The notes under the pieces: model-generated
Seen by the model: the letters and a program-made list of their open reading frames with translations, nothing else
What the model was told of the DNA's origin: nothing
The model's database searches: none
Shown here: positions 1-64,000 of the stretch, piece after piece
Layout: each line of letters begins with the position of its first letter
Numbering within the stretch: the first letter of the stretch is position 1
Program-made: the position numbers and the translations under genes
Source of the DNA: Devosia sp. 66-14
GTDB taxonomy: Bacteria; Pseudomonadota; Alphaproteobacteria; Rhizobiales; Devosiaceae
DNA length: 64,000 nucleotides
Direction: 5' to 3'
Assembly (NCBI GenBank): GCA_001899085.1
Contig: MKVB01000006.1
Span: 340,797 to 404,796, forward strand

Positions 1-353
1 GCACCATACTCGAGGTACAGGTAAGCCGCGTAGACGAAGATCATCGCGTAGAACAGCGGTGCTATCCTGAAGAACCGCCTTCGGAGGTACTCCGAGATTT
101 CTCCCGCGGTAGTGAGTCGTCCCGCATAGCCCACACAAAGGCCAAACGCGCTGACGATGTAGAAGAGTGGGACAGCAAACCCGAAATAATTCCCCATGAA
201 ACTGAACTGCTCGGGGATCGCGAGGCCTGGCGCCATCCAGATAAGGTGAAACACCACGATCGCCATGGCGGCCAGAAAGCGGGTCGACTCAAGGCCGGGC
301 AGCTTGGGCCGCACTGTGCTTCCTGTCTCTGCTTCGAGAGCCGCCGTGGTCAT
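1..353 (-). CDS. Acyltransferase 3 family protein (OafA/YrhL type), C-terminus cut by window edge
   Basis: The first about 117 residues of a membrane acyltransferase are visible; the rest lies left of the window. The reading starts at ATG 353 behind an AGGA Shine-Dalgarno and gives an N-terminal segment with LPGLESTRFLAAMAIVVFH, the usual opening of acyltransferase-3 proteins with the conserved R-x-x-A and H of the first helix. It continues with hydrophobic helices and a FFRIAPLFY stretch matching the R-x-x-R-I-x-P-x-Y motif of the family. Such enzymes O-acetylate surface polysaccharides at the inner membrane. The neighbouring methyltransferase, ABC exporter and glycosyltransferase support a role in glycan decoration. 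The family call is firm; the substrate is unknown. Confidence 0.8.
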   Translation of the reverse strand, partial: MTTAALEAETGSTVRPKLPGLESTRFLAAMAIVVFHLIWMAPGLAIPEQFSFMGNYFGFAVPLFYIVSAFGLCVGYAGRLTTAGEISEYLRRRFFRIAPLFYAMIFVYAAYLYLEYG

Positions 354-393
354 TGGTTTTCCTGGTCTGTTCGAGCTGGCCCGCCCGCGAAGG

Positions 394-1083
394 TTATGGG
401 CGCAACGTAATCGCTTGTGCCGACGGAAATTCCACCGTCGAGATGGTTATGGATGACGCGCCCGCCTGAAGAGCGTAGGTCCAGAAATCGGCACCGAATT
501 CGGTCCTCACCGCGAAGTCCTGGCGGCCTGCAAAGCTGGGTGCGCCGTGAAAGCTCAGCGGCAGATTGTCTCGACTGCGAGAAAGGCGGCCGACGATGAT
601 CGGTATCGTGAAGATTACCGCACCGCGCCAGGCCGTGACTCTCATGCACTCTCGAAGGGCTTGGCGTGGATCCTCGACGTGCTCGAGAGTGTCCGAATGG
701 ATCACCAGATCAAATGCCCCGTCGGAGAACGGCATCGCATGCATATCAATCTGAGGGTAGTTGTGACGCTGATAGTTCGGCAAGTTTGCGAGGGCGTCCG
801 ATACCCCCTGGCAGCCGTTCAGATCCAGCACTCTGATGCTCTCGGCACCCAACTGACGCAGCGGTGCAGTCAGCCCCATGAACGCGCTGATGGCTGAACC
901 CAATGCGCACCCTCGAAGGTTGGTGCCACAGTCGGCGCACTTGGTTCCCTGTTGACGGTCGATATAGTCGACCTCGACCGCGTCGAGTTCCCACTCGGCG
1001 ATGAGTTCAGACCACAACACCTGCGTGTCCGTAAACACGGATCCTCCACATACGGCGCACGTCGGCAATACTCCGACCTCCAT
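394..1083 (-). CDS. Class I SAM-dependent methyltransferase with N-terminal zinc-ribbon-like cysteines
   Basis: 229 residues. An N-terminal region carries two CxxC pairs (C9/C12 and C49/C52), suggesting a zinc ribbon. It is followed by a Methyltransf_11-like core with VLDLNGC (a degenerate motif I) and LVIHSDTLEHVEDP, the typical D-x-x-E-H-V segment. SAM methyltransferases of this layout often act on sugars or lipids in glycan clusters, and the neighbours here (acyltransferase, Wzt/Wzm exporter) fit that. ATG 1083 has a GAGGGG Shine-Dalgarno nine bases upstream. The motif I glycines are poorly conserved, so catalytic competence is not certain. The substrate cannot be read from the sequence. 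Confidence 0.75.
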   Translation of the reverse strand: MEVGVLPTCAVCGGSVFTDTQVLWSELIAEWELDAVEVDYIDRQQGTKCADCGTNLRGCALGSAISAFMGLTAPLRQLGAESIRVLDLNGCQGVSDALANLPNYQRHNYPQIDMHAMPFSDGAFDLVIHSDTLEHVEDPRQALRECMRVTAWRGAVIFTIPIIVGRLSRSRDNLPLSFHGAPSFAGRQDFAVRTEFGADFWTYALQAGASSITISTVEFPSAQAITLRP

Positions 1084-1134
1084 AGCTTCATCCCCTCAGT
1101 CGGGGGCTGTCGCCACCGACGACTATCATCTGCT

Positions 1135-1839
1135 TCACCCGAACGACTTCACCCTGCCCTTTTCCAGCTCCAGCCGCTTGTTACAGGTCTTTTTGAGCAG
1201 CTCCTCGCTGTGGCTGGCGAGCACGATGATGCCAGCCCTTTCAGCGAGTTCATCCATGCGCTGCTTGGCCTTCACCTGGAAGGCGGCGTCCCCGGCGCCG
1301 ATCCACTCGTCCATCAGCAAGATTTCAGGGTCGAGCGTGGTGGCGATGGCGAACGCCAGGCGAGCGGCCATGCCCTGGCTGTAACTACGGAACGGCATGT
1401 CGATGAACTCGCCGAGTTCGGAAAACTCGATGATCTCCTCGGTACGGGCGGCGATCTGGTCCTCGGTCCAGCCGTTGATCAGGCCGCGCAGCAGAATGTT
1501 GCGACGGCCGGTCGCTTCCTGTCGGAAGCCTATGCTGATGTTGAACAGGGCATCGACCCTACCCTTGATGTCGAGCTTACCGGCGGTCGGCTCGTAAATG
1601 CCGTAGAGCACTTTGAGGAGCGTCGTCTTGCCAGCGCCGTTCGCTCCGACCAGGCCAAGACGATCGCCTGCTTCCAGCTCGAAGCTGACTCCGTCCAGGG
1701 CCGTGACGAAGCGATGGCGGCCCGAGCCGCTGATAGTGCCGCCCGTCTGCTGCGGCAAGCGCTTGTCGCGCGGACGCAGTGTGAGCTTTTCGCGCACGTG
1801 ATAAGCAAGCCGCAGGTCGTTTGCTTTGATTGAAATCAT
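1135..1839 (-). CDS. Polysaccharide ABC transporter ATP-binding protein (Wzt/KpsT/RfbE type)
   Basis: 234-residue ATPase that should energise export of a lipid-linked glycan across the inner membrane. It shows Walker A GANGAGKTTLLK at about residues 69-80, the signature region YSQGMAARLAFA and Walker B EILLMDEW, followed by a switch histidine in LASHSEE. It lacks the C-terminal glycan-recognition domain of long Wzt proteins, so it is the short KpsT/RfbE-like form. Its ATG overlaps the stop codon of the permease gene upstream (ATGA at 1838-1841), so the two are translationally coupled. Exported substrate unknown. Confidence 0.88.
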   Translation of the reverse strand: MISIKANDLRLAYHVREKLTLRPRDKRLPQQTGGTISGSGRHRFVTALDGVSFELEAGDRLGLVGANGAGKTTLLKVLYGIYEPTAGKLDIKGRVDALFNISIGFRQEATGRRNILLRGLINGWTEDQIAARTEEIIEFSELGEFIDMPFRSYSQGMAARLAFAIATTLDPEILLMDEWIGAGDAAFQVKAKQRMDELAERAGIIVLASHSEELLKKTCNKRLELEKGRVKSFG

Positions 1840-2627
1840 CAGAGGACCAGCGCGACCTGCCGCCGCAGCGTGCCCAGAAGAAAAATGGCGAGCACCCAGA
1901 ATGCGACGCCAACGACGAGGCAGGCGCTCAGCGCCAACACCGGAACCGTGCCGTCAACAATCGGCTGGCGCACTGCGTCCAGCAAGTAGGTGAAGGGGTT
2001 CCAATCATACAGCGCGCCGCGAAGCCCCCCCTCGCCGCCGTGGACCCAGAACACCGGTGTCGCAAACATGGCGACGCGCATCAAATTGCTGACGATGAAC
2101 TGGCTGTCGGGAAAGAAGACGCCCAGGAACGCGAAGACCACGATCATGGGTGGCGAGACAACGAGAACCACGAGCACCCCTACGAGCGACCACAACCATG
2201 CCATCGCAGGAGCAGCTCCCATCACCAGCAGGATGCCGAAACAACCCAGAACCGCATAGGCAGCGCGGATGACGTTCTGCAGAGTCAACCGCATGACGTA
2301 TACGGAGAGCGGCAAGGTGGTCCCGCTGATGAAGCTCTCTTCGCGCTGAAACAGGTTCACTGCCTGGGTGACGTTGTCGCTGATATAGGTCCACACCAGC
2401 AACCCGACTGCCACATAGATCGCATAGTGCTGATCAACGGGGCCGGGATTGAAAACAAAAATGAAGGTGCCTGCGAAGGCCAGATAGTTAATCAGCAGCC
2501 AGAGCGGGCCGAGCGTGGTGCGGCGATGCTGATCGAAAATGTCCTCAGTCGCTAAAGTGATCCAGACACGCCGCTGCTCGTAGCCGCCGACGATGTCGGT
2601 GAGCGCGTTGCTTAGAATCTTGAGCAT
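1839..2627 (-). CDS. ABC-2 type polysaccharide export permease (Wzm/KpsM type)
   Basis: 262 residues with about six hydrophobic helices, matching the ABC-2 permease family that forms the membrane channel for O-antigen or capsule export. The N-terminal DIVGGYEQRRVWITLATEDI segment resembles the interface helix of this family, and LGPLWLLINYLAF is the conserved R/L-G-P-x-W stretch before the first membrane span. It is directly followed by its ATPase, with a one-base overlap of stop and start. With the acyltransferase, methyltransferase and the glycosyltransferase at 3458 it marks a surface-glycan region. Confidence 0.87.
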   Translation of the reverse strand: MLKILSNALTDIVGGYEQRRVWITLATEDIFDQHRRTTLGPLWLLINYLAFAGTFIFVFNPGPVDQHYAIYVAVGLLVWTYISDNVTQAVNLFQREESFISGTTLPLSVYVMRLTLQNVIRAAYAVLGCFGILLVMGAAPAMAWLWSLVGVLVVLVVSPPMIVVFAFLGVFFPDSQFIVSNLMRVAMFATPVFWVHGGEGGLRGALYDWNPFTYLLDAVRQPIVDGTVPVLALSACLVVGVAFWVLAIFLLGTLRRQVALVL

Positions 2628-2745
2628 AGTGGCACCGGGCGATTTCCGTGCGCTCGCGTAGCACGGGGAGCGGTCGAGGCCAATTGCAGCAATGCCACGT
2701 CCTGGGATTGCTACCGCAAACTGTGGTCGGGCGGCACGGGCGTCG

Positions 2746-3171
2746 TCAGGCGGGCTGAAGCTCCGGCTTCACCTCCTCAAGCTCGATCAGCGTGCCGTCG
2801 AAATCCTTGGGATGCAGGAACACTACCGGCAGGCCATGGGCGCCGATCCTGGGCTTACCGTCGCCGAGCACGCGAGCTCCGGCTTCGACGAGGGTGCGGA
2901 TGGACGAGGCAATGTCTGGCACCTCGTAGCAGACGTGATGCATACCGCCCGACGGGTTGCTTTCGAGGAACTTGGCAATCGGCGAGTTTGCACCGAGCGG
3001 CGCCATCAGTTCGATCTTGGTGTTCTCGAGATGCACAAAAACGACGGTCACGCCGTGTTCGGGCAGATCGTTCGGATGGTGCACATCGGCACCAAGCAGA
3101 TCGCGGTACTTCGCAGCAGCTGCGGCGAGATTCGGGACTGCGATGGCAAGGTGGTTTAGACGGCCGATCAT
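2746..3171 (-). CDS. mce: Methylmalonyl-CoA epimerase
   Basis: Interconverts (S)- and (R)-methylmalonyl-CoA, the step between propionyl-CoA carboxylase and methylmalonyl-CoA mutase. The roughly 141-residue protein is a VOC-fold enzyme opening with MIGRLNHLAIAVPNL. The metal-binding His lies in LNHLAI, a second in MHHVCYEV, and the Glu in GTLIELEE. An in-frame ATG at 3180 would add three residues and an upstream ATG at 3237 would add 22; I chose 3171 because family members start at this point. It is separated from the mutase gene by a glycosyltransferase on the other strand, so it is not in the pcc-mut operon, although its function belongs there. Confidence 0.92.
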   Translation of the reverse strand: MIGRLNHLAIAVPNLAAAAAKYRDLLGADVHHPNDLPEHGVTVVFVHLENTKIELMAPLGANSPIAKFLESNPSGGMHHVCYEVPDIASSIRTLVEAGARVLGDGKPRIGAHGLPVVFLHPKDFDGTLIELEEVKPELQPA

Positions 3172-3457
3172 CGCGGGCATCGGGCAGGTGCTGCCCCCCT
3201 CCACCGCCCTTCGGAAACTGGCCATCCCCCATCCCACGCAGGACCAAGCTGACTACGAATGAAACGCACGGCATGAGTTTGGAACACGGGACCACCGATT
3301 CTAGGACAGGTTTCGCTGGCCATTGCTTCGAAAGGGACGAGGGCCGACGGTAGCGGTGCTGGCGGCTCTGGGCAACCGGATCCGTCCTTGGTCGGGTCGC
3401 CCTCGCTGCGTGCGGTATGCGTTTGCCTAGAGGTACGCTTGCCGGTATGGCTTCGCG

Positions 3458-4591
3458 ATGAGTACTTCGCAGCAGCCGGCGACGATCGGCGCCGAATTCG
3501 ACTATCTCGCCACGCAGGAGCCGGACGTTGATCCGCTTTGCCGGCGGACGGAGCCCACCAAGAGATCTGCCGTGGTCGCCACGATGCGGGACGAGGGGCT
3601 GGTTATCCTCGAATGGGTCGCGCATTATCGGGCGCTCGGCTTTGATACGATCGTCGTCTATACGAACGACAACACCGATGGCTCCGACGATCTGTTGCTC
3701 GCACTTCATCGCGCGGGGGTGATCAACTGGATTCAGAACGTCGTTCCCGGGGACCTGTCGCCGCAGCTCAAAGCCTACCGCCACGCCTTCTGGTTCTCGC
3801 CGGAGGTGGCGCGACACGACTGGGTCATGTTCATCGATGCCGATGAATTTCTCATTCCGCTGCGCAACGGGACGCTTGCCCAGATTGGCGATTACATCGA
3901 GCAAATCGAGGCGCTGGGCGCCTCGTCGATCTCGCTGAACTGGCAGTGGTTCGCAGGTGAGGGAGAGTTCGCTCCATCAAATGGCCTGTTGGCGGAGAGA
4001 TATCGGGATGCGTTACCGCATGACCACGTCAAAACACTGTTCCGCCTGCGCGATGCGGCGAGTATCGATGCTCACCATGCCGAGCTGGTCGACGGTCTGG
4101 CTGTGAACGGCGATGGGCAGCCGCGGACCTCGACCCTGCCGCACCTCGAGGAGCCAGCTTGGAAGCTGGGCCATATCAACCACTACTGGAACCGCTCATT
4201 TCAGGAGTACTACGTCAAGCGGCAGCGGGGGCGAGGAGTTTCAGACCGCACCCTCAGGGACATCTCCGCGTTCTTTAGTTGGGGGCGTATCGGCCACATC
4301 AAGCGGGTAACCCATCCCCGCCCCGAACACCTGTCGAGAGTACGAGCTGGGATAGAATCCCTGCGCTCGCTGCCAGGCGTCGCCGATGCAGAGCGAGCCG
4401 TAGCTGAGGCCTTCAGACGCCGAGTTGGAACGCCAGAGGTGCGAGCGATGTACGATCAAGGATTGGCAGCTCAGACTGCCGAAATGACCGCTCCGCCTTT
4501 GCCAACGCTCAAATCCGATGAGCGTTTGGTGTGGGGCGGCATCGTCGTCACCAGTCCTCCTGACGGCGAAACTTGGCCCGGCATCGAGTAA
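3458..4591 (+). CDS. Glycosyltransferase family 2-like protein (DUF/GT92-type)
   Basis: 377-residue cytoplasmic protein with a GT-A fold of the Glyco_tranf_2_4 type. It shows VVATMRDEGLVILEWVAHYR at the start of the nucleotide-sugar domain, IVVYTNDNTDGSDDLL, and the D-x-D metal site in VMFIDADEFL. It would add a sugar to a glycan or lipid acceptor. It stands alone on the plus strand between mce and the mutase gene. Its closest functional partners are the exporter genes at 1.1-2.6 kb. The Shine-Dalgarno is weak, and an upstream ATG at 3447 closes after a few codons, overlapping this start. The acceptor is unknown. Confidence 0.8.
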   Translation: MSTSQQPATIGAEFDYLATQEPDVDPLCRRTEPTKRSAVVATMRDEGLVILEWVAHYRALGFDTIVVYTNDNTDGSDDLLLALHRAGVINWIQNVVPGDLSPQLKAYRHAFWFSPEVARHDWVMFIDADEFLIPLRNGTLAQIGDYIEQIEALGASSISLNWQWFAGEGEFAPSNGLLAERYRDALPHDHVKTLFRLRDAASIDAHHAELVDGLAVNGDGQPRTSTLPHLEEPAWKLGHINHYWNRSFQEYYVKRQRGRGVSDRTLRDISAFFSWGRIGHIKRVTHPRPEHLSRVRAGIESLRSLPGVADAERAVAEAFRRRVGTPEVRAMYDQGLAAQTAEMTAPPLPTLKSDERLVWGGIVVTSPPDGETWPGIE

Positions 4592-4721
4592 CGGGCGCCA
4601 GTGTCGGCGTTGCGACAGTTGAATGCGGCGCGGTCTCGATCGCGTCAGCGACACTGACCGGTTCGCGGCTAAACGCCCCAATGTGGGAAGCTCGTTAGGT
4701 CCGGTCTACCGCGGTACACGA

Positions 4722-6850
<2,129 letters not shown>

Positions 6851-6854
<4 letters not shown>

Positions 6855-8827
6855 ACCGCCTCGAACTCCAGGATCACCTCGTCCACCGCCAGCACCGACC
6901 CTGGTTTGACGCGGACCTTGCTGATCCGCGCGCGCTTCTCAGCCTTCAGCACGTTCTCCATCTTCATCGCTTCGACGATCGCGAGGGTCTGGCCGTCCTC
7001 GACGATATCGCCTTCGGCGACGTCGATGCGAACGATCTGGCCGGGCATCGGGCAGAGCAGGAACTTCGAAAGGTCGGGCGGCAGCTTGATCGGCATCAGC
7101 GGCATCAGGTCGGCGACCTGCGGCAGCAATACCTTGGCGACCAGATCGGCGCCGCGCCAGCGCAGGCGGAAGCCGCCGGTGACGCGGTCGAGCTTGACGT
7201 GATGCAGGCGCCCATCGACGCGGGCGATGCAGAGGCTGTTGCCCGGTTTCCAACCGCTCTCGACCAAGAGCTTCTTGCCGTCCGGCGCGGTGAGCCAATA
7301 CTCGATGCCATCGGCCCGCACCGAGAAATCCCAACGCTGGGCGCCGATGAGCACGGCGCGCGGCTCAGGCGTCGTCGGATAGAGGCGTTTATCGAGCGCG
7401 AAGGCAGAGCAGCAGGCGAGTGCCGCCAGATGCGTCAGAGATTCCGCATCCGGCGTTACGCCGCTGAAACCGTTGGGGAATTCCTCGGCGATATAGCCGG
7501 TGGTTAGGCGGCCGGCACGGAAGCGTTCCTGGCCCATGACGGCCGAGAGGAACGGGATGTTGTTGCCGACACCTTCGAGTTCGAACTCGTCGAGCGCCAC
7601 CTCCATCGCGTCGATTGCTTCCGTGCGGGTCGGAGCCCAGGTGCAGAGCTTGGCGATCATCGGGTCGTAGAAGGTGGAGATCTCGCCACCCTCCGCGACG
7701 CCGGTATCGTTGCGCACCACCAGTTCGGCGCCGGCCTCCTCGGCCGGCGGGCTGTAACGGGTGAGCCGGCCGGTCGAAGGCAGGAAGTTGCGGAACGGGT
7801 CCTCGGCGTAGATGCGGCTTTCGATGGCCCAGCCGGTTATGCCGACATCGGCCTGGGTAAGCGGCAGCTTCTCGCCTGATGCGGCGAGGAACATCAGTTC
7901 GACCAGGTCGAGGCCGGTGATCAGTTCGGTGACGGGATGCTCTACCTGCAGCCGGGTGTTCATCTCGAGGAAGTAGAAGTTGCGGTCCTTGTCGACGATG
8001 AACTCGACGGTGCCGGCCGAAGTGTAACCCACCGCCTTGGCGAGGGCGACGGATTGCTCGCCCATGGCCTTGCGGGTCGCGGCATCGAGGAACGGCGACG
8101 GCGCCTCCTCGATGACCTTCTGATTGCGGCGCTGGATCGAGCATTCGCGCTCGTTGAGCCAGAGGACATTGCCGTGCTGATCTCCGATCAGCTGGATTTC
8201 GATGTGCCGCGGCTCGGTGACGAATTTCTCGATGAAGATGCGATCGTCGCCGAAGCTGGAGGCGGCCTCGGACTTCGAGCGCTCAAAGCCTTCGCGGGCC
8301 TCGGCGTCGGTGTGGGCAATGCGCATGCCCTTGCCACCACCACCGGCCGAAGCCTTGATCATCACCGGATAGCCGATGGAGCGCGAGATGGTGACGGCCT
8401 CTTCGGCATCGGCGATGAGGCCCATATGCCCGGGCACGGTCGAGACGCCGGCCGCGGCGGCCAGCTTCTTCGACGTGATCTTGTCGCCCATTGCCTCGAT
8501 GGCTTTGACCGGCGGGCCGACGAAGATGATGTTCTCGGCCTCGAGGGCAGCGGCGAAGGCGGGATTCTCCGACAGGAAACCGTAGCCGGGGTGGACCGCT
8601 TCGGCGCCGGTGGCCTTACAGGCGGCGACGATCTTGTCGATCGAGAGATAGGAGTCGCGGGCGGCGGAACCGCCGATATGCACGGCTTCATCGGCAAGCT
8701 TTACGTGCACAGCGTCTCGGTCGGCGTCGGAGTACACGGCAATGGTGCGGATGCCCATGCGCTTGGCGGTGCGGATAACGCGACAGGCGATCTCGCCGCG
8801 ATTGGCGATGAGGAGGGAGGAGAACAT
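6851..8827 (-). CDS. pccA: Propionyl-CoA carboxylase alpha subunit (biotin carboxylase + BCCP)
   Basis: 658 residues. The N-terminal biotin carboxylase domain starts with [20 protein letters not shown] and has an ATP-grasp loop [10 protein letters not shown]. The mid-section is the PCC-type BT linker, and the C-terminal biotinyl domain contains EAMKMEN with the biotinylated lysine at about residue 622. It carboxylates biotin for the beta subunit PccB, giving (S)-methylmalonyl-CoA from propionyl-CoA. The start codon follows directly on the stop of kptA with no gap, and its end overlaps the mutase start. The PCC linker and the mutase neighbour favour propionyl-CoA over acetyl-CoA as substrate. 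Confidence 0.95.
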
Positions 8828-9364
8828 TCAGGGGGTCCGCGAAAGGTATTGTGCCGGCACGGCATTGGTGAGCCAGACGCCATTGTCTGCCTGATAAAAG
8901 GCGTACCCGTCTCGGTGCATGCCGGAGGCATCGACCGAGAGCACCACGGGCCTACCGTGACGTGATCCGACAGCAATTGCCGTCGGTTCGTCGTGTGAAA
9001 GATGCACTTGCTGGCGGCTCTGAGCCCTCAACCCATCTCTCAGGATGCTGTCGATGAAGCGGTCGGCCGTACCGTGGAACAAGCGGGGCGGAGGAACCGC
9101 GGGCGCCAAACCGAGGTCGACCTTGACCGAGTGCCCTTGTGCTGCGCGTATCCTGGTTTGGTCGACCGACAGCGTAAACCGCTGCTTGTCACTGTTGGCG
9201 ACGATATTCAGCAGGGTCTCTCTATCCAGTTGTCGACCGGACGCGCCGGCCTTGGCGAGCAGTTCATCCACTGAGGCCCAACCTTGTTCATCAAGATGCA
9301 GGCCGATACTGGCGGGGTCGTGTCGCAGGACGAAGCTCAGAAATTTGCTGATCTCGACCGACAT
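8828..9364 (-). CDS. kptA: RNA 2'-phosphotransferase (Tpt1/KptA family)
   Basis: 178-residue enzyme. The known family reaction removes an internal 2'-phosphate from RNA using NAD+, releasing ADP-ribose 1'',2''-cyclic phosphate and nicotinamide. The winged-helix N-terminus carries ISKFLSFVLRHDPASIGL (R14, H15) and RIRAAQGHS (R73). The ART-like C-terminal half has FHGTADRFIDSILRDGL, SRQQVHLS (R117) and NGVWLTNAVPAQYL. All four catalytic Arg/His/Arg/Arg positions appear present. The gene sits between a macrodomain gene (two-base gap) and pccA (zero gap), so it is cotranslated with carboxylase subunits. Bacterial substrates of KptA are not settled. Confidence 0.93.
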   Translation of the reverse strand: MSVEISKFLSFVLRHDPASIGLHLDEQGWASVDELLAKAGASGRQLDRETLLNIVANSDKQRFTLSVDQTRIRAAQGHSVKVDLGLAPAVPPPRLFHGTADRFIDSILRDGLRAQSRQQVHLSHDEPTAIAVGSRHGRPVVLSVDASGMHRDGYAFYQADNGVWLTNAVPAQYLSRTP

Positions 9365-9366
9365 GG

Positions 9367-9878
9367 CTACGCCTCCGTCCTGGACAGCAGCCGCAGATAG
9401 TGGCTCGCGGCGCGATCGTCGAAGCAGCAGAAGACGACGCTTTCTACACTTCCGGGGCGTTGGAGATGATCGCGTGTCGTCTCAATCGCGATTGCCGCGG
9501 CACGATCGGGAGGGAAGAGGAACCTGCCGGTAGAAATAGCGGGAAAGGCTATGGACGCCAGGCGGTTGTCGTTCGCAAGCTCGAGCGAGCGGCGGTAGCA
9601 GCTGGCCAGGAGATCGTCTTCGCCAACATCGCCGCCTTGCCACACCGGGCCCACGGTGTGGATGACGTGGCGCGCGGGCAGCTTGTAGCCCATGGTGATC
9701 TTCGCATCGCCCGTCTTGCAGCCATTGAGGGCGCGGCAGGCGATCGCAAGTTCGGGACCAGCCGCTCGATGAATGGCACCGTCGACTCCGCCGCCGCCGA
9801 GCAGAGAACTGTTGGCGGCATTGACGATGGCATCAACCTGCAGCTTGGTGATGTCGCCCACATGCACAGCGAACCGGC

Positions 9879-9882
<4 letters not shown>
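9367..9882 (-). CDS. Macrodomain protein (MacroD/YmdB-type ADP-ribose hydrolase)
   Basis: 171 residues from a GTG start whose GTGA overlaps the stop of pccB (9879-9882). The open frame extends further upstream through pccB, but that part is antiparallel-free shadow sequence and the GTGA junction decides the start. The macrodomain signature is complete: [53 protein letters not shown] and [13 protein letters not shown]24 and D34 match residues used by MacroD enzymes to bind or hydrolyse ADP-ribose adducts such as O-acetyl-ADP-ribose. Since the next gene makes ADP-ribose cyclic phosphate, processing of that product is an attractive inferred role. Confidence 0.92.
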
Positions 9883-11411
<1,529 letters not shown>

Positions 11412-11493
11412 GACAGCCCCTGCTTACCTCGTTCGCCCAGCTTACACGCTCCGCATACGGGACGAGAGACAGGAATGTGTGGACCTGCTAATT

Positions 11494-11531
11494 CTGCAAA
11501 GTTGCAAATTGTGAAATTGCGAACTTGCGAA
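11494..11531. promoter_or_regulatory. Tandem TTGCRAA repeats, probable PccR/ScfR operator
   Basis: Five adjacent 7-8 bp units run through the pccB-pccR intergenic region: CTGCAAAG (11494), TTGCAAAT (11502), TTGTGAAA (11509), TTGCGAAC (11517) and TTGCGAAT (11525). The last unit touches the pccR ATG at 11531. TTTGCAAA-like motifs are the known binding sites of ScfR-family regulators such as RamB, PrpR and PccR. Placement between the divergent genes suggests control of pccB and autoregulation of pccR. The repeats are read directly; the binding role is inferred. Confidence 0.7.
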
Positions 11532-12937
11532 TGGCCGACCGAAAGATCTTCGCCGGAGCCCGCGTACGGGCGGCACGCACCAAGGCGGGGCTGACGCAGC
11601 GCGAACTGGCGCGGCGGCTCGAAATCTCGGTGTCCTATCTCAACCAGATCGAGAATAACCAGAGGCCCCTGACGGCTTCGCTGATGCTGACACTGGCCGA
11701 GAACTTCGGCCTCGACCTCGGGGAGCTGACCTCGGAAGGGGCCGACCGGGTGCTGGCCGACCTGCGCGAGGCGATGGCCGACCCCCTGTTCGGCGCGGCA
11801 GCGCCGGGACTGATCGAACTCAAATCGGTGGCGACGAGCGCGCCGGATACAGCGCGGGCGCTGCTGCGGCTCTACGAGGCCTATCGCAAGGCCAACGAGC
11901 GGCTGATGGGCGCCGACGCCGCGATGGTGGGCGGGCCAGGACTGCAGACCAGCTATGAAGAGGTGCGCGACTTCTTCCACTATGCCAACAACTACGTCGA
12001 TCCGCTTGATCTCGCGGCAGAGGACCTCGCGGCGGGTATCGGCCTCGCCCTGCATGGTCGGCTCGAGCGGCTGGCGAGCTACCTCACGACCCGGCACCGG
12101 ATTTCGGTGGTATTCGAGGAGCCGATCGCGCCGGATCAGTTGCGGCGGTACGAGCGCGGATCGCGCACCATCGTGCTCAACGGGCGGCTGGCGCCGGCGA
12201 CGCAGTATTTTCAGCTCGGGGTACAGCTGGCGCTGATCGAACAGGCGGAACTGATCGACGAAATCGTCGCCGGGGCGGAGTTCAAGACCCGGCAGGCGGC
12301 CGATATCTGCCGGCTGGGGCTGGCCAACTACTTTGCGGGCGCATTGCAGATGCCCTATGGGGCGTTCCTCGCGGCGGCTGATCGGAGTGGCTACGACGTC
12401 GAGGAACTGGCATTCGCGTTCGGCGCGTCGATGGAGCAGGTCGGGCACCGGCTCTCGACCATGCAGCGCCCCAAGGCGCGGGGCGTGCCGTTCTTCTTTG
12501 CGCGGGTGGACGCAGCGGGGACCATCACCAAGCGGCACTCGGCAACGCCACTGCAGTTCCCACGCTTCGGCGGGGCGTGCCCGCTATGGAACGTGCACCG
12601 GGTGTTCGGCGAGCATAACGGGCGTATCGCGCGCCAGCTCGCCGAGACGCCGGACGGCAACCGCTATCTCTGCCTCGCCTGGTCGGAGGAAAAGCACACT
12701 GGCGGGTTTCGTGGACCAGTGCGGCGCTACGCCTATGCGCTCGGTTGCGAAGTGGCGCATGCGGGCAAGTTGACCTATGCCGCGGACCTCGAGCTGACGC
12801 GCGAGTTCGAACCGATCGGGATCAGTTGCCGCATCTGTCCGCGCACCAACTGCATCCAGCGCTCGGTGCCACCGATGGATGCGCGGCTGGAGATCGATGT
12901 CGATCGGCGCGAAGTGGTGCCGTATCGGCTGGGGTGA
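11531..12937 (+). CDS. pccR: Short-chain fatty acyl-CoA regulator, XRE-ImmA/IrrE-DUF2083 family (PccR-like)
   Basis: 468 residues. The N-terminal XRE helix-turn-helix spans about residues 5-60 (LTQRELARRLEISVSYLNQI). A degenerate IrrE/DUF955 region without the HExxH zinc motif follows, then the C-terminal DUF2083 domain with the family's cysteine cluster ISCRICPRTNC. Members sense short-chain acyl-CoA and control propionate, acetate or glyoxylate genes. The divergent position next to pccB argues for propionyl-CoA control, as described for PccR of Rhodobacter. ATG 11531 is preferred over the TTG at 11525, which would fall inside the operator repeats. A strong hairpin follows the stop. Confidence 0.88.
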   Translation: MADRKIFAGARVRAARTKAGLTQRELARRLEISVSYLNQIENNQRPLTASLMLTLAENFGLDLGELTSEGADRVLADLREAMADPLFGAAAPGLIELKSVATSAPDTARALLRLYEAYRKANERLMGADAAMVGGPGLQTSYEEVRDFFHYANNYVDPLDLAAEDLAAGIGLALHGRLERLASYLTTRHRISVVFEEPIAPDQLRRYERGSRTIVLNGRLAPATQYFQLGVQLALIEQAELIDEIVAGAEFKTRQAADICRLGLANYFAGALQMPYGAFLAAADRSGYDVEELAFAFGASMEQVGHRLSTMQRPKARGVPFFFARVDAAGTITKRHSATPLQFPRFGGACPLWNVHRVFGEHNGRIARQLAETPDGNRYLCLAWSEEKHTGGFRGPVRRYAYALGCEVAHAGKLTYAADLELTREFEPIGISCRICPRTNCIQRSVPPMDARLEIDVDRREVVPYRLG

Positions 12938-12944
12938 TCGACAA

Positions 12945-12969
12945 AAGCCCCGGGCACCGCCCGGGGCTT
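12945..12969. terminator. Hairpin terminator between pccR and the small membrane protein gene
   Basis: AAGCCCCGGG pairs with CCCGGGGCTT around a short loop. A-rich and T-rich flanks let it serve the plus-strand pccR and perhaps the convergent minus-strand gene at 12993. Confidence 0.75.
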
Positions 12970-12992
12970 CCAAACATCGGCGGTGACTGGGA

Positions 12993-13259
12993 CTACTGGT
13001 TGCCGACGTAGTCCTTGAGGATCTTCTCGTTCTTGGCCTGTTCGAGCTGGCGGACGACGTCCCGGGCGTTGCGGTCGTCGGTGCGGTATTTGACCAGGTT
13101 CACCAGGCTCCCCATCAAGAGCACGATGCCCATGCCCCAGTAGCCCTTGGTCGACAGGTCGACCGGCGCGAGCCAGAGCGACAGCGAGAGCAGAAACAGC
13201 GCGGCGGCGACGCCGGCGGCATTGAACATGATGTAGATCTGGTTGTTGTCGGAGTTCAT
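12993..13259 (-). CDS. Small inner-membrane protein, YiaA/YiaB-like two-helix domain
   Basis: 88 residues with two hydrophobic helices (about residues 8-32 and 41-57) joined by DLSTKGYWGMG. The K-G-Y after the first helix and K-x-R-D-D after the second match the YiaA/YiaB two-helix domain. A charged coiled tail (NARDVVRQLEQAKNEK) follows. It lies 36 bp downstream of the pspA gene on the same strand, so it is probably cotranscribed and acts with PspA at the membrane. Family assignment is from a short motif and only moderately sure. Confidence 0.65.
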   Translation of the reverse strand: MNSDNNQIYIMFNAAGVAAALFLLSLSLWLAPVDLSTKGYWGMGIVLLMGSLVNLVKYRTDDRNARDVVRQLEQAKNEKILKDYVGNQ

Positions 13260-13295
13260 TTCAGTGGTTCCCTTTGGTTCGAATGGGGGTTGGGC

Positions 13296-13976
13296 TTAGA
13301 GGCTGGTGGACTTGAGACGGGCGAGCACGTCGTCGGCGCGGACCTTGGTCTTGTCGCCGAAGCCGGCCTCGCCGAGGCGATCGCGGATGCCGGTCTGGCT
13401 GAGCCCGGCGTCGATTTCGTCGAGCACCTCGCTTTCGGCGAACGGGTCGGGGCCGTTGACCACTCGGGCGATCAGGTCCTCTGCCTCCCGGATCGCACTG
13501 GTGTTGCCGATCGAGCGGTTGAGCGACTTCTGCGCCTTGCGTTCCGCATCGGCAGCCCGGGCCGAGATCATGCCCTGGCGCAGGTCGATGATGCGGCGGT
13601 TGGCCTTCTCCACCGAGGCCTGGGTGCGGGCAACGCGGTTGGCGAGCTGATCGAGGGTATCGCGGCGCACGGCCCGCTCGTTCTCGAGGCTGGCGATGGC
13701 AGCCGCGACATCGGCGGCGAGGTCTTCACGACCGGCGGCCAGTGCCTGGCGCGCCCGGGTCTCGAGGTCGGCGATCTGGGTTTCGAGGCGGCTCAGCGTC
13801 TGGGTCTCGTTGCGCTGCCGGATGATCAGGGCGGCGAGGGTCGACTTGGCGAGCGACAGCGCGCCCTCGGACTCGCGGATCTTCTGCTCGATCAGGTCGA
13901 TGGCTAAATGGTCGGTGAGCTGCTCCTCGGCGCGCGCCGAGGCCCCCAGGAACAAGGTCTTCAGAACGTTCAACAT
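13296..13976 (-). CDS. PspA/IM30 (ESCRT-III-like) membrane-stress protein
   Basis: 226-residue, almost wholly alpha-helical protein of the PspA/Vipp1 family, which binds stressed inner membrane and limits proton leak. It starts MLNVLKTLFLGASARAEEQL and continues as a long coiled coil rich in E/R/A (about residues 25-160). The C-terminal tail has GDKTKVRADDVLARLK. No PspF-type activator or sigma-54 site is seen. Instead three palindromes lie upstream that match the operator of the TetR gene at 14263-14868, suggesting TetR-based control. Confidence 0.85.
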   Translation of the reverse strand: MLNVLKTLFLGASARAEEQLTDHLAIDLIEQKIRESEGALSLAKSTLAALIIRQRNETQTLSRLETQIADLETRARQALAAGREDLAADVAAAIASLENERAVRRDTLDQLANRVARTQASVEKANRRIIDLRQGMISARAADAERKAQKSLNRSIGNTSAIREAEDLIARVVNGPDPFAESEVLDEIDAGLSQTGIRDRLGEAGFGDKTKVRADDVLARLKSTSL

Positions 13977-14013
13977 CGCGGTACGTCTCCCTTCGGTTGG
14001 TGTCGGCGTTAAA

Positions 14014-14027
14014 TTGAACGCTGTTCA
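14014..14027. promoter_or_regulatory. TetR operator palindrome, pspA-proximal copy
   Basis: TTGAACGCTGTTCA: TGAAC and GTTCA are perfect 5-bp arms around GCT. It lies 38 bp upstream of the pspA ATG and resembles the palindrome in front of the tetR gene. Confidence 0.65.
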
Positions 14028-14049
14028 CGAGGATCAACATAGCCGATTT

Positions 14050-14063
14050 TAAACGCCGTTCAA
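14050..14063. promoter_or_regulatory. TetR operator palindrome, middle copy
   Basis: TAAACGCCGTTCAA differs by a single base from the tetR-proximal site TAAACGACGTTCAA. Confidence 0.65.
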
Positions 14064-14071
14064 GTCAAAAA

Positions 14072-14085
14072 TTGAACGTCGTTTA
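14072..14085. promoter_or_regulatory. TetR operator palindrome, distal copy
   Basis: TTGAACGTCGTTTA is the exact reverse complement of the site at 14883-14896 before tetR. This is the strongest evidence that one regulator controls both promoters. Confidence 0.7.
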
Positions 14086-14262
14086 TTTAGATGTTTACGC
14101 TAAATGGATTCAATGGGTTGGGACCGACGGCGGATGTAGAAACGAGCCCGGCTGCCGCCGGTTATGTGCGAGCATGTCAGGACCGATTGCACCGCCCGCA
14201 GCGCGGCCGGAGCGCTTCGGAGGTTTCCAACAAACCCGAGTCGTGCGCCTCCGGAGCGGGCC

Positions 14263-14868
14263 CTACTTCGTCCGGTGGGTGTAGGCGAGGATGTGCATGT
14301 CGACCAGTTCGTGCACGACCTTGGTGATGTCGCGATCCATGATCAGGCTGAGCCGGCCGGAGCTGTCGAGCGAGACGACGGAATGGATCGAGGCGAAAAC
14401 CAGTTGGCCGGACTGGCGGGCGGTCTTTTCGTCGAGGTCGGGCCGGATGTCGCTGAAGCACTGGGCGATGATCCGGATCAGCGATGCGATGGCCTCGATA
14501 TACCAGGGCGGCACCGGCTGATCGGGCTTGCGGCGGAACTCGAACAGCGCATTCCACAGGTTCCGCTTCAAGGTGATGTAGCCGAGAAAGGCATCGGCAT
14601 AGTTGTGCAGCATCTGCCGCGGGTCGGCTGATGGCGTGGCCTCGGCGAAGGCCCGAGCGAGACCGACCAGGGTGCGGGTGTTGACCTGGGTGACGATGTC
14701 GTCGAGATCCTTGAAATGGTGGTACAGCGTGCCGGCGGTGTAGCCGATGGCGCGGCTCAACGAGCGCGCCGAGAAGGCGTCGATCCCCTCTTCGGCGATC
14801 AGCTCCTCGGCGGTGTTGACGACGAGGCTCGCCAGCTCTTCCTTCGAATGATCGGCACGACGGGCCAT
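14263..14868 (-). CDS. TetR/AcrR family transcriptional regulator
   Basis: 201 residues. The N-terminal TetR helix-turn-helix spans about residues 8-55 with SARSLSRAIGYTAGTLYHHF, the classic recognition-helix segment. A C-terminal ligand/dimer domain resembles the TetR_C WHG-type. A TAAACG-A-CGTTCAA palindrome sits 15 bp upstream of its start and recurs three times before pspA, 286 bp further along the same strand. This implies autorepression and repression of the pspA operon. The inducer is unknown; lipophilic or acyl ligands are common in the family. Confidence 0.88.
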   Translation of the reverse strand: MARRADHSKEELASLVVNTAEELIAEEGIDAFSARSLSRAIGYTAGTLYHHFKDLDDIVTQVNTRTLVGLARAFAEATPSADPRQMLHNYADAFLGYITLKRNLWNALFEFRRKPDQPVPPWYIEAIASLIRIIAQCFSDIRPDLDEKTARQSGQLVFASIHSVVSLDSSGRLSLIMDRDITKVVHELVDMHILAYTHRTK

Positions 14869-14882
14869 GAGGCAAACTCCAG

Positions 14883-14896
14883 TAAACGACGTTCAA
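14883..14896. promoter_or_regulatory. TetR operator palindrome in front of tetR
   Basis: TAAACGACGTTCAA, 14 bp upstream of the tetR start codon and the reverse complement of the 14072-14085 site. Confidence 0.7.
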
Positions 14897-14999
14897 TTAG
14901 ACCCGTGGAGTTTGACTTGTCTATGGCGAATTCGCGAGGGCGAGTGAGGGTTTGGCGGCCGCTTCCAGCAGCCGGCGGCAATGCCTCGCGGCAAAGAAG

Positions 15000-15021
15000 A
15001 ACCCGCGCCGTAGCGCGGGTT
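15000..15021 (-). terminator. Hairpin terminator downstream of the OmpA-family gene
   Basis: AACCCGCGC and GCGCGGGTT form a 9-bp stem with a CGTA loop, 30 bp beyond the OmpA stop. The following T-tract is short on the minus strand. Confidence 0.6.
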
Positions 15022-15050
15022 CCGAGTTTGTCTCTGGCTGGCGCCGCTCG

Positions 15051-16964
15051 TCAGCCCTGGCCGCCCGAGACCAGGGAGGTGATGCGGCGGACCGTGACGC
15101 GACGGTTGGCGCGCTCGGCGCCGTCGGTCTCGACCTTGAGGTAGCGCTCGCCATAGCCCTGCGTGGTGAGGTTCTCCGGCGGGATGTCGTAGAACTCGCT
15201 CAACAGGTTGGCGATGCTGTCGGCGCGCTCGTCGGAGAGGACGAGGTTGGACTGGTCCGAACCAACGGCATCGGTGTGGCCCTCGATGAGGAAGGTCTCG
15301 CCCGGGTTGCGCTCGAGGATCTTCTTCATCGCCTCGGCGACCTTGCCGAGCGAGCCGACCTGGTCGCGGCCGAGCTGGGCCGAGCCGGTGTCGAAGGTCA
15401 GGTCGCCGATCTCGACGCGGCGGACCGTGTCGCGGATGCGGGCCGAACGTTTGACTTCGTCGACGGTATAGACCCGGGCGGCCTTCTCGAGCGGCGGTTC
15501 GCTCAGGAACCGCTCGATGTCACCCTCGTCGGAGCGCTCGCTGTAGAGCACGTAGTCATCCACCGGGATCGGCAGGTAGAACGGCGGCAGGTTATCGCCC
15601 GGATCACGCCAGTCGTCGTCCCGACGATCATCGGGCGAGAAGACCAGGATGACGCGGGTCCCGTCGGGGAGCACCTTCACGCGGCGAATGATCTCGCCAT
15701 AGCGGTTCCACACGGTAACCACGCGGGTGCCGTCGGGCCGGATGACGGTCTGCCGGTAGCGACCGTTGTCCAGCTCTTCGTAGTAGGCCTCATCGCCACG
15801 GCCAATCCGGTCGCGATCCTCGTAGGGTGTGAAGATGTTGATCTGGACACCGATGTTGATGATCAGCCGATCGCCATCTTTCTTGGCCCCCTGCGCGGCA
15901 GGAGGTGCTTCCGGCGCCGGCAACTGATCGACGCGCTTGCCTTCGGTGGCAACAGTCGCCTCGACCTCCTGGGCCGGCGGCGGCGTCGAGGCCTGGGCAT
16001 CGGCATCGGTGGCCGGAGGCGGCGCTTCGGCGGCCGGAGGCTCCGCAGGTGCCGGCTGTTCGGTGCCGGCCTGCTGAGCATCCTTGGCGCTGTCGAGCAC
16101 CGGAGCGGCAGGAGCGTCAGGCGTTTCCTGATCGGGCACCACCTCGAGCGGCTGGCCGGACGTATCGGTGGCCGGAGCCTCACCCGATGGCGCCGGCTGA
16201 CCCGGCTGGGCCGGCTCGGCGGGCGCTGCGGGCGTAGCCGGCTCAGCGGGCGTAGCTGGCGCTGCGCTGCCACCCATCAAGGCCAGGCACTCGTCGAGTG
16301 ACTTGATGCCGAGCCGGTTACACTCGGCAAGGAAGGCTGCCTCAGCCGCGGCCTTGGCGTTGGCGTCGCCACCGGAGCTGGCCGAAACATAGGCCTCGAA
16401 CGCAGCGATCAGCGCCGGATCACTGGCGGGCGATGCCTGTGCGCCGGAGGCCGGCTGTTCGGCGGCGGGTTGTTCTGCCGCCGGAGGCTGCTCGGCGGGA
16501 GCGGGTTGCTCGGCAGGTGGGGCCGGCTGTTCCGCCGGCGGGGCCGGCTGCTCAGCAGGAGGTGCAGGCTGCTCGGCCGGCGGTGCAGGCTGCTCGGCCG
16601 GCGGTGCAGGCTGCTCAGCCGGCGGGGCGGGCTGCTCAGCCGGCGGGGCGGGCTGCTCGGCCGGCGGGGCCGGCTCCTCGGCCGGGGGAGCCGGCTGCTC
16701 GGCCGGGGGCGCGGGCTGCTCCGCCTTGGCGGCTCCAGTCGCGACGGCGATACACTGCTTGAGGTCCGGCGTACCGACACGCTGGCACTCGGCCAGAAAA
16801 GCCGCCTCGGCGGCCGCCTTGGCATCGGCGTCATCGCCGCTCCGGGCCTCGACATAGGCATTGTAGGCCGCCGTCAACCCTGCGTCCTGCCCCAGGGCAG
16901 CGACAGGGAGCAGCGAGAGCATGCAAAGGCTCGTGGTCGTAAGCAATAAGCGCTTGAGCTGCAT
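15051..16964 (-). CDS. OmpA-family protein with PAPPAEQ repeats
   Basis: 637 residues from ATG 16964, behind a GGAG Shine-Dalgarno. A signal peptide (residues 1 to about 26, ending VAALG-Q) is followed by a 45-residue unit, a proline-rich linker of about ten PAPPAEQ heptads (residues 84-153), a second copy of the 45-residue unit, and a long P/A/E-rich stretch. The C-terminal OmpA/MotB peptidoglycan-binding domain shows FLIEGHTDAVGSDQSNLVLS and QGYGERYLKVETDGAERANR. It probably tethers the outer membrane or periplasm to peptidoglycan. A sigma-EcfG-like promoter lies 63 bp upstream and a hairpin terminator lies downstream. The N-terminal unit is unassigned. Confidence 0.85.
   Translation of the reverse strand: MQLKRLLLTTTSLCMLSLLPVAALGQDAGLTAAYNAYVEARSGDDADAKAAAEAAFLAECQRVGTPDLKQCIAVATGAAKAEQPAPPAEQPAPPAEEPAPPAEQPAPPAEQPAPPAEQPAPPAEQPAPPAEQPAPPAEQPAPPAEQPAPPAEQPAPAEQPPAAEQPAAEQPASGAQASPASDPALIAAFEAYVSASSGGDANAKAAAEAAFLAECNRLGIKSLDECLALMGGSAAPATPAEPATPAAPAEPAQPGQPAPSGEAPATDTSGQPLEVVPDQETPDAPAAPVLDSAKDAQQAGTEQPAPAEPPAAEAPPPATDADAQASTPPPAQEVEATVATEGKRVDQLPAPEAPPAAQGAKKDGDRLIINIGVQINIFTPYEDRDRIGRGDEAYYEELDNGRYRQTVIRPDGTRVVTVWNRYGEIIRRVKVLPDGTRVILVFSPDDRRDDDWRDPGDNLPPFYLPIPVDDYVLYSERSDEGDIERFLSEPPLEKAARVYTVDEVKRSARIRDTVRRVEIGDLTFDTGSAQLGRDQVGSLGKVAEAMKKILERNPGETFLIEGHTDAVGSDQSNLVLSDERADSIANLLSEFYDIPPENLTTQGYGERYLKVETDGAERANRRVTVRRITSLVSGGQG
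16506..16715. repeat. Tandem 21-bp coding repeat (PAPPAEQ heptads)
   Basis: About ten in-frame copies of a 21-bp unit encode PAPPAEQ, with one PAPPAEE variant. The array is prone to copy-number change by slippage and probably forms a flexible spacer spanning the periplasm. Confidence 0.85.
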
Positions 16965-17026
16965 GGTTTTTCTCCGTTCTTCTTGTGATGCAACAGCCAA
17001 CCCGCCCTGAACTGGCGCTGGGTCGG

Positions 17027-17051
17027 AACGGGCGCGGCCCCGATTTGTTCC
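17027..17051 (-). promoter_or_regulatory. Sigma-EcfG-type promoter upstream of the OmpA-family gene
   Basis: On the minus strand GGAAC (17051-17047) is followed after exactly 16 bases by CGTT (17030-17027). This is the known general-stress-response consensus of alphaproteobacteria. It points at the OmpA-family gene whose ATG is 63 bp further on. The sigma factor itself is not in this window. Confidence 0.6.
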
Positions 17052-17143
17052 GAATGCGGAGATAATTGCCTGAGCCGAGCGGCGGCATTGCGCGGGTTGG
17101 CGGCGTCGCGTAAACCGCTCGCCGCAGCCTCAGAGCCCCCGAC

Positions 17144-18007
17144 ATGCGCGACACCATTATCGGCGTTTTGCCCCCTGCCCTCGTCGAGGAGGCGGTTCGC
17201 CGCGCCCTCGCCGAAGACCTGGGACTAGCAGGCGACCTGACCTCCCAGGCCACGATCCCGGTGGATGCGGTGGCAACGGCAACGCTTTCGGCACGCGAGG
17301 CCGGCGTGATCGCCGGTCTGCCGCTGGCGCTGGAGGTGTTTCGGCAGCTGGGCGGGGCCGTATCGTTCGATCCGCAGGTCTCGGACGGCGCTGCGGTCAC
17401 CAAGGGCGACATCGTCGCGGTTGTCGCCGGCGATGCGCGGCAGTTGCTTGCCGGCGAGCGGACGGCGCTCAATTTCCTGAATCATCTCAGCGGCATCGCC
17501 GCACATACGCATAAGTTTGTAGAGGCAGTGGCGGGGACCGGGGCGCGCATCTGCGACACGCGCAAGACCACGCCAGGGCTGCGGGCGTTCGAGAAATACG
17601 CAGTGCGCTGCGGCGGCGGCTGGAACCACCGCTATGCCCTCGATGACGCCGTCCTGATCAAGGACAACCACATCGCGGTGGCCGGCGGAGCGGGCAAGGC
17701 GTATCGGGCGGCGCGCCAGGCGGCGGGACACCTGGTGGCGATCGAAATCGAGGTCACCAGTCTCGACGAGCTCAGCGAAGTGCTGGATGCGGGCGCTACG
17801 ATCGTGATGCTCGACAACATGGACAACCAGTTGCTGCGCGCCGCGGTGAAGCTGAACGATGGGCGGGCGCGGCTCGAGGCGTCCGGCGGCGTGACGCTTG
17901 AGCGGGTGCGCGGTATCGCCGAGACCGGGGTCGACTATATCTCGTCGAGCCAGATCACCATGGGCGCCCGGCCGCTCGACCTTGGACTGGATGTCGAAAT
18001 TCAATGA
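17144..18007 (+). CDS. nadC: Nicotinate-nucleotide diphosphorylase (quinolinate phosphoribosyltransferase)
   Basis: 287 residues, typical length. It converts quinolinate and PRPP to nicotinate mononucleotide in de novo NAD synthesis. Seen motifs are ALAEDLGLAGDLTSQ near the N-terminus, GERTALNFLNHLSGIA, DTRKTTPGLRAFEKYAVRCG with the quinolinate-binding Arg/Lys residues, and HRYALDDAVLIKDNH. The end has LEASGGVTLERVRGIAETGV and DYISSSQITM. Its stop overlaps the cysQ start (ATGA at 18004-18007). NAD+ is also consumed by KptA and made by NadE elsewhere in the window. Confidence 0.96.
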   Translation: MRDTIIGVLPPALVEEAVRRALAEDLGLAGDLTSQATIPVDAVATATLSAREAGVIAGLPLALEVFRQLGGAVSFDPQVSDGAAVTKGDIVAVVAGDARQLLAGERTALNFLNHLSGIAAHTHKFVEAVAGTGARICDTRKTTPGLRAFEKYAVRCGGGWNHRYALDDAVLIKDNHIAVAGGAGKAYRAARQAAGHLVAIEIEVTSLDELSEVLDAGATIVMLDNMDNQLLRAAVKLNDGRARLEASGGVTLERVRGIAETGVDYISSSQITMGARPLDLGLDVEIQ

Positions 18008-18816
18008 GCAAGCCTCTGGTCGACCTGATGAACCGGGCCGCGATCGCAGCAGCCGAGGTGATCCTCGAGGTTTACCACCGCCAGGTCGTGGCGATGGAAA
18101 AGGCTGATGGCTCACCCGTGACCGAGGCCGACCAGCGGGCCGAGGCGATCATTCTCGACTACCTGGCCGAGACCGGCCTGCCGGTACTGGCAGAGGAGAG
18201 TGTCGCGGCGGGACGCATTCCCGAACTGGGCGAGCGCTACTTCGTGGTCGACCCGCTCGACGGCACCAAGGAGTTCCTGAAGCGCAACGGCGAGTTCACC
18301 GTGAACATCGCCTACTGCGAAAGTGGGCACCCGATCAGCGGCGTGGTGCTGGCGCCGGCCAGCGGTGAGATCTACTGGGGCGGGCCGGCAGGAGCGTTCG
18401 CCGGCCAGGTGCTGCGCGGCGCGATCGAAGGAGCGGCGGCGCTGCAGGTAACGGAGACCGAGCACCCGCTGCGCATCGTCGCCAGCCGCTCACATGGACA
18501 CGCAGCGCTGGCCGAGCTGTGCGACACGCTCGAGGTGGCCGAGGACGTATCCGTCGGCTCGTCGCTGAAGTTCTGCCTGCTCGCCAAAGGCGCGGCGCAG
18601 CTTTACCCGCGATTTACCCCAACTTCGGAATGGGACACGGCAGCAGGCCAGGCGGTGCTGCAGGCCGCCGGCGGTGTGGTACTGGGAATGGACGGGTTGC
18701 CGCTGACCTGCGGCCACCCCGAGGATCGCTTCCTCAATGCCTGGTTCGTGGCCGCCGCCAACGAGAAACTGGCGTTGCTGGCGCTGGCCGAAATGCTGCG
18801 GTTCGCCGAAACCTGA
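18004..18816 (+). CDS. cysQ: 3'(2'),5'-bisphosphate nucleotidase
   Basis: 270-residue inositol-phosphatase-superfamily enzyme that hydrolyses PAP and PAPS to AMP/APS. Metal-binding motifs are SPVTEADQRAE, AEESVAAG (with E), VDPLDGTKEFLKRNGEFTVN (the D-P-L-D-G-T-x-E signature) and the distal SEWDTAAGQAVLQAAGG. It is translationally coupled to nadC by a four-base overlap. PAP removal protects sulfate assimilation and exoribonucleases. The length and the FLKRNGEF insert are CysQ-type rather than inositol monophosphatase-type. Confidence 0.93.
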   Translation: MSKPLVDLMNRAAIAAAEVILEVYHRQVVAMEKADGSPVTEADQRAEAIILDYLAETGLPVLAEESVAAGRIPELGERYFVVDPLDGTKEFLKRNGEFTVNIAYCESGHPISGVVLAPASGEIYWGGPAGAFAGQVLRGAIEGAAALQVTETEHPLRIVASRSHGHAALAELCDTLEVAEDVSVGSSLKFCLLAKGAAQLYPRFTPTSEWDTAAGQAVLQAAGGVVLGMDGLPLTCGHPEDRFLNAWFVAAANEKLALLALAEMLRFAET

Positions 18817-18911
18817 CGGAAACCGTTAGTATTCAAACGGTTGGCCATGAAGAAAATGCATGGCAGCCCCTCTTCCAGCCCTTGTTGCGCTTTTTTCCGC
18901 CTCCATATATA

Positions 18912-18945
18912 GGCCCGGCATATGCTGGACCGTTATATGCCGGCC
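18912..18945. promoter_or_regulatory. Inverted repeat upstream of the PadR-RND operon, probable PadR operator
   Basis: GGCCCGGCATAT (18912-18923) and ATATGCCGGCC (18935-18945) form an 11-bp dyad with one extra base in the left arm, separated by 11 bp. It lies 13 bp before the padR start, where an autoregulatory site is expected. Confidence 0.55.
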
Positions 18946-18958
18946 GGACAGGAAGCCA

Positions 18959-19507
18959 ATGAACGTCAGAACCATCTGCCTTGCCATCCTCTACGATGGC
19001 GACGCGACTGGATATGAGATCCGAAAGCTCTCCGTTGAAGGGGAGTATTCGTATTTCATCGACGCCAGCTATGGAGCGATCTATCCGTCGCTCGCCCGCC
19101 TCGAACAGGAAAAGCTGGTCACGGCGCGCGTAGAACAGCAGGACGGCAAGCCCGCCAAGAAGATCTATTCGATCACGGCGGCCGGCCGGGCGGCGTTCAT
19201 TCAGTCGATGTTCGAGAAACTTGGCGAAGACGAGTTCCGCAGCGAATTTCTGCTGTTCCTGCGCTTCGCCTCGGAGCTCCCGCAATCGCTGGTCGAGCAG
19301 CGGCTGAATGAACGAATCGTCGAAATCGACGCAACGCTGGCCGACTTCGACCGGCTCAAACAACAACACAACCACCCCGGAGACGCCTGGGTCATCGATT
19401 ACGGGCGCACTTGCATGCAAGCGGCTCGTGACTACATCGAGGCGCACGGGGATGAACTGATAGCGCTGGCCCGTTCCGACAGGGACGATGCTGCAGCAGC
19501 GGAATAG
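18959..19507 (+). CDS. PadR-family transcriptional regulator
   Basis: 182 residues from ATG 18959 with an AGGAAG Shine-Dalgarno. The N-terminal winged helix shows MNVRTICLAILYDGDATGYE and ASYGAIYPSLARLEQEKLV (recognition helix YPSLARLE), then a beta wing with KPAKKIYSITAAGRAAF. The C-terminal four-helix dimer region is of the Vir_act_alpha_C type. It directly precedes the RND adaptor (11 bp) and pump genes, so it most likely represses this efflux operon and responds to a drug or toxic compound. A 34-bp dyad sits just upstream. Confidence 0.88.
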   Translation: MNVRTICLAILYDGDATGYEIRKLSVEGEYSYFIDASYGAIYPSLARLEQEKLVTARVEQQDGKPAKKIYSITAAGRAAFIQSMFEKLGEDEFRSEFLLFLRFASELPQSLVEQRLNERIVEIDATLADFDRLKQQHNHPGDAWVIDYGRTCMQAARDYIEAHGDELIALARSDRDDAAAAE

Positions 19508-19518
19508 AGGGTATCAGA

Positions 19519-20742
19519 ATGCGTGCGATCGTTTCCTACGGCGTTGCCGGCGCCATCGTCATTGTCGGGGCCCTGTGGCTCGGCAGCGGCGTCTTCGTGG
19601 CTGGCGGCAACGGCCCCGGCAATGGCGAAAAGCCGATCATCTCGTTCTTCAGCAAGGACGCCGAGGGCGCCGAGACGGCGCACCACGGCGCTGAAGGCGC
19701 GGTGGATCCGGCGCTGACCATCGCGCAGCGGGTCGCCGAGAATTCGGGCGCTTCGGCGCCGGCCCAATCGGTGCGCACCGAGACTTACAATATGCAGGCA
19801 ATGCCGGTGGAAGTGCCGCTGCGGGGCCGGACCAAGGCCAAGAACGTCACCAGCATCACGCCGGAAACGTCGGGCGTGGTGACGGCAGTCAACGTCACCA
19901 AGGGCCAGACGGTCAAGGCAGGCGACGTGATCTGCACGCTCGAGGAAGGCACGCGCGCCGCTGCGGTGACGCAGGCGGAAGCCGCGCTCGCGCAGGCCCA
20001 GACGGCCTATGACTCCAACAAGGCGCTGCGCGACAAGGGACTTGCTGCCAGCAATACCGGCATCGCGGCGGAAAGCGCGCTGCGCCAGGCGCAGACGGCC
20101 TTCGACCAGGCCAAGCAGGAATATGACCGGGCCAAGGTGACGACCAAGGTCGGCGGGATCGTGCAGGATCCGGTGGCGACGGTCGGCAGCGTGCTGAGCC
20201 CGGGCCAGCCGTGCGCCACGGTGGTGGAACTCGACCCGATGCTGTTCATCGCCAATGTTCCGGAAGCCCGCATCGCGCGGGCGGAACTGGGCCTCGTGGC
20301 CAAGGTCGAAACGGTGACCGGCCAGACCGCCGAAGGCAAGGTGAGCTACATCGCCTCGCTCGCCGACGACGCGACCCGTTCGTTCCCGATCGAGATCGAG
20401 ATCCCGAACGCCGACGGCAAGGTGCTGTCGGGCATCACCGCGACCGCCACGGTCACCATGGGCACGGTGCCGGCGCACCTGTTGCCGCAATCGGTACTCA
20501 CGCTGAATGACGAGGGCACGCTCGGCGTGCGCTCGGTGAAGGACAGCGTCGTCGAGTTCTATCCCGTGACGATCATCTCGGACTCTCGCCAGGGCGTCTG
20601 GGTCACGGGCCTGCCCCCGTCGGTCGACGTGATCACGATGGGGCAGGAATATGTCGTGCCGGGTCAGAAGGTCAACGCAACCAACGTTACGGGCAAGCCG
20701 GATTCGGTAGAGGCCGAAGCCGCCGCTGAAGGGGTGCACTGA
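19519..20742 (+). CDS. RND efflux system periplasmic adaptor (membrane fusion protein)
   Basis: 407 residues. An N-terminal membrane anchor/signal segment (AIVIVGALWLGSGVFVAGG) is followed by the barrel-sandwich hybrid: GVVTAVNVTKGQTVKAGDVI is the lipoyl half-motif. An alpha-hairpin (EAALAQAQTAYDSNKALR), the second lipoyl half at VGGIVQDPVATVGSVLSPG, and beta-barrel and membrane-proximal domains complete it. It links the inner-membrane pump encoded next to an outer-membrane channel, for which no gene is seen here. Its stop shares bases with the pump start (TGATG). Confidence 0.92.
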   Translation: MRAIVSYGVAGAIVIVGALWLGSGVFVAGGNGPGNGEKPIISFFSKDAEGAETAHHGAEGAVDPALTIAQRVAENSGASAPAQSVRTETYNMQAMPVEVPLRGRTKAKNVTSITPETSGVVTAVNVTKGQTVKAGDVICTLEEGTRAAAVTQAEAALAQAQTAYDSNKALRDKGLAASNTGIAAESALRQAQTAFDQAKQEYDRAKVTTKVGGIVQDPVATVGSVLSPGQPCATVVELDPMLFIANVPEARIARAELGLVAKVETVTGQTAEGKVSYIASLADDATRSFPIEIEIPNADGKVLSGITATATVTMGTVPAHLLPQSVLTLNDEGTLGVRSVKDSVVEFYPVTIISDSRQGVWVTGLPPSVDVITMGQEYVVPGQKVNATNVTGKPDSVEAEAAAEGVH

Positions 20743-23700
20743 TGATGAATTTCCTCGAACGCGTCCTGCGCATGCCGCGGGTCGTGTTGACGGTGATGGC
20801 GCTGCTGCTCCTCGCCGGTTTCAGCGCGTATGTGTCGTTGCCCAAGGAAAGCTTCCCGGCCATCGACATCCCGTATTTCTACGTGTCGACCAGCCAGACC
20901 GGCGTCTCGCCGCGTGACGCGGAGCGCCTCCTGGCCAAGCCGATCGAAGATCGCGTCAAGGATATTGACGGGCTGAAGAACTACACCTCGACCTCGTCGA
21001 CCGGCCATGCCTCGGTGTTCCTCGAGTTCGACGTCAACGCCGATGCCGACAAGGCGCTGGCCGATATCCGGGCCAAGCTCGACGGCGTCGCCGGCGATCT
21101 GCCGGATGATGCGACGGTGCCGTCGGTGACCGAAATCTCGTTCACCGACATGCCGTCGATCTCGGTGGCGCTGTATGGCGACGTGCCCGAGCGCACCCTG
21201 GTGCAGCGCGCCAAGGACCTCAAGGAAGAGCTCGAGGCCATCCCGACCGTGCAGAGCGTGAGCATTTCCGGCTCGCGCGACGAGATGCTGGCGGTGACCA
21301 TCGATATGAACCGGCTGGAGGCCTATAACCTCACCGCCGGGCAGTTGCTCGACGCGCTGGCCAAGAACAACATGGTGGTGCCGGGCGGTACGCTCGATAC
21401 CGGACAGGGTTCGTTCAACGTCGAAGTGCCGGGCCTGATCACCACGGCGCAGGACGTCTATTCGCTGCCGATCAAGGCGGACGGCGACAATGTCGTGACC
21501 TTCGGCGACGTGGCGACCGTCACGCGCACCTTCAAGGACGCGACCGAGTACGCGCATGTCAACGGCCAGCAGGCGATCACGCTGGGCGTGATCAAGAAGC
21601 TCGGCACCAACGTCATCGACATCTCCGACAAGGTCCGCTCGGTCACCACCGAGTTCACCAAGGACTGGCCGTCGGGGATCCAGCACAGCTTCCTTGTCGA
21701 CCAGGCAGATTCCACCAAGAACCTGTTCCGCTCGCTCGAAGCCGCCGTGCTGACCGCGGTGGCGCTGGTGATGGTCACCTGCGTCGCCACCCTGGGCGTG
21801 CGCCCTGCCCTGATGATCGGCACCTCGATCCCGATCTCGTTCATGATCGCGTTCCTCGTGGTGCAGATGCTCGGCATGACCATCAACATGATGATCATGT
21901 TCGGCCTGGTGCTGGCGGTGGGTGTGCTCGTCGACGATCCTATCGTGGTGGTGGAGTACGCCGAACGAAAGCTGCAGGAAGGCGTCTCCAAGAAGGAGGC
22001 GTTCATCCTCGCGGCGCGCAAGATGTTCGTGCCGGTGGTTTCGGCTACCTTCACGACGCTCGGCGCGTTCATCCCGCTGCTGTTCTGGCCGGGCATTATC
22101 GGCAAGTTCATGAGCTACCTGCCGATCATCGTGATCGTGGTGATGTGCGCCTCGCTGCTCTCGGCGCTGGTGTTCATGCCGGTGATCGGCGCGATCATCG
22201 CCTCGAGCCATGTCGACCCCAAGGCCAAGGAAGCCGCGGACGTCGTCATGTACCCCGACAAGTTCGACGTGAAAAAGGTGAAGGGCGCGACCGGCGTGTA
22301 CGTGCGCACCCTGCAGCACCTGGTGCGACATCCGATCCTGACGCTCCTGGCGGGCTTCACCGTCGTCGGCTTCATGTTCTATGCGTACATCGCCAATCCG
22401 ACCGGCATGGAGGCCTTCCCGGCTTCCGAAGCCGAGTTCGGCACGGTCAACGTGATCGCCCGCGGCAACTACTCGCCCATCGAAATCCGCAACATGCTGG
22501 TGGAGGTCGAGAACCAGATCCTGCAGGTGCAGGGCGTGCAGGACTCGATCATGACCTTCTCGGGCGGTGGCGGCGGGATGTCGAGCGGCGGTCCGCCGGA
22601 CACGATCGGACAGTTCAACCTGCAGCTGCAGCCGTGGAACGAGCGCGTCAAGGCCGAGGAGATCTTCCAGAACATCCGCGATCGGGTGAAGGACATCTCG
22701 GGCCTGCAGGTGCAGATCGCCGCGCAGGAGAACGGGCCGCCGGCCGGCAAGGCGATCAACCTGACGGTCGAGAGCTCCAACTATGCCGACCTGACGCCGG
22801 TGGTGACCAAGCTCCGCAACTATGTGGAGAACGACCTCGGCGATACCATCGACGTGGAAGATGGGCGTCCCTCCCCCGGCATCGACTGGGAAGTGACGAT
22901 CGATCGCGTGGCAGCTGCCAAGTACGGCATCGGCGTGCGCGAGCTCAGCCCCTACGTGCAGTTGGTGACCTCTGGCGTGAAGCTCGGCTCGTACCGGCCC
23001 GATGACGCGGACGACGAACTCGATATCCGCGTCCGCCTGCCGCTCGACGAGCGCAGCTTCGACAGCCTCGACTCGCTGCGGATCGTCACGGCCCAGGGTC
23101 TGGTGCCGGTGTCGAACTTCATCAAGCGCGAAGCCGTGCCGAAGGTTGCCAATATCAGCCGCAAGAACGGCCTCTACGTGATGAACGTGGCCGCCAACCT
23201 GACGCCGGGCGTGGCAACCGATGCCAAGGTCGCCCAGCTCAAGGAGTGGGTGGCCGGGCAAGGCTTCCCGTCGACCACCAAAGTGGCGTTCGGCGGTGCC
23301 GACGAGCAGATCGGCGATACCAATGCCTTCATCATGCAGGCACTGGCGGCTGCGCTGTTCATCATCTTCCTGGTGCTGCTGCTCGAATATAACAGCTTCT
23401 ACCAGGTGCTGGTGACGCTCTCGACCGTGGTGATGTCGCTGGCCGGCGTGATGCTGGGCATGACGATCACCGGGATGAGCTTCTCGGCGATCATGACCGG
23501 CCTCGGCATCGTGGCGCTGGCAGGTATCGTGGTGAAGAACGGCATCGTGCTGATCGACACCTACAACCACTACAACCGTGGTGACGGGGTGGAGCCGACC
23601 AAGGCAATGCTCATCACCGCGGCGCAGCGCGTGCGGCCGGTGCTGCTCACCGCAACGGTGACGGCGCTGGGCGTGATCCCGATGGCGGTGAACGTCGAGT

Positions 23701-24092
23701 TCGACTTCATCCGGCGCGAGATCGTCTGGGGCGGTCTTGCCGGTTCGTGGTTCACCCACCTGTCGGCCGCCCTGGTGTCCGGCCTGTTCGTGTCGACGGC
23801 GCTGACGCTGGTGATGGTTCCGGTGATGATCACTGCCCCGAGCGTGATCAAGAACGGCTGGATCGGCCGGCTGGTCGGCTCGATCTTCGTGGCGATCGGC
23901 AGTGCCATCGCCTGGCCGTTCCGGGCGATCTTCGGTGGCCGCAAGCACACCGCCGTCACTCCGGAAGGCGAGACGGTCGAGATCCCGGCCGACATCGACA
24001 GCTCGAAGCGGTTCATCAAGACCGAAGGTTCGGGCCTCGTCGAAACCGAGCAGGACGGCGTTACGGTGGTGAGCCGCCAGGCCGCCGAGTAG
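20742..24092 (+). CDS. RND efflux transporter permease
   Basis: 1116-residue inner-membrane proton-driven pump with 12 predicted membrane helices in two repeats and two large periplasmic loops. It starts RVLRMPRVVLTVMALLLLAG. Typical segments are KESFPAIDIPYFYVST, the RND motif D-D in GVLVDDPIVVVEYAERKLQEG (helix 4), and helix 10 IVVKNGIVLIDTYNHY. It is somewhat longer than usual because of a roughly 70-residue cytoplasmic C-terminal tail after WIGRLVGSIFVAIG. It is cotranscribed with the PadR regulator and adaptor and ends in a strong terminator. Substrate unknown. Confidence 0.93.
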   Translation: MMNFLERVLRMPRVVLTVMALLLLAGFSAYVSLPKESFPAIDIPYFYVSTSQTGVSPRDAERLLAKPIEDRVKDIDGLKNYTSTSSTGHASVFLEFDVNADADKALADIRAKLDGVAGDLPDDATVPSVTEISFTDMPSISVALYGDVPERTLVQRAKDLKEELEAIPTVQSVSISGSRDEMLAVTIDMNRLEAYNLTAGQLLDALAKNNMVVPGGTLDTGQGSFNVEVPGLITTAQDVYSLPIKADGDNVVTFGDVATVTRTFKDATEYAHVNGQQAITLGVIKKLGTNVIDISDKVRSVTTEFTKDWPSGIQHSFLVDQADSTKNLFRSLEAAVLTAVALVMVTCVATLGVRPALMIGTSIPISFMIAFLVVQMLGMTINMMIMFGLVLAVGVLVDDPIVVVEYAERKLQEGVSKKEAFILAARKMFVPVVSATFTTLGAFIPLLFWPGIIGKFMSYLPIIVIVVMCASLLSALVFMPVIGAIIASSHVDPKAKEAADVVMYPDKFDVKKVKGATGVYVRTLQHLVRHPILTLLAGFTVVGFMFYAYIANPTGMEAFPASEAEFGTVNVIARGNYSPIEIRNMLVEVENQILQVQGVQDSIMTFSGGGGGMSSGGPPDTIGQFNLQLQPWNERVKAEEIFQNIRDRVKDISGLQVQIAAQENGPPAGKAINLTVESSNYADLTPVVTKLRNYVENDLGDTIDVEDGRPSPGIDWEVTIDRVAAAKYGIGVRELSPYVQLVTSGVKLGSYRPDDADDELDIRVRLPLDERSFDSLDSLRIVTAQGLVPVSNFIKREAVPKVANISRKNGLYVMNVAANLTPGVATDAKVAQLKEWVAGQGFPSTTKVAFGGADEQIGDTNAFIMQALAAALFIIFLVLLLEYNSFYQVLVTLSTVVMSLAGVMLGMTITGMSFSAIMTGLGIVALAGIVVKNGIVLIDTYNHYNRGDGVEPTKAMLITAAQRVRPVLLTATVTALGVIPMAVNVEFDFIRREIVWGGLAGSWFTHLSAALVSGLFVSTALTLVMVPVMITAPSVIKNGWIGRLVGSIFVAIGSAIAWPFRAIFGGRKHTAVTPEGETVEIPADIDSSKRFIKTEGSGLVETEQDGVTVVSRQAAE

Positions 24093-24116
24093 GCCGACGA
24101 CAGACAATAAGCAATC

Positions 24117-24144
24117 AAAGGCCCGGAGCGATCCGGGCCTTTTT
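24117..24144 (+). terminator. Rho-independent terminator after the RND pump gene
   Basis: AAAGGCCCGGA and TCCGGGCCTTT form an 11-bp stem with a GCGA loop, followed by a T run. Confidence 0.9.
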
Positions 24145-24155
24145 GCTTGGCTGTC

Positions 24156-25166
24156 TCAACTCGTACCGCGTTGAGCGGCGGCGGCGCCGACACGCTTTCG
24201 ACGCAGGGCGGCGACCGCCGCTTGCCACACAACGCCGATTACCAGGGAGGCCGTGAAGGTGAGGATGATCACCAATGGCGAGTAGCGGGTCACGTGGTCG
24301 ACGATCAGGCCCAGGATCAGCAAATGGACGAGGTAGGCGGTGAAGGTGGCGCGGCCCAGCAGCGACCACCACGAACCGCGCAGCTCGAGACGCATGAACA
24401 GGATGGCGACGGCGGTGCCATAGCCAAGAGTGGCGAGCGAATAGTCATGGCCCATCGGGTAGCGGCCGACGACGAAGTAGCCCTCGACGACCTGCAGGGC
24501 AGCAAACAAGGCCGCGGCCGCCAGGACCGCAGGGATGGAGAGCGCCGCTACGCGATCGCGGTAACGCCGCAACAGCACCCCCACGACGAGAAAGATCGGG
24601 GCGAACAGCAGGCCATTCCGATCCAGCCAGAAGGGGAAGCTTTCCCCCGACAGCAGCCGCGCGTAGGAGCCCAGCGTGGTCCCAAGGACGAAGAGAAACA
24701 GCGCCAGGCCAAGCGTGAAGACCCAGCCGAAATACTTGCCCGAGGTTGCCACCAGCGCAGCGCCGACGACCAGTGCGGGAAGAAACCACAGATGGAAGGC
24801 GGGCTCGCCCGTCCAGGCGATAAAGACCAGACTGGCGGGCGACAGGTCGGGCTGGTAGCCCGGCTGGGTCACCATGCGCCAGACCATGGTAATGGCGACC
24901 CACAGCACGAACGGCACCAGCACCCGCCAGGCGAGCCGACGGGTGAGGCGAAGTGGCGACGCCAGTTCCTCGGCTTTCCAGAAATAGGCCGAGAGGATGA
25001 AGAAGACCGGGACGGCGAAACGGCTCAGTTCGTCGACAACGAAGCCGATCGGTTTCATACCGGCAAAGCCTCCTCCCGCGACGTGCAGGGAGACGATGCC
25101 GAGCAGACTCAAGACGCGCAGGGCATCGAGCGAGGCGTTGCGGGTGGGCGTGGTAGCGGTTGGCAT
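24156..25166 (-). CDS. Acyltransferase 3 family membrane protein
   Basis: 336 residues with about ten hydrophobic helices. It opens with NASLDALRVLSLLGIVSLHV, where the conserved R and H of the acyltransferase-3 domain sit in the first helix. It also has ELSRFAVPVFFILSAYFW, the F-F-x-L-S-x-F/Y motif, and WTGEPAFHLWFLPALV with the second His. Members O-acylate polysaccharides or sugars at the cytoplasmic membrane. It is a single gene facing the RND operon across the terminator at 24117-24144. The acceptor is not deducible. Confidence 0.82.
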   Translation of the reverse strand: MPTATTPTRNASLDALRVLSLLGIVSLHVAGGGFAGMKPIGFVVDELSRFAVPVFFILSAYFWKAEELASPLRLTRRLAWRVLVPFVLWVAITMVWRMVTQPGYQPDLSPASLVFIAWTGEPAFHLWFLPALVVGAALVATSGKYFGWVFTLGLALFLFVLGTTLGSYARLLSGESFPFWLDRNGLLFAPIFLVVGVLLRRYRDRVAALSIPAVLAAAALFAALQVVEGYFVVGRYPMGHDYSLATLGYGTAVAILFMRLELRGSWWSLLGRATFTAYLVHLLILGLIVDHVTRYSPLVIILTFTASLVIGVVWQAAVAALRRKRVGAAAAQRGTS

Positions 25167-25316
25167 GCAACTGTGATGGTCGGACGCAGAGGATTGGTCA
25201 AGGGCGGCCTACACCACGCCAGGGGCGTTGGCTTACCCCCACCCTGCCACGCGACCAGTCAAGGCTGGTCCAAGGCCTGCTTTCTCCGCCTCACAAACCG
25301 GAGCGAGAGACGCGAG

Positions 25317-25787
25317 TCACGCGCCGAACTCATGCACCAGCCAGTCGTCACCGTCGAACGGCGTCGGCGTGACGATCGGGTGGTAGACGGATAGCACTCT
25401 GCTCCAGAACGCCAGCGCCGGCTGGTTCGACTGCAGAACCGCCACATGCCAGGGTCCGGGGTGGCGGCCGAACGCCTGCCGAGCCGCCTCAGCGCCAAGG
25501 CCTCCGCGGCGATAGGAGCGAAGCACGAAGGACTCGGCCATGAACCAGCAATCGGCGCGTCCGGTGATCGGGCAACCGCGGATCACGAGGGCGAAGCCGG
25601 CAAGGTCTCCGTTCGCATGAAGCAGGTATGGATGCTGCCAGAAGCGATCGAGAAAGTCGTAAGCGTAGCGGCCATCGGGCTCGAGCGGCCACGGGTGCTC
25701 GGATGCCATGTCGTAGAGATAAAGCTGGATCAGCCGCTCGATGGTCGGGCGCTCGGAGTCGGTCGCCTTGCGGACCTCGAGCCCCAC
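25317..25787 (-). CDS. GNAT-family N-acetyltransferase
   Basis: 156 residues from GTG 25787, four bases after the stop of the ABC exporter gene and behind a GGAG Shine-Dalgarno. The open frame runs further upstream inside the exporter gene, but that extension is shadow sequence. The GNAT core reads LEVRKATDSERPTIERLIQL, AGFALVIRG (beta-4), then SYRRGGLGAEAARQAFGRH with the R/Q-x-x-G-x-G/A acetyl-CoA loop, and WHVAVLQSNQPALAFWSRVL. It probably belongs to the ArsR-exporter operon. Substrate unknown. Confidence 0.8.
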   Translation of the reverse strand: MGLEVRKATDSERPTIERLIQLYLYDMASEHPWPLEPDGRYAYDFLDRFWQHPYLLHANGDLAGFALVIRGCPITGRADCWFMAESFVLRSYRRGGLGAEAARQAFGRHPGPWHVAVLQSNQPALAFWSRVLSVYHPIVTPTPFDGDDWLVHEFGA

Positions 25788-25791
25788 CGCC

Positions 25792-27690
25792 CTACTCCGC
25801 TGCCGGCAGGCCGCGTTTGACGAAGCCTTCGGGGTCGTTGGCGACGCGCTGCATGCGCTCCTCGGCTTCGCTCGCCTCGCGCTGGCGGCTCCACATCTGG
25901 GCGTAGAGCCCCTGCTTGGCCAGCAGGCGATGGTGGGTACCGCGCTCGGCGATCTGGCCGTCGCGCAAGACGATGATCTCGTCGGCATTGACGACGGTCG
26001 AGAGCCGGTGAGCGATGACCAGGGTGGTGCGGTTGGCCGAGACCACGTCGAGGGCAGACTTGATGTCTTCCTCGGTCTTGCTATCGAGCGCCGAGGTCGC
26101 CTCGTCGAGGATCAGGATCGGAGGTCCCTTCAGGATGGTGCGGGCGATGGCGACGCGCTGCTTCTCGCCGCCCGACAGCTTGAGGCCACGCTCGCCGACC
26201 GGAGTGTCGTAGCCCTTGGGCAGGCTCTCGATGAAATGGCCGATCTGAGCCAGTTCCGCCGCCTTCCTGACCTCCGCATCTGAGGCATCGGGGCGGCCGT
26301 AGCGGATGTTGTAGGCGATGGTGTCGTTGAACAGCACGGTATCCTGCGGCACCATGCCGATGGCCGCGCGCAGGCTTTCCTGCGTGACGTCGCGCAGGTC
26401 CTGACCGTCGATGGTGATCTTGCCCTCGATGACATCGTAGAAGCGGTACAGCAGCCGCGAGATCGTGGACTTTCCGGCACCCGAGGGGCCAACGACGGCG
26501 ATGGTCTTGCCAGCCGGGACCTCGAAGCAGATGCCCTTCAGGATCGGGCGATCGGCGTCGTAGTGAAACTTCACATCCTCGAACTTCACCACCGGGCCGG
26601 TGACATCCAGCGGCTTGGCGTTGGGCTTGTTCTGGATCTCGGGAGCGCGGTCGAGCAGCTTGAACATCTCTTCGATGTCGGTGAGGCCCTGGCGGATTTC
26701 GCGATAGACGAAGCCGATGAAATTGAGCGGCCGGTAGATCTGCATCAGGAAGGTGTTGAGCAGCACGAAATCGCCCAGCGTCAGCGTGCGATTCATCACC
26801 CCGAGCACTGCCATGATCAGGATGATCACCGTACCGGCATAGAAGATCAGTGCCTGGCCGAAATTGAGGAAGCCGAGCGAGGTCCAGATACGGACGGCAG
26901 ACCGTTCATATTTCTCCATCGAGGCATCGAAGCGCTGGGCCTCCATCTTCTCGTTGGCGAAATATTTCACCGTCTCGAAGTTGAGCAGGCTGTCGATGGC
27001 CTTGCCGTTGGCATCGGTGTCGCTGTCGTTCATGTCGCGACGGATGGCGATGCGCCAGTTCGAGGCCTTGATGGTGAACCACAGATAGAGCCAGACGGTC
27101 ACCACCAGAACGCTCAGATAGCTGACGCCGAACATGACGATGAAGATGACGCCGGTGATGACGAACTCGACCAGCGTCGGGGCGGTGTTGAGCATCGTGA
27201 AGCGAACGATGGTCTCGATGCCCTTGGTGCCGCGCTCGATGACCCGGCTGAGGCCGCCGGTGCGGCGGGCAAGGTGGAAGCGCAGCGACAGCTTGTGCAG
27301 GTGCTCGAAGGTCTGGAGCGCAAGCTTGCGCACCGCGTGCTGGCCGACCGAGGCGAACAATACATCGCGTAGTTGCTGGAAGCCGGCATCGATGATGTTG
27401 CCGACGCCGAACGCGACGACGAGCACGATCGGGACGGCGAGGCCGAGGATCAGGGCGCTATCGGGCGTGCTGCCGTCGAGGCTGTCGATGATCCACTTGT
27501 AGACGAAGGGGATCAGCGTGGTCGCGACCTTCGACACCAGCAGGGCGCCGATGGCGAGGATGACGCGCCACTTCAGGTCGGGTCGCCCCTCGGGCCACAT
27601 ATAGCCCCAGAGGTTTCGAACAGTGGCAAGCAGGCCACCCTCCTCCGCGCTGACGGTGGGGCGCTTGGGTGCCGCATCGGCGGAAGACAT
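25792..27690 (-). CDS. ATM1/HMT1-type ABC exporter (fused permease-ATPase)
   Basis: 632 residues from ATG 27690, which overlaps the arsR stop (ATGA). The N-terminal six-helix exporter domain (about residues 35-340) carries VRKLALQTFEHLHKLSLRFH and RTGGLSRVIERGTKGIETI. The ATPase domain has Walker A GPSGAGKST, the LSGGEKQR signature, Walker B ILILDEATSALD and the H-switch IAHRLSTV. These are hallmarks of the ATM1 group, exporting glutathione or sulfur-containing conjugates and, in bacteria, conferring metal tolerance. Pairing with a cysteine-rich ArsR regulator supports metal or thiol stress. The mitochondrial-type iron-sulfur export role is an alternative. Confidence 0.88.
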   Translation of the reverse strand: MSSADAAPKRPTVSAEEGGLLATVRNLWGYMWPEGRPDLKWRVILAIGALLVSKVATTLIPFVYKWIIDSLDGSTPDSALILGLAVPIVLVVAFGVGNIIDAGFQQLRDVLFASVGQHAVRKLALQTFEHLHKLSLRFHLARRTGGLSRVIERGTKGIETIVRFTMLNTAPTLVEFVITGVIFIVMFGVSYLSVLVVTVWLYLWFTIKASNWRIAIRRDMNDSDTDANGKAIDSLLNFETVKYFANEKMEAQRFDASMEKYERSAVRIWTSLGFLNFGQALIFYAGTVIILIMAVLGVMNRTLTLGDFVLLNTFLMQIYRPLNFIGFVYREIRQGLTDIEEMFKLLDRAPEIQNKPNAKPLDVTGPVVKFEDVKFHYDADRPILKGICFEVPAGKTIAVVGPSGAGKSTISRLLYRFYDVIEGKITIDGQDLRDVTQESLRAAIGMVPQDTVLFNDTIAYNIRYGRPDASDAEVRKAAELAQIGHFIESLPKGYDTPVGERGLKLSGGEKQRVAIARTILKGPPILILDEATSALDSKTEEDIKSALDVVSANRTTLVIAHRLSTVVNADEIIVLRDGQIAERGTHHRLLAKQGLYAQMWSRQREASEAEERMQRVANDPEGFVKRGLPAAE

Positions 27691-28016
27691 CAGGCGAGCT
27701 CTTTGACCGGGTGATCGGTGAGGCCGGTGAACAATCCGCTGCAGGCGATGCCGAAATCGGCCAGGCGATCGGCGCGCAACGAGTAGCAGTTGCGCGTGCC
27801 CTTGGGGTGACGCTCGACCAGCCCCGCGTCGAGCAGCACCTTGATGTGCTGGCTGACGGTGGACTGAGCCAGCGACAGGTTCTGCGTGACATCGGTGCAG
27901 CAGCAATCGCCCGCACGCTGGGCGGCGAGAATGCGCAGGATGTTGAGCCGGACAGGGTGTCCGAGGGCCCGCATCACATTGGCGATGTCGTCGTCGTGCA
28001 TCGGGTTCATCGTCAT
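27690..28016 (-). CDS. ArsR/SmtB-family transcriptional regulator with CCC motif
   Basis: 108 residues with a winged helix: ALGHPVRLNILRILAAQR, then GDCCCTDVTQNLSLAQSTVS, where the recognition helix LAQSTVSQHIKVLLDAGLV follows. Three consecutive cysteines at about residues 38-40 in the alpha-3 region sit where ArsR and CadC bind arsenite or cadmium. A further C is in IACSGLF. It is first in the operon with the ATM1-type exporter and a GNAT protein, and its stop overlaps the exporter start. It is probably a metal- or thiol-responsive repressor of the operon. No clear Shine-Dalgarno; a second ATG at 28010 is possible. Confidence 0.85.
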   Translation of the reverse strand: MTMNPMHDDDIANVMRALGHPVRLNILRILAAQRAGDCCCTDVTQNLSLAQSTVSQHIKVLLDAGLVERHPKGTRNCYSLRADRLADFGIACSGLFTGLTDHPVKELA

Positions 28017-28126
28017 TCAGCGATAAAAGATCGGCCTCGCCAAGGCAAGGCGAAACCACCTGCCTGACTGGGCAGTTGAACCGGAATCGCGGCGGAACCC
28101 TGTCAGGGATTGCGGGGGCAAGCGGC

Positions 28127-29932
28127 TCAGTCGTCGGTCACCAGCGGCAGGTCGAAAATCTGGCCGGGAAAGATGCGCGAAGGACGCCGGATCAGCTCGC
28201 GATTGGCGTGAAAGATCGTCCGGTAGTGGATGCCGTGACCATAGTAGCGACGGGCGATGCTCCAGAGCGTATCGCCGCGCCGGATGATGGCCTTGCCGAT
28301 ATTGTAGCGGCCTTCGTCAGGGTCGCCGAAAGGCAGCAGCCGCAGAATGGTGACCGGTTGGCCTGGCTTGGCCACCGTCGAAGTGAACCGGGCCACCAAT
28401 GCGGGCTCCTGCGGCGCCGGAAGGGTGAGCGTCGATGCGCCATCGTCGTCGTCCTCTGCCGGTGGCAGGGTGGTCGGCTGCAAGCTGGAGGGGCCGAGGA
28501 TCTGGACGGATGCCGACTCGCCCCGCGGCAGCACGCCGGCCAAAGGCGGCTGCGGCTGCGGCTGCGGCTGCGGCTGCGGCTGCGGAGCGACATCGGCGAG
28601 TTCGGGCTCCCGCAGCAGCTCGGGCTCGTCGCTCCCGGGTTCATCCCCAAACACCGGTTGATCGGCCGGCTCCGCCCGCGGAATGGGCGCAATGGCAGGC
28701 TGGTTCGCGGCAACTGCCGAACTGTCGGACGGGTCCGCGATCGACGGCTGGATCGGCGCGAGCGGTGGCGCCGGTGAGGTGGCATGCGGATTCGGTAGCG
28801 GCGCAGGAGCGACGCCGCTGCCGAGGTCCGGGGTTTGCTCAGGGCGCTCGTCAGGTGGCGCTCCACCATCGGGCAGCTCGATCTCGACCGTGATGGCAGC
28901 AACGCCCAGCAGCTTGCCGGTGTCCGGTTCGATGGCCTCGACGCGCAACTCCCGGCGAGGAGTGTCGAGCAGGTTGCTGCCCTCGACAAGCCACCTGCCC
29001 TCTTCCACCGGGCTTTCGCCGATCAGCTGGCCATCGGCGTAGAGGCGCATCAGGGCGCCGGCGGGCCCGGACCCGGAAACGTAACTGCTGCCCCCATCGA
29101 GCTCGATGGCGTCGATGGTGGGGGCCAGGACGACCGGTGCGGCGATAGCTGGCGCCGGCGGCTCGGCGGTGGCCGGTTCGGCATTGGCCAGCACCAGCGG
29201 CGGCGCCGGCAAGGCGCTGTCCTGGGGCGCGACGGGCTCGGCGGCGGCCGGGGGAAGGTCCGGCTCGGGGGCCTTTACCGGTTCAGCCTTTGCCGGTTCG
29301 ACCGACGCTGCGGCTGCAGCGGCCGTCACATCGCGAGCCCAAGACTGCTCTGCCTGCTTGGCCTGCTCGAGGCCATCCTCGGCCAGCGGCGGGGCGGTCC
29401 AGGTCAACGCAGAGTCACCGACCGACGAGAGCTGGGGCTCGGCCGCCCGAGACTCGGCCACGGGCGCCGTGGCCACTTCAGGTGCAGCAGGTGCCGGCGG
29501 CCCCGGGATGAACGGCTCGGCATCGGTGGGAAGCGGCCGCTCCGGTGCGGGCGCCGGCGCTGCTTCGATCATGGCCGTGGACTCCGCCACCGGCTCCGAA
29601 TCCGGGGCGCTCTCCGGCGGCGTTTCCGGCGAAACCATCGACGGCGCTTCCAGCGGTCCGCCTGATGCGGTGGGAGATTCGGCCGGGGCAATCACGCCGG
29701 CCGGCGGCGCGGCAAGGTCCTGGGGCGTTGCCTCGGCGAGCTGCCCCGGGCTTCGGCCCGGCAGGTCGAACTTGCGTTCGGCCATGTCGCGGAGACAACT
29801 GACCACGCCGCGCGGATCGGCCGAGCAGGCATTGACGGCGGGCAGGCCGATGATGCCGAGCACAACAGCCAGCGTCACCCCGGCGGCACCAAGGGCGAGC
29901 AGCAAAGTACGGCGGTCGTCGGTCCGGCTCAG
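28127..29932 (-). CDS. LysM domain protein with long Pro/Ala-rich region
   Basis: About 601 residues. An N-terminal membrane anchor LLLALGAAGVTLAVVLGIIG is followed by a long low-complexity P/A/E-rich part (about 60-500), including a (PQ)6 run, an Ig-like segment around SYVSGSGPAGALMRLYADGQ, and a C-terminal LysM domain (AIIRRGDTLWSIARRYYGHG). It should bind peptidoglycan from the inner membrane. The first conventional start in frame is TTG 29905. CTG 29932 has a perfect GGAGG five bases upstream and gives the basic N-terminus (M)SRTDDRRT expected before a membrane helix, so I chose it. The function of the middle region is unknown. Confidence 0.75.
   Translation of the reverse strand: MSRTDDRRTLLLALGAAGVTLAVVLGIIGLPAVNACSADPRGVVSCLRDMAERKFDLPGRSPGQLAEATPQDLAAPPAGVIAPAESPTASGGPLEAPSMVSPETPPESAPDSEPVAESTAMIEAAPAPAPERPLPTDAEPFIPGPPAPAAPEVATAPVAESRAAEPQLSSVGDSALTWTAPPLAEDGLEQAKQAEQSWARDVTAAAAAASVEPAKAEPVKAPEPDLPPAAAEPVAPQDSALPAPPLVLANAEPATAEPPAPAIAAPVVLAPTIDAIELDGGSSYVSGSGPAGALMRLYADGQLIGESPVEEGRWLVEGSNLLDTPRRELRVEAIEPDTGKLLGVAAITVEIELPDGGAPPDERPEQTPDLGSGVAPAPLPNPHATSPAPPLAPIQPSIADPSDSSAVAANQPAIAPIPRAEPADQPVFGDEPGSDEPELLREPELADVAPQPQPQPQPQPQPPLAGVLPRGESASVQILGPSSLQPTTLPPAEDDDDGASTLTLPAPQEPALVARFTSTVAKPGQPVTILRLLPFGDPDEGRYNIGKAIIRRGDTLWSIARRYYGHGIHYRTIFHANRELIRRPSRIFPGQIFDLPLVTDD
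28548..28583. repeat. Six tandem GGCTGC hexamers inside the LysM gene
   Basis: Uninterrupted (GGCTGC)6 on the plus strand encodes the PQ dipeptide repeat on the minus strand. Copy changes of one unit keep the frame, so length polymorphism would be tolerated. Confidence 0.9.
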
Positions 29933-29981
29933 CGGGGCCTCCGGAAGAACGTGGGCACCCTGCCCCTACCGCTCCGGCGTC

Positions 29982-31583
29982 TCAGGCTGCCTCTGATTTC
30001 ATCAACTTATAGGTAATCGACTCGTAAAGCGCCTCAAATGAGGCGTCGATGATGTTGGTGTTGACCCCGATGGTGTACCAGCGCTCGCCGGTGCCGTCGC
30101 GGCTCTCGACCAGTACACGGGTGACCGCGCCCGTGCCGCCGTCGAGAATCCGCACCTTGAAATCGACCAGCTCGAGATCGGCGATGCGGGTCGAGAACAC
30201 GCCCAGGTCCTTGCGCATTGCAAGGTCGAGCGCATTGACCGGGCCGTTGCCTTCAGCAACCGACATCAGCAGCTGGTCACCGATGCGGATTTTCACCACT
30301 GCCTCGGTGACGACGACCTGCTCGCCGCGCGCGTTATGGCGGCGCTCGACGCTGGTGCGGTAGCTCTCGACGTCGAAGAACTCGGGCAGCGTGCCGAGCA
30401 CGCCGTGGGCGAGAATGAAGAACGAGGCGTCGGCACCATCGTAGGAATAGCCGCGGGCTTCGCGTTCCTTGACGGTGCGGAGCAGCCGCTCGAGGCGCGG
30501 ATCGTCCTTGCCGAGCTCGATGCCGTGGCGCTTCAGCGCGGCAAGCAGGTTGGACTTGCCGGCCTGCTGGCTGACCATGATGTTGCGTTCATTGCCCACC
30601 AGTTCCGGCGGCACGTGCTCGTAGGTCGAGAAATCCTTGGCCAAGGCGGAGGCGTGGATGCCGGCCTTGGTGGCGAAGGCCGAGGTGCCGACATAGGGCG
30701 ACTGCCGGGCGGGGGCACGGTTGAGCAGATCGTCGAAGGCGCGCGAGATCGAGGTCAGGTCGGCCAGTTGCTCACTGCTGACGCCGATCTCGAAGCGATC
30801 GGCAAAGCCGGGCTTCAGCGCCAGCGTCGGGATCAGGGTGATGAGGTTGGCGTTGCCGCAGCGCTCGCCGATGCCGTTGAGCGTGCCCTGGATCTGGCGG
30901 ACGCCGGCGGCGACGGCGGCCAGCGTATTGGCGACCGCCTGGCCGGTATCGTCATGAGCGTGAATGCCGAGGTGATCACCGGGGACCACCTGGGTAACCG
31001 CCGCGACGATGGCGGCGACTTCCGACGGCATGGTCCCGCCATTGGTGTCGCAGAGCACCACCCAGCGCGCGCCGGCATCGAGCGCAGTGCGGATGAAGCT
31101 GAGGGCATAGTCGGGGTCGGACTTGTAGCCATCGAAGAAATGCTCGCAATCGACCAGCGCTTCCTTGCCGGCGGCGACCGTGGCCTCGACGGTCTCACGC
31201 AGATTGTCGAGATTTTCCTCGAGCGTGATGCCGAGGGCAACCTTGACCTGGTGCGACGAGGATTTGCCGACGAAGCAGGCGGCGTCGGAGACGGCGTTCA
31301 GCGTTGCCTGCACCCCGGGATCGTTGCCGACCGAACGCCCCACCCGCTTGGTCATGCCGAAGGCGGTGAAGACCGCATCGCGGGTCCGGCTCTCGGTGAA
31401 GAACTGGTCGTCGATGACATTGGCGCCGGGATAGCCGCCCTCGATATAGTCGACACCGAGCCGTTCGAGCAGGGCAGTGACGGAGATCTTGTCCTCGAGC
31501 GAGAACTCGATACCGGCCGTCTGCGCGCCATCGCGCAGCGTGGTGTCGAAGAGGTAGAGCCGTTCTTTGGCTTGGGCAGTCAT
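29982..31583 (-). CDS. cimA: (R)-Citramalate synthase
   Basis: 533 residues of the LeuA/HMGL-like family. It condenses acetyl-CoA with pyruvate to citramalate, an alternative entry to isoleucine synthesis. It shows LYLFDTTLRDGAQTAGIEFS with the metal Asp, GIHAHDDTGQAVANTLAAVA with the H-x-H metal ligands, and GTLNGIGERCGNANL. The C-terminal LeuA dimer domain (about residues 390-525) is allosteric. The CimA-type rather than LeuA-type call rests on the GAQTAGIEFSLEDK region and length. It lies 10 bp after the last GFA gene, apparently at the end of a long operon starting at cysS. Confidence 0.88.
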   Translation of the reverse strand: MTAQAKERLYLFDTTLRDGAQTAGIEFSLEDKISVTALLERLGVDYIEGGYPGANVIDDQFFTESRTRDAVFTAFGMTKRVGRSVGNDPGVQATLNAVSDAACFVGKSSSHQVKVALGITLEENLDNLRETVEATVAAGKEALVDCEHFFDGYKSDPDYALSFIRTALDAGARWVVLCDTNGGTMPSEVAAIVAAVTQVVPGDHLGIHAHDDTGQAVANTLAAVAAGVRQIQGTLNGIGERCGNANLITLIPTLALKPGFADRFEIGVSSEQLADLTSISRAFDDLLNRAPARQSPYVGTSAFATKAGIHASALAKDFSTYEHVPPELVGNERNIMVSQQAGKSNLLAALKRHGIELGKDDPRLERLLRTVKEREARGYSYDGADASFFILAHGVLGTLPEFFDVESYRTSVERRHNARGEQVVVTEAVVKIRIGDQLLMSVAEGNGPVNALDLAMRKDLGVFSTRIADLELVDFKVRILDGGTGAVTRVLVESRDGTGERWYTIGVNTNIIDASFEALYESITYKLMKSEAA

Positions 31584-31593
31584 GACGAATTAC

Positions 31594-32074
31594 TCAGTTA
31601 CGGGGCGGCCATTCGGCCGTGTCGTGGTCGGGATGCTGTCGGTTCGAAGCACTAATTCGGGCGAGGCGGCCTTCAGGATCGACCGAATAGGTCGGGGTGT
31701 TGCCGGGCAACTCACCGATATGGGCGTACCAGCCGACGCGGCTTTCGTTGCCATACTGGATCACCGGCGGCACGCGGTCGGGCTGGTCGAAGGCACCTGA
31801 GAGCACGCCGATATCCGGCGCCCAGGGATAGTCGAAGATCAGCGGGGTGCCGCAATCCCGGCAGAAGCCGCGATTGGCGAGTTCCGAGCTCTTGAACCAG
31901 CTGATGGTGCCGCGGGTGACGTGGAAGTTCACCTTGTCGACCGGGCAGATGACGGCGAACGGCCCGCCGACGGCCTTCTGGCACATGCGGCAATGGCAGA
32001 CATGGACGTTCTCGGGCTGCTGATCGACCCTGAAGCGCACCGCGCCGCACTGGCAGCCCCCGGAGAGCCGGACC

Positions 32075-32082
<8 letters not shown>
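31594..32082 (-). CDS. GFA-family (CENP-V/GFA) zinc protein, copy 1
   Basis: 162 residues. It has the GFA fold with zinc ligands in SGGCQCGAVRFRV, CHCRMCQKAVGG and GFCRDCGTPLIF. Family members include glutathione-dependent formaldehyde-activating enzyme, but most are uncharacterised. The C-terminus [12 protein letters not shown] is shared with the two other GFA genes nearby. ATG 32082 overlaps the end of copy 2 by 8 bp. It is part of the compressed run DUF559-VOC-VOC-GFA-peptidase-GFA-GFA-cimA. A role in aldehyde/glutathione-adduct chemistry is plausible but unproven. Confidence 0.85.
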
Positions 32083-34014
<1,932 letters not shown>

Positions 34015-34028
<14 letters not shown>

Positions 34029-34398
34029 GACACACGGCTTCGATATTGTGCCCGTCCGGATCGAAGACGAAGGCGGCATAGTAGGTGGCGTGATAGTGCG
34101 GACGCAGTCCCGGGGGGCCGTTGTCCTTGCCGCCGGCAGCAATCGCGGCGGCATAGAAGGCGTCCACTGCGGCGCGATTGGGGGCACTGAAGGCGAGATG
34201 GACGCGGCCGCCGGTGAGCGCGCCGCCATCGCCGATCCACAGGAAGGGCTGTTCGGAGCCGAGGCCGGCGACATTGCCCTCCTCGCCTTCGAATTTCATG
34301 TGCGTCTTGATGCCCAGCGGCGCCAAAGCCTTCTCGTAGAAAGCCAGCGAGGTCAGGTAGTCGGCGGTCGAAATGGCTACGTGATCCAAAGCGCTCAT
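34015..34398 (-). CDS. VOC-family protein, copy 1
   Basis: 127 residues of the vicinal-oxygen-chelate (glyoxalase/bleomycin-resistance) fold. It has DHVAISTADYLTSLAFYEKA, VHLAFSAPNRAAVDAFYAAA, and YYAAFVFDPDGHNIEAVCH, holding the His/Glu metal positions. It is paralogous to the next gene, sharing AGGKDNGPPGLRPHY almost exactly, so they arose by tandem duplication. Its ATG overlaps the stop of copy 2 (ATGA). Substrate unknown; glutathione or dioxygen chemistry is typical of the fold. Confidence 0.83.
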
Positions 34399-34793
34399 GG
34401 GCGTCCTCCCTCCGGGCCGACATAGGCGGCCTCGATGTTGTTTCCGTCGGGGTCGAGTACGAAGGCGGCGTAGTAATCAGGCGAATAGTGCGGGCGAAGG
34501 CCAGGCGGGCCGTTGTCACGACCGCCTGCGGCAAGCGCCACTGTGTAGAACGCTTCGACGGCGGCTCGGCTCGCGGCGACGAAGGCGACATGGGTATCGC
34601 CGCCGCGCTGCATCTTGCCGCTCCCGAGCCAGAAGCTCGGTCGGTCGACGCCATAGCCGGCCGATTTCACGCCGTCATACTCGAACTCGGCGAGCAGCTT
34701 GATACCGAGAGCACCCAGCGCGGCGCTGTAGAAATCGCGTGAGAGGGAGAAGTCGGCGACCTTGAGGCCGACATGATCGATGATAGTTGTCAT
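34395..34793 (-). CDS. VOC-family protein, copy 2
   Basis: 132 residues from ATG 34793, which has a perfect AGGAGGT Shine-Dalgarno, much stronger than that of its neighbours. It has IIDHVGLKVADFSLSRDFYS, THVAFVAASRAAVEAFYTVA and YYAAFVLDPDGNNIEAAYVG. AGGRDNGPPGLRPHY marks it as a paralogue of copy 1. The start overlaps the stop of the DUF559 gene. The strong ribosome site suggests this is a major translation entry point of the cassette. Confidence 0.83.
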   Translation of the reverse strand: MTTIIDHVGLKVADFSLSRDFYSAALGALGIKLLAEFEYDGVKSAGYGVDRPSFWLGSGKMQRGGDTHVAFVAASRAAVEAFYTVALAAGGRDNGPPGLRPHYSPDYYAAFVLDPDGNNIEAAYVGPEGGRP

Positions 34794-35122
34794 GGACGCA
34801 CCTCCTGAAGGGCGAACCAAATGGCCTCCATCACACCGTCGCGGTTCTCGTGCAGTTCATTGTTCCAGACGCGGATGATGCGGAAATTCTGGCCGCGCAG
34901 CCAGGTATCGCGCGCTGCATCAGTTTTGGATTCAGAATGCTGGCCGCCATCGAGTTCGACAACTAGGCGGGCCGATAAACATACGAAATCGGCGATGTAT
35001 GGACCGATCGGAACTTGGCGACGAAACTTGAAGTCGATGAAGCGCCGGTTGCGGAGAAGCTCCCACATCAAGTCTTCATGTGGTGTAGCAACATGACGAA
35101 GCCTGCGTGCGAACCCTCGCAA
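34790..35122 (-). CDS. DUF559 / VSR-like endonuclease domain protein
   Basis: About 110 residues. RNRRFIDFKFRRQVPIGPYI, IADFVCLSARLVVELDGGQH and FRIIRVWNNEL form the PD-(D/E)XK-like core of DUF559 proteins, related to very-short-patch repair nucleases. Key residues are D, E-x-D (VVELDG) and the preceding K/R-R-Q. No conventional ATG fits; TTG 35122 (LRGFARRLRHVATPHE) is the best guess. The frame is open further upstream through a palindromic repeat that is not protein-coding. It may act on DNA, but many family members are of unknown role. Confidence 0.7.
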   Translation of the reverse strand: MRGFARRLRHVATPHEDLMWELLRNRRFIDFKFRRQVPIGPYIADFVCLSARLVVELDGGQHSESKTDAARDTWLRGQNFRIIRVWNNELHENRDGVMEAIWFALQEVRP

Positions 35123-35154
35123 ACTAGGTGATATCTCGCGATGGCGAGGGGGGG

Positions 35155-35308
35155 CCTTCTCCCCTTGCGGGAGAAGGTGGCGCGTAGCGCCGGATGAGGG
35201 GTCCGCAGCCGCTGGCTGCGCGGCCGGAGCGGAAGCGACGGGCGACGAGTTCGCGGAGAGATACCCCTCATCCGCCCTTCGGGCACCTTCTCCCGCAAGG
35301 GGAGAAGG
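35155..35308. repeat. Palindromic intergenic repeat element
   Basis: Two inverted arms (35155-35202 and 35263-35308) both carry CCTTCTCCCC...GGGAGAAGG-type hairpins and a CTCATCCG segment around a 60-bp centre. This type of mosaic repeat (RIME/REP-like) is common between genes in Rhizobiales. It lies between cysS and the DUF559 gene and could form an mRNA-stabilising structure. Confidence 0.8.
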
Positions 35309-35331
35309 CACTTCGGAGCTTGTCGCGCAAA

Positions 35332-36732
35332 TCACCTCACTACCTCCCACCTGGTCTGGCGTTGGCCGGTCTCATCCTTGTAGTCCATCAGTTGGACACC
35401 CTGTGTCAGCAATTGGGCCCGGATGGTGTCAGCCTTTGCGAAATCCTTGGCGTTGAGGGCGGCGAGACGGGCGGCGACGGCTTGCTCGACGCCTTCGGGG
35501 GCGTCGGCAGCAGCAACCTTCAGCAGGCCGTCGACGGTGAAGCCGAGGAATTCGAGGGTGGCGGCGAGGCAGTTGGCGGCGGTTTCGGTGCCGCGGTTGG
35601 CTTTGCGGGCGATGACGTCCAGCGCCACCGCGGCACGGTGGAAGTTGAGGTCGTCGGCAAGCTCGGCGATGACCGAGGGCTCCGGCGGCGTTCCGGGCTT
35701 TGCCTTGGCCGCCCGCTGCCAGTCGCGCAGTTTCTGTTCCGCCTCCTCCAGCCGCTTCACCGAGAAGTCGATCGGCTCGCGATAGTGGGTCATCAGCATG
35801 GCGAGGCGCAGCACTTCGCCCGGCCATTTGCGACCGCCGAACTTCTCGGTCTCGAGCAGTTCGGCGATGGTGACGAAGTTGCCGAGCGATTTCGACATCT
35901 TCTGGCCTTCGACCTGCAGGAAGCCGTTATGCAGCCAATAGTTGGCCATGACCGGCGTGCCGTGCGCGCAGCGCGACTGGGCGATCTCGTTCTCGTGGTG
36001 CGGGAAGATCAGGTCGAGGCCACCGGCATGGATATCGAAGACCTGGCCGAGATAGCGTTCGCTCATGGCGGAGCACTCGATATGCCAGCCCGGGCGCCCC
36101 CTGCCCCAGGGACTCTCCCAGCCCGGCTCCTCGGGGCTCGACTGTTTCCAGAGCACGAAATCGGCGGGGTTCTTCTTGTGAGCCTCGACGGCAATGCGCG
36201 CGCCGGCCAGGTTGTCGTCGAGGTTCCGGCCGCTGAGCTTGCCGTAATCGGGCATCGAGCCGACATCGAACAGCACCTCGCCAGCCGCCTCGTAGGCGTG
36301 ACGACTGCCGATCAGCGTTCCGATCAACGCCTGCATCTCGGGGATGAAGTCGGTGGCGCGCGGCTGATGATCGGGCTCGAGCGTGCCGAGCGCCGCCACA
36401 TCCTTGAAGTACTGATTGGCGGTCTTCTCGGTGACCCTGCGGATCGCCTCGTTGAGCGGCAGGCCGGGGTAATCGCGCACCGCGCGGGCGTTGATCTTGT
36501 CGTCGACGTCGGTGATGTTGCGGGCATAGGTGACGTGGTCGGCGCCATAGACGTGGCGCAGCAACCGGTACAGCAGATCGAAGACGATCACCGGGCGGGC
36601 ATTGCCGATATGGGCATAGTCGTAGACCGTCGGCCCGCACACATACATGCGGACATTGCCGGGATCGATGGGGACAAAATCCTCCTTCGCCCGGGTCAGC
36701 GTGTTGTGGAGCTTCAATGTGGTCTCGCCCAA
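35332..36732 (-). CDS. cysS: Cysteinyl-tRNA synthetase
   Basis: 466 residues from TTG 36732, preceded by GAGGA at nine bases; the E. coli enzyme is 461. The ATP/cysteine site has [18 protein letters not shown] (zinc Cys plus the HIGH-like motif), further zinc ligands in WHIECSAMS and HHENEIAQS, and the KMSKSLGN loop. The upstream ATG at 36831 would add a peptide derived from a REP-like repeat ([13 protein letters not shown]), so it is rejected. TTG 36717 is a second option. It appears to head a run of minus-strand genes down to cimA, though a palindromic repeat separates it from DUF559. Confidence 0.95.
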
Positions 36733-36989
36733 AGTCAGAGTTCCTCGTGCACGATCGGTCTTGAGTGGTCGCGCTGTCGAGGTGGAAAAGTCCGTAATCC
36801 CGCCTTCGCGGGGACAGGCTTTTCCTGACAACGCTCCACGCGCTCGCGGACGGGTTCTTCGGACTAGAGCTCAGGGGATGAAGAAAACCGCGCCGCCAGC
36901 AATGCTTAGCGGATAATAATGCAGCCGGTAATGCAGTTCGCGGTGCAGGTTTTCATGGCGCGCAATTTGACCGCAGCGCCGACAAAAAG

Positions 36990-37013
36990 CAAGGGGCGCC
37001 GCGGCGCCCCTTG
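36990..37013 (-). terminator. Rho-independent terminator after the 37023-37472 gene
   Basis: CAAGGGGCGCC and GGCGCCCCTTG form an 11-bp stem; on the minus strand a CTTTTTG tract follows. Confidence 0.9.
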
Positions 37014-37022
37014 TTCGATGGG

Positions 37023-37472
37023 TTATTGCGGCGTTGCGGGAGCCGCCGGATCAGCCGGCGCCGCCGGGTCGGCGGGCGCAGGGGCCGGCGGCATCGCGGC
37101 CTGCATGGCGGCGGTCACCTCGGGGCTGGCGAAGCAGGCGGTGAGGCCCTCCCGCGCCAGTTCGGTGACCTTCTCGTAGCTGCCGTGGGCGGCGTGCGCC
37201 TCATCGGTGCCCTCGCCGCGCAGGTCGGCCGCGAGAATGTCGACATCCTTCTGCGGCATGTCCTTGAAGGCGCCGGCGAGGCAGCCACACAACGGAGTGA
37301 GAACCAGCGACGAGTCGACGCCTTCGGGCACCTGGCCGAGCAGGAAGGCTTCGGCAGTGAGGCAAGTCTCGCTGAATTTGGTGAGATCGGCAGGGGTCTG
37401 GGCCAATGCTACCGGGGCAGCGGAAAGAACGATCATCCCGGCGAGGGCGGCAAAAGCGATACGAGCTTGCAA
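37023..37472 (-). CDS. Secreted small protein of unknown function, Ala/Pro-rich tail
   Basis: 149 residues from TTG 37472 with GGAG seven bases upstream. A signal peptide (ARIAFAALAGMIVLS...VALAQ) gives a roughly 120-residue periplasmic protein with four cysteines (ETCLTAEAF, LCGCLAG, LTACFAS), likely two disulfides. It ends in repeated PADPAAPADPAAPATP. I do not recognise the family. It stands alone between cysS and the DUF2865 gene and ends in a strong terminator. An ATG at 37514 would spoil the signal peptide and is rejected. Confidence 0.65.
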   Translation of the reverse strand: MQARIAFAALAGMIVLSAAPVALAQTPADLTKFSETCLTAEAFLLGQVPEGVDSSLVLTPLCGCLAGAFKDMPQKDVDILAADLRGEGTDEAHAAHGSYEKVTELAREGLTACFASPEVTAAMQAAMPPAPAPADPAAPADPAAPATPQ

Positions 37473-37946
37473 GGTGGTACTCCAGCGACAAGGCGCGATG
37501 CAGCACCTAAGCACAGAACCCGCGCCTGGCGACTGCAGAAAAGCACCGAAAGCGCGGTTGTCGGCCCTTGTGTCGCCCTATTCGCGGAGTTGCGCGCGGC
37601 TTCTGCGGCCAGCCGTGACGCGAGGAGCGCCCCTCCTATGCCCCCGGGGCAGTCGGCCCGGGCCAGCCGAATGCCACCCCCAACGGTCACGGCTGTGTTA
37701 TCGCCCATACCGGCCGTTGCGAGGCTGGTCGGGAGGCGCTAACCGACGCTGGTCTGTGCGAAATGCCGCTGACGAATCTCGCACAGGCGTCTCGCTTTAG
37801 GCATATTGGCTGACTAGAGCGTTTTTCACCGCTTCCATGAGGCGACGAAATGCTCCAAGTCTCTGGTTTCTCGTGCTTTCGGGGTGGGGGTCTGTGACTT
37901 TCCCGAAAGCGCTCCAATGGAGGGCCACACCATCCGGCTCGAACGA
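37473..37946. other. 474-bp divergent intergenic region
   Basis: It holds the promoters of the flanking divergent genes. An inverted repeat, GTGCTTTCGGG (37873-37883) and CCCGAAAGCGC (37902-37912), lies 35 bp before the DUF2865 start. No supported gene or RNA was found. Confidence 0.5.
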
Positions 37947-39107
37947 ATGCCCAGCCATAGCTCCAGCGCCGCGACCTTCTTCATCCGCTTCGCCGTCCTG
38001 CTGTTCACGGCCTGGGCCGGGTTGCTGATCGATGTGTCGACCGCGCACGCCCAGGCAAACAACTGCGCCCGACTGCAGTCGACGCTGCGCTCGCTGGAGC
38101 GCAACTCGGATTTTCAGCGTTCCCAGGGTGGCGAGCTGAAGCGCCTGCAGCGCGAAGTGCAGCGCTCGGAGAGCGCCTATGTGCGGCAGGGCTGCAACGA
38201 TGACGCCAAGGCGGGACGGCGGCTTTCGCCCGAATGCCGTGCGCTGGCCCGCGACGTGCTGCGCGGACGCGAGGACGTGCAGAACCTGTCGCAGAGCGTC
38301 AGCACCGGCGAGGCCGTGGCGCAGCAGCGCGAGGCGATCCTGCAGGAAATGGCGCGCTTCGACTGCGACGGGCGCTCGCGCGTCGAGGTGCAGCGCGGCG
38401 ACCGCGGCAACCTGTTCGAGCGGCTGTTCGGCGTGTTCACCGACGGCGGCGGTGACGGCGAAGGCGGCATCCGCGGCGAAGAGTTCAACCCCTACGGCAA
38501 CTACCACACGGTGCGAACGCTGTGCGTGCGCAAGACCGATGGCTTCTGGTGGCCGATCAGCTATTCGACGCTGGTCGACTACGTGGCCAACGATGCCCAA
38601 TCCTGCCGGGCGCAATGCCCGGGCCTCGACGTCGACCTCTACTATTACGACAATCCGGGCCAGGAGCCCGAACAGATGGTCAACGAGTGGGGCGAGCCCT
38701 ACTCGTCGCTGCCCAATGCCTTCAAATTCCGCACCGACTTCGACACCGCCAGCAAGTGCACATCGACCCAGGACCAGGGCGCGATCACGCTGGCGGAGTT
38801 ACCGACCGGCGGAACCCGCGCCATGGTGACATTCCGCGGCGCGACCTTCCCATTGCCGCTACGCGACGGCCGGCGCATCTCTCCGACGGTCAGCGCGCCG
38901 GTGACCCAGGTGGCAATGGCGACGTTCGTCGATGTACCGCTGCCGCGCCGCCGTCCGGCCGCTCCGGGGGAAACGCCGATCCCGGTCGCCGTGGCGGCGC
39001 CGGCCGTGGCCAATCAGCCGACGCGGATCGTTCGGTTCGGCGACAAGCGCGTCAGGGTAGTCGGGCCAGACACCCCGTACGCCCCAGAAGAGGCAGCAGG
39101 GACTTGA
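37947..39107 (+). CDS. DUF2865 domain-containing secreted protein
   Basis: 386 residues from ATG 37947. A signal peptide ([17 protein letters not shown]...AHAQ) is followed by a coiled part (about residues 40-130). The DUF2865 domain reads [40 protein letters not shown] and [20 protein letters not shown]. The C-terminal proline/arginine-rich tail contains [10 protein letters not shown]. ATGs at 37917 and earlier would place a long n-region before the signal peptide and overlap a dyad. The function of DUF2865 is unknown, but it is typical of Rhizobiales envelopes. Its last 56 bp overlap gltX on the opposite strand. Confidence 0.8.
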
Positions 39108-40377
39108 GTTCCGGCCCCTGCTCGCGGCCGGTCAGGGCCAGTCGCAACGGGTGAAACAGCGCCCTGCCCTTGCGGCCGGTTGCGACCTTGAGGTCCTGGG
39201 TCCAGTTGGACCAGGTGGTTTCGTCCCAGGGTTCGGCGGGGAGCAGATCGCGGGCCCGCCCCAAGAAGTCACGGTCCTCGTCGGCGATCACCGGGGTCAC
39301 CGGGCCGGAGATCAGAGTGGCGAGGTCGGCAATATCGGAGAACACCGCGAGATTGCCGCGCAGGGCAAGCCATAGCGGCTCCGAGGCCAGACCAAGTGCC
39401 TCGAGGCGCGGTTTGGCCGCCTCGTACCCCATCTGGTGCAGAATGCGGGCATTGAGGCTCGCGAGTTCGGCTGGATCGAAGCGAGCCGAACCATGCGATA
39501 CGGCATCGAGGCGGAACACCTGCCCGAGCGCGGCGAGGTCGGCATAGGGCTCGAGCGGCAGGCTGGTGCCGGTCAGCACGGCCGCCATGGCGACCGCCAT
39601 CGGCTCGTACCCGGCCTCACGCAACTCCGCCAGCGAGAGCGAACCGAGACGCTTGGAGAGGCCTTCACCGTCTGCGCCGGTGAGCAGGTTATGGTGAGCG
39701 AAGGCCGGCACAAGACCGTCCAGCGCCTCGAAGATCTCGATCTGCGTGCCGGTATTGCTGACATGGTCCTCGCCGCGCACCACGTGCGTGATGCCCAGCT
39801 CGATATCGTCGACCACCGAGGGCAGCGTGTAGAGATAGGAGCCGTCGGCGCGGATCAGCACCGGATCGGACATCGAGGCGGTGTTGACGGTCTGCGGCCC
39901 CTTGATCAGGTCGTTGAAGGCGACCGGGCGGCCGTCGAGCCTGAAGCGCCAGTGCGGCTTGCGGCCTTCGGCTTCATACTTCGCCTTCTGCTCCCCGGTG
40001 AGCTGCAGCGCGGCGCGATCGTAGATCGGAGGGCGGCCAAGCAGGCGGGCCCGGGCGCGCTTGCTGTCGAGCTCCTCCTCGGTCTCGTAGGCCGGATAGA
40101 GGCGACCGGCAGCGATGAGCTTGTCGCGGGCCGCGTCATAGAGCGCGGTGCGATCGGACTGACGGACCTTGAGGTCGGGGATGATGCCCAGCCAGCTCAG
40201 GTCGGCGTGGATGCCCTCGGCGAAAGCCGCGGTGGAGCGTGCCGTGTCGGTGTCGTCGAGGCGGAGGATGTAGCGGCCGCCGGTCGATTTGGCGAACAGC
40301 CAGTTGATCAGCGCCGGGCGAGCATTGCCCAGGTGCAGCCGGCCGGTAGGGGATGGAGCGTAGCGAACGGTGGTCAT
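39052..40377 (-). CDS. gltX: Glutamyl-tRNA synthetase (short alphaproteobacterial type)
   Basis: 441 residues. It charges tRNA-Glu and, in bacteria with two copies, often tRNA-Gln for later amidation. HIGH-like motif [12 protein letters not shown] and KMSKR-like GLSKRLGS are present, with [10 protein letters not shown] between them. The anticodon-binding helical domain follows at about residue 310 onward, with [19 protein letters not shown] near the end. The start is ATG 40377. Length and motif style fit the second alphaproteobacterial GluRS. The gene tail overlaps the convergent DUF2865 gene for 56 bp. Confidence 0.93.
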
Positions 40378-40394
40378 GGGAAGCTTTCGGCGAT

Positions 40395-40461
40395 CGGCAG
40401 TCGGCAGTCGGCAGTGGCAACGTCAGCGAGTCCGACTGCCGACCGCCGACTGCCGACTGCC
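40395..40461. repeat. Inverted arrays of a 7-bp repeat between gltX and nadE
   Basis: (CGGCAGT)3 at 40395-40415, a 19-bp loop, then four ACTGCCG-type units at 40435-40461 with one substitution (ACCGCCG). The two arrays are reverse complements and can fold into a long hairpin between the nadE stop and the gltX start. Confidence 0.85.
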
Positions 40462-40480
40462 CAGTGCACAGGCCGACCGC

Positions 40481-42196
40481 TCATTCCAAACCCTTGCTAT
40501 CCAGCCGCCCGATCGGCTCGGCGATCAGGTTCTCGTCGCGGTAACCGTTGGTGATCGGGTAACGACGGCCGAGGCCGAAGGCCTTGCGGGAGATCTTTAC
40601 GCCCGGGGCAGACTGGCGACGCTTGTACTCGGCGATGTTCAGCAGTTTCTCGATGCGCTTGACCAGCGCCCGATCGAAGCGGCCATCGCCCCTTGCCACG
40701 ACATCGGCGACGCTGAGTTCGAGTTCGACCAGCCCGACGAGGATCTCGTCGAGGATCGGGTAAGGCGGCAGCGAGTCCTGATCGGTCTGGTTGGGGCGAA
40801 GCTCGGCCGAGGGGGCCTTGTCGATGATGTTCTGGGTGATCACCAGCCCGTCGGGGCCGAGGCAATCGGCCGGTCGGTGCTTGTTGCGCCAGTCCGCCAG
40901 CTCGTAGACACGCATCTTCAGCATGTCCTTGATCGGGTTGAAGCCGCCATTCATGTCGCCATAGATGGTGGCGTAACCGACCGCCATTTCCGACTTGTTG
41001 CCGGTGGTCAGCAGAAGCGAGCCGAGCTTGTTGGAAACCGCCATCAGATAGACGCCGCGCATGCGCGACTGGATGTTCTCTTCGGTCAGGTCCTGCGGGC
41101 GGTTGCCGAAGACCGGCTGCAGTTCGGCGAGCGCGGCCTCGACCGGATCGCCGATCGAGACGACATCGTAGCGCACGCCAAGCCGCTGGGCGCAGTCGCG
41201 GGCGTCGGCCAGGCTCTCCTCGGAGGTGTAGCGGTAGGGGAGCATCAGGCAGTGGACATTCTCGGCGCCGATGGCATCGACGGCCATGGCTGCCACCACC
41301 GCACTGTCGATGCCGCCCGAGAGGCCCAGGACCACCGACTTGAAGCCGTTCTTTTTCACGTAGTCGCGCAGGCCGAGCACGCAGGCGCGCCAGGGCGCCT
41401 CGTCGACGCTCGAGAGCGGGGTGACGTGCGGATCGGTGCAGCGCCAGCCGTCCGGCGTACGGGCCCAGTTCGACAGCAGAATCTCGGGCTCGAAGCTCTT
41501 GGCCTGCACGACGAGGCGGCCGCCCGGCTCGATGCCGAAGCTGGCGCCGTCATAGACGAGCTCGTCCTGGCCGCCGACCTGGTTGAGATAGAGCAGCGGT
41601 ACGTTGTCTTCGGCAACGCGATCGGTGACCAGCTTGTAGCGGGTGGCCTGCTTGTTGCGCCAATAGGGTGAACCGTTGGGGCAGAGTAGCAGGCGCGCCC
41701 CCTGGTCGACCAGGTGGGCGCAAACGTCGGGGTGCCAGATGTCCTCACAGATCGGGATACCGATCGACACCCCCTTGATGGTCACCGGTTCCTGCAGGTC
41801 GGCGCGCTCGAAATAGCGCTTCTCGTAGAAGATATCGTCGTTGGGCAGTTCGCGCTTGTAGCGGCGGGCGGTGATCTCGCCGGCCTCGCAGACGATCACC
41901 GCGTTGAACAGCTTGCCGCCCTCGCGCCAGACCGTAGGCATGATGGCGCTGACGCTGGTGCCGGCGGTAGCGCGGGCAAAATCCTCGGCGGCGGCCATCG
42001 CGTCAGCGATGAAGCGCGGCTTGAACAACAGGTCGTCGGGAAAGTAGCCGGTGAGAAACAGTTCGGAGAACAGCAGGATGTCAGCGCCCTGCCCCGCGGC
42101 CTCGGCCAGCGTCGACTTGGCGAGAGCAAGGTTCTGCGCGATGGCGCCAACCGTCGGATTGAGCTGCGCCAGGGCAATGCGGAGACGATCGGTCAC
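40481..42196 (-). CDS. nadE: Glutamine-dependent NAD+ synthetase
   Basis: 571 residues. The final NAD step amidates deamido-NAD using glutamine-derived ammonia. The N-terminal nitrilase-like glutaminase has the Glu in FSELFLTGYFPDD, Lys in NDDIFYEKRYF and Cys in GIPICEDIWHPD. The C-terminal synthetase has the PP-loop LGLSGGIDSAVVAAM and TTGNKSEMAVGYATIYGDM. GTG 42196 (TDRLRIALAQLNP) is the usual start. The TTG at 42229 would add an unlikely extension. It complements nadC at 17144. Confidence 0.95.
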   Translation of the reverse strand: MTDRLRIALAQLNPTVGAIAQNLALAKSTLAEAAGQGADILLFSELFLTGYFPDDLLFKPRFIADAMAAAEDFARATAGTSVSAIMPTVWREGGKLFNAVIVCEAGEITARRYKRELPNDDIFYEKRYFERADLQEPVTIKGVSIGIPICEDIWHPDVCAHLVDQGARLLLCPNGSPYWRNKQATRYKLVTDRVAEDNVPLLYLNQVGGQDELVYDGASFGIEPGGRLVVQAKSFEPEILLSNWARTPDGWRCTDPHVTPLSSVDEAPWRACVLGLRDYVKKNGFKSVVLGLSGGIDSAVVAAMAVDAIGAENVHCLMLPYRYTSEESLADARDCAQRLGVRYDVVSIGDPVEAALAELQPVFGNRPQDLTEENIQSRMRGVYLMAVSNKLGSLLLTTGNKSEMAVGYATIYGDMNGGFNPIKDMLKMRVYELADWRNKHRPADCLGPDGLVITQNIIDKAPSAELRPNQTDQDSLPPYPILDEILVGLVELELSVADVVARGDGRFDRALVKRIEKLLNIAEYKRRQSAPGVKISRKAFGLGRRYPITNGYRDENLIAEPIGRLDSKGLE

Positions 42197-42285
42197 GTGC
42201 GAAATCCGAGCCGTTTGAAAACGCGGCAAGACTTATCCGCTCACCCCGGTCGGGGCAAGCGGACAGCCGGTCATACGGCAGGTGA

Positions 42286-43398
42286 TCAGAACGAGTAGGT
42301 CAGCTCGGCAAGCAGGCCGTAGCGAAGCAGCGAGAACGGGTTCTCGGTGGAGATCACGTTTGCCTGGCTGAGGCCGGGCGCGCTGTAGGGCGGGTTCGGC
42401 GGGGCCGGCGGATCGCCGACATCGGGCAACTCATTGGGCGCGGACACGATAACCTGGCGCCAGGTGGCGTCGTATGTGCCCTCGACATACCAGGCACGCC
42501 CACCCAGCCGCATGGTGAGGTTCTCGACCGGCGTGAAGCCGACCATCCCCTCGCCCATGGCGCCATAGCCCCAGCCGCTGATGTTGGTCGGCGAGCCGTT
42601 GAACTCGTAGAGACACGGGGCGGCGCCCTGCGGGCAGCCCGGGTATGGCCCCAGGTCGCCGCTGGAGCTGCCGGCGTGGCCACCCATCACGCCATTGATG
42701 GTGGCGAAGGGCACCGCCGCCACTTCGGCGGTGATGTCGAGAAACTGGTTGATCTCGGCCTTGCCGCTGAGGCCGAGCCGCAGCATGTGCAGTTCGTACT
42801 TGTCATCGACGCTGGCGCCGGGCAGCGACCACACGCCGGTCTGATCGTCCCAGTCGATGTCGCCGGCACTGGTCGCGGTGGTGTAGTTCACGCGGTTGGT
42901 GCGGGGGGAATTGTTCCAGTAATTGTAGCCGACAAAGCCGCCGACCCCACTGCCCTTGCCATCGCCGAAAGCGTTCCAGCCGAAGTCGGCACCACCATAG
43001 CCGAGCGTGCCATCGACGACGGGAGCGCTGCCGTAGGGATCGGAATACTCACCATTGATCGCCGCGGTATAGCCGGCCCAGCCCTTGGCGTAGGTCCGGG
43101 TCGCGTCGTCCTCGACGCGGATATGGGCTTCGACCGAATGGGCGTTGTCGCTTTCCTCGAAGGTCATCGGCCCGAGGCCGAGGCTCTGGCTGCCCCAGGA
43201 ATACCAGTAGCGCAGACCGGTCTCGATATGGATGCCGTCGTTCTCGTCGCCCATCTCGGTCCAATCCTTGGGCTCGGTCGAGTAGGCGCCGCGATAGACC
43301 TCTTCGGGCGACCAGTCCTCGCCCCAATCAGCGGCCAGGGCCGGGCCGCCGATTGCGGCAGCGAGAACGGCAAGACTGGTGGCCAGACGGATGGACAT
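42286..43398 (-). CDS. Putative outer-membrane beta-barrel protein
   Basis: 370 residues from ATG 43398 with a GGAGC Shine-Dalgarno. A signal peptide (SIRLATSLAVLAAAIGGPALA) is followed by strongly alternating aromatic/glycine segments (HIETGLRYWYSWGSQ, GFVGYNYWNN, ENLTMRLGGRAWYVEGTY). It ends in LTYSF with a terminal phenylalanine, the usual outer-membrane assembly signal. A CPQGAAPC pair may form a disulfide in a loop. The family is not recognised by eye; porin-like or Omp25-like function is possible. Confidence 0.72.
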   Translation of the reverse strand: MSIRLATSLAVLAAAIGGPALAADWGEDWSPEEVYRGAYSTEPKDWTEMGDENDGIHIETGLRYWYSWGSQSLGLGPMTFEESDNAHSVEAHIRVEDDATRTYAKGWAGYTAAINGEYSDPYGSAPVVDGTLGYGGADFGWNAFGDGKGSGVGGFVGYNYWNNSPRTNRVNYTTATSAGDIDWDDQTGVWSLPGASVDDKYELHMLRLGLSGKAEINQFLDITAEVAAVPFATINGVMGGHAGSSSGDLGPYPGCPQGAAPCLYEFNGSPTNISGWGYGAMGEGMVGFTPVENLTMRLGGRAWYVEGTYDATWRQVIVSAPNELPDVGDPPAPPNPPYSAPGLSQANVISTENPFSLLRYGLLAELTYSF

Positions 43399-43633
43399 CG
43401 GAAGCTCCGCAAACAAACGCGTACGAGCTATTCATGCCCGGTTAGGGTTAATGTTCCGCTAAATGGACTGGCAAACTGCAACGGATCGGGCGACAAGCTT
43501 GCCCATGTCTACAATTTGATAAGCATTGTCGGGTTTTCCACCACAACAAGGGAGGCATGCAGAACTCGGCTGCAACCTTCGGCAAGGCAGTGAGTTGGGA
43601 CCACGAGAGATAAACCGACTTCGGAATACGCCT

Positions 43634-44062
43634 ATGAGTTGCAAGGTCTTGGTGGTGGAGGACGAGATTTTCGTCGCCACGGAATTTGAGAATCTGCTGT
43701 TCGACCTTGGCCATGAGCCGGTCGGTATCGCCTCGGACAGCCGCCAGGCATTGGCGCTGGCCGACGAGGCGGAACTGGCCTTCGTCGATCTCAACCTCGT
43801 CGATGGCGCAACCGGCGTCGAAGTCGGTCGTGCACTCGCAGCCCGCGGCATCACCGTGGTCTACATGACCGCCAACCCGGCGCAGCTGGGAAATGGCGTT
43901 CCCGGCACGATCGGGGTCATCCCAAAGCCGGTGGACAATAACGAGCTGCGGCAGGCGGTGGAGTTTGCCGTCGCCGTGCGCGGCCGCACCGAGAACGCGG
44001 TTCAACCGCCCCGTCGACTCAGGCTGTTTGGTTCGGCTGCCGGAACTCCGGCGCTGGCCTGA
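43634..44062 (+). CDS. Single-domain response regulator
   Basis: 142 residues from ATG 43634. The receiver domain has the acidic pair in VLVVEDEIF, phosphoacceptor D52 in FVDLNLVDG, the Thr in VVYMTANPAQ and Lys in VIPKPVDNN. The roughly 25-residue tail has no output domain. It resembles CheY-like regulators that pair with HWE kinases. It converges with and overlaps by 44 bp the HWE kinase gene at 44019-45950, so the two may be partners. Family known; target unknown. Confidence 0.85.
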   Translation: MSCKVLVVEDEIFVATEFENLLFDLGHEPVGIASDSRQALALADEAELAFVDLNLVDGATGVEVGRALAARGITVVYMTANPAQLGNGVPGTIGVIPKPVDNNELRQAVEFAVAVRGRTENAVQPPRRLRLFGSAAGTPALA

Positions 44063-45950
44063 GGGCCGCCCGCCGGCTCAATGAGGCCAGCGGAATGATG
44101 AGTTCGACCTCCAGCCCGGCTTCGCCATAGCGGCGCTCCAGTTTGCCGCGCAACTGCCCTTCCACGCTCAGCGAGATCAACCGCGACCCGAACCCGGCCT
44201 CTGCCGGCGCCGGAGCCGGTCCGCCGATCTCGCGCCAATGCAGCAGATAATCATCGCCCTTGACCTGACTGGCGATCTCGATGCGGCCGCCCTGCTGCGA
44301 CAGAGCGCCGTACTTGGCGGCATTGGTCGCCAGTTCGTGGAACAGCAGCGCCAGTGGAGTGGCGGCGCCGTCATCGATCACCGCATCGTCGCCGGCGAAG
44401 CTGACGCGCTCGTCGTCCCCGTCGCGATAGGGTTGCAGCAGCGACCGAACCAGCGCCTGAAGCGAGGCGGGGTTGCTGCGCGGAACGGATTCTCGCGAGT
44501 GCGGCCGAACGAAATCGTGGGCCCGCCCGAGCGCCAGAATGCGGCCGCGCAGGCGCTCGGCGAAATCCTTGGCCTCGGGCTGCGAACGCGCCGCCAGACT
44601 GACAATGCCGCCGATGACCGCAAAGATGTTCTTGATGCGGTGGCTGAGCTCCTGCGCGATGATCTCGCGCTCCTCCTGCGCCAGCCGTTCCTCGTGAATG
44701 TCGGTGCAGGTGCCGAACCAGCGGGTGATGCGGCCGGAAGCATCGCGGATCGGCAGGGCCTGGCCCAGCACCCAGCGATAGGCGCCGCCATGGTGCTTCA
44801 GTCGGTACTCGATCCGGTACGGATCGCCGCTGGCCAGAGAGTGACGCCAGGCAGTCCAGGCGCGTTCCTGATCGTCAGGATGGAACATGCCGTTCCAGCC
44901 CTCGCCATCGGTCGACCCCGGCGGCACGCCGGTAAATTCGTACCAGCGCGCGTTGTAATAGTCGTGAAAGCCGTCGGGCAGCGCCGACCAGACCATCTGC
45001 GGCATGGTGTCGGCGAGGGTGCGAAAGCGCAGCTCGCTCTCGACCAGCTGTTCGGCAACCCGCCGCTCTTCGGTGACGTCTACCACCACGCCGGGCAGCC
45101 GCACTGCCTTGCCACCCGCGTCGGCGATGACGCGGCCGGAGGCGACGACCCAGCGTTCGGGAGCGCTGTCATGAGCGCTGAGCCGGTATTCGAAGCGGAC
45201 CGGCCCCGGGCTTTTCAGCGCGTCACCGATCTCGGAAATGACCCGCTGGCGATCATCGGGATGGATGCCGGAAAGGAACGTCTCGATCGGCAACCCGACG
45301 GCGGCCGCGCCGGGTGTCACGCCATAGAGCGCAGCGAAGCGGTCATCGGCGGTGACAGTGTTCTCCGAGATGTTCCAGTCCCAGGTGCCAACCATGCCGG
45401 AGGCGGTGAGCGCCAGGTCGAGTTTCTCGCGGCTCTCCTCCAGGGCCTGCTCGGCCACCACGCCCATGGTGGTCTCCTGGACGATGGCGAGGACGGCGAG
45501 ACCGCTGCCGTCCTCGTCCAGCACGGGGGAGTAGTCGAGGTTGAGCCAGACCTGTTCAGGCGCTCCATTGCGATGGAACACAAACGGCTGACTGTTGAAG
45601 ACCAGCGCCTCCCCGGCCAGCACGCGCTGCATCACATCGCGGTTGAACTCGGCCACTTCCGGCCAGCTCTGCAGCACCGAACTGCCAAAGGCGCTCGGGT
45701 GCCGGCCGCCCGCGATCGGCGCATAGGCGGCATTGTAGAGCATGACCCCGTTCGGCCCGATCAGCAGTGCCATCGGCGCCGCGGAGGTCATGATCAGCCG
45801 GGCGGCGGAGCGCAGCGCCACCGGCCAGTCGGCGATGGGGCCAAGCTCGGTGGCAGACCAGTCGAAGCTGTTGGCGAGGAGCATGACCGGATCGCGATCC
45901 AGCCTGGCCTTGGTCGCGGCGTCCGCACGCGGGAAGAACGAACGTGGCAT
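44019..45950 (-). CDS. PAS-domain sensor histidine kinase, HWE family
   Basis: 643 residues, no membrane spans, so cytoplasmic. Three to four PAS regions (starting about residues 25, 180 and 310) include WNISENTVTADDRFAALYGV and WYEFTGVPPGSTDGEGWNGM with its PAC. The HWE kinase core follows: QELSHRIKNIFAVIGG with the phospho-His at about 437, then FHELATNAAKYGAL (N-box). Many alphaproteobacterial HWE kinases sense light or redox and act in the general stress response. No GXCNCRFLQG LOV signature was seen, so light sensing is unlikely. ATG 45950 is used. Confidence 0.88.
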   Translation of the reverse strand: MPRSFFPRADAATKARLDRDPVMLLANSFDWSATELGPIADWPVALRSAARLIMTSAAPMALLIGPNGVMLYNAAYAPIAGGRHPSAFGSSVLQSWPEVAEFNRDVMQRVLAGEALVFNSQPFVFHRNGAPEQVWLNLDYSPVLDEDGSGLAVLAIVQETTMGVVAEQALEESREKLDLALTASGMVGTWDWNISENTVTADDRFAALYGVTPGAAAVGLPIETFLSGIHPDDRQRVISEIGDALKSPGPVRFEYRLSAHDSAPERWVVASGRVIADAGGKAVRLPGVVVDVTEERRVAEQLVESELRFRTLADTMPQMVWSALPDGFHDYYNARWYEFTGVPPGSTDGEGWNGMFHPDDQERAWTAWRHSLASGDPYRIEYRLKHHGGAYRWVLGQALPIRDASGRITRWFGTCTDIHEERLAQEEREIIAQELSHRIKNIFAVIGGIVSLAARSQPEAKDFAERLRGRILALGRAHDFVRPHSRESVPRSNPASLQALVRSLLQPYRDGDDERVSFAGDDAVIDDGAATPLALLFHELATNAAKYGALSQQGGRIEIASQVKGDDYLLHWREIGGPAPAPAEAGFGSRLISLSVEGQLRGKLERRYGEAGLEVELIIPLASLSRRAALRPAPEFRQPNQTA

Positions 45951-46041
45951 CAATCACCAAGTTGGCGCGCGCGGCGCAATTGTCACCCGGCCGTGCCGAC
46001 GGCCTCCTGCAGGGCAGCAACGCGGGTCGCGGCGGATTGGT

Positions 46042-47427
46042 TCACTCCGCCGCAACGATTCTTTCGCTACGCGCCGGCCGCTGCGAACGCAGTTCCTCGG
46101 CGACGAGGAAGGCCAGTTCCAGCGCCTGGCTGGCGTTGAGGCGCGGGTCGCAGTAGGTGTGATAGCGATCCTGCAGCCCCGCCTCGGTAATGGCCGCGAC
46201 ACCGCCGCCAGTGCACTCGGTCACATCGTCACCGGTCATCTCGATATGGATGCCGCCGGCATAGGTTCCCATGGTGCGGTGAATCTCGAAAAAGCTCTTC
46301 ACTTCGCCGAGGACGCGATCGAACGGCCGGGTCTTGTAACCGTTCGAAGCCTTGATGGTATTGCCGTGCATCGGATCGGAGCACCAGACCACTACCCTGC
46401 CCTCGGCCTTCACCGTCTCGATGAGGCGCGGCAGGTGGTCGGCGATCTTGTCGGAGCCGAAACGGCCGATCAGGGTGATGCGACCGGCTTCGTTGCTGGG
46501 GTTCAGCTTGTCGATGATGCGCAGCAGGTCGTCGGCGGCGAGGCTGGGGCCGCATTTTACGCCGACCGGATTGCGGATGCCGGAGAAGTACTCGACATGC
46601 GCGGCATCGGCCTGCCGCGTGCGGTCGCCGATCCACAGCATGTGGCCGGAGGTGGCGTAATAGTCGCCGGTGATCGAGTCCCGGCGGGTCAGCGCCTCCT
46701 CGAAGCCGAGCAGCAGCGCTTCATGCGAGGTGTAGAACTTGGTCTCGCGCAGCGACGGAGTGTTGTCGGGCGTCAGACCGAGGGCCCGCATGAAGTCGAT
46801 GGCGTCATCGATTTTCTGGGCCAGCTCCTCGAAGCGCGGATAGGCGTTCGAGCCCTTCATGAAGCCCATGGTCCACTCGTGGACGCGGGTCAGGTCGGCG
46901 TAGCCGCCCGATGCGAAGGCGCGCAGAAGGTTGAGGGTCGCGGCCGATTGGCGATAGGCGAGCAGCAGGCGCTCCGGATCGGGCACCCGGGCAGCCTCGG
47001 TGAAGCCGATATCGTTGATGATGTCGCCGCGATAGCTGGGCAGCGTCACCCCATCGATGGTTTCGGTGTCGGACGAGCGGGGCTTGGCGAACTGGCCGGC
47101 AATGCGGCCCACCTTGACGACGGGCTTGGACGCGCCGTGGGTCAGCACCACCGCCATCTGCAGGAAGACACGGAAGAAATCGCGGATGTGGTCGGCACCG
47201 TGTTCAGCGAAGCTCTCGGCGCAGTCGCCGCCCTGCAGCAGGAAGGCCCTGCCCTCGGCGACTTCGGCCAACTGGTGCTTGAGCTCGCGGGCCTCGCCGG
47301 CGAACACCAGTGGCGGGAACTTGCGCAGCTGCGCCTCGGCCGCCTCCAGCTTGGCCGGATCCGGATAGACCGGCACCTGCGAAATCGGCTTCTGTCTCCA
47401 GCTCTGTGGCGTCCAAGTCGTCGGCAT
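46042..47427 (-). CDS. Class II 3-deoxy-7-phosphoheptulonate (DAHP) synthase
   Basis: 461 residues of the plant-like type II family, joining PEP and erythrose-4-phosphate as the first shikimate-pathway step. Characteristic segments are [34 protein letters not shown] (metal Cys), [35 protein letters not shown], and [20 protein letters not shown] (His). The ATG has GGGAG nine bases upstream. Ordinary core metabolism; it stands as a single gene between the HWE kinase and glutathione reductase. Confidence 0.95.
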
Positions 47428-47492
47428 AGGCGTGATCTCCCGGTCGGCGGGCGGAATAGCAGGGGATTGGGGCGATGTGAAGCCGGCGGCAG

Positions 47493-48869
47493 CTACTGCT
47501 TTTGGCCGTTGCGGTAGACGTAACTGGGCTTCTTGAAGGTCACCAGTTCTTCCGCCGCTGTCGGATGCATGGCCATGGCGCGGTCGAAATCGGCTTTGGT
47601 GGCCTGCATGCCGAGCGGGATCGCCGCCATCTGAATGATCTCGGCGGCGCCGGGCCCCAGGATGTGGACACCCAGCACCTGGCCGCCGTCTGGCCTGGTG
47701 ATCAGCTTAATCATCATGCGGTCGGACTTCAGCGACAGCGTGTTGATCATCGGACGGAAGCGGGTGACGTAAACATCGATGTCGCCCTGCGTGGCGGCGT
47801 CATGCTCGGCGAGCCCGACAGTACCGACCTCGGGTTCGGCGAAAACCGCCTCGCCGATCAGCGAGTGATCGACCGCGGTGGGCTTGTCGCCGAACACCGT
47901 ATCGGCAAAGGCGTGTCCCTCGCGGATGGCGACCGGGGTCAGCTGAGCGCGGTTGGTGACGTCGCCGACAGCGTAGATCGAGGCGATGCTGGAGCGCGAA
48001 TAGGCGTCGACCACCACGGCGCCGTCCCAGGCGAGCTCGACCCCCGCGGCTTCGAGACCCAGGCCGGCGGTGTTGGGCGAACGACCGGTGGCGAACATCA
48101 CCGCGCCGAACGGCGCGTCGACCCCATCGGAGAAGCTCACAGTGATGTCCGCACCGGTCCGGCGCAGGCCGAGCACGTTGGTCTGGTGGATGATCTTGAC
48201 GCCGCGCGCCACGAGACCGGCCTCGAGCCCGACCCGCAGGTCCTCGTCGAAGCCGCGCAGCAGCCGATCACCGCGATAGACGATGGTGGTGTGAACGCCG
48301 AGGCCCGCGAAGATCGTGGCGAACTCCACCGAGATGAAGCCGCCCCCCTCGATGAGGATGGAGTGCGGCAGGGCCTCGAGGTGAAACGCCTCGTTGGAGC
48401 TGATGCCGAGCTCCTTGCCCGGGATGTCCGGGATGAAGGGACGGGCGCCGGTGGCGATCAGGATAGTCCTGGCGGTGAGCTCGCGACCGGATTTCTGCAG
48501 CTTGACGGTGTTGGGACCGGTGACGGTTGCACGGTCCCGGATGATCTCGGCACCCGGCTTTTCGAGGCCGGCGATATAGGCGGCCTCGAGGCGGGCGATT
48601 TCCTTGTCCTTGTTCGCCACCAGCGTGGCCCAGTCGAAGCTCGGCGTGCCGACATCCCAGCCGAAGCTGGGCGCGATCTCGAACAGATCCTTGTAACGCG
48701 AGGCGTAGACGAACAGTTTTTTGGGGACGCAGCCGCGGATCACGCAGGTACCGCCGACGCGGTATTCCTCGATGATGGCGACTTTCGCGCCATAGGTCGC
48801 GGCGATCCGCGCCGCCCGCACCCCGCCCGACCCGGCGCCGATCACCACAAGATCGTAACTGTCGCTCAT
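47493..48869 (-). CDS. gor: Glutathione-disulfide reductase
   Basis: 458-residue FAD/NADPH disulfide reductase. FAD motif [18 protein letters not shown], redox pair C42/C47 in [14 protein letters not shown], and the C-terminal catalytic His-Glu in [14 protein letters not shown] are present. The [12 protein letters not shown] form is the Gor type rather than dihydrolipoamide dehydrogenase. It regenerates GSH, which would also be used by the GFA, VOC and ATM1-type proteins seen elsewhere in the window, although they are not linked. ATG 48869 is behind a GGGG-rich site. Confidence 0.95.
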
Positions 48870-48898
48870 TGCCTACCCCGGCCTGCCTCGAAAGAAAA

Positions 48899-48922
48899 AG
48901 GCCCCGCGCGATGGCGGGGCCT
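48899..48922 (-). terminator. Rho-independent terminator after the DUF2059 gene
   Basis: AGGCCCCGC and GCGGGGCCT form a nine-base stem with a six-base loop; a TTTTTCTTT tract follows on the minus strand, between the DUF2059 stop and gor. Confidence 0.9.
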
Positions 48923-48945
48923 GCAAGCAGATAGGGTGCGAAAGG

Positions 48946-49485
48946 TCAGCTGTCGATACCCTTGGCCTTCAGCTCGGCGCGCACCGCCGAGAAGAACTCG
49001 GTGTTCAGGTTGGCGGAGTACACATCCATGATGCGGCTGATGGTACCGCTCATCGCCGCATTCGACTTGGCCAGCTTGGTACCGGTCGGGGTCGAATAGA
49101 AATCGACGATCTGCTGCAGCTCATCCTGAGTGAAGGAGAGCGCATAGACGCGGGCGAACTGGTCGAACAGCTCGCCCTTGCGGCCCTTGTAGGTGGAGAT
49201 TACCTTCTCGATCGCATCATTGAGCGGCTGGGCGATTTCCGGGTTCTGCGGCAGCAATTGCTTATAGGTGTTGATGCCGGCCTGAACGATGGTCGCCTCG
49301 TAGAGGCCGCCGGTATCGGTGAGATCGACATACTTGCGGGCCAGCGCCAGGTGCTCGGGCGAGATTTCCGAGGCTTCCTGGCTCATCGCGGGCAACGCGA
49401 CAAAGCTCGACAGGATCAGCGACAGCAATGCCGCGACAAGCATCGGCGCGCGTTTGAAGGTGGACGTCATCAGCTTGGTGCCCAT
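48946..49485 (-). CDS. DUF2059 domain secreted protein
   Basis: 179 residues from ATG 49485. A signal peptide (MLVAALLSLILSSFVALPAMS) is followed by a helical domain typical of DUF2059: EHLALARKYVDLTDTGGLYE and FTQDELQQIVDFYSTPTGTK. An ATG at 49470 is also possible; a still earlier one at 49569 would add an unlikely extension. It ends in a strong terminator before gor. Function of DUF2059 is unknown; members are periplasmic. A 20-bp dyad at 49573-49592 lies upstream. Confidence 0.82.
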   Translation of the reverse strand: MGTKLMTSTFKRAPMLVAALLSLILSSFVALPAMSQEASEISPEHLALARKYVDLTDTGGLYEATIVQAGINTYKQLLPQNPEIAQPLNDAIEKVISTYKGRKGELFDQFARVYALSFTQDELQQIVDFYSTPTGTKLAKSNAAMSGTISRIMDVYSANLNTEFFSAVRAELKAKGIDS

Positions 49486-49572
49486 CTGGTTGTGTGTTCC
49501 CCTGCTGGTGCTGGTCGCCGTTTCGTTGCAACGCCCGACCACCCCAGCCCTTGATTGTCGCGCCTCCAACCC

Positions 49573-49592
49573 GGAAAGTCTCTGAACTTTCC
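49573..49592. promoter_or_regulatory. Inverted repeat GGAAAGT-N6-ACTTTCC upstream of the DUF2059 gene
   Basis: Perfect seven-base arms with a six-base spacer between rpiA and the DUF2059 gene. It could be an operator or the terminator of the upstream rpiA. Confidence 0.4.
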
Positions 49593-49625
49593 TGGAAGCT
49601 CCCTTAGCCTCTATCCGAGCGGCTC

Positions 49626-50318
49626 TCAGCCGTCCAGAACGTCGATACCGGCCGGGCCGGCCACGTAGGCCCGCTGGCAGAGCCCGATGAACAATCCGTG
49701 CTCCACCACGCCCGGGATATCGGCCAAGGCCCTGGCCAGCGCTTCTGGCTGAGGAATACGGCCAAAAAAAGCGTCGAGGATGGCGTGGCCGCCATCGGTG
49801 ACGAACGGCGTCGCATCGGCCTTGAGACGCCGGCGCAGCTCGCCCTCGGCGTTGAAATCGGCCATCACGGCGGCGATAGCCGCAGTGGTGACGCCAAGCC
49901 CGAAATGGTTGACTTCGATCGGCAGGGGAAAGCGGCCCAGCATCTCGACCTTCTTGCTCTGGTCGGCGATGACGATCATGCGCCTCGATGCAGCCGCAAC
50001 GATCTTCTCGCGCAGCAAGGCCCCGCCACCGCCCTTGATCAATGCCAGCCCCGGGCCGAGTTCATCTGCCCCGTCCACGGTGAGATCGAGCTCGGGTGTG
50101 GTCTCGAGGTCGGTGAGCGGGATGCCCAGGCTCAGCGCCTGTGCGGCCGTGACTTCGGAGGTCGGGACGCAGATGACATCGAGGCCGTTCTGCACGGCGC
50201 GGCCGACGATATCCACGAAGTGCTTTGCGGTCGAACCAGTGCCGAGGCCCAACCGCATGCCGCTGGTCACTTCCGCCATCGCCGCCTCGGCAGCGCGGTA
50301 CTTCTGCTCGTCGCTCAT
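49626..50318 (-). CDS. rpiA: Ribose-5-phosphate isomerase A
   Basis: 230 residues interconverting ribose-5-phosphate and ribulose-5-phosphate. Substrate loops are [33 protein letters not shown] with the catalytic Asp/Glu, and [13 protein letters not shown] with Lys. GNAVFVTDGGH-like [15 protein letters not shown] and [11 protein letters not shown] occur near the end. A GGAGGG Shine-Dalgarno stands seven bases before ATG 50318. Ordinary pentose-phosphate enzyme, single gene. Confidence 0.95.
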
Positions 50319-50546
50319 CAGTGCCCTCCCCGGTTCGGCCGGACCTAGGAGAGGTGGCAGGCCCTGTCAACCTGGCTTTTCTCACGCAGAGGTGAATGGA
50401 AATGTCGCATCAAGGCAACACAATGTGGCTCTGGTGTCCCGAGTTTGTCCGAATCGTGGCAAGGCCATTCACTGCTTGTTAGGAATAGTTTACCAAGCAT
50501 CCGAGACTGGCTCAGAATCAGGGTCGATTACGTCAAGAGGCGCAGT

Positions 50547-51152
50547 TTGAAGAACATTTCCATGACCAAGGTAGTGGTCGCCGCTCTTTTGTCGGCGATC
50601 CTTTCTTTGTCGCTGGCCGCACCGGCCACGGCGGCAAAGCGTGTCTACGACCCCGTTACCGACACCTGGTCGGACGCAGGCGCGATCAAGACGAGTTCCA
50701 AGCGGGGCAAGGCCATCCCCAAGGAGATCGTCAGCTACAGCACCAAGTACAAGCCGGGCACGATCGTCGTCGAGACGTCGGAGCGGCGCCTCTACCTCGT
50801 GCTCGACGACGGCAAGGCGCTGAGATACGGCATCGGCGTCGGCCGCGACGGCTTCCGCTGGTCGGGCCAGCACCGCATCACCCGTGTCGCCGAGTGGCCG
50901 GGTTGGACGCCGCCGGCGGCCATGCGCAAGCGCGTTCCCGATCTGCCGGCCTACATGCCCGGCGGTCCGGATAATCCGCTCGGCGCCCGCGCGCTCTATA
51001 TCGGTTCGACGCTCTACCGCATCCATGGCACGTCCGAGCCGTGGACCATCGGCCAGGCGGTCTCGTCCGGCTGTATCCGGCTCACCAACGAGGACGTCAC
51101 CGATCTCTACGAGCGCGTCCGGGTCGGCGCCCTGGTGGTGGTGAACCAGTAA
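50547..51152 (+). CDS. L,D-transpeptidase (YkuD domain)
   Basis: 201 residues from TTG 50547, chosen because AGAGG stands six bases before it. ATG 50562 is the alternative with a weaker site. A signal peptide (VVVAALLSAILSLSLAAPATA) leads to a periplasmic YkuD domain: TIVVETSERRLYLVLDDGKA, YRIHGTSEPWTIG and the catalytic SSGCIRLTNEDVTDLY with His and Cys. Such enzymes form 3-3 peptidoglycan crosslinks or attach proteins to the wall. A terminator follows directly. Confidence 0.9.
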   Translation: MKNISMTKVVVAALLSAILSLSLAAPATAAKRVYDPVTDTWSDAGAIKTSSKRGKAIPKEIVSYSTKYKPGTIVVETSERRLYLVLDDGKALRYGIGVGRDGFRWSGQHRITRVAEWPGWTPPAAMRKRVPDLPAYMPGGPDNPLGARALYIGSTLYRIHGTSEPWTIGQAVSSGCIRLTNEDVTDLYERVRVGALVVVNQ

Positions 51153-51178
51153 GGCCAGGCGCCATTGTCGAATTTCGG

Positions 51179-51216
51179 AAGGGTCGGCTCGATGAGCCGG
51201 CCCTTTCTTGTTTTGC
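51179..51216 (+). terminator. Rho-independent terminator after the L,D-transpeptidase gene
   Basis: AAGGGTCGGCTC and GAGCCGGCCCTT pair over 12 bases with one G-U pair and a GAT loop; a T-rich tract follows. Confidence 0.85.
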
Positions 51217-51246
51217 GGTGCGGGCGGCAGTGGAGTAGAAAGGGGA

Positions 51247-52287
51247 ATGTCCCTGACGCTTCTCGAACAGCCGAACCTCGTGCCCACCGGTGCGCAGCGC
51301 CCTCTCGTCGATCGCTACGGGCGACGGATCAGCTATCTCAGGGTCTCGGTGACCGATCGTTGCGATTTCCGCTGCGTCTACTGCATGTCCGAGCACATGA
51401 CCTTTCTGCCCAAGAAGGATGTGCTGAGCTTTGAGGAAATCGACACCATCGTGAACGCCTTCATCGCCCGTGGGGTGAAGAAGGTTCGTCTCACCGGCGG
51501 CGAGCCGCTGGTCAGGCGCGACATCATGGAACTGGTGCAGAAGATCGGCGGGCATATCGGCCACGGCCTCGAAGAGCTGACGCTGACCACCAATGGCAGC
51601 CAGTTGCGACGCCATGCCGAGGGCCTGGCGCGCGCCGGAGTGAAGCGGCTCAATGTGTCGCTCGACACGCTCGACGAGCGGCGCTTCACCGAGATCACCC
51701 GCCGCGGACGGATCGCCGATGTGCTGGACGGCATCGATGCCGCCGCGGATGCGGGGCTCAAGATCAAGATCAACATGGTGGCGATGCGCGGCGTCAACGA
51801 AGACGAGATCGAGCCGATGCTGCATTGGGCGCATGGCCGCGGCTTCGGCCTGACACTGATCGAAGGCATGCCGTTGGGCGAGGTCGGGATCGACCGGGTG
51901 GACACTTACCTGCCGCTCCGGGAGATGCGCGAACGGCTCAAGGCGAAATACACGCTGGAGCCGACCGGACACCGCACCGGTGGGCCGGCGCGCTACGACT
52001 ATGTCCTCGAGACCGGTGGGCTGGTGGGTTTCATCACCCCGATGAGCCACAATTTCTGCGAAAGCTGCAACCGGGTGCGACTGACTGCAACCGGCCAGCT
52101 CTACATGTGCCTGGGACAGGACGACATGGTCGATCTACGGGCCGCGATCCGCGAGGATGGGCCGAACGCCCTCGACGCAGCGCTCGACCGGGCCATGCTG
52201 CTCAAGCCCAAGGGGCACGACTTCGTGCTCGACCGTGACCACGCGGCGCCGGCGCTGAGCCGGCACATGAACGTGACGGGGGGGTAA
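51247..52287 (+). CDS. moaA: GTP 3',8-cyclase (molybdopterin biosynthesis)
   Basis: 346-residue radical SAM enzyme for the first molybdenum-cofactor step. The first iron-sulfur cluster uses C39, C43 and C46 in [29 protein letters not shown] contacts SAM. The second cluster is in [20 protein letters not shown] followed by MCLG. The protein ends in VTGG, the conserved C-terminal GG needed by the family. ATG 51247 has an AAAGGGGA site; the earlier frame extends into the terminator. No other moa genes are nearby. Confidence 0.95.
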
Positions 52288-52309
52288 TCCCTCGCCGAAC
52301 CGTTTCGCC

Positions 52310-53077
52310 CTAGCGAACCGTATACCCGCCATCCACCACCAGCACTTCGCCGGTGACGTAGCCGGACGCCGGTGAGCACAGATACAGCGCGGCGGCGCCG
52401 ATATCGATGGCCGAACCGGCGCGCTTCATCGGCGTCATGTCGCGCCAGACCGGCCCCCAGACCGGGTCGGCGAGCCCGCCGCTGGTCATGTCGGTGGTGA
52501 TGTAGCCGGGGGCGATGGCGTTCACGCGGATGCCGTCTTCGGCATAGTCGGAGGCGAGGCTCCTGGTCAGCATGTGCACCGCGGCCTTGGAGGCGTTGTA
52601 AGCGGCCTGCGGCTGCGGAATGTTCGAGATTAGGCCGGAGATCGAGCCGATATTGAGCATCACGCCGCTCTTCTGGGCGCGCATCGGACCGAGCGCCGCC
52701 TGGCAAGCGCGGAACACGCTGTCGAGGTTGATATCCATCAGCCGGCGATACTGCTCCTCGGGGAAGTTGTGGGTTTCGCCGTGCTGGGCGACGCCGGCAT
52801 TGTTGACCAGGATATCGAGCCTGCCGCCGCCGATCTTCACCGCTTCGGCCACCAGTTGCGCCGGCACGGCCGGGTCCTGCACATCGCCCTGCAGGTAATC
52901 GACCTTGCGGCCCTGATCCTTGAACTGCTGCACCACCTCCGGCTTGGGCACCCGGGAGGAGAGTATGACATGGGCGCCGGCGTCGCTCAGTGCCTCGACG
53001 ATGCCCAGGCCGATGCCTCGCGTGGCGCCGGTGACCAGCGCAACTTTGCCGTCCAGACGAAACAGGTCGAAGATCAT
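52310..53077 (-). CDS. SDR-family oxidoreductase
   Basis: 255 residues. Classical short-chain dehydrogenase: nucleotide motif VTGATRGIGLGIVEAL, NNAG in ILVNNAGVAQHGE, catalytic Ser in LNIGSISG and Y-x-x-x-K in AAYNASKAAVHMLT, with the C-terminal GEVLVVDGGYTVR. ATG 53077 overlaps the stop of the GMC oxidoreductase (ATGA), so both form a two-gene operon. The pair suggests stepwise oxidation and reduction of an alcohol or polyol; the substrate cannot be read. Confidence 0.9.
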   Translation of the reverse strand: MIFDLFRLDGKVALVTGATRGIGLGIVEALSDAGAHVILSSRVPKPEVVQQFKDQGRKVDYLQGDVQDPAVPAQLVAEAVKIGGGRLDILVNNAGVAQHGETHNFPEEQYRRLMDINLDSVFRACQAALGPMRAQKSGVMLNIGSISGLISNIPQPQAAYNASKAAVHMLTRSLASDYAEDGIRVNAIAPGYITTDMTSGGLADPVWGPVWRDMTPMKRAGSAIDIGAAALYLCSPASGYVTGEVLVVDGGYTVR

Positions 53078-54735
53078 TGCATTTCCTCTCGGTGCATTGG
53101 GGCTGCGGCCGGCCGATCGAGGCCGAGGATGAAATCGGCGCACCGGTCGCCGAGCATCATGGCCGGCGCCGTGGTGTTGCCGGCATTGATGTTGGGCACC
53201 GCCGACATGTCGGAGACGCGAAGGTTGTCGACGCCACGGACCCGCAGGCGGGCGTCGAGCACCGCCATCGGGTCGCCGTCGGCGCCCATTCGAGCGGTGC
53301 TGGCCGGGTGGTAGTTGGTCTTGACGAAGCGCCGGCAGTGCTCGGCCATCGCCGCGTCGCTGAGATCGGGCCCCGGCGGCGCAATGACTTTTTCGATGCG
53401 CTTGCCCAGCGGGCCGCTCAGCAGGACGTCGCGGAAGAAGCGCTGGCCCTCGACCATCATCTGCATGTCGTCGGGGTGCTGCAGCAAGTGCGGCGAGACC
53501 AGCGGCATATCGGCCGGGTTGGCCGAACGGAGCTCGACATAGCCGCGCGACTTGGGCTTCACCAGCACGGTGGTGATGGTGACGCCATAGGTATCGTCGA
53601 ACACTTTGAGCAGGTCACGGTCGAGATAGACAATGGGGACGCAGAAGGCCTGGATGGAGGGCGGTGCATCGCGATCGACCGGGTTGATGAAGGCGCCAGC
53701 CTCGAAGCCGGCGGACAGGATCGGGCCGTTGCCGAACAGCTTGAAGTTGAGGCCGTTCTTCAGCATGCGCCAGCCGACGCCCTGCCTGAAATAGCCGTAA
53801 GGGCCATTGGCGACGGAGATTACCGGCACCTCGGGGTGATCGATCAGGTTGCGGCCGACGCCGGGCAGATCGACCAGCGTCCTGATGCCGTGGCTGTCGA
53901 GCTGTTCGGCCGGTCCGATACCGGAAAGCATCAGCAGCTTGGGCGTCACCAGCGCCCCCGAACTCAAGACGATATCGCCCGACGAGTGGGCCGTATGCTC
54001 TGCCCCCGCCGCATCGCGGTAGGTGACGCTGACGGCTCGGCCGTTCTCGATGTTGATCAGCTGCACCGCGGCGCGCAGCCGGACGGTGAGGCGCGGGTCG
54101 TCCTTCAGCGGTTCGACATAGGCATAGGCGGCGCTCGAGCGCTTCCCCTTGCGGTTCATGAACTGGTAGAAGCCGACGCCGCGCTGGGTCACGCCGTTGA
54201 AATCATTGGTGAACGGCTCGCCCTTGAGCTGCACGCTCTGCACGAACCAGCGCGACACGTCATCGACATGGCCGGGGTCGGAGACCAGGAGCGGGCCATC
54301 ATTGCCGTGGAAGTCGTTGCTCAGCCGGTTATTGCCTTCGATCCGGCGAAAATGCTGCAGCACGGTCGCCCAATCCCAGGCGGCGCCGTCATTGCTGCCA
54401 CGCAGCAACTGGTCCCACTCGTCATAGTCCGACGGCCGGCCGCGCATATAGACCTGAGCGTTGACCGAGGTGCCACCGCCCAGGACATTGCCTTGCGGGA
54501 TATCGTGGACACGACCGTTCAGGTGCTGCTGGGGCACCGTGTGGTGGTAGGTCATGTATTTCGAGCCGTTGATCAGCTTGAAGATGCCGGGGGGCATGTC
54601 CAGCAGCGGATGGTGGTGCGAATGGCCCGCTTCGAGCAGCAGCACCCGTCGCCCGCCATCGGTCACCAGCCGGGCAGCCGCAACGCAGCCCGACGCCCCG
54701 CCTCCGATCACGATGTGATCGAATTCCTCCCGCAT
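53074..54735 (-). CDS. GMC-family FAD-dependent oxidoreductase (choline/alcohol dehydrogenase-like)
   Basis: 553 residues from ATG 54735 with a GGAGGGG Shine-Dalgarno. FAD motif HIVIGGGASGCVAAARL, GMC signature 1 around QGNVLGGGTSVNAQVYMRG, signature 2 GALVTPKLLMLSGIGP, and the active-site His in TNYHPASTARMGADG with AVPNINAGNTTAPAMM are all present. It oxidises an alcohol with an electron acceptor. It is coupled to the SDR gene. Choline dehydrogenase is one possibility, but no betB/betI is seen. Confidence 0.92.
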   Translation of the reverse strand: MREEFDHIVIGGGASGCVAAARLVTDGGRRVLLLEAGHSHHHPLLDMPPGIFKLINGSKYMTYHHTVPQQHLNGRVHDIPQGNVLGGGTSVNAQVYMRGRPSDYDEWDQLLRGSNDGAAWDWATVLQHFRRIEGNNRLSNDFHGNDGPLLVSDPGHVDDVSRWFVQSVQLKGEPFTNDFNGVTQRGVGFYQFMNRKGKRSSAAYAYVEPLKDDPRLTVRLRAAVQLINIENGRAVSVTYRDAAGAEHTAHSSGDIVLSSGALVTPKLLMLSGIGPAEQLDSHGIRTLVDLPGVGRNLIDHPEVPVISVANGPYGYFRQGVGWRMLKNGLNFKLFGNGPILSAGFEAGAFINPVDRDAPPSIQAFCVPIVYLDRDLLKVFDDTYGVTITTVLVKPKSRGYVELRSANPADMPLVSPHLLQHPDDMQMMVEGQRFFRDVLLSGPLGKRIEKVIAPPGPDLSDAAMAEHCRRFVKTNYHPASTARMGADGDPMAVLDARLRVRGVDNLRVSDMSAVPNINAGNTTAPAMMLGDRCADFILGLDRPAAAPMHREEMQ

Positions 54736-55259
54736 CTGTCGCCCCTCCAGGACCTGCACCCTTGGTGCCGGACGGGCGTTTTCGCCCAGTCCCGCACAGC
54801 ACAATAGACCGGCCGGTGGAAAAGTCGAACCGTGGCGCGAACACTGTTCACGGTCGCGTCATCGGCCGCCAAACTCCGGGGCGGGCCCTCCAGCACCGGT
54901 CAATTGATCATTGACAGTCCGGCTCAAGTTACATTTTCTGGCGCCGTGGATCTGGTTACGCGTCGCATTCAGTTGCAGCAACTATATGCGCAGAGCAGTT
55001 TTTGTTCTTTTCGTACTAATATGCCGCACAGATTGAGCGATTTTGCTCATCGGCGAAATGTGACTGTGATCGGACCCGTCCGGTCCGGACTCCGCCGACA
55101 AACATGTGAAGTGACGGCAACAGCATGACTTCAGGCGCCGGGGGCTTGGCGTTCTGATGTGGGGGAAATGACTATTATCGATATGCAACCAGGCACTTTC
55201 GTGCAGAACGGCCGCGAGGCGACTGAACGGACGAATCCGCAGCGCGGGGCGTCCTCTCC
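54736..55259. other. 524-bp divergent intergenic region with a GTCAAT-N5-ATTGAC dyad
   Basis: It lies between the GMC gene and the small HTH gene and is locally less GC-rich (about 54900-55070). A GTCAAT-N5-ATTGAC inverted repeat covers 54899-54915 and overlaps a TTGACA -35-like hexamer at 54911. No supported gene was found. Confidence 0.45.
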
Positions 55260-55541
55260 ATGACACAGCATTCGCAGATGCATCCAGCGCCGGCGGAAAC
55301 GCCGACCACCACCCTGTCGCATGCGCAGATCCGCGCCGCCCGCGCCTATCTGGGCTGGACGGCGCTCGAACTTGCCGAGGCATCCGGGGTATCGTTCTCG
55401 ACCGTCCGTCGTGTCGAGTTGCCCGGTCCGCGGGCCGTCCGTGACGAGAATGTCGAGGCGATCCGCGAGGCTTTCACACGCCACGGTGTCCGCTTCGTCA
55501 CCCATGCCGACGGCGCGCTGGGGATCGCCGGTCGCGACTAG
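55260..55541 (+). CDS. Small XRE-type helix-turn-helix protein
   Basis: 93 residues. The single DNA-binding domain reads HAQIRAARAYLGWTALELAE, ASGVSFSTVRRVELPG and ENVEAIREAFTRHGVRFV, a Cro/C1-type fold as found in many alphaproteobacterial orphan regulators. It is not clearly linked to a target; the nearest promoter with a dyad is that of the GMC-SDR operon on the other side of the 524-bp gap. Function unknown beyond DNA binding. Confidence 0.8.
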   Translation: MTQHSQMHPAPAETPTTTLSHAQIRAARAYLGWTALELAEASGVSFSTVRRVELPGPRAVRDENVEAIREAFTRHGVRFVTHADGALGIAGRD

Positions 55542-55556
55542 CCGGACAGAGGCCAG

Positions 55557-56438
55557 CTAGAGGTAGCGTGCGAAGAAGGCCAGCGCCGCCTCACGCATGC
55601 GCGGCGTTTCCTGGTGCTTGACCCCGGGTTCGGACACCAGTTGCAGGCGGTCCGGCGCGGCGGCGTAAGCGGCGCTGGTTTCTTCCCAGGCCAGGGCAAC
55701 CGCTGCCGGTGGCGTAAGCCCATCGGCCTCGCCGATGCAGATGAGCTGCGGCCGGGGCGCAACCAGCGCCCCGATGGCACCGGCATCGGCCTCGTTCAAC
55801 AGGCCGGGGACGATCAGATAGACGCCGTGGCCATCGTGATTGCCAAGCTCGATCATCTTGCGCAGGTCGGCGAAACAGCAGAGGTGCGCCACGGCCTTGA
55901 TGCGCTCATCCATGGCGGCGAGCCAATAGCTCAGCGTGCATCCCATCGAGATGCCGAAGGCGCCGATCCGCGTCGCATCGACATCCGGACGCGAGGCCAG
56001 GTAAGTGAGCGCCGCCGAGTGATCGCACAGCATCTGCCCGAACAGCCCCTTGCCGTACCAGAGCAGCGCCTTTGCCGCCGCGCTTTCGGTGAGCGTGGCG
56101 CGCTCGCCGAAGACCGGCATGTCGATCGCCAGCGTGACATAGCCGGCGCGGGCGAACACCGGGCCGAGCGGATCGAGCAGATACTCACGCCCCTCGAGCA
56201 GCTCGTCGGCGCCGATATCGTAACGCCCGCCATGCGAGTGGCCGTACAGGATGGCGGGCAGCCTGCCCTCGGCCCTCAACGGCCGGGTCAGGATGCCGCG
56301 CACTTCCGTGTCACCGAGCCTGAGGGCCAGGTGTTCGACCTCGTAGCCGTCATGCTCTTCGATGCGGGCAGCGCTGAGCGACACAGGCTGCTCCACCAGC
56401 CCGACGAGCTGGCGCAGCCTGTCGCGGGTAATCGCCAT
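55557..56438 (-). CDS. Alpha/beta hydrolase (dienelactone hydrolase/acetyl-xylan esterase-like)
   Basis: 293 residues. The nucleophile elbow is AFGISMGCTLSYWLAAMDE (G-x-S-x-G) and the catalytic His is in EPGVKHQETPRMREAAL, with an Asp in ICIGEADGLTPP. The N-terminal GILTRPLRAEGRLPAILYGH and HSHGGRYDIGADELLEG match family members annotated as dienelactone hydrolase-like. It starts one base after the Lrp stop, so it is its likely target. Substrate unknown. Confidence 0.85.
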   Translation of the reverse strand: MAITRDRLRQLVGLVEQPVSLSAARIEEHDGYEVEHLALRLGDTEVRGILTRPLRAEGRLPAILYGHSHGGRYDIGADELLEGREYLLDPLGPVFARAGYVTLAIDMPVFGERATLTESAAAKALLWYGKGLFGQMLCDHSAALTYLASRPDVDATRIGAFGISMGCTLSYWLAAMDERIKAVAHLCCFADLRKMIELGNHDGHGVYLIVPGLLNEADAGAIGALVAPRPQLICIGEADGLTPPAAVALAWEETSAAYAAAPDRLQLVSEPGVKHQETPRMREAALAFFARYL

Positions 56439-56439
56439 G

Positions 56440-56919
56440 TTACTTGTCGTCGTCCGAAACGATGGCGAACTCGAGCGGCAAGGCGGTGGTGTACTTGATC
56501 TGGCCCATGGCGAAGGACGAGCTGACGTCGGTCAGATTGATCTTGGAAATCAGCTTCTTGTAGAACGAGTCATAGGCGGCGATGTCCGGCACCACGACGC
56601 GCAGCAGGTAATCGACTTCACCGCTCATGCGATAGAACTCGACTACCTCGGTGAAATCCTCCACCACGCCGGCAAATTTGCGCATCCAGGCATCGTTGTG
56701 CTCATTGGTGCGGATCGACACGAACACCGTGACGCCGGCATTGATCTTGGCCGGGTCGAGCACCGCGACGCGGCCCTTGATGATCCCGTCTTCTTCCATC
56801 TTCTGGATGCGGCGCCAGCATGGCGTCGTCGACAACCCTACCTTGCGGCCGATTTCAGCAACCGGCGTTGTCGCGTCCTTCTGCAGGAGCGCCAGAATCT
56901 TGCGGTCGATCTTGTCCAA
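56440..56919 (-). CDS. Lrp/AsnC-family transcriptional regulator
   Basis: 159 residues from TTG 56919 (an in-frame TAG just upstream leaves no ATG). The N-terminal AsnC helix-turn-helix has DRKILALLQKDATTPVAEIG and VGLSTTPCWRRIQKMEEDGI. The C-terminal RAM effector domain shows VVEFYRMSGEVDYLLRVVVP. It responds to an amino acid or related ligand. Being first in a two-gene unit with the hydrolase, it probably controls it. Confidence 0.9.
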   Translation of the reverse strand: MDKIDRKILALLQKDATTPVAEIGRKVGLSTTPCWRRIQKMEEDGIIKGRVAVLDPAKINAGVTVFVSIRTNEHNDAWMRKFAGVVEDFTEVVEFYRMSGEVDYLLRVVVPDIAAYDSFYKKLISKINLTDVSSSFAMGQIKYTTALPLEFAIVSDDDK

Positions 56920-57028
56920 AGCTATGGCAGCCCCCTAGAAATCAGATTGCGTGACTGTGAGGAAATCAGCGCGATAACGCAAAGATGGTCGGATAAGGTG
57001 GCCATACAACGCAAATATCTTGCGCCTG

Positions 57029-57706
57029 TCAACTGGATAGAAGGCCCCAGAGCCAGCTGACAAAACGCTCGAAGCGGCTCGGATTTCCGGCCTCCGCCGC
57101 AGTGCCCTCGGCCTCGCGCCGGCGCCACTCCGCGGGGGTGTCGAACTGCCCCTGCCAGATGCCACGCCGGGCCCGCCGCGCCTCCGCCTCAGCGGCGGCA
57201 TAACGGCTTGTGGCGGTTGCGAAACCATCGGCAACCAAGGCCTGGGCGATGTCGACCTTGCCGTCGCGGCACACTGCCAGCAGCCGCCCGTAGCGATCAT
57301 GACCTTCCTGATGGCAGGAGAGCACGCGGCCGCGCGTCAGCTCGCGCATCCGGCGCGCCGCGGCGGCGCCGCACTCCCAGGCGCCGCCATCGGCGGTGCG
57401 ACAGGTCTGGTTCCACTCCGGCGCATCGAGCCCCGGCAGCCGGATGCGCTGGCCGGCCACGTCGATGGTGTCGCCATCCACCACACGCTCCACCGTGCCG
57501 CTGAGCGGTGGGCCATCGAGCGAGAACGGCGGATCGGGAAACAGCGCATAAAGCGCGAACAGGCCGATGGCGAAGAGAACCACCACCCAGGTGCTGCCGC
57601 GCGTCCGGCGACGGCGCGGCAAGGGGTTGCGACGGCCATTGGCCCAGGCCGGCATGGCCCGATGCAGCATCGGTTGCAACTGCTTGTCATTACGGGGCTT
57701 CCGCAT
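57029..57706 (-). CDS. Thermonuclease-family (SNase-like) protein with N-terminal membrane anchor
   Basis: 225 residues from ATG 57706. An Arg-rich cytoplasmic N-terminus (ANGRRNPLPRRRRTRG) and one transmembrane helix (WVVVLFAIGLFALYALF) precede a staphylococcal nuclease domain: VVDGDTIDVAGQRIRLPGLD, APEWNQTC, GHDRYGRLLAVC and KVDIAQALVADGFA. The Asp/Arg/Glu catalytic set looks intact. The frame runs on upstream through the histidine kinase gene but only the tail is real. Disulfide cysteines (TCRTADGGAWEC) suggest the domain lies in the periplasm. Confidence 0.88.
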   Translation of the reverse strand: MRKPRNDKQLQPMLHRAMPAWANGRRNPLPRRRRTRGSTWVVVLFAIGLFALYALFPDPPFSLDGPPLSGTVERVVDGDTIDVAGQRIRLPGLDAPEWNQTCRTADGGAWECGAAAARRMRELTRGRVLSCHQEGHDRYGRLLAVCRDGKVDIAQALVADGFATATSRYAAAEAEARRARRGIWQGQFDTPAEWRRREAEGTAAEAGNPSRFERFVSWLWGLLSS

Positions 57707-57817
57707 TTGGAGGTCCCCCGCTTCATCCAAACTTAACCATGCGGCGCATAGGGTTTTTGCACAAGCGTAACGAACGCGTTTCCTGTTCGTAGTGTGTAGT
57801 TGTTGAGTACCGAGTAA

Positions 57818-59350
57818 ATGCCGCTCAAGCCCGCGATGCACGATGAGGACGTGCGCGCCCAGATGGGTCGCGAGCTTCGGCGCAACTCGCAGCGGGCGGT
57901 GTTCGACGCGCGACAGCGCCTCACCTCCAGTTCGGGCACCCGCGCCTCCTTCGATTTCGAACTGCTCGACGAATATGCCAGCTCGCGGCTCGGCGGGCTG
58001 CTGGCCGTTCCGGCGCTGGTGCTGATCCTGGCGCTGTTCGCCAGCCTCTGGGTCTCGCCGCTTGCAGCAGCAGCGTGGGCCGCCGCGGTGATCGTCGCCA
58101 ACCTGGTGGTCGCCTGGTTCTGCCGCCAGTTCAAGACCGAGGATCCTGCCAAGTTCAACGCCGGACGCTGGACCGCGACCTTCATCGCCGCCGAGCTGGT
58201 GAACGGCATCTCCTGGGCGTTGCTTGCGCTGTTCACGCTGGTGGCGGTCGACAGCGTGGCGCTGCTGGTGGCGATGTTCGCCATCACGCTGGTCGGTATC
58301 GCCGCCAACGCCGTCTCGACGCGCACCCTGCCCGGCGCGACGCTGATGAGCACCCTGCCCGCCGCCGCGACGGTGACGATCAGCCTGATGACCGCGGGCG
58401 GCACGCTCAACTGGGCGCTGGCCGCCGTGGTGGTGGGGGGTGAGCTGTTCTTTGTCTACCTCGCCAAGCAGCTCTATGCGTCGGAACTGGAGACGATCGA
58501 GCATCAGGCGGAAAAGGACGCGCTGATCAACGAGCTCGAGGAAGCGCGCGAGATGAGCGATGAGGCGCGGCGGCATGCCGAACAGGCCAACATCGCCAAG
58601 TCGCAGTTCCTCGCGACGATGAGCCATGAGCTGCGCACGCCGCTCAACGCCATTATCGGCTTTTCCGAGGTGCTGCAGTCCGAGCTGCTCGGGGCGCATA
58701 ACGTGCCGCAGTACAAGGAATATGCGGGCGACATCCATTCGTCCGGCCAGCACCTGCTCAACCTGATCAACGAGTTGCTGGATCTCAGCCGTATCGAAGC
58801 AGGCAAGTACGACCTCAACGAGGAGGCCGTATCGCTGATCGATATCGCCGAGGATTGCCGGCGCATGGTGGAAATTCGCGCCAAGGCCAAGAGCATCGAG
58901 CTCAGCGTCAGCTATGCGCACAACCTGCCAAAGCTCTGGGGCGACGAGCGGGCCATCCGCCAGGTGGTGTTGAACCTGCTCTCCAACGCGATCAAGTTCA
59001 CGCCGCAATCGGGCAAGGTGCACCTGATGGTGACGCGCTCAGGCGATGGCGGGCAATTGCTGAGCGTGCGCGACAACGGCCCGGGGATTCCCGAGAACGA
59101 GATCGAGACGGTGCTGAGCTCGTTCGGCCAGGGCTCGCTGGCGCAGAAATCGGCCGAACAGGGTGCCGGCCTCGGCCTGCCGATCGTGCAGAAGATCATG
59201 GAACTGCACCAGGGCCGGTTCGACCTGTTCTCGAAGCTGCGCTTCGGCACCGAGGTGATCGCCACCTTCCCGCGGGCCCGGGTCATGGATGCGCTGGCGC
59301 CGGTGGTGGAAAAGAAGCCGCGGCTGCAGATCTATTCGGAAGCCAGCTGA
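57818..59350 (+). CDS. Membrane sensor histidine kinase (HisKA + HATPase)
   Basis: 510 residues. About six membrane helices (about residues 56-220) have no clear periplasmic sensor, followed by a coiled linker and a HisKA domain with phospho-His H270 in FLATMSHELRTPLNAIIGF. The HATPase domain has the N-box VVLNLLSNAIKFTP, DNGPGIP (G1) and GAGLGLPIVQKIMELHQG (G2). It resembles cell-cycle type kinases of Rhizobiales (PleC/PdhS-related). No partner response regulator is adjacent. ATG 57818 is used. Confidence 0.9.
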   Translation: MPLKPAMHDEDVRAQMGRELRRNSQRAVFDARQRLTSSSGTRASFDFELLDEYASSRLGGLLAVPALVLILALFASLWVSPLAAAAWAAAVIVANLVVAWFCRQFKTEDPAKFNAGRWTATFIAAELVNGISWALLALFTLVAVDSVALLVAMFAITLVGIAANAVSTRTLPGATLMSTLPAAATVTISLMTAGGTLNWALAAVVVGGELFFVYLAKQLYASELETIEHQAEKDALINELEEAREMSDEARRHAEQANIAKSQFLATMSHELRTPLNAIIGFSEVLQSELLGAHNVPQYKEYAGDIHSSGQHLLNLINELLDLSRIEAGKYDLNEEAVSLIDIAEDCRRMVEIRAKAKSIELSVSYAHNLPKLWGDERAIRQVVLNLLSNAIKFTPQSGKVHLMVTRSGDGGQLLSVRDNGPGIPENEIETVLSSFGQGSLAQKSAEQGAGLGLPIVQKIMELHQGRFDLFSKLRFGTEVIATFPRARVMDALAPVVEKKPRLQIYSEAS

Positions 59351-59434
59351 CCCCGGCGCAAGCGGTACCTTCTGGCAATGGCCTTGGCGGCCGCTCGGCG
59401 GCATACTCCCGGCAAAGGGAGCCCAGACCACACG

Positions 59435-60787
59435 ATGTCCGCCACGCCCAATACCGACGAGCTCACCCGGCTCGCCTTCGAGAACTGCATCTTTCCCGTT
59501 GCCGACCAGCGCGTGGTGCGCGAACAGGGGCCGACCATCTATGTGGCGGCCGACGGCATTGCGCTGACCGACAATCACGGGGTCATGCGGCTCGACATGA
59601 TGGGCTCGCATACGCGCGCCAACTCTCTGGGTTACGGCAACCGCGAGATCGCGACAGCGGTGTTCGAGCAGATGAGTGCGGTGCACTATATCGGCACCAC
59701 CAGCCACTTCGCCGAGCCTACGCTGCGCCTCGCGGGGAAGCTCGCCGAGCTGGCGCCCGGGCGGCTGAAGCGCTCGGCTTTCACCAGCGGCGGCTCGGAA
59801 TCGGTGGAGACGGCGCTCAAGCTCGCCAAGCAGTACCAGCGCGAAAGCGGCAGGAAGCCCCGGGCGTACAAGACGATCTCGCGCTGGAACGCCTATCACG
59901 GCGCCAGCATGGGGGCGTTGTCGGTGACGGACTGGCTGGCGGTACGCGACGTGTTCGAGCCGCGGGTGCCCGGTCACAGCTTCATCCCCAACCCGACGCG
60001 CTATCGCAACCCGTTCGGCATGCCGGAGGACGAGTATGCCGAGCTGTGCGCCACCTATCTCGAACGCGAGATCCAGTTGCAGGGACCGGAAAGCGTCTCG
60101 GCCTTCATCGGCGAGCCGGTGATGCAGGCGCATGGCGTGCAGGTACCGCCGCAGCGCTACTGGGATCGGGTGCGCGAGATCTGCGACAAGTATGGCGTGC
60201 TGCTGATCGTCGATGAGGTGATCACCGGGTTCGGCCGCACCGGTACCTGGTTCGCCAGCGAGCATTTCGGGCTCGAGCCCGACATCATGACCATGGCCAA
60301 GGCGCTGAGCGCCGGCTATGGGCCGATCGGCGCGGTGATCACCCGCGACGAGATCGCCGATGCGATCCCGCTGTTCCGGCACGTCCACACCTTTGCCGGC
60401 CATGCCAGCATGGCAGCCGCCGCCAACGCGGCCATCCACATCAAACAGCGCGACGGACTGGTGGAGGCCGGCAAGCGCAACGGCGCGCGCTTCGGCGCGG
60501 AGCTGACGGCGGCGCTGGGCAACCACCGGATCGTCGGGCAGGTGCGCGGGCTGGGCATGTGGTGGTGCGTCGATTTCGCGGCCGACAAGGCAACAAGGGC
60601 AGCCTTCACCGACGATACGGTGGTGGCGATCGTCCGTCGGATGAGCGACCACGGCATCCTCGCCTCGGCCATCGGCACGGCGCTGGAGATGGCGCCGCCA
60701 CTGATCGCGACGCCGGAACAGCTGGCACAGGCCGTGGACGTATGCGTGCGGTCGGTGGAGGAAGTGGCGCGGGAGCGGGGGCTCTAG
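59435..60787 (+). CDS. Class III PLP-dependent aminotransferase
   Basis: 450 residues from ATG 59435. Motifs are AFTSGGSESVETALKLAKQY, ISRWNAYHGASMGALSVTDW, FIGEPVMQAHGVQVPPQRYW, LLIVDEVITGFGRTGTW and the PLP-binding Lys in MTMAKALSAGYGPIGAVI. It belongs to the omega-amino acid/taurine/beta-alanine:pyruvate group. The stop is adjacent to the convergent nucleotidyltransferase. The specific amino donor cannot be assigned by eye. Confidence 0.93.
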   Translation: MSATPNTDELTRLAFENCIFPVADQRVVREQGPTIYVAADGIALTDNHGVMRLDMMGSHTRANSLGYGNREIATAVFEQMSAVHYIGTTSHFAEPTLRLAGKLAELAPGRLKRSAFTSGGSESVETALKLAKQYQRESGRKPRAYKTISRWNAYHGASMGALSVTDWLAVRDVFEPRVPGHSFIPNPTRYRNPFGMPEDEYAELCATYLEREIQLQGPESVSAFIGEPVMQAHGVQVPPQRYWDRVREICDKYGVLLIVDEVITGFGRTGTWFASEHFGLEPDIMTMAKALSAGYGPIGAVITRDEIADAIPLFRHVHTFAGHASMAAAANAAIHIKQRDGLVEAGKRNGARFGAELTAALGNHRIVGQVRGLGMWWCVDFAADKATRAAFTDDTVVAIVRRMSDHGILASAIGTALEMAPPLIATPEQLAQAVDVCVRSVEEVARERGL

Positions 60788-61570
60788 CTAGCCGACGACC
60801 TCGCCGATCGCCATCGCGACGAAGGCGAGGGCATCGCGCCGGCGGGCGAACGGGTTCAGGTATCTCGACGGCGCGCCGCGGCGATACGCCAGCGCCTCCT
60901 CGAGGATCAGCCGCCAATGCGGGTCGAACGCCGTCAGCGCCCATTCGCCGGCAGCGGACTTCGAGGCGATCTCGCCCGTGGCCCTGGTATAGGCCAGCCG
61001 GCTGATGCCAAGGACACCCCACATCGGCGCGGCACGTCCAAGCATGGCGGGCGAGATCCCGGAGGCTCGCGCCAGCCAGCGGCGCCAGTAGGCGGCGGCA
61101 TTGTCTCGGACCCAACTCACCAGCCGGTCGTCGTCACGCCAGAGCGTGCCGCGATCGAGTTCCCCGATCAGGGTCACTGCGCTGGGCAGTGCGTGCCAGG
61201 TGACGGGGTTGCGGTTGCCGCGCGCCGCGACAAGGAAATCGCCCTGCTGCGAGGTCGGGCCATCGCCGATGGCGTCGGGGCCGCCGCTGAGCTCGGCTTC
61301 GGTGAGCCAGATGCCGTCGAGGCCCGGTAGCGTCGGATCGGTGCGGTAGCTGCGATGCAGCAGCACCAGCGCCTCGGCATCCTCGTCGGTCAGCGGGCGC
61401 GACAGCACGGCGACGAAATCGAGATCGCTCATCGCCGGGCGAAAGTCGCCATCGGCGATGGACCCGATGAGGTGGAGACCGGTGACCAGGTCTGCCGTAT
61501 TGCGCCGCAGCAGGCTGACGAGATGGCCAGTGGCGAGGTCGATGGTCGCCTCCGCACCGGCCTTCGTCAT
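60788..61570 (-). CDS. AadA-like nucleotidyltransferase (DUF4111)
   Basis: 260 residues. The nucleotidyltransferase core is GLHLIGSIADGDFRPAMSDL followed by DFVAVLS: G-S, then D-x-D for metal. The C-terminal helical domain (AAAYWRRWLARASGISPAML, LGISRLAYTRATGEIASKSA) matches DUF4111 of streptomycin 3''-adenylyltransferases. It may adenylylate aminoglycosides or a cellular substrate; resistance cannot be concluded. ATG 61570. Convergent with the aminotransferase with no gap. Confidence 0.8.
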   Translation of the reverse strand: MTKAGAEATIDLATGHLVSLLRRNTADLVTGLHLIGSIADGDFRPAMSDLDFVAVLSRPLTDEDAEALVLLHRSYRTDPTLPGLDGIWLTEAELSGGPDAIGDGPTSQQGDFLVAARGNRNPVTWHALPSAVTLIGELDRGTLWRDDDRLVSWVRDNAAAYWRRWLARASGISPAMLGRAAPMWGVLGISRLAYTRATGEIASKSAAGEWALTAFDPHWRLILEEALAYRRGAPSRYLNPFARRRDALAFVAMAIGEVVG

Positions 61571-61621
61571 CGCCTGGATCTCCTCGTCGCTGCCCCCCGG
61601 GTCCGCTCTTTGCCGCCCCGG

Positions 61622-62659
61622 TCAGCCCTTGTCGCTGACCCCGGCGCTGCCGAAGGTGGCCATGTTGTTGTGGAGGTGGAGCGCCGTCTTGGCAAGCACG
61701 GCGGCGAGCGCGGCGCCGCTCCCCTCCCCCAGCCGCATGCCGAGGTTGAGCAGCGGGCGCTTGCCCATGGCTTCCAGCGCCCGGGCGTGGGCGTGCTCGC
61801 CCGAGAGGTGGCCGAAGATGCAGTGCTCGATCGCGTCGGGGTTCACGGCCTGCGCGATGGCCGCTGCCGATGTGGCGACGAAGCCGTCGACGATCACCGG
61901 GATCTTCTGCTGGCGGGTGGAAATGATGGCGCCGAGCATGGCGGCAATCTCGCGACCGCCAAGGCGGGCGAGGATGGCAAGCGGGTCGCCCAGGGCGTCC
62001 TGATGCAGCGCCAGGGCGCGATCGACGGCATCGGCCTTGCGCTTGAGCCCGGCGTCATCGACGCCGGTGCCGCGGCCGACCCAATCGGCGCCGGTACCGC
62101 CGAACAGCGCGGCATAGATGGCGGCGGCGACGGTGGTGTTGCCGATCCCCATCTCGCCGATGGCGAGAAGATCTGGCTTACCGGCCACCGCCTCCATGCC
62201 GTAGGCGACAGTGGCGGCACACATGCGATCGTCCATGGCGGCGGTGCGGGTGATGTCCCCGGTGGGCAGCTCCAGCGCCAGCTCGAAGACGCGCAGGTTC
62301 AGCTCGTGCAACGCGCAGATCTGGCTGATGGCGGCGCCGCCGGCGGTGAAATTGGCCACCATCTGCGCCGTCACTTCGCGCGGAAAGGCCGAAACGCCCT
62401 GATCGGTGACGCCGTGATTGGCGGCAAAAATGGCCACCATCGGGTTGTCGAGAGTGGGCTTGGCCTTCCCCTGCCAGCGGCCGAGAAACTCGACCAGTTG
62501 CTCGAGCTCGCCAAGCGAACCGGGCGGCTTGGTGAGCTGGCGATCGCGCTGGCGGATGGCGGCGACCGCGCTTTCGTCGCCCGACGGCGCGATGTGCAGC
62601 AGGTCGATGATATCGGCAAACGGGGAAGGCAATTGCAGCTCCGGCTTGGGGGACGCCAC
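61622..62659 (-). CDS. cobT: Nicotinate-nucleotide--dimethylbenzimidazole phosphoribosyltransferase
   Basis: 345 residues from GTG 62659. It forms alpha-ribazole phosphate for the lower ligand of B12. It shows DRQLTKPPGSLGELEQLVEF, FAANHGVTDQGVSAFP, EMGIGNTTVAAAIYAALF and the active-site region LLNLGMRLGEGSGAALAAVL with its Glu. It lies near the divergent cobS, separated by an SRPBCC gene. The B12 product is the cofactor of the methylmalonyl-CoA mutase at 4722. Confidence 0.95.
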   Translation of the reverse strand: MASPKPELQLPSPFADIIDLLHIAPSGDESAVAAIRQRDRQLTKPPGSLGELEQLVEFLGRWQGKAKPTLDNPMVAIFAANHGVTDQGVSAFPREVTAQMVANFTAGGAAISQICALHELNLRVFELALELPTGDITRTAAMDDRMCAATVAYGMEAVAGKPDLLAIGEMGIGNTTVAAAIYAALFGGTGADWVGRGTGVDDAGLKRKADAVDRALALHQDALGDPLAILARLGGREIAAMLGAIISTRQQKIPVIVDGFVATSAAAIAQAVNPDAIEHCIFGHLSGEHAHARALEAMGKRPLLNLGMRLGEGSGAALAAVLAKTALHLHNNMATFGSAGVSDKG

Positions 62660-62720
62660 TCATGGGCGAGTCCGGCCCCAAAAGTCCAGCGCGATCGGGC
62701 CAGCGTGCTGACCCCGGGGA

Positions 62721-63185
62721 TCAACCGAGGCCAAGGCGGGTTTTGAGGTCGGCCTCGCCCCAGCCCATCAGCACGTTGTGGTTCCAGGCAAAGGCCGGAC
62801 GCAGGATCGGCGCGAAAGCCCGCATCCAGGCCTTGCCGAGATCGACCCGCCAGTCGTAGCGCACGGTGGTGATGTCGCCATCGCTGGTGAGCGTCCAGAT
62901 GCCGACGCCGTTCAGCTCGCCGGTGGCGCGCCCTTCGAGCTGATACATCGGCTCGCTGCGGGTCGACTCGACATGGAAGGTGATGGTGTAAGGCAGCGCC
63001 GTCGCCCAGGTGATCCGCCGAACGGCGCCGATCCCCTCGATGTCACCGTCACGAAGCCGCTCCACCTTGCGGACGGCCCGCCACCAGGATGGCCAGGCGT
63101 CGACATCGACGATCTCGGCCCAGACGCGATCCAGCGGAGCGGCGATCCGCCAATAGGACACCAGCTCGAACGCAGTGACACTCAT
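62721..63185 (-). CDS. SRPBCC-family (START-like) protein
   Basis: 154 residues from ATG 63185, with GAGGGG upstream. It shows a helix-grip/polyketide cyclase-type fold: YWRIAAPLDRVWAEIVDVDA, AWPSWWRAVRKVERLRDGD, and TVRYDWRVDLGKAWMRAF. Such proteins bind lipids or hydrophobic ligands; function unknown. It lies between cobT and cobS on the cobT strand, 61 bp from the cobS start. Confidence 0.75.
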   Translation of the reverse strand: MSVTAFELVSYWRIAAPLDRVWAEIVDVDAWPSWWRAVRKVERLRDGDIEGIGAVRRITWATALPYTITFHVESTRSEPMYQLEGRATGELNGVGIWTLTSDGDITTVRYDWRVDLGKAWMRAFAPILRPAFAWNHNVLMGWGEADLKTRLGLG

Positions 63186-63246
63186 CTTGCATTGCCCCCT
63201 CGGCTGAAGGACAAGCGAGCATCGACCCATGGCAAGGGAACCGCAA

Positions 63247-64000
63247 GTGAGCGACGACGCGCCCCGCCCGCCTCCGCGGCAGGACAATCATCGCCCGGGC
63301 GCCGAGCCGCCGCCGCAGCAGCCCGAGGCTTATGGCTGGCGCCTGGCCGACGATCTGATCATGGGGCTCAGGTTCTTCTCACGGCTACCGACCGGCGACA
63401 GCCCGTTCGAGAAGCCGAACCTCAACCGGATCGCGGTAGGCCTCAGCTTCACCAGCGTCGTCATCGGCTTCCTGCCGGCGCTGCTGATGATGCTCGCGGC
63501 CTGGCTCGGGGTGCCGAGCTATTTCGCGGCAACGCTGGGAGTCGCTGCGATGCTGGTTGCGACCGGTGCGATGGCGGACGATGCCCTGGCGGACAGCGCC
63601 GACGGACTGATCGGCGGGGCGACCATCGAGCGACGGCTCGAGATCATGAAGGACAGCCGGCACGGCACCTATGGCGTCGCGGCGATCGGGCTGTACCTGC
63701 TGTTCAGGGTGACGGCGATCGGCGCGGTGGCGGCGTATAACCCATTGGCTGCCGGGGCGATCTGGCTGGCATCGACGGTGATCGGGCGCTCGGCCTCGCT
63801 GTGGGTGAGCGTGGCCCTGCCCAATGCGAGGGAAGGCGGCGCCTCGGCTTCGGTCGGGCGGGTGTCGCGACGCGCCTTCCTCGGCGGCATGGGGTTTGCC
63901 GTGCTGCTGGCCTTCGTGCTGGCGGCGCCATTCACCAGCGTGGTGGCGGTGATCCTGTCGCTGGCCGTGACAGCCGGCCTCGCCGCGGCCTGGGTCTGGA
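63247..64000 (+). CDS. cobS: Adenosylcobinamide-GDP ribazoletransferase (cobalamin synthase), 3' end cut
   Basis: About 251 residues are visible and the C-terminus lies beyond the window. After a hydrophilic, Pro-rich N-terminal extension, LIMGLRFFSRLPTGDSPFEK and the metal-binding ADDALADSADGLIGG (D-D-x-x-D-x-x-D type) mark CobS/CobV. EIMKDSRHGTYGVAAIGLYL follows with several membrane helices. It joins adenosylcobinamide-GDP to alpha-ribazole to give cobalamin at the inner membrane. GTG 63247 has AAGGGAA upstream; ATG 63229 is an alternative. Confidence 0.93.
   Translation, partial: MSDDAPRPPPRQDNHRPGAEPPPQQPEAYGWRLADDLIMGLRFFSRLPTGDSPFEKPNLNRIAVGLSFTSVVIGFLPALLMMLAAWLGVPSYFAATLGVAAMLVATGAMADDALADSADGLIGGATIERRLEIMKDSRHGTYGVAAIGLYLLFRVTAIGAVAAYNPLAAGAIWLASTVIGRSASLWVSVALPNAREGGASASVGRVSRRAFLGGMGFAVLLAFVLAAPFTSVVAVILSLAVTAGLAAAWVW

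Follow-up and report, generated by a model that had tools for sequence, protein, structure and literature searches.

The window analysed here, a stretch of 64,000 nucleotides from Devosia sp. 66-14 (the genome under study, G000), contains a propionyl-CoA carboxylase operon on the minus strand in which two further genes separate the two subunit genes. The beta-subunit gene pccB (9879..11411; Pfam Carboxyl_trans, 1.9e-190) is followed by macro (9367..9882), which starts with GTG and encodes a MacroD-type macrodomain protein of 171 aa (Pfam Macro, 2.3e-46), and by kptA, also called tpt1 (8828..9364), for a predicted RNA 2'-phosphotransferase of 178 aa (Pfam PTS_2-RNA, 3.3e-50). The alpha-subunit gene pccA (6851..8827; Pfam biotin carboxylase domains, PCC_BT and Biotin_lipoyl) and the gene for methylmalonyl-CoA mutase (4722..6854; Pfam MM_CoA_mutase; NCBIfam PRK09426.1, 1173 bits over a cut-off of 876) come next. 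This gene order on one strand agrees with the original prediction, and the coordinates also bear out the junctions that it gave: the pccB stop overlaps the macro start as GTGA (9879-9882), 2 bp separate the macro stop from kptA, 0 bp separate the kptA stop from pccA, and pccA overlaps the mutase gene as ATGA (6851-6854). No NAD-salvage, NADAR or ARH gene lies beside the macro-kptA pair, whose neighbours are pccB, pccA and the mutase gene.

Divergent from pccB lies the gene for an ScfR-family (RamB/PccR-like) short-chain acyl-CoA regulator (11525..12937, plus strand; Pfam ScfRs, 6.1e-58, with HTH_3 and Peptidase_M78); against the NCBIfam RamB model the protein scores 419, below the cut-off of 700. 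The pcc genes of Rhodobacter likewise have an ScfR-family gene divergently placed next to pccB, and the consulted part of the source describes its product, PccR, as an activator of the pcc pathway (PMC10370305). The present locus differs in that two foreign-looking genes separate the subunit genes, and the likeness of the regulator to PccR is at the level of the family. TTGCAAA-like repeats occur in the regulator-pccB gap, and the one match there to a loose box, TTTGCAACTTTGC (11496..11508, minus strand), just inside this gap, is a candidate ScfR box and a candidate binding site of the regulator. Its pattern has one match in the window where shuffling expects 0.03 (3 of 100 shuffles had one), a test that is not independent since the pattern was modelled on the PccR motif and chosen after inspection of the region. 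A scan of the operon gave 0 promoter-like sites and 3 terminator-like sites against 4.8 expected.

The kptA product exceeds the curated cut-offs of its family (PF01885, 171 over 26 bits; NCBIfam equivalog PRK00819.1-4, 253 over 239) and aligns without gaps and with an offset of +2 to PDB chain 7kw8, which we take to be the Runella enzyme RslTpt1, consistent with its residue numbering. We likewise take 6e3a to be CthTpt1. In this alignment the catalytic tetrad Arg-His-Arg-Arg is present as R14, H15, R62 and R117; R16, H17 and R64 of the reference fall on the first three, and the fourth residue of RslTpt1 is presumably R119. The consulted portion of the Tpt1 study names R16, H17 and R64 as tetrad residues of RslTpt1, and its Arg121 of CthTpt1, together with the alignment, places the fourth residue at R117 (PMC6333775). 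Three of the four catalytic residues originally proposed (R14, H15 and R117) are thereby upheld, and the third arginine of the tetrad is R62 instead of R73, which is invariant across a 30-sequence alignment and yet lies outside the tetrad. Further residues scanned in Tpt1 are also present (S6, K7, K60, Q76, H97, T99, I107, R135 and H136). With its full-length alignment and tetrad the protein resembles the known Tpt1/KptA enzymes and is predicted to act as an RNA 2'-phosphotransferase of this family; what sets it apart from them is the position of its gene inside a propionyl-CoA carboxylase operon.

The macrodomain protein is also well above its thresholds (PF01661, 157 over 22 bits; NCBIfam equivalog PRK00431.1-6, 228 over 200), and the closest solved chains are MACROD2 and a bacterial O-acetyl-ADP-ribose deacetylase. 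It shares domain, size and first loop with the MacroD macrodomains (human MACROD1/2, bacterial O-acetyl-ADP-ribose deacetylase and SCO6450 of S. coelicolor). The macrodomain signature had been called intact, which holds for the first loop (NAAN at 21, the second part of the motif at 29) and fails for the second, where the protein has STGRFLF, with GRFL in place of the GVYG/GIYG of MacroD-type macrodomains; its nearest relative, in the congeneric genome G015, has STGRYNF. The GVYG/GIYG form, which is typical of such proteins and the commonest among 113 macrodomains compared, is a frequent rather than an absolute feature: GIYGF, GVYGF, GVYGY or GIYGY is found in 65 of the 113, the fourth place is taken by R in 24, and the protein of G000 is the single one with GRFLF. 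Because the second loop is atypical, the activity of the macrodomain may be altered.

The pair as such is not conserved. Of the 19 genus genomes one has KptA, as do 2 of 136 in the family and 37 of 397 in the order sample; a macrodomain like that of G000 is present in 3 of the 136 and 113 of the 397. Among the genomes examined, macro and kptA stand together at pcc only in G000, and the proposal that they would be kept in the pccB-pccA intervals of relatives, on which the original prediction had staked its metabolic link, is not borne out; a conserved macro-kptA-pcc module is rejected. In none of the 37 further genomes with KptA, 36 from the order sample and 1 from the family, does a macrodomain gene adjoin kptA. 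Many of the 37 are drafts; a macrodomain match occurs in 18 of them, at about 21 kb in the closest cases (G253 and G327), and most carriers have kptA and macro at other loci. PADLOC matched neither protein at E 0.01, and in its terms an anti-phage defence pair was also rejected. The argument that chance insertion does not suffice to account for the arrangement gains support from the separate recurrence of kptA and of macro in or at carboxylase loci.

For kptA this recurrence concerns the pccB-pccA interval itself (the slot). In the family of Rhizobium oryzicola, a sample that also contains an Oricola MAG although NCBI places Oricola in Ahrensiaceae, KptA is found in 35 of 394 genomes, and in 7 of these 35 carriers kptA lies inside the slot. 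At least five slot cases occur among the best 80 of 579 named-genome relatives of KptA (Rhizobium oryzicola, Rhizobium sp. Leaf453, Ciceribacter lividus, a Rhizobiales isolate and the Oricola MAG). With three of them already counted among the seven, the slot genomes number ten once G000 is added. In the order sample kptA lies outside the slot in 29 of the 30 carriers that were read around kptA, out of 37 (G158, G203, G238, G297, G309, G382 and G407 were left out); this sample shares at least four carriers, at the same coordinates, with the Rhizobium family sample (G157/G554, G405/G716, G501/G772 and G267/G739). The position of kptA within the slot varies, from directly behind pccB, to farther down by a glutathione-transferase gene and a 125-aa gene, to abutting pccA. 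None of the kptA genes found in slots of the Rhizobium family is accompanied by an adjacent macro gene, and four of the five named slot-kptA genomes have no macrodomain match anywhere. A protein of about 125 aa without a Pfam match recurs in the slots of these genomes, sometimes in two copies (L204 5620-5994 and L207 5117-5494, with similar proteins in L208, L210, L274 and related slots).

The number of entries of kptA into the slot was examined in trees. In the KptA trees (139 proteins, 130 of them different, with L225 and L321 dropped for stops and L033, L064, L322, L325 and L326 left out) the slot/non-slot label requires three changes. In a tree of 53 rows hand-picked around the slot rows, the bootstrap of which had not settled, a single clade of all ten slot rows was not rejected by the AU test (p-AU 0.069), and the values were 0.274 for the nine slot rows without G000 and 0.216 for G000 with a seven-row group. 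At this p-AU of 0.069 spread from one entry is possible, and these data point to at least one entry with spread and perhaps three. The KptA of G000 shares its highest identity, 67%, with a slot member and is placed in the tree, weakly, near sequences from Hymenobacter, Amycolatopsis and a Rhodanobacteraceae member.

Codon use sets the two genes apart from the genes around them. GC3 is 0.744 in macro and 0.687 in kptA against 0.847-0.865 in pccA, pccB and the mutase gene. Between G000 and G015 the macro gene has a dN/dS of 0.20 and a dS of 0.98, twice that of pccA and pccB (0.41-0.43), a doubling that would be expected either from a weaker codon bias or if the gene was acquired separately. The macro pair G364/G483, which is linked to methylcrotonyl-CoA carboxylase (MCC)-like genes, has the same doubling, and the close macro pair L102/L109 has none (dN/dS 0.47 on few changes). 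Three pairs of slot kptA genes have dN/dS values of 0.07-0.23.

The reading that on balance we hold to be probable is that macro and kptA are horizontally gained, selected accessory genes in an interval that repeatedly takes up cargo, co-expressed from a propionyl-CoA-responsive operon. At the level of sequence it is supported by the tight packing, by the intact catalytic residues of KptA, by codon use unlike that of the flanks and by G015, which has the macro at the same junction without kptA. The variable contents of the slot in the genus, the slot kptA of the Rhizobium family, the low dN/dS values, the divergent ScfR-family gene and the NAD-salvage clusters and enzyme chemistry described below also speak for it. 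Counting against it are the atypical second loop of the macrodomain, the location of kptA outside the slot in 29 of the 30 order-sample carriers read, and the recurrence of exactly these two ADP-ribose gene families in carboxylase gaps, which exceeds the prediction of a purely permissive site. KptA would use NAD+ to remove 2'-phosphates from broken or ligated RNA, or alternatively would ADP-ribosylate RNA 5'-phosphates, and the macrodomain would hydrolyse the resulting ADP-ribosyl esters or phosphates, allowing ADP-ribose to be recycled. Both genes would be expressed from the propionyl-CoA-responsive operon, and co-expression with propionyl-CoA catabolism is probable; the tie to propionyl-CoA would be one of shared expression and location and not of a shared substrate.

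Macro genes also recur beside acyl-CoA carboxylase genes, and this opens another explanation. A MacroD gene lies at most 0.5 kb from a carboxylase subunit gene at 9 of 112 order loci read, out of 116 listed places (omitted were G229, the weak G460 and G428 and the second G477 place), which amounts to 4 of 52 macro-bearing genera of the order. Apart from the propionyl-CoA carboxylase (PCC) locus of G000, these are MCC-like loci in one genus (G356, G431, G202, G237 and G267) and in another (G483 and G364), and G148, with an alpha-subunit gene only; the MCC-like label reflects sequence identity to the window's own PCC subunits, 31-33% for beta and 42-58% for alpha. Weak biotin-domain, ATP-grasp or AccC-like hits near the macros of L108, L131, L148, L152, L153 and L162 were excluded from the count. 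Greedy calling of open reading frames missed the macro frame at 36 loci, and therefore no neighbour statistics were drawn from it. Two more PCC-linked macros, of G015 and G106, came from the family search. In one MCC-like locus (L138 418-7601, G364) one strand carries an MCC-like beta gene, genes for an ASCH-domain protein and an alpha/beta hydrolase, macro and an MCC-like alpha gene, along with a gene that by eye resembles those of acyl-CoA synthetases.

From this distribution one could argue that the macrodomain of PCC and MCC operons clears acyl-ADP-ribose, with a sirtuin stripping propionyl, methylmalonyl or methylglutaconyl groups from lysines and the macrodomain hydrolysing the O-acyl-ADP-ribose so made; kptA would then be an independent occupant of the slot. 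O-acetyl-ADP-ribose is a substrate of MacroD proteins according to the part of the literature source used here (PMC7050489), the NCBIfam family name agrees, and in the macro tree the PCC group (G000/G015) stands together with the two MCC-like genera with support of 85-94. In the same tree, however, the macros of G374 and G477 are nested among the carboxylase-linked ones and are not beside carboxylase genes, and those of G106 and G148 are placed elsewhere. This explanation also leaves the slot kptA unaccounted for, and we regard it as rather unlikely. A link of SirTM type to biotin carriers was set aside, as the consulted part of its source reports SirTM to be inactive on biotinyl-BCCP (PMC4518038).

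The contents of the slot itself could instead suggest a neutral landing site, an interval that tolerates insertions, where kptA and macro reside only in passing and selection binds them neither to one another nor to the operon. In the genus the slot is readable in 16 of 19 genomes (that of G002 is cut by a contig end) and shows seven states: macro with kptA in G000; macro alone in G015, again joined by GTGA; a DUF559-like gene in six genomes; a DUF4160-DUF2442 pair in three; a CAP12/Pycsar-type TIR-domain protein in G008 (L010); in G011, a long frame that lies solely on the opposite strand; and an empty slot of 5-121 bp in three. For the DUF559, DUF4160, DUF2442 and TIR proteins, Pfam was applied to a single representative per family, and the others were assigned by likeness. 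In G106 (L067) pccA has beside it a macro gene, another macro frame that is partial and, by eye, a DUF559-like frame, which looks like repeated insertion or duplication. A survey of pccB across the order covered 110 of the 122 places listed, in 107 of 115 genomes, and resolved 47 intervals with unlike contents, while 63 places had no pccA in reach, 22 of them read with only 1.5 kb. The gap is at most 100 bp in 7 intervals and more than 1 kb in 28, lengths that are approximate as most stretches start about 50 bases before the pccB end, with relative orientation unverified. KptA is moreover mobile, with relatives matched in 71 plasmid and 94 phage records, one of them on a 4,858-base Acetobacter plasmid and another on a plasmid of Acidovorax, next to genes for an ADP-ribosylglycohydrolase and a NUDIX protein. 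Only at G000, among the 110 order loci, does the stretch read behind pccB contain kptA or macro. Against neutrality stand the 7 of 35 Rhizobium family carriers with kptA in this one interval, at more than one position within it, and the signs of purifying selection. We consider neutral residence unlikely.

A broader idea, which we think quite improbable, is that acyl-CoA carboxylase operons repeatedly recruit enzymes of NAD+ and ADP-ribose chemistry because their substrates arise from acyl-CoA metabolism, the macrodomain for sirtuin-derived O-acyl-ADP-ribose and KptA for CoA-derived nucleotides or CoA-capped RNA ends. The action of KptA on CoA-derived substrates is speculation, made concrete because the adenosine 3',5'-bisphosphate (pAp) moiety is part of CoA and the RNA site of CthTpt1 binds pAp. 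In the CthTpt1 crystal, as described in the portion of the report used here, pAp occupies the RNA site (PMC6333775).

Outside carboxylase operons the two functions do meet. Among the best 80 of 579 named KptA loci, four have a macrodomain gene within 6 kb of kptA. By Pfam, a Flavobacterium locus (L256, 3982-10323) has NADAR, a Macro-ARH fusion, kptA, ARH and NAMPT in one run, and a Chitinimonas locus (L283) has NAPRT, NAD synthase, Macro, a nucleotidyltransferase-NUDIX gene and kptA; by their gene content both are NAD-salvage clusters. A second Flavobacterium locus (L279, 2140-7380) resembles L256 by eye and has in addition a microbial PARG; L279 and L245 were read mostly by eye. As in L256 and L283, macro and kptA lie on one strand in the window, where in contrast to those clusters the pair has no adjacent NAD-salvage gene and the host operon is one of propionyl-CoA catabolism. 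With enzymes of S. coelicolor, a KptA-made RNA modification was reversed by a MacroD protein, as the consulted part of that study states (PMC6582358), and the accessible text of another lists ADP-ribose 1''-phosphate and O-acetyl-ADP-ribose among further substrates of macrodomains (PMC9503650). From this published chemistry and from the clusters elsewhere it is plausible that KptA and the macrodomain act in sequence. Because macro and kptA share NAD-salvage clusters elsewhere, the partnership of their functions has precedent; its address inside a pcc operon has none. That the two form a dedicated module biochemically tied to propionyl-CoA metabolism, as originally proposed from their adjacency, tight packing and known enzyme chemistry, is very improbable given that, among the genomes examined, the pair occurs at pcc only in G000 and that the slot kptA of the Rhizobium family comes without macro alongside, in four of the five named genomes without any macrodomain match.

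What KptA does in bacteria has long been puzzling, in the terms of the consulted section of PMC6333775, and its recurrent presence in pcc operons offers a growth condition (propionate or odd- and branched-chain catabolism) in which to hunt for its substrate. The MacroD proteins of PCC and MCC operons are candidate O-acyl-ADP-ribose hydrolases. The literature search found no paper containing both propionyl-CoA carboxylase and KptA, and at a level that was mostly one of titles and listings it found no description of a macrodomain or O-acetyl-ADP-ribose deacetylase paired with MCC, PCC or propionyl-CoA. The parts are known, and within the literature searched the address inside the pcc operon is new. 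The separate recurrence of kptA and macro at carboxylase loci makes an odd-looking insertion testable.

Elsewhere in the window, the product of a minus-strand gene at 15051-17000 contains an extended tract of EQPAPPA-type repeats, and its C-terminus looks OmpA-like by eye.
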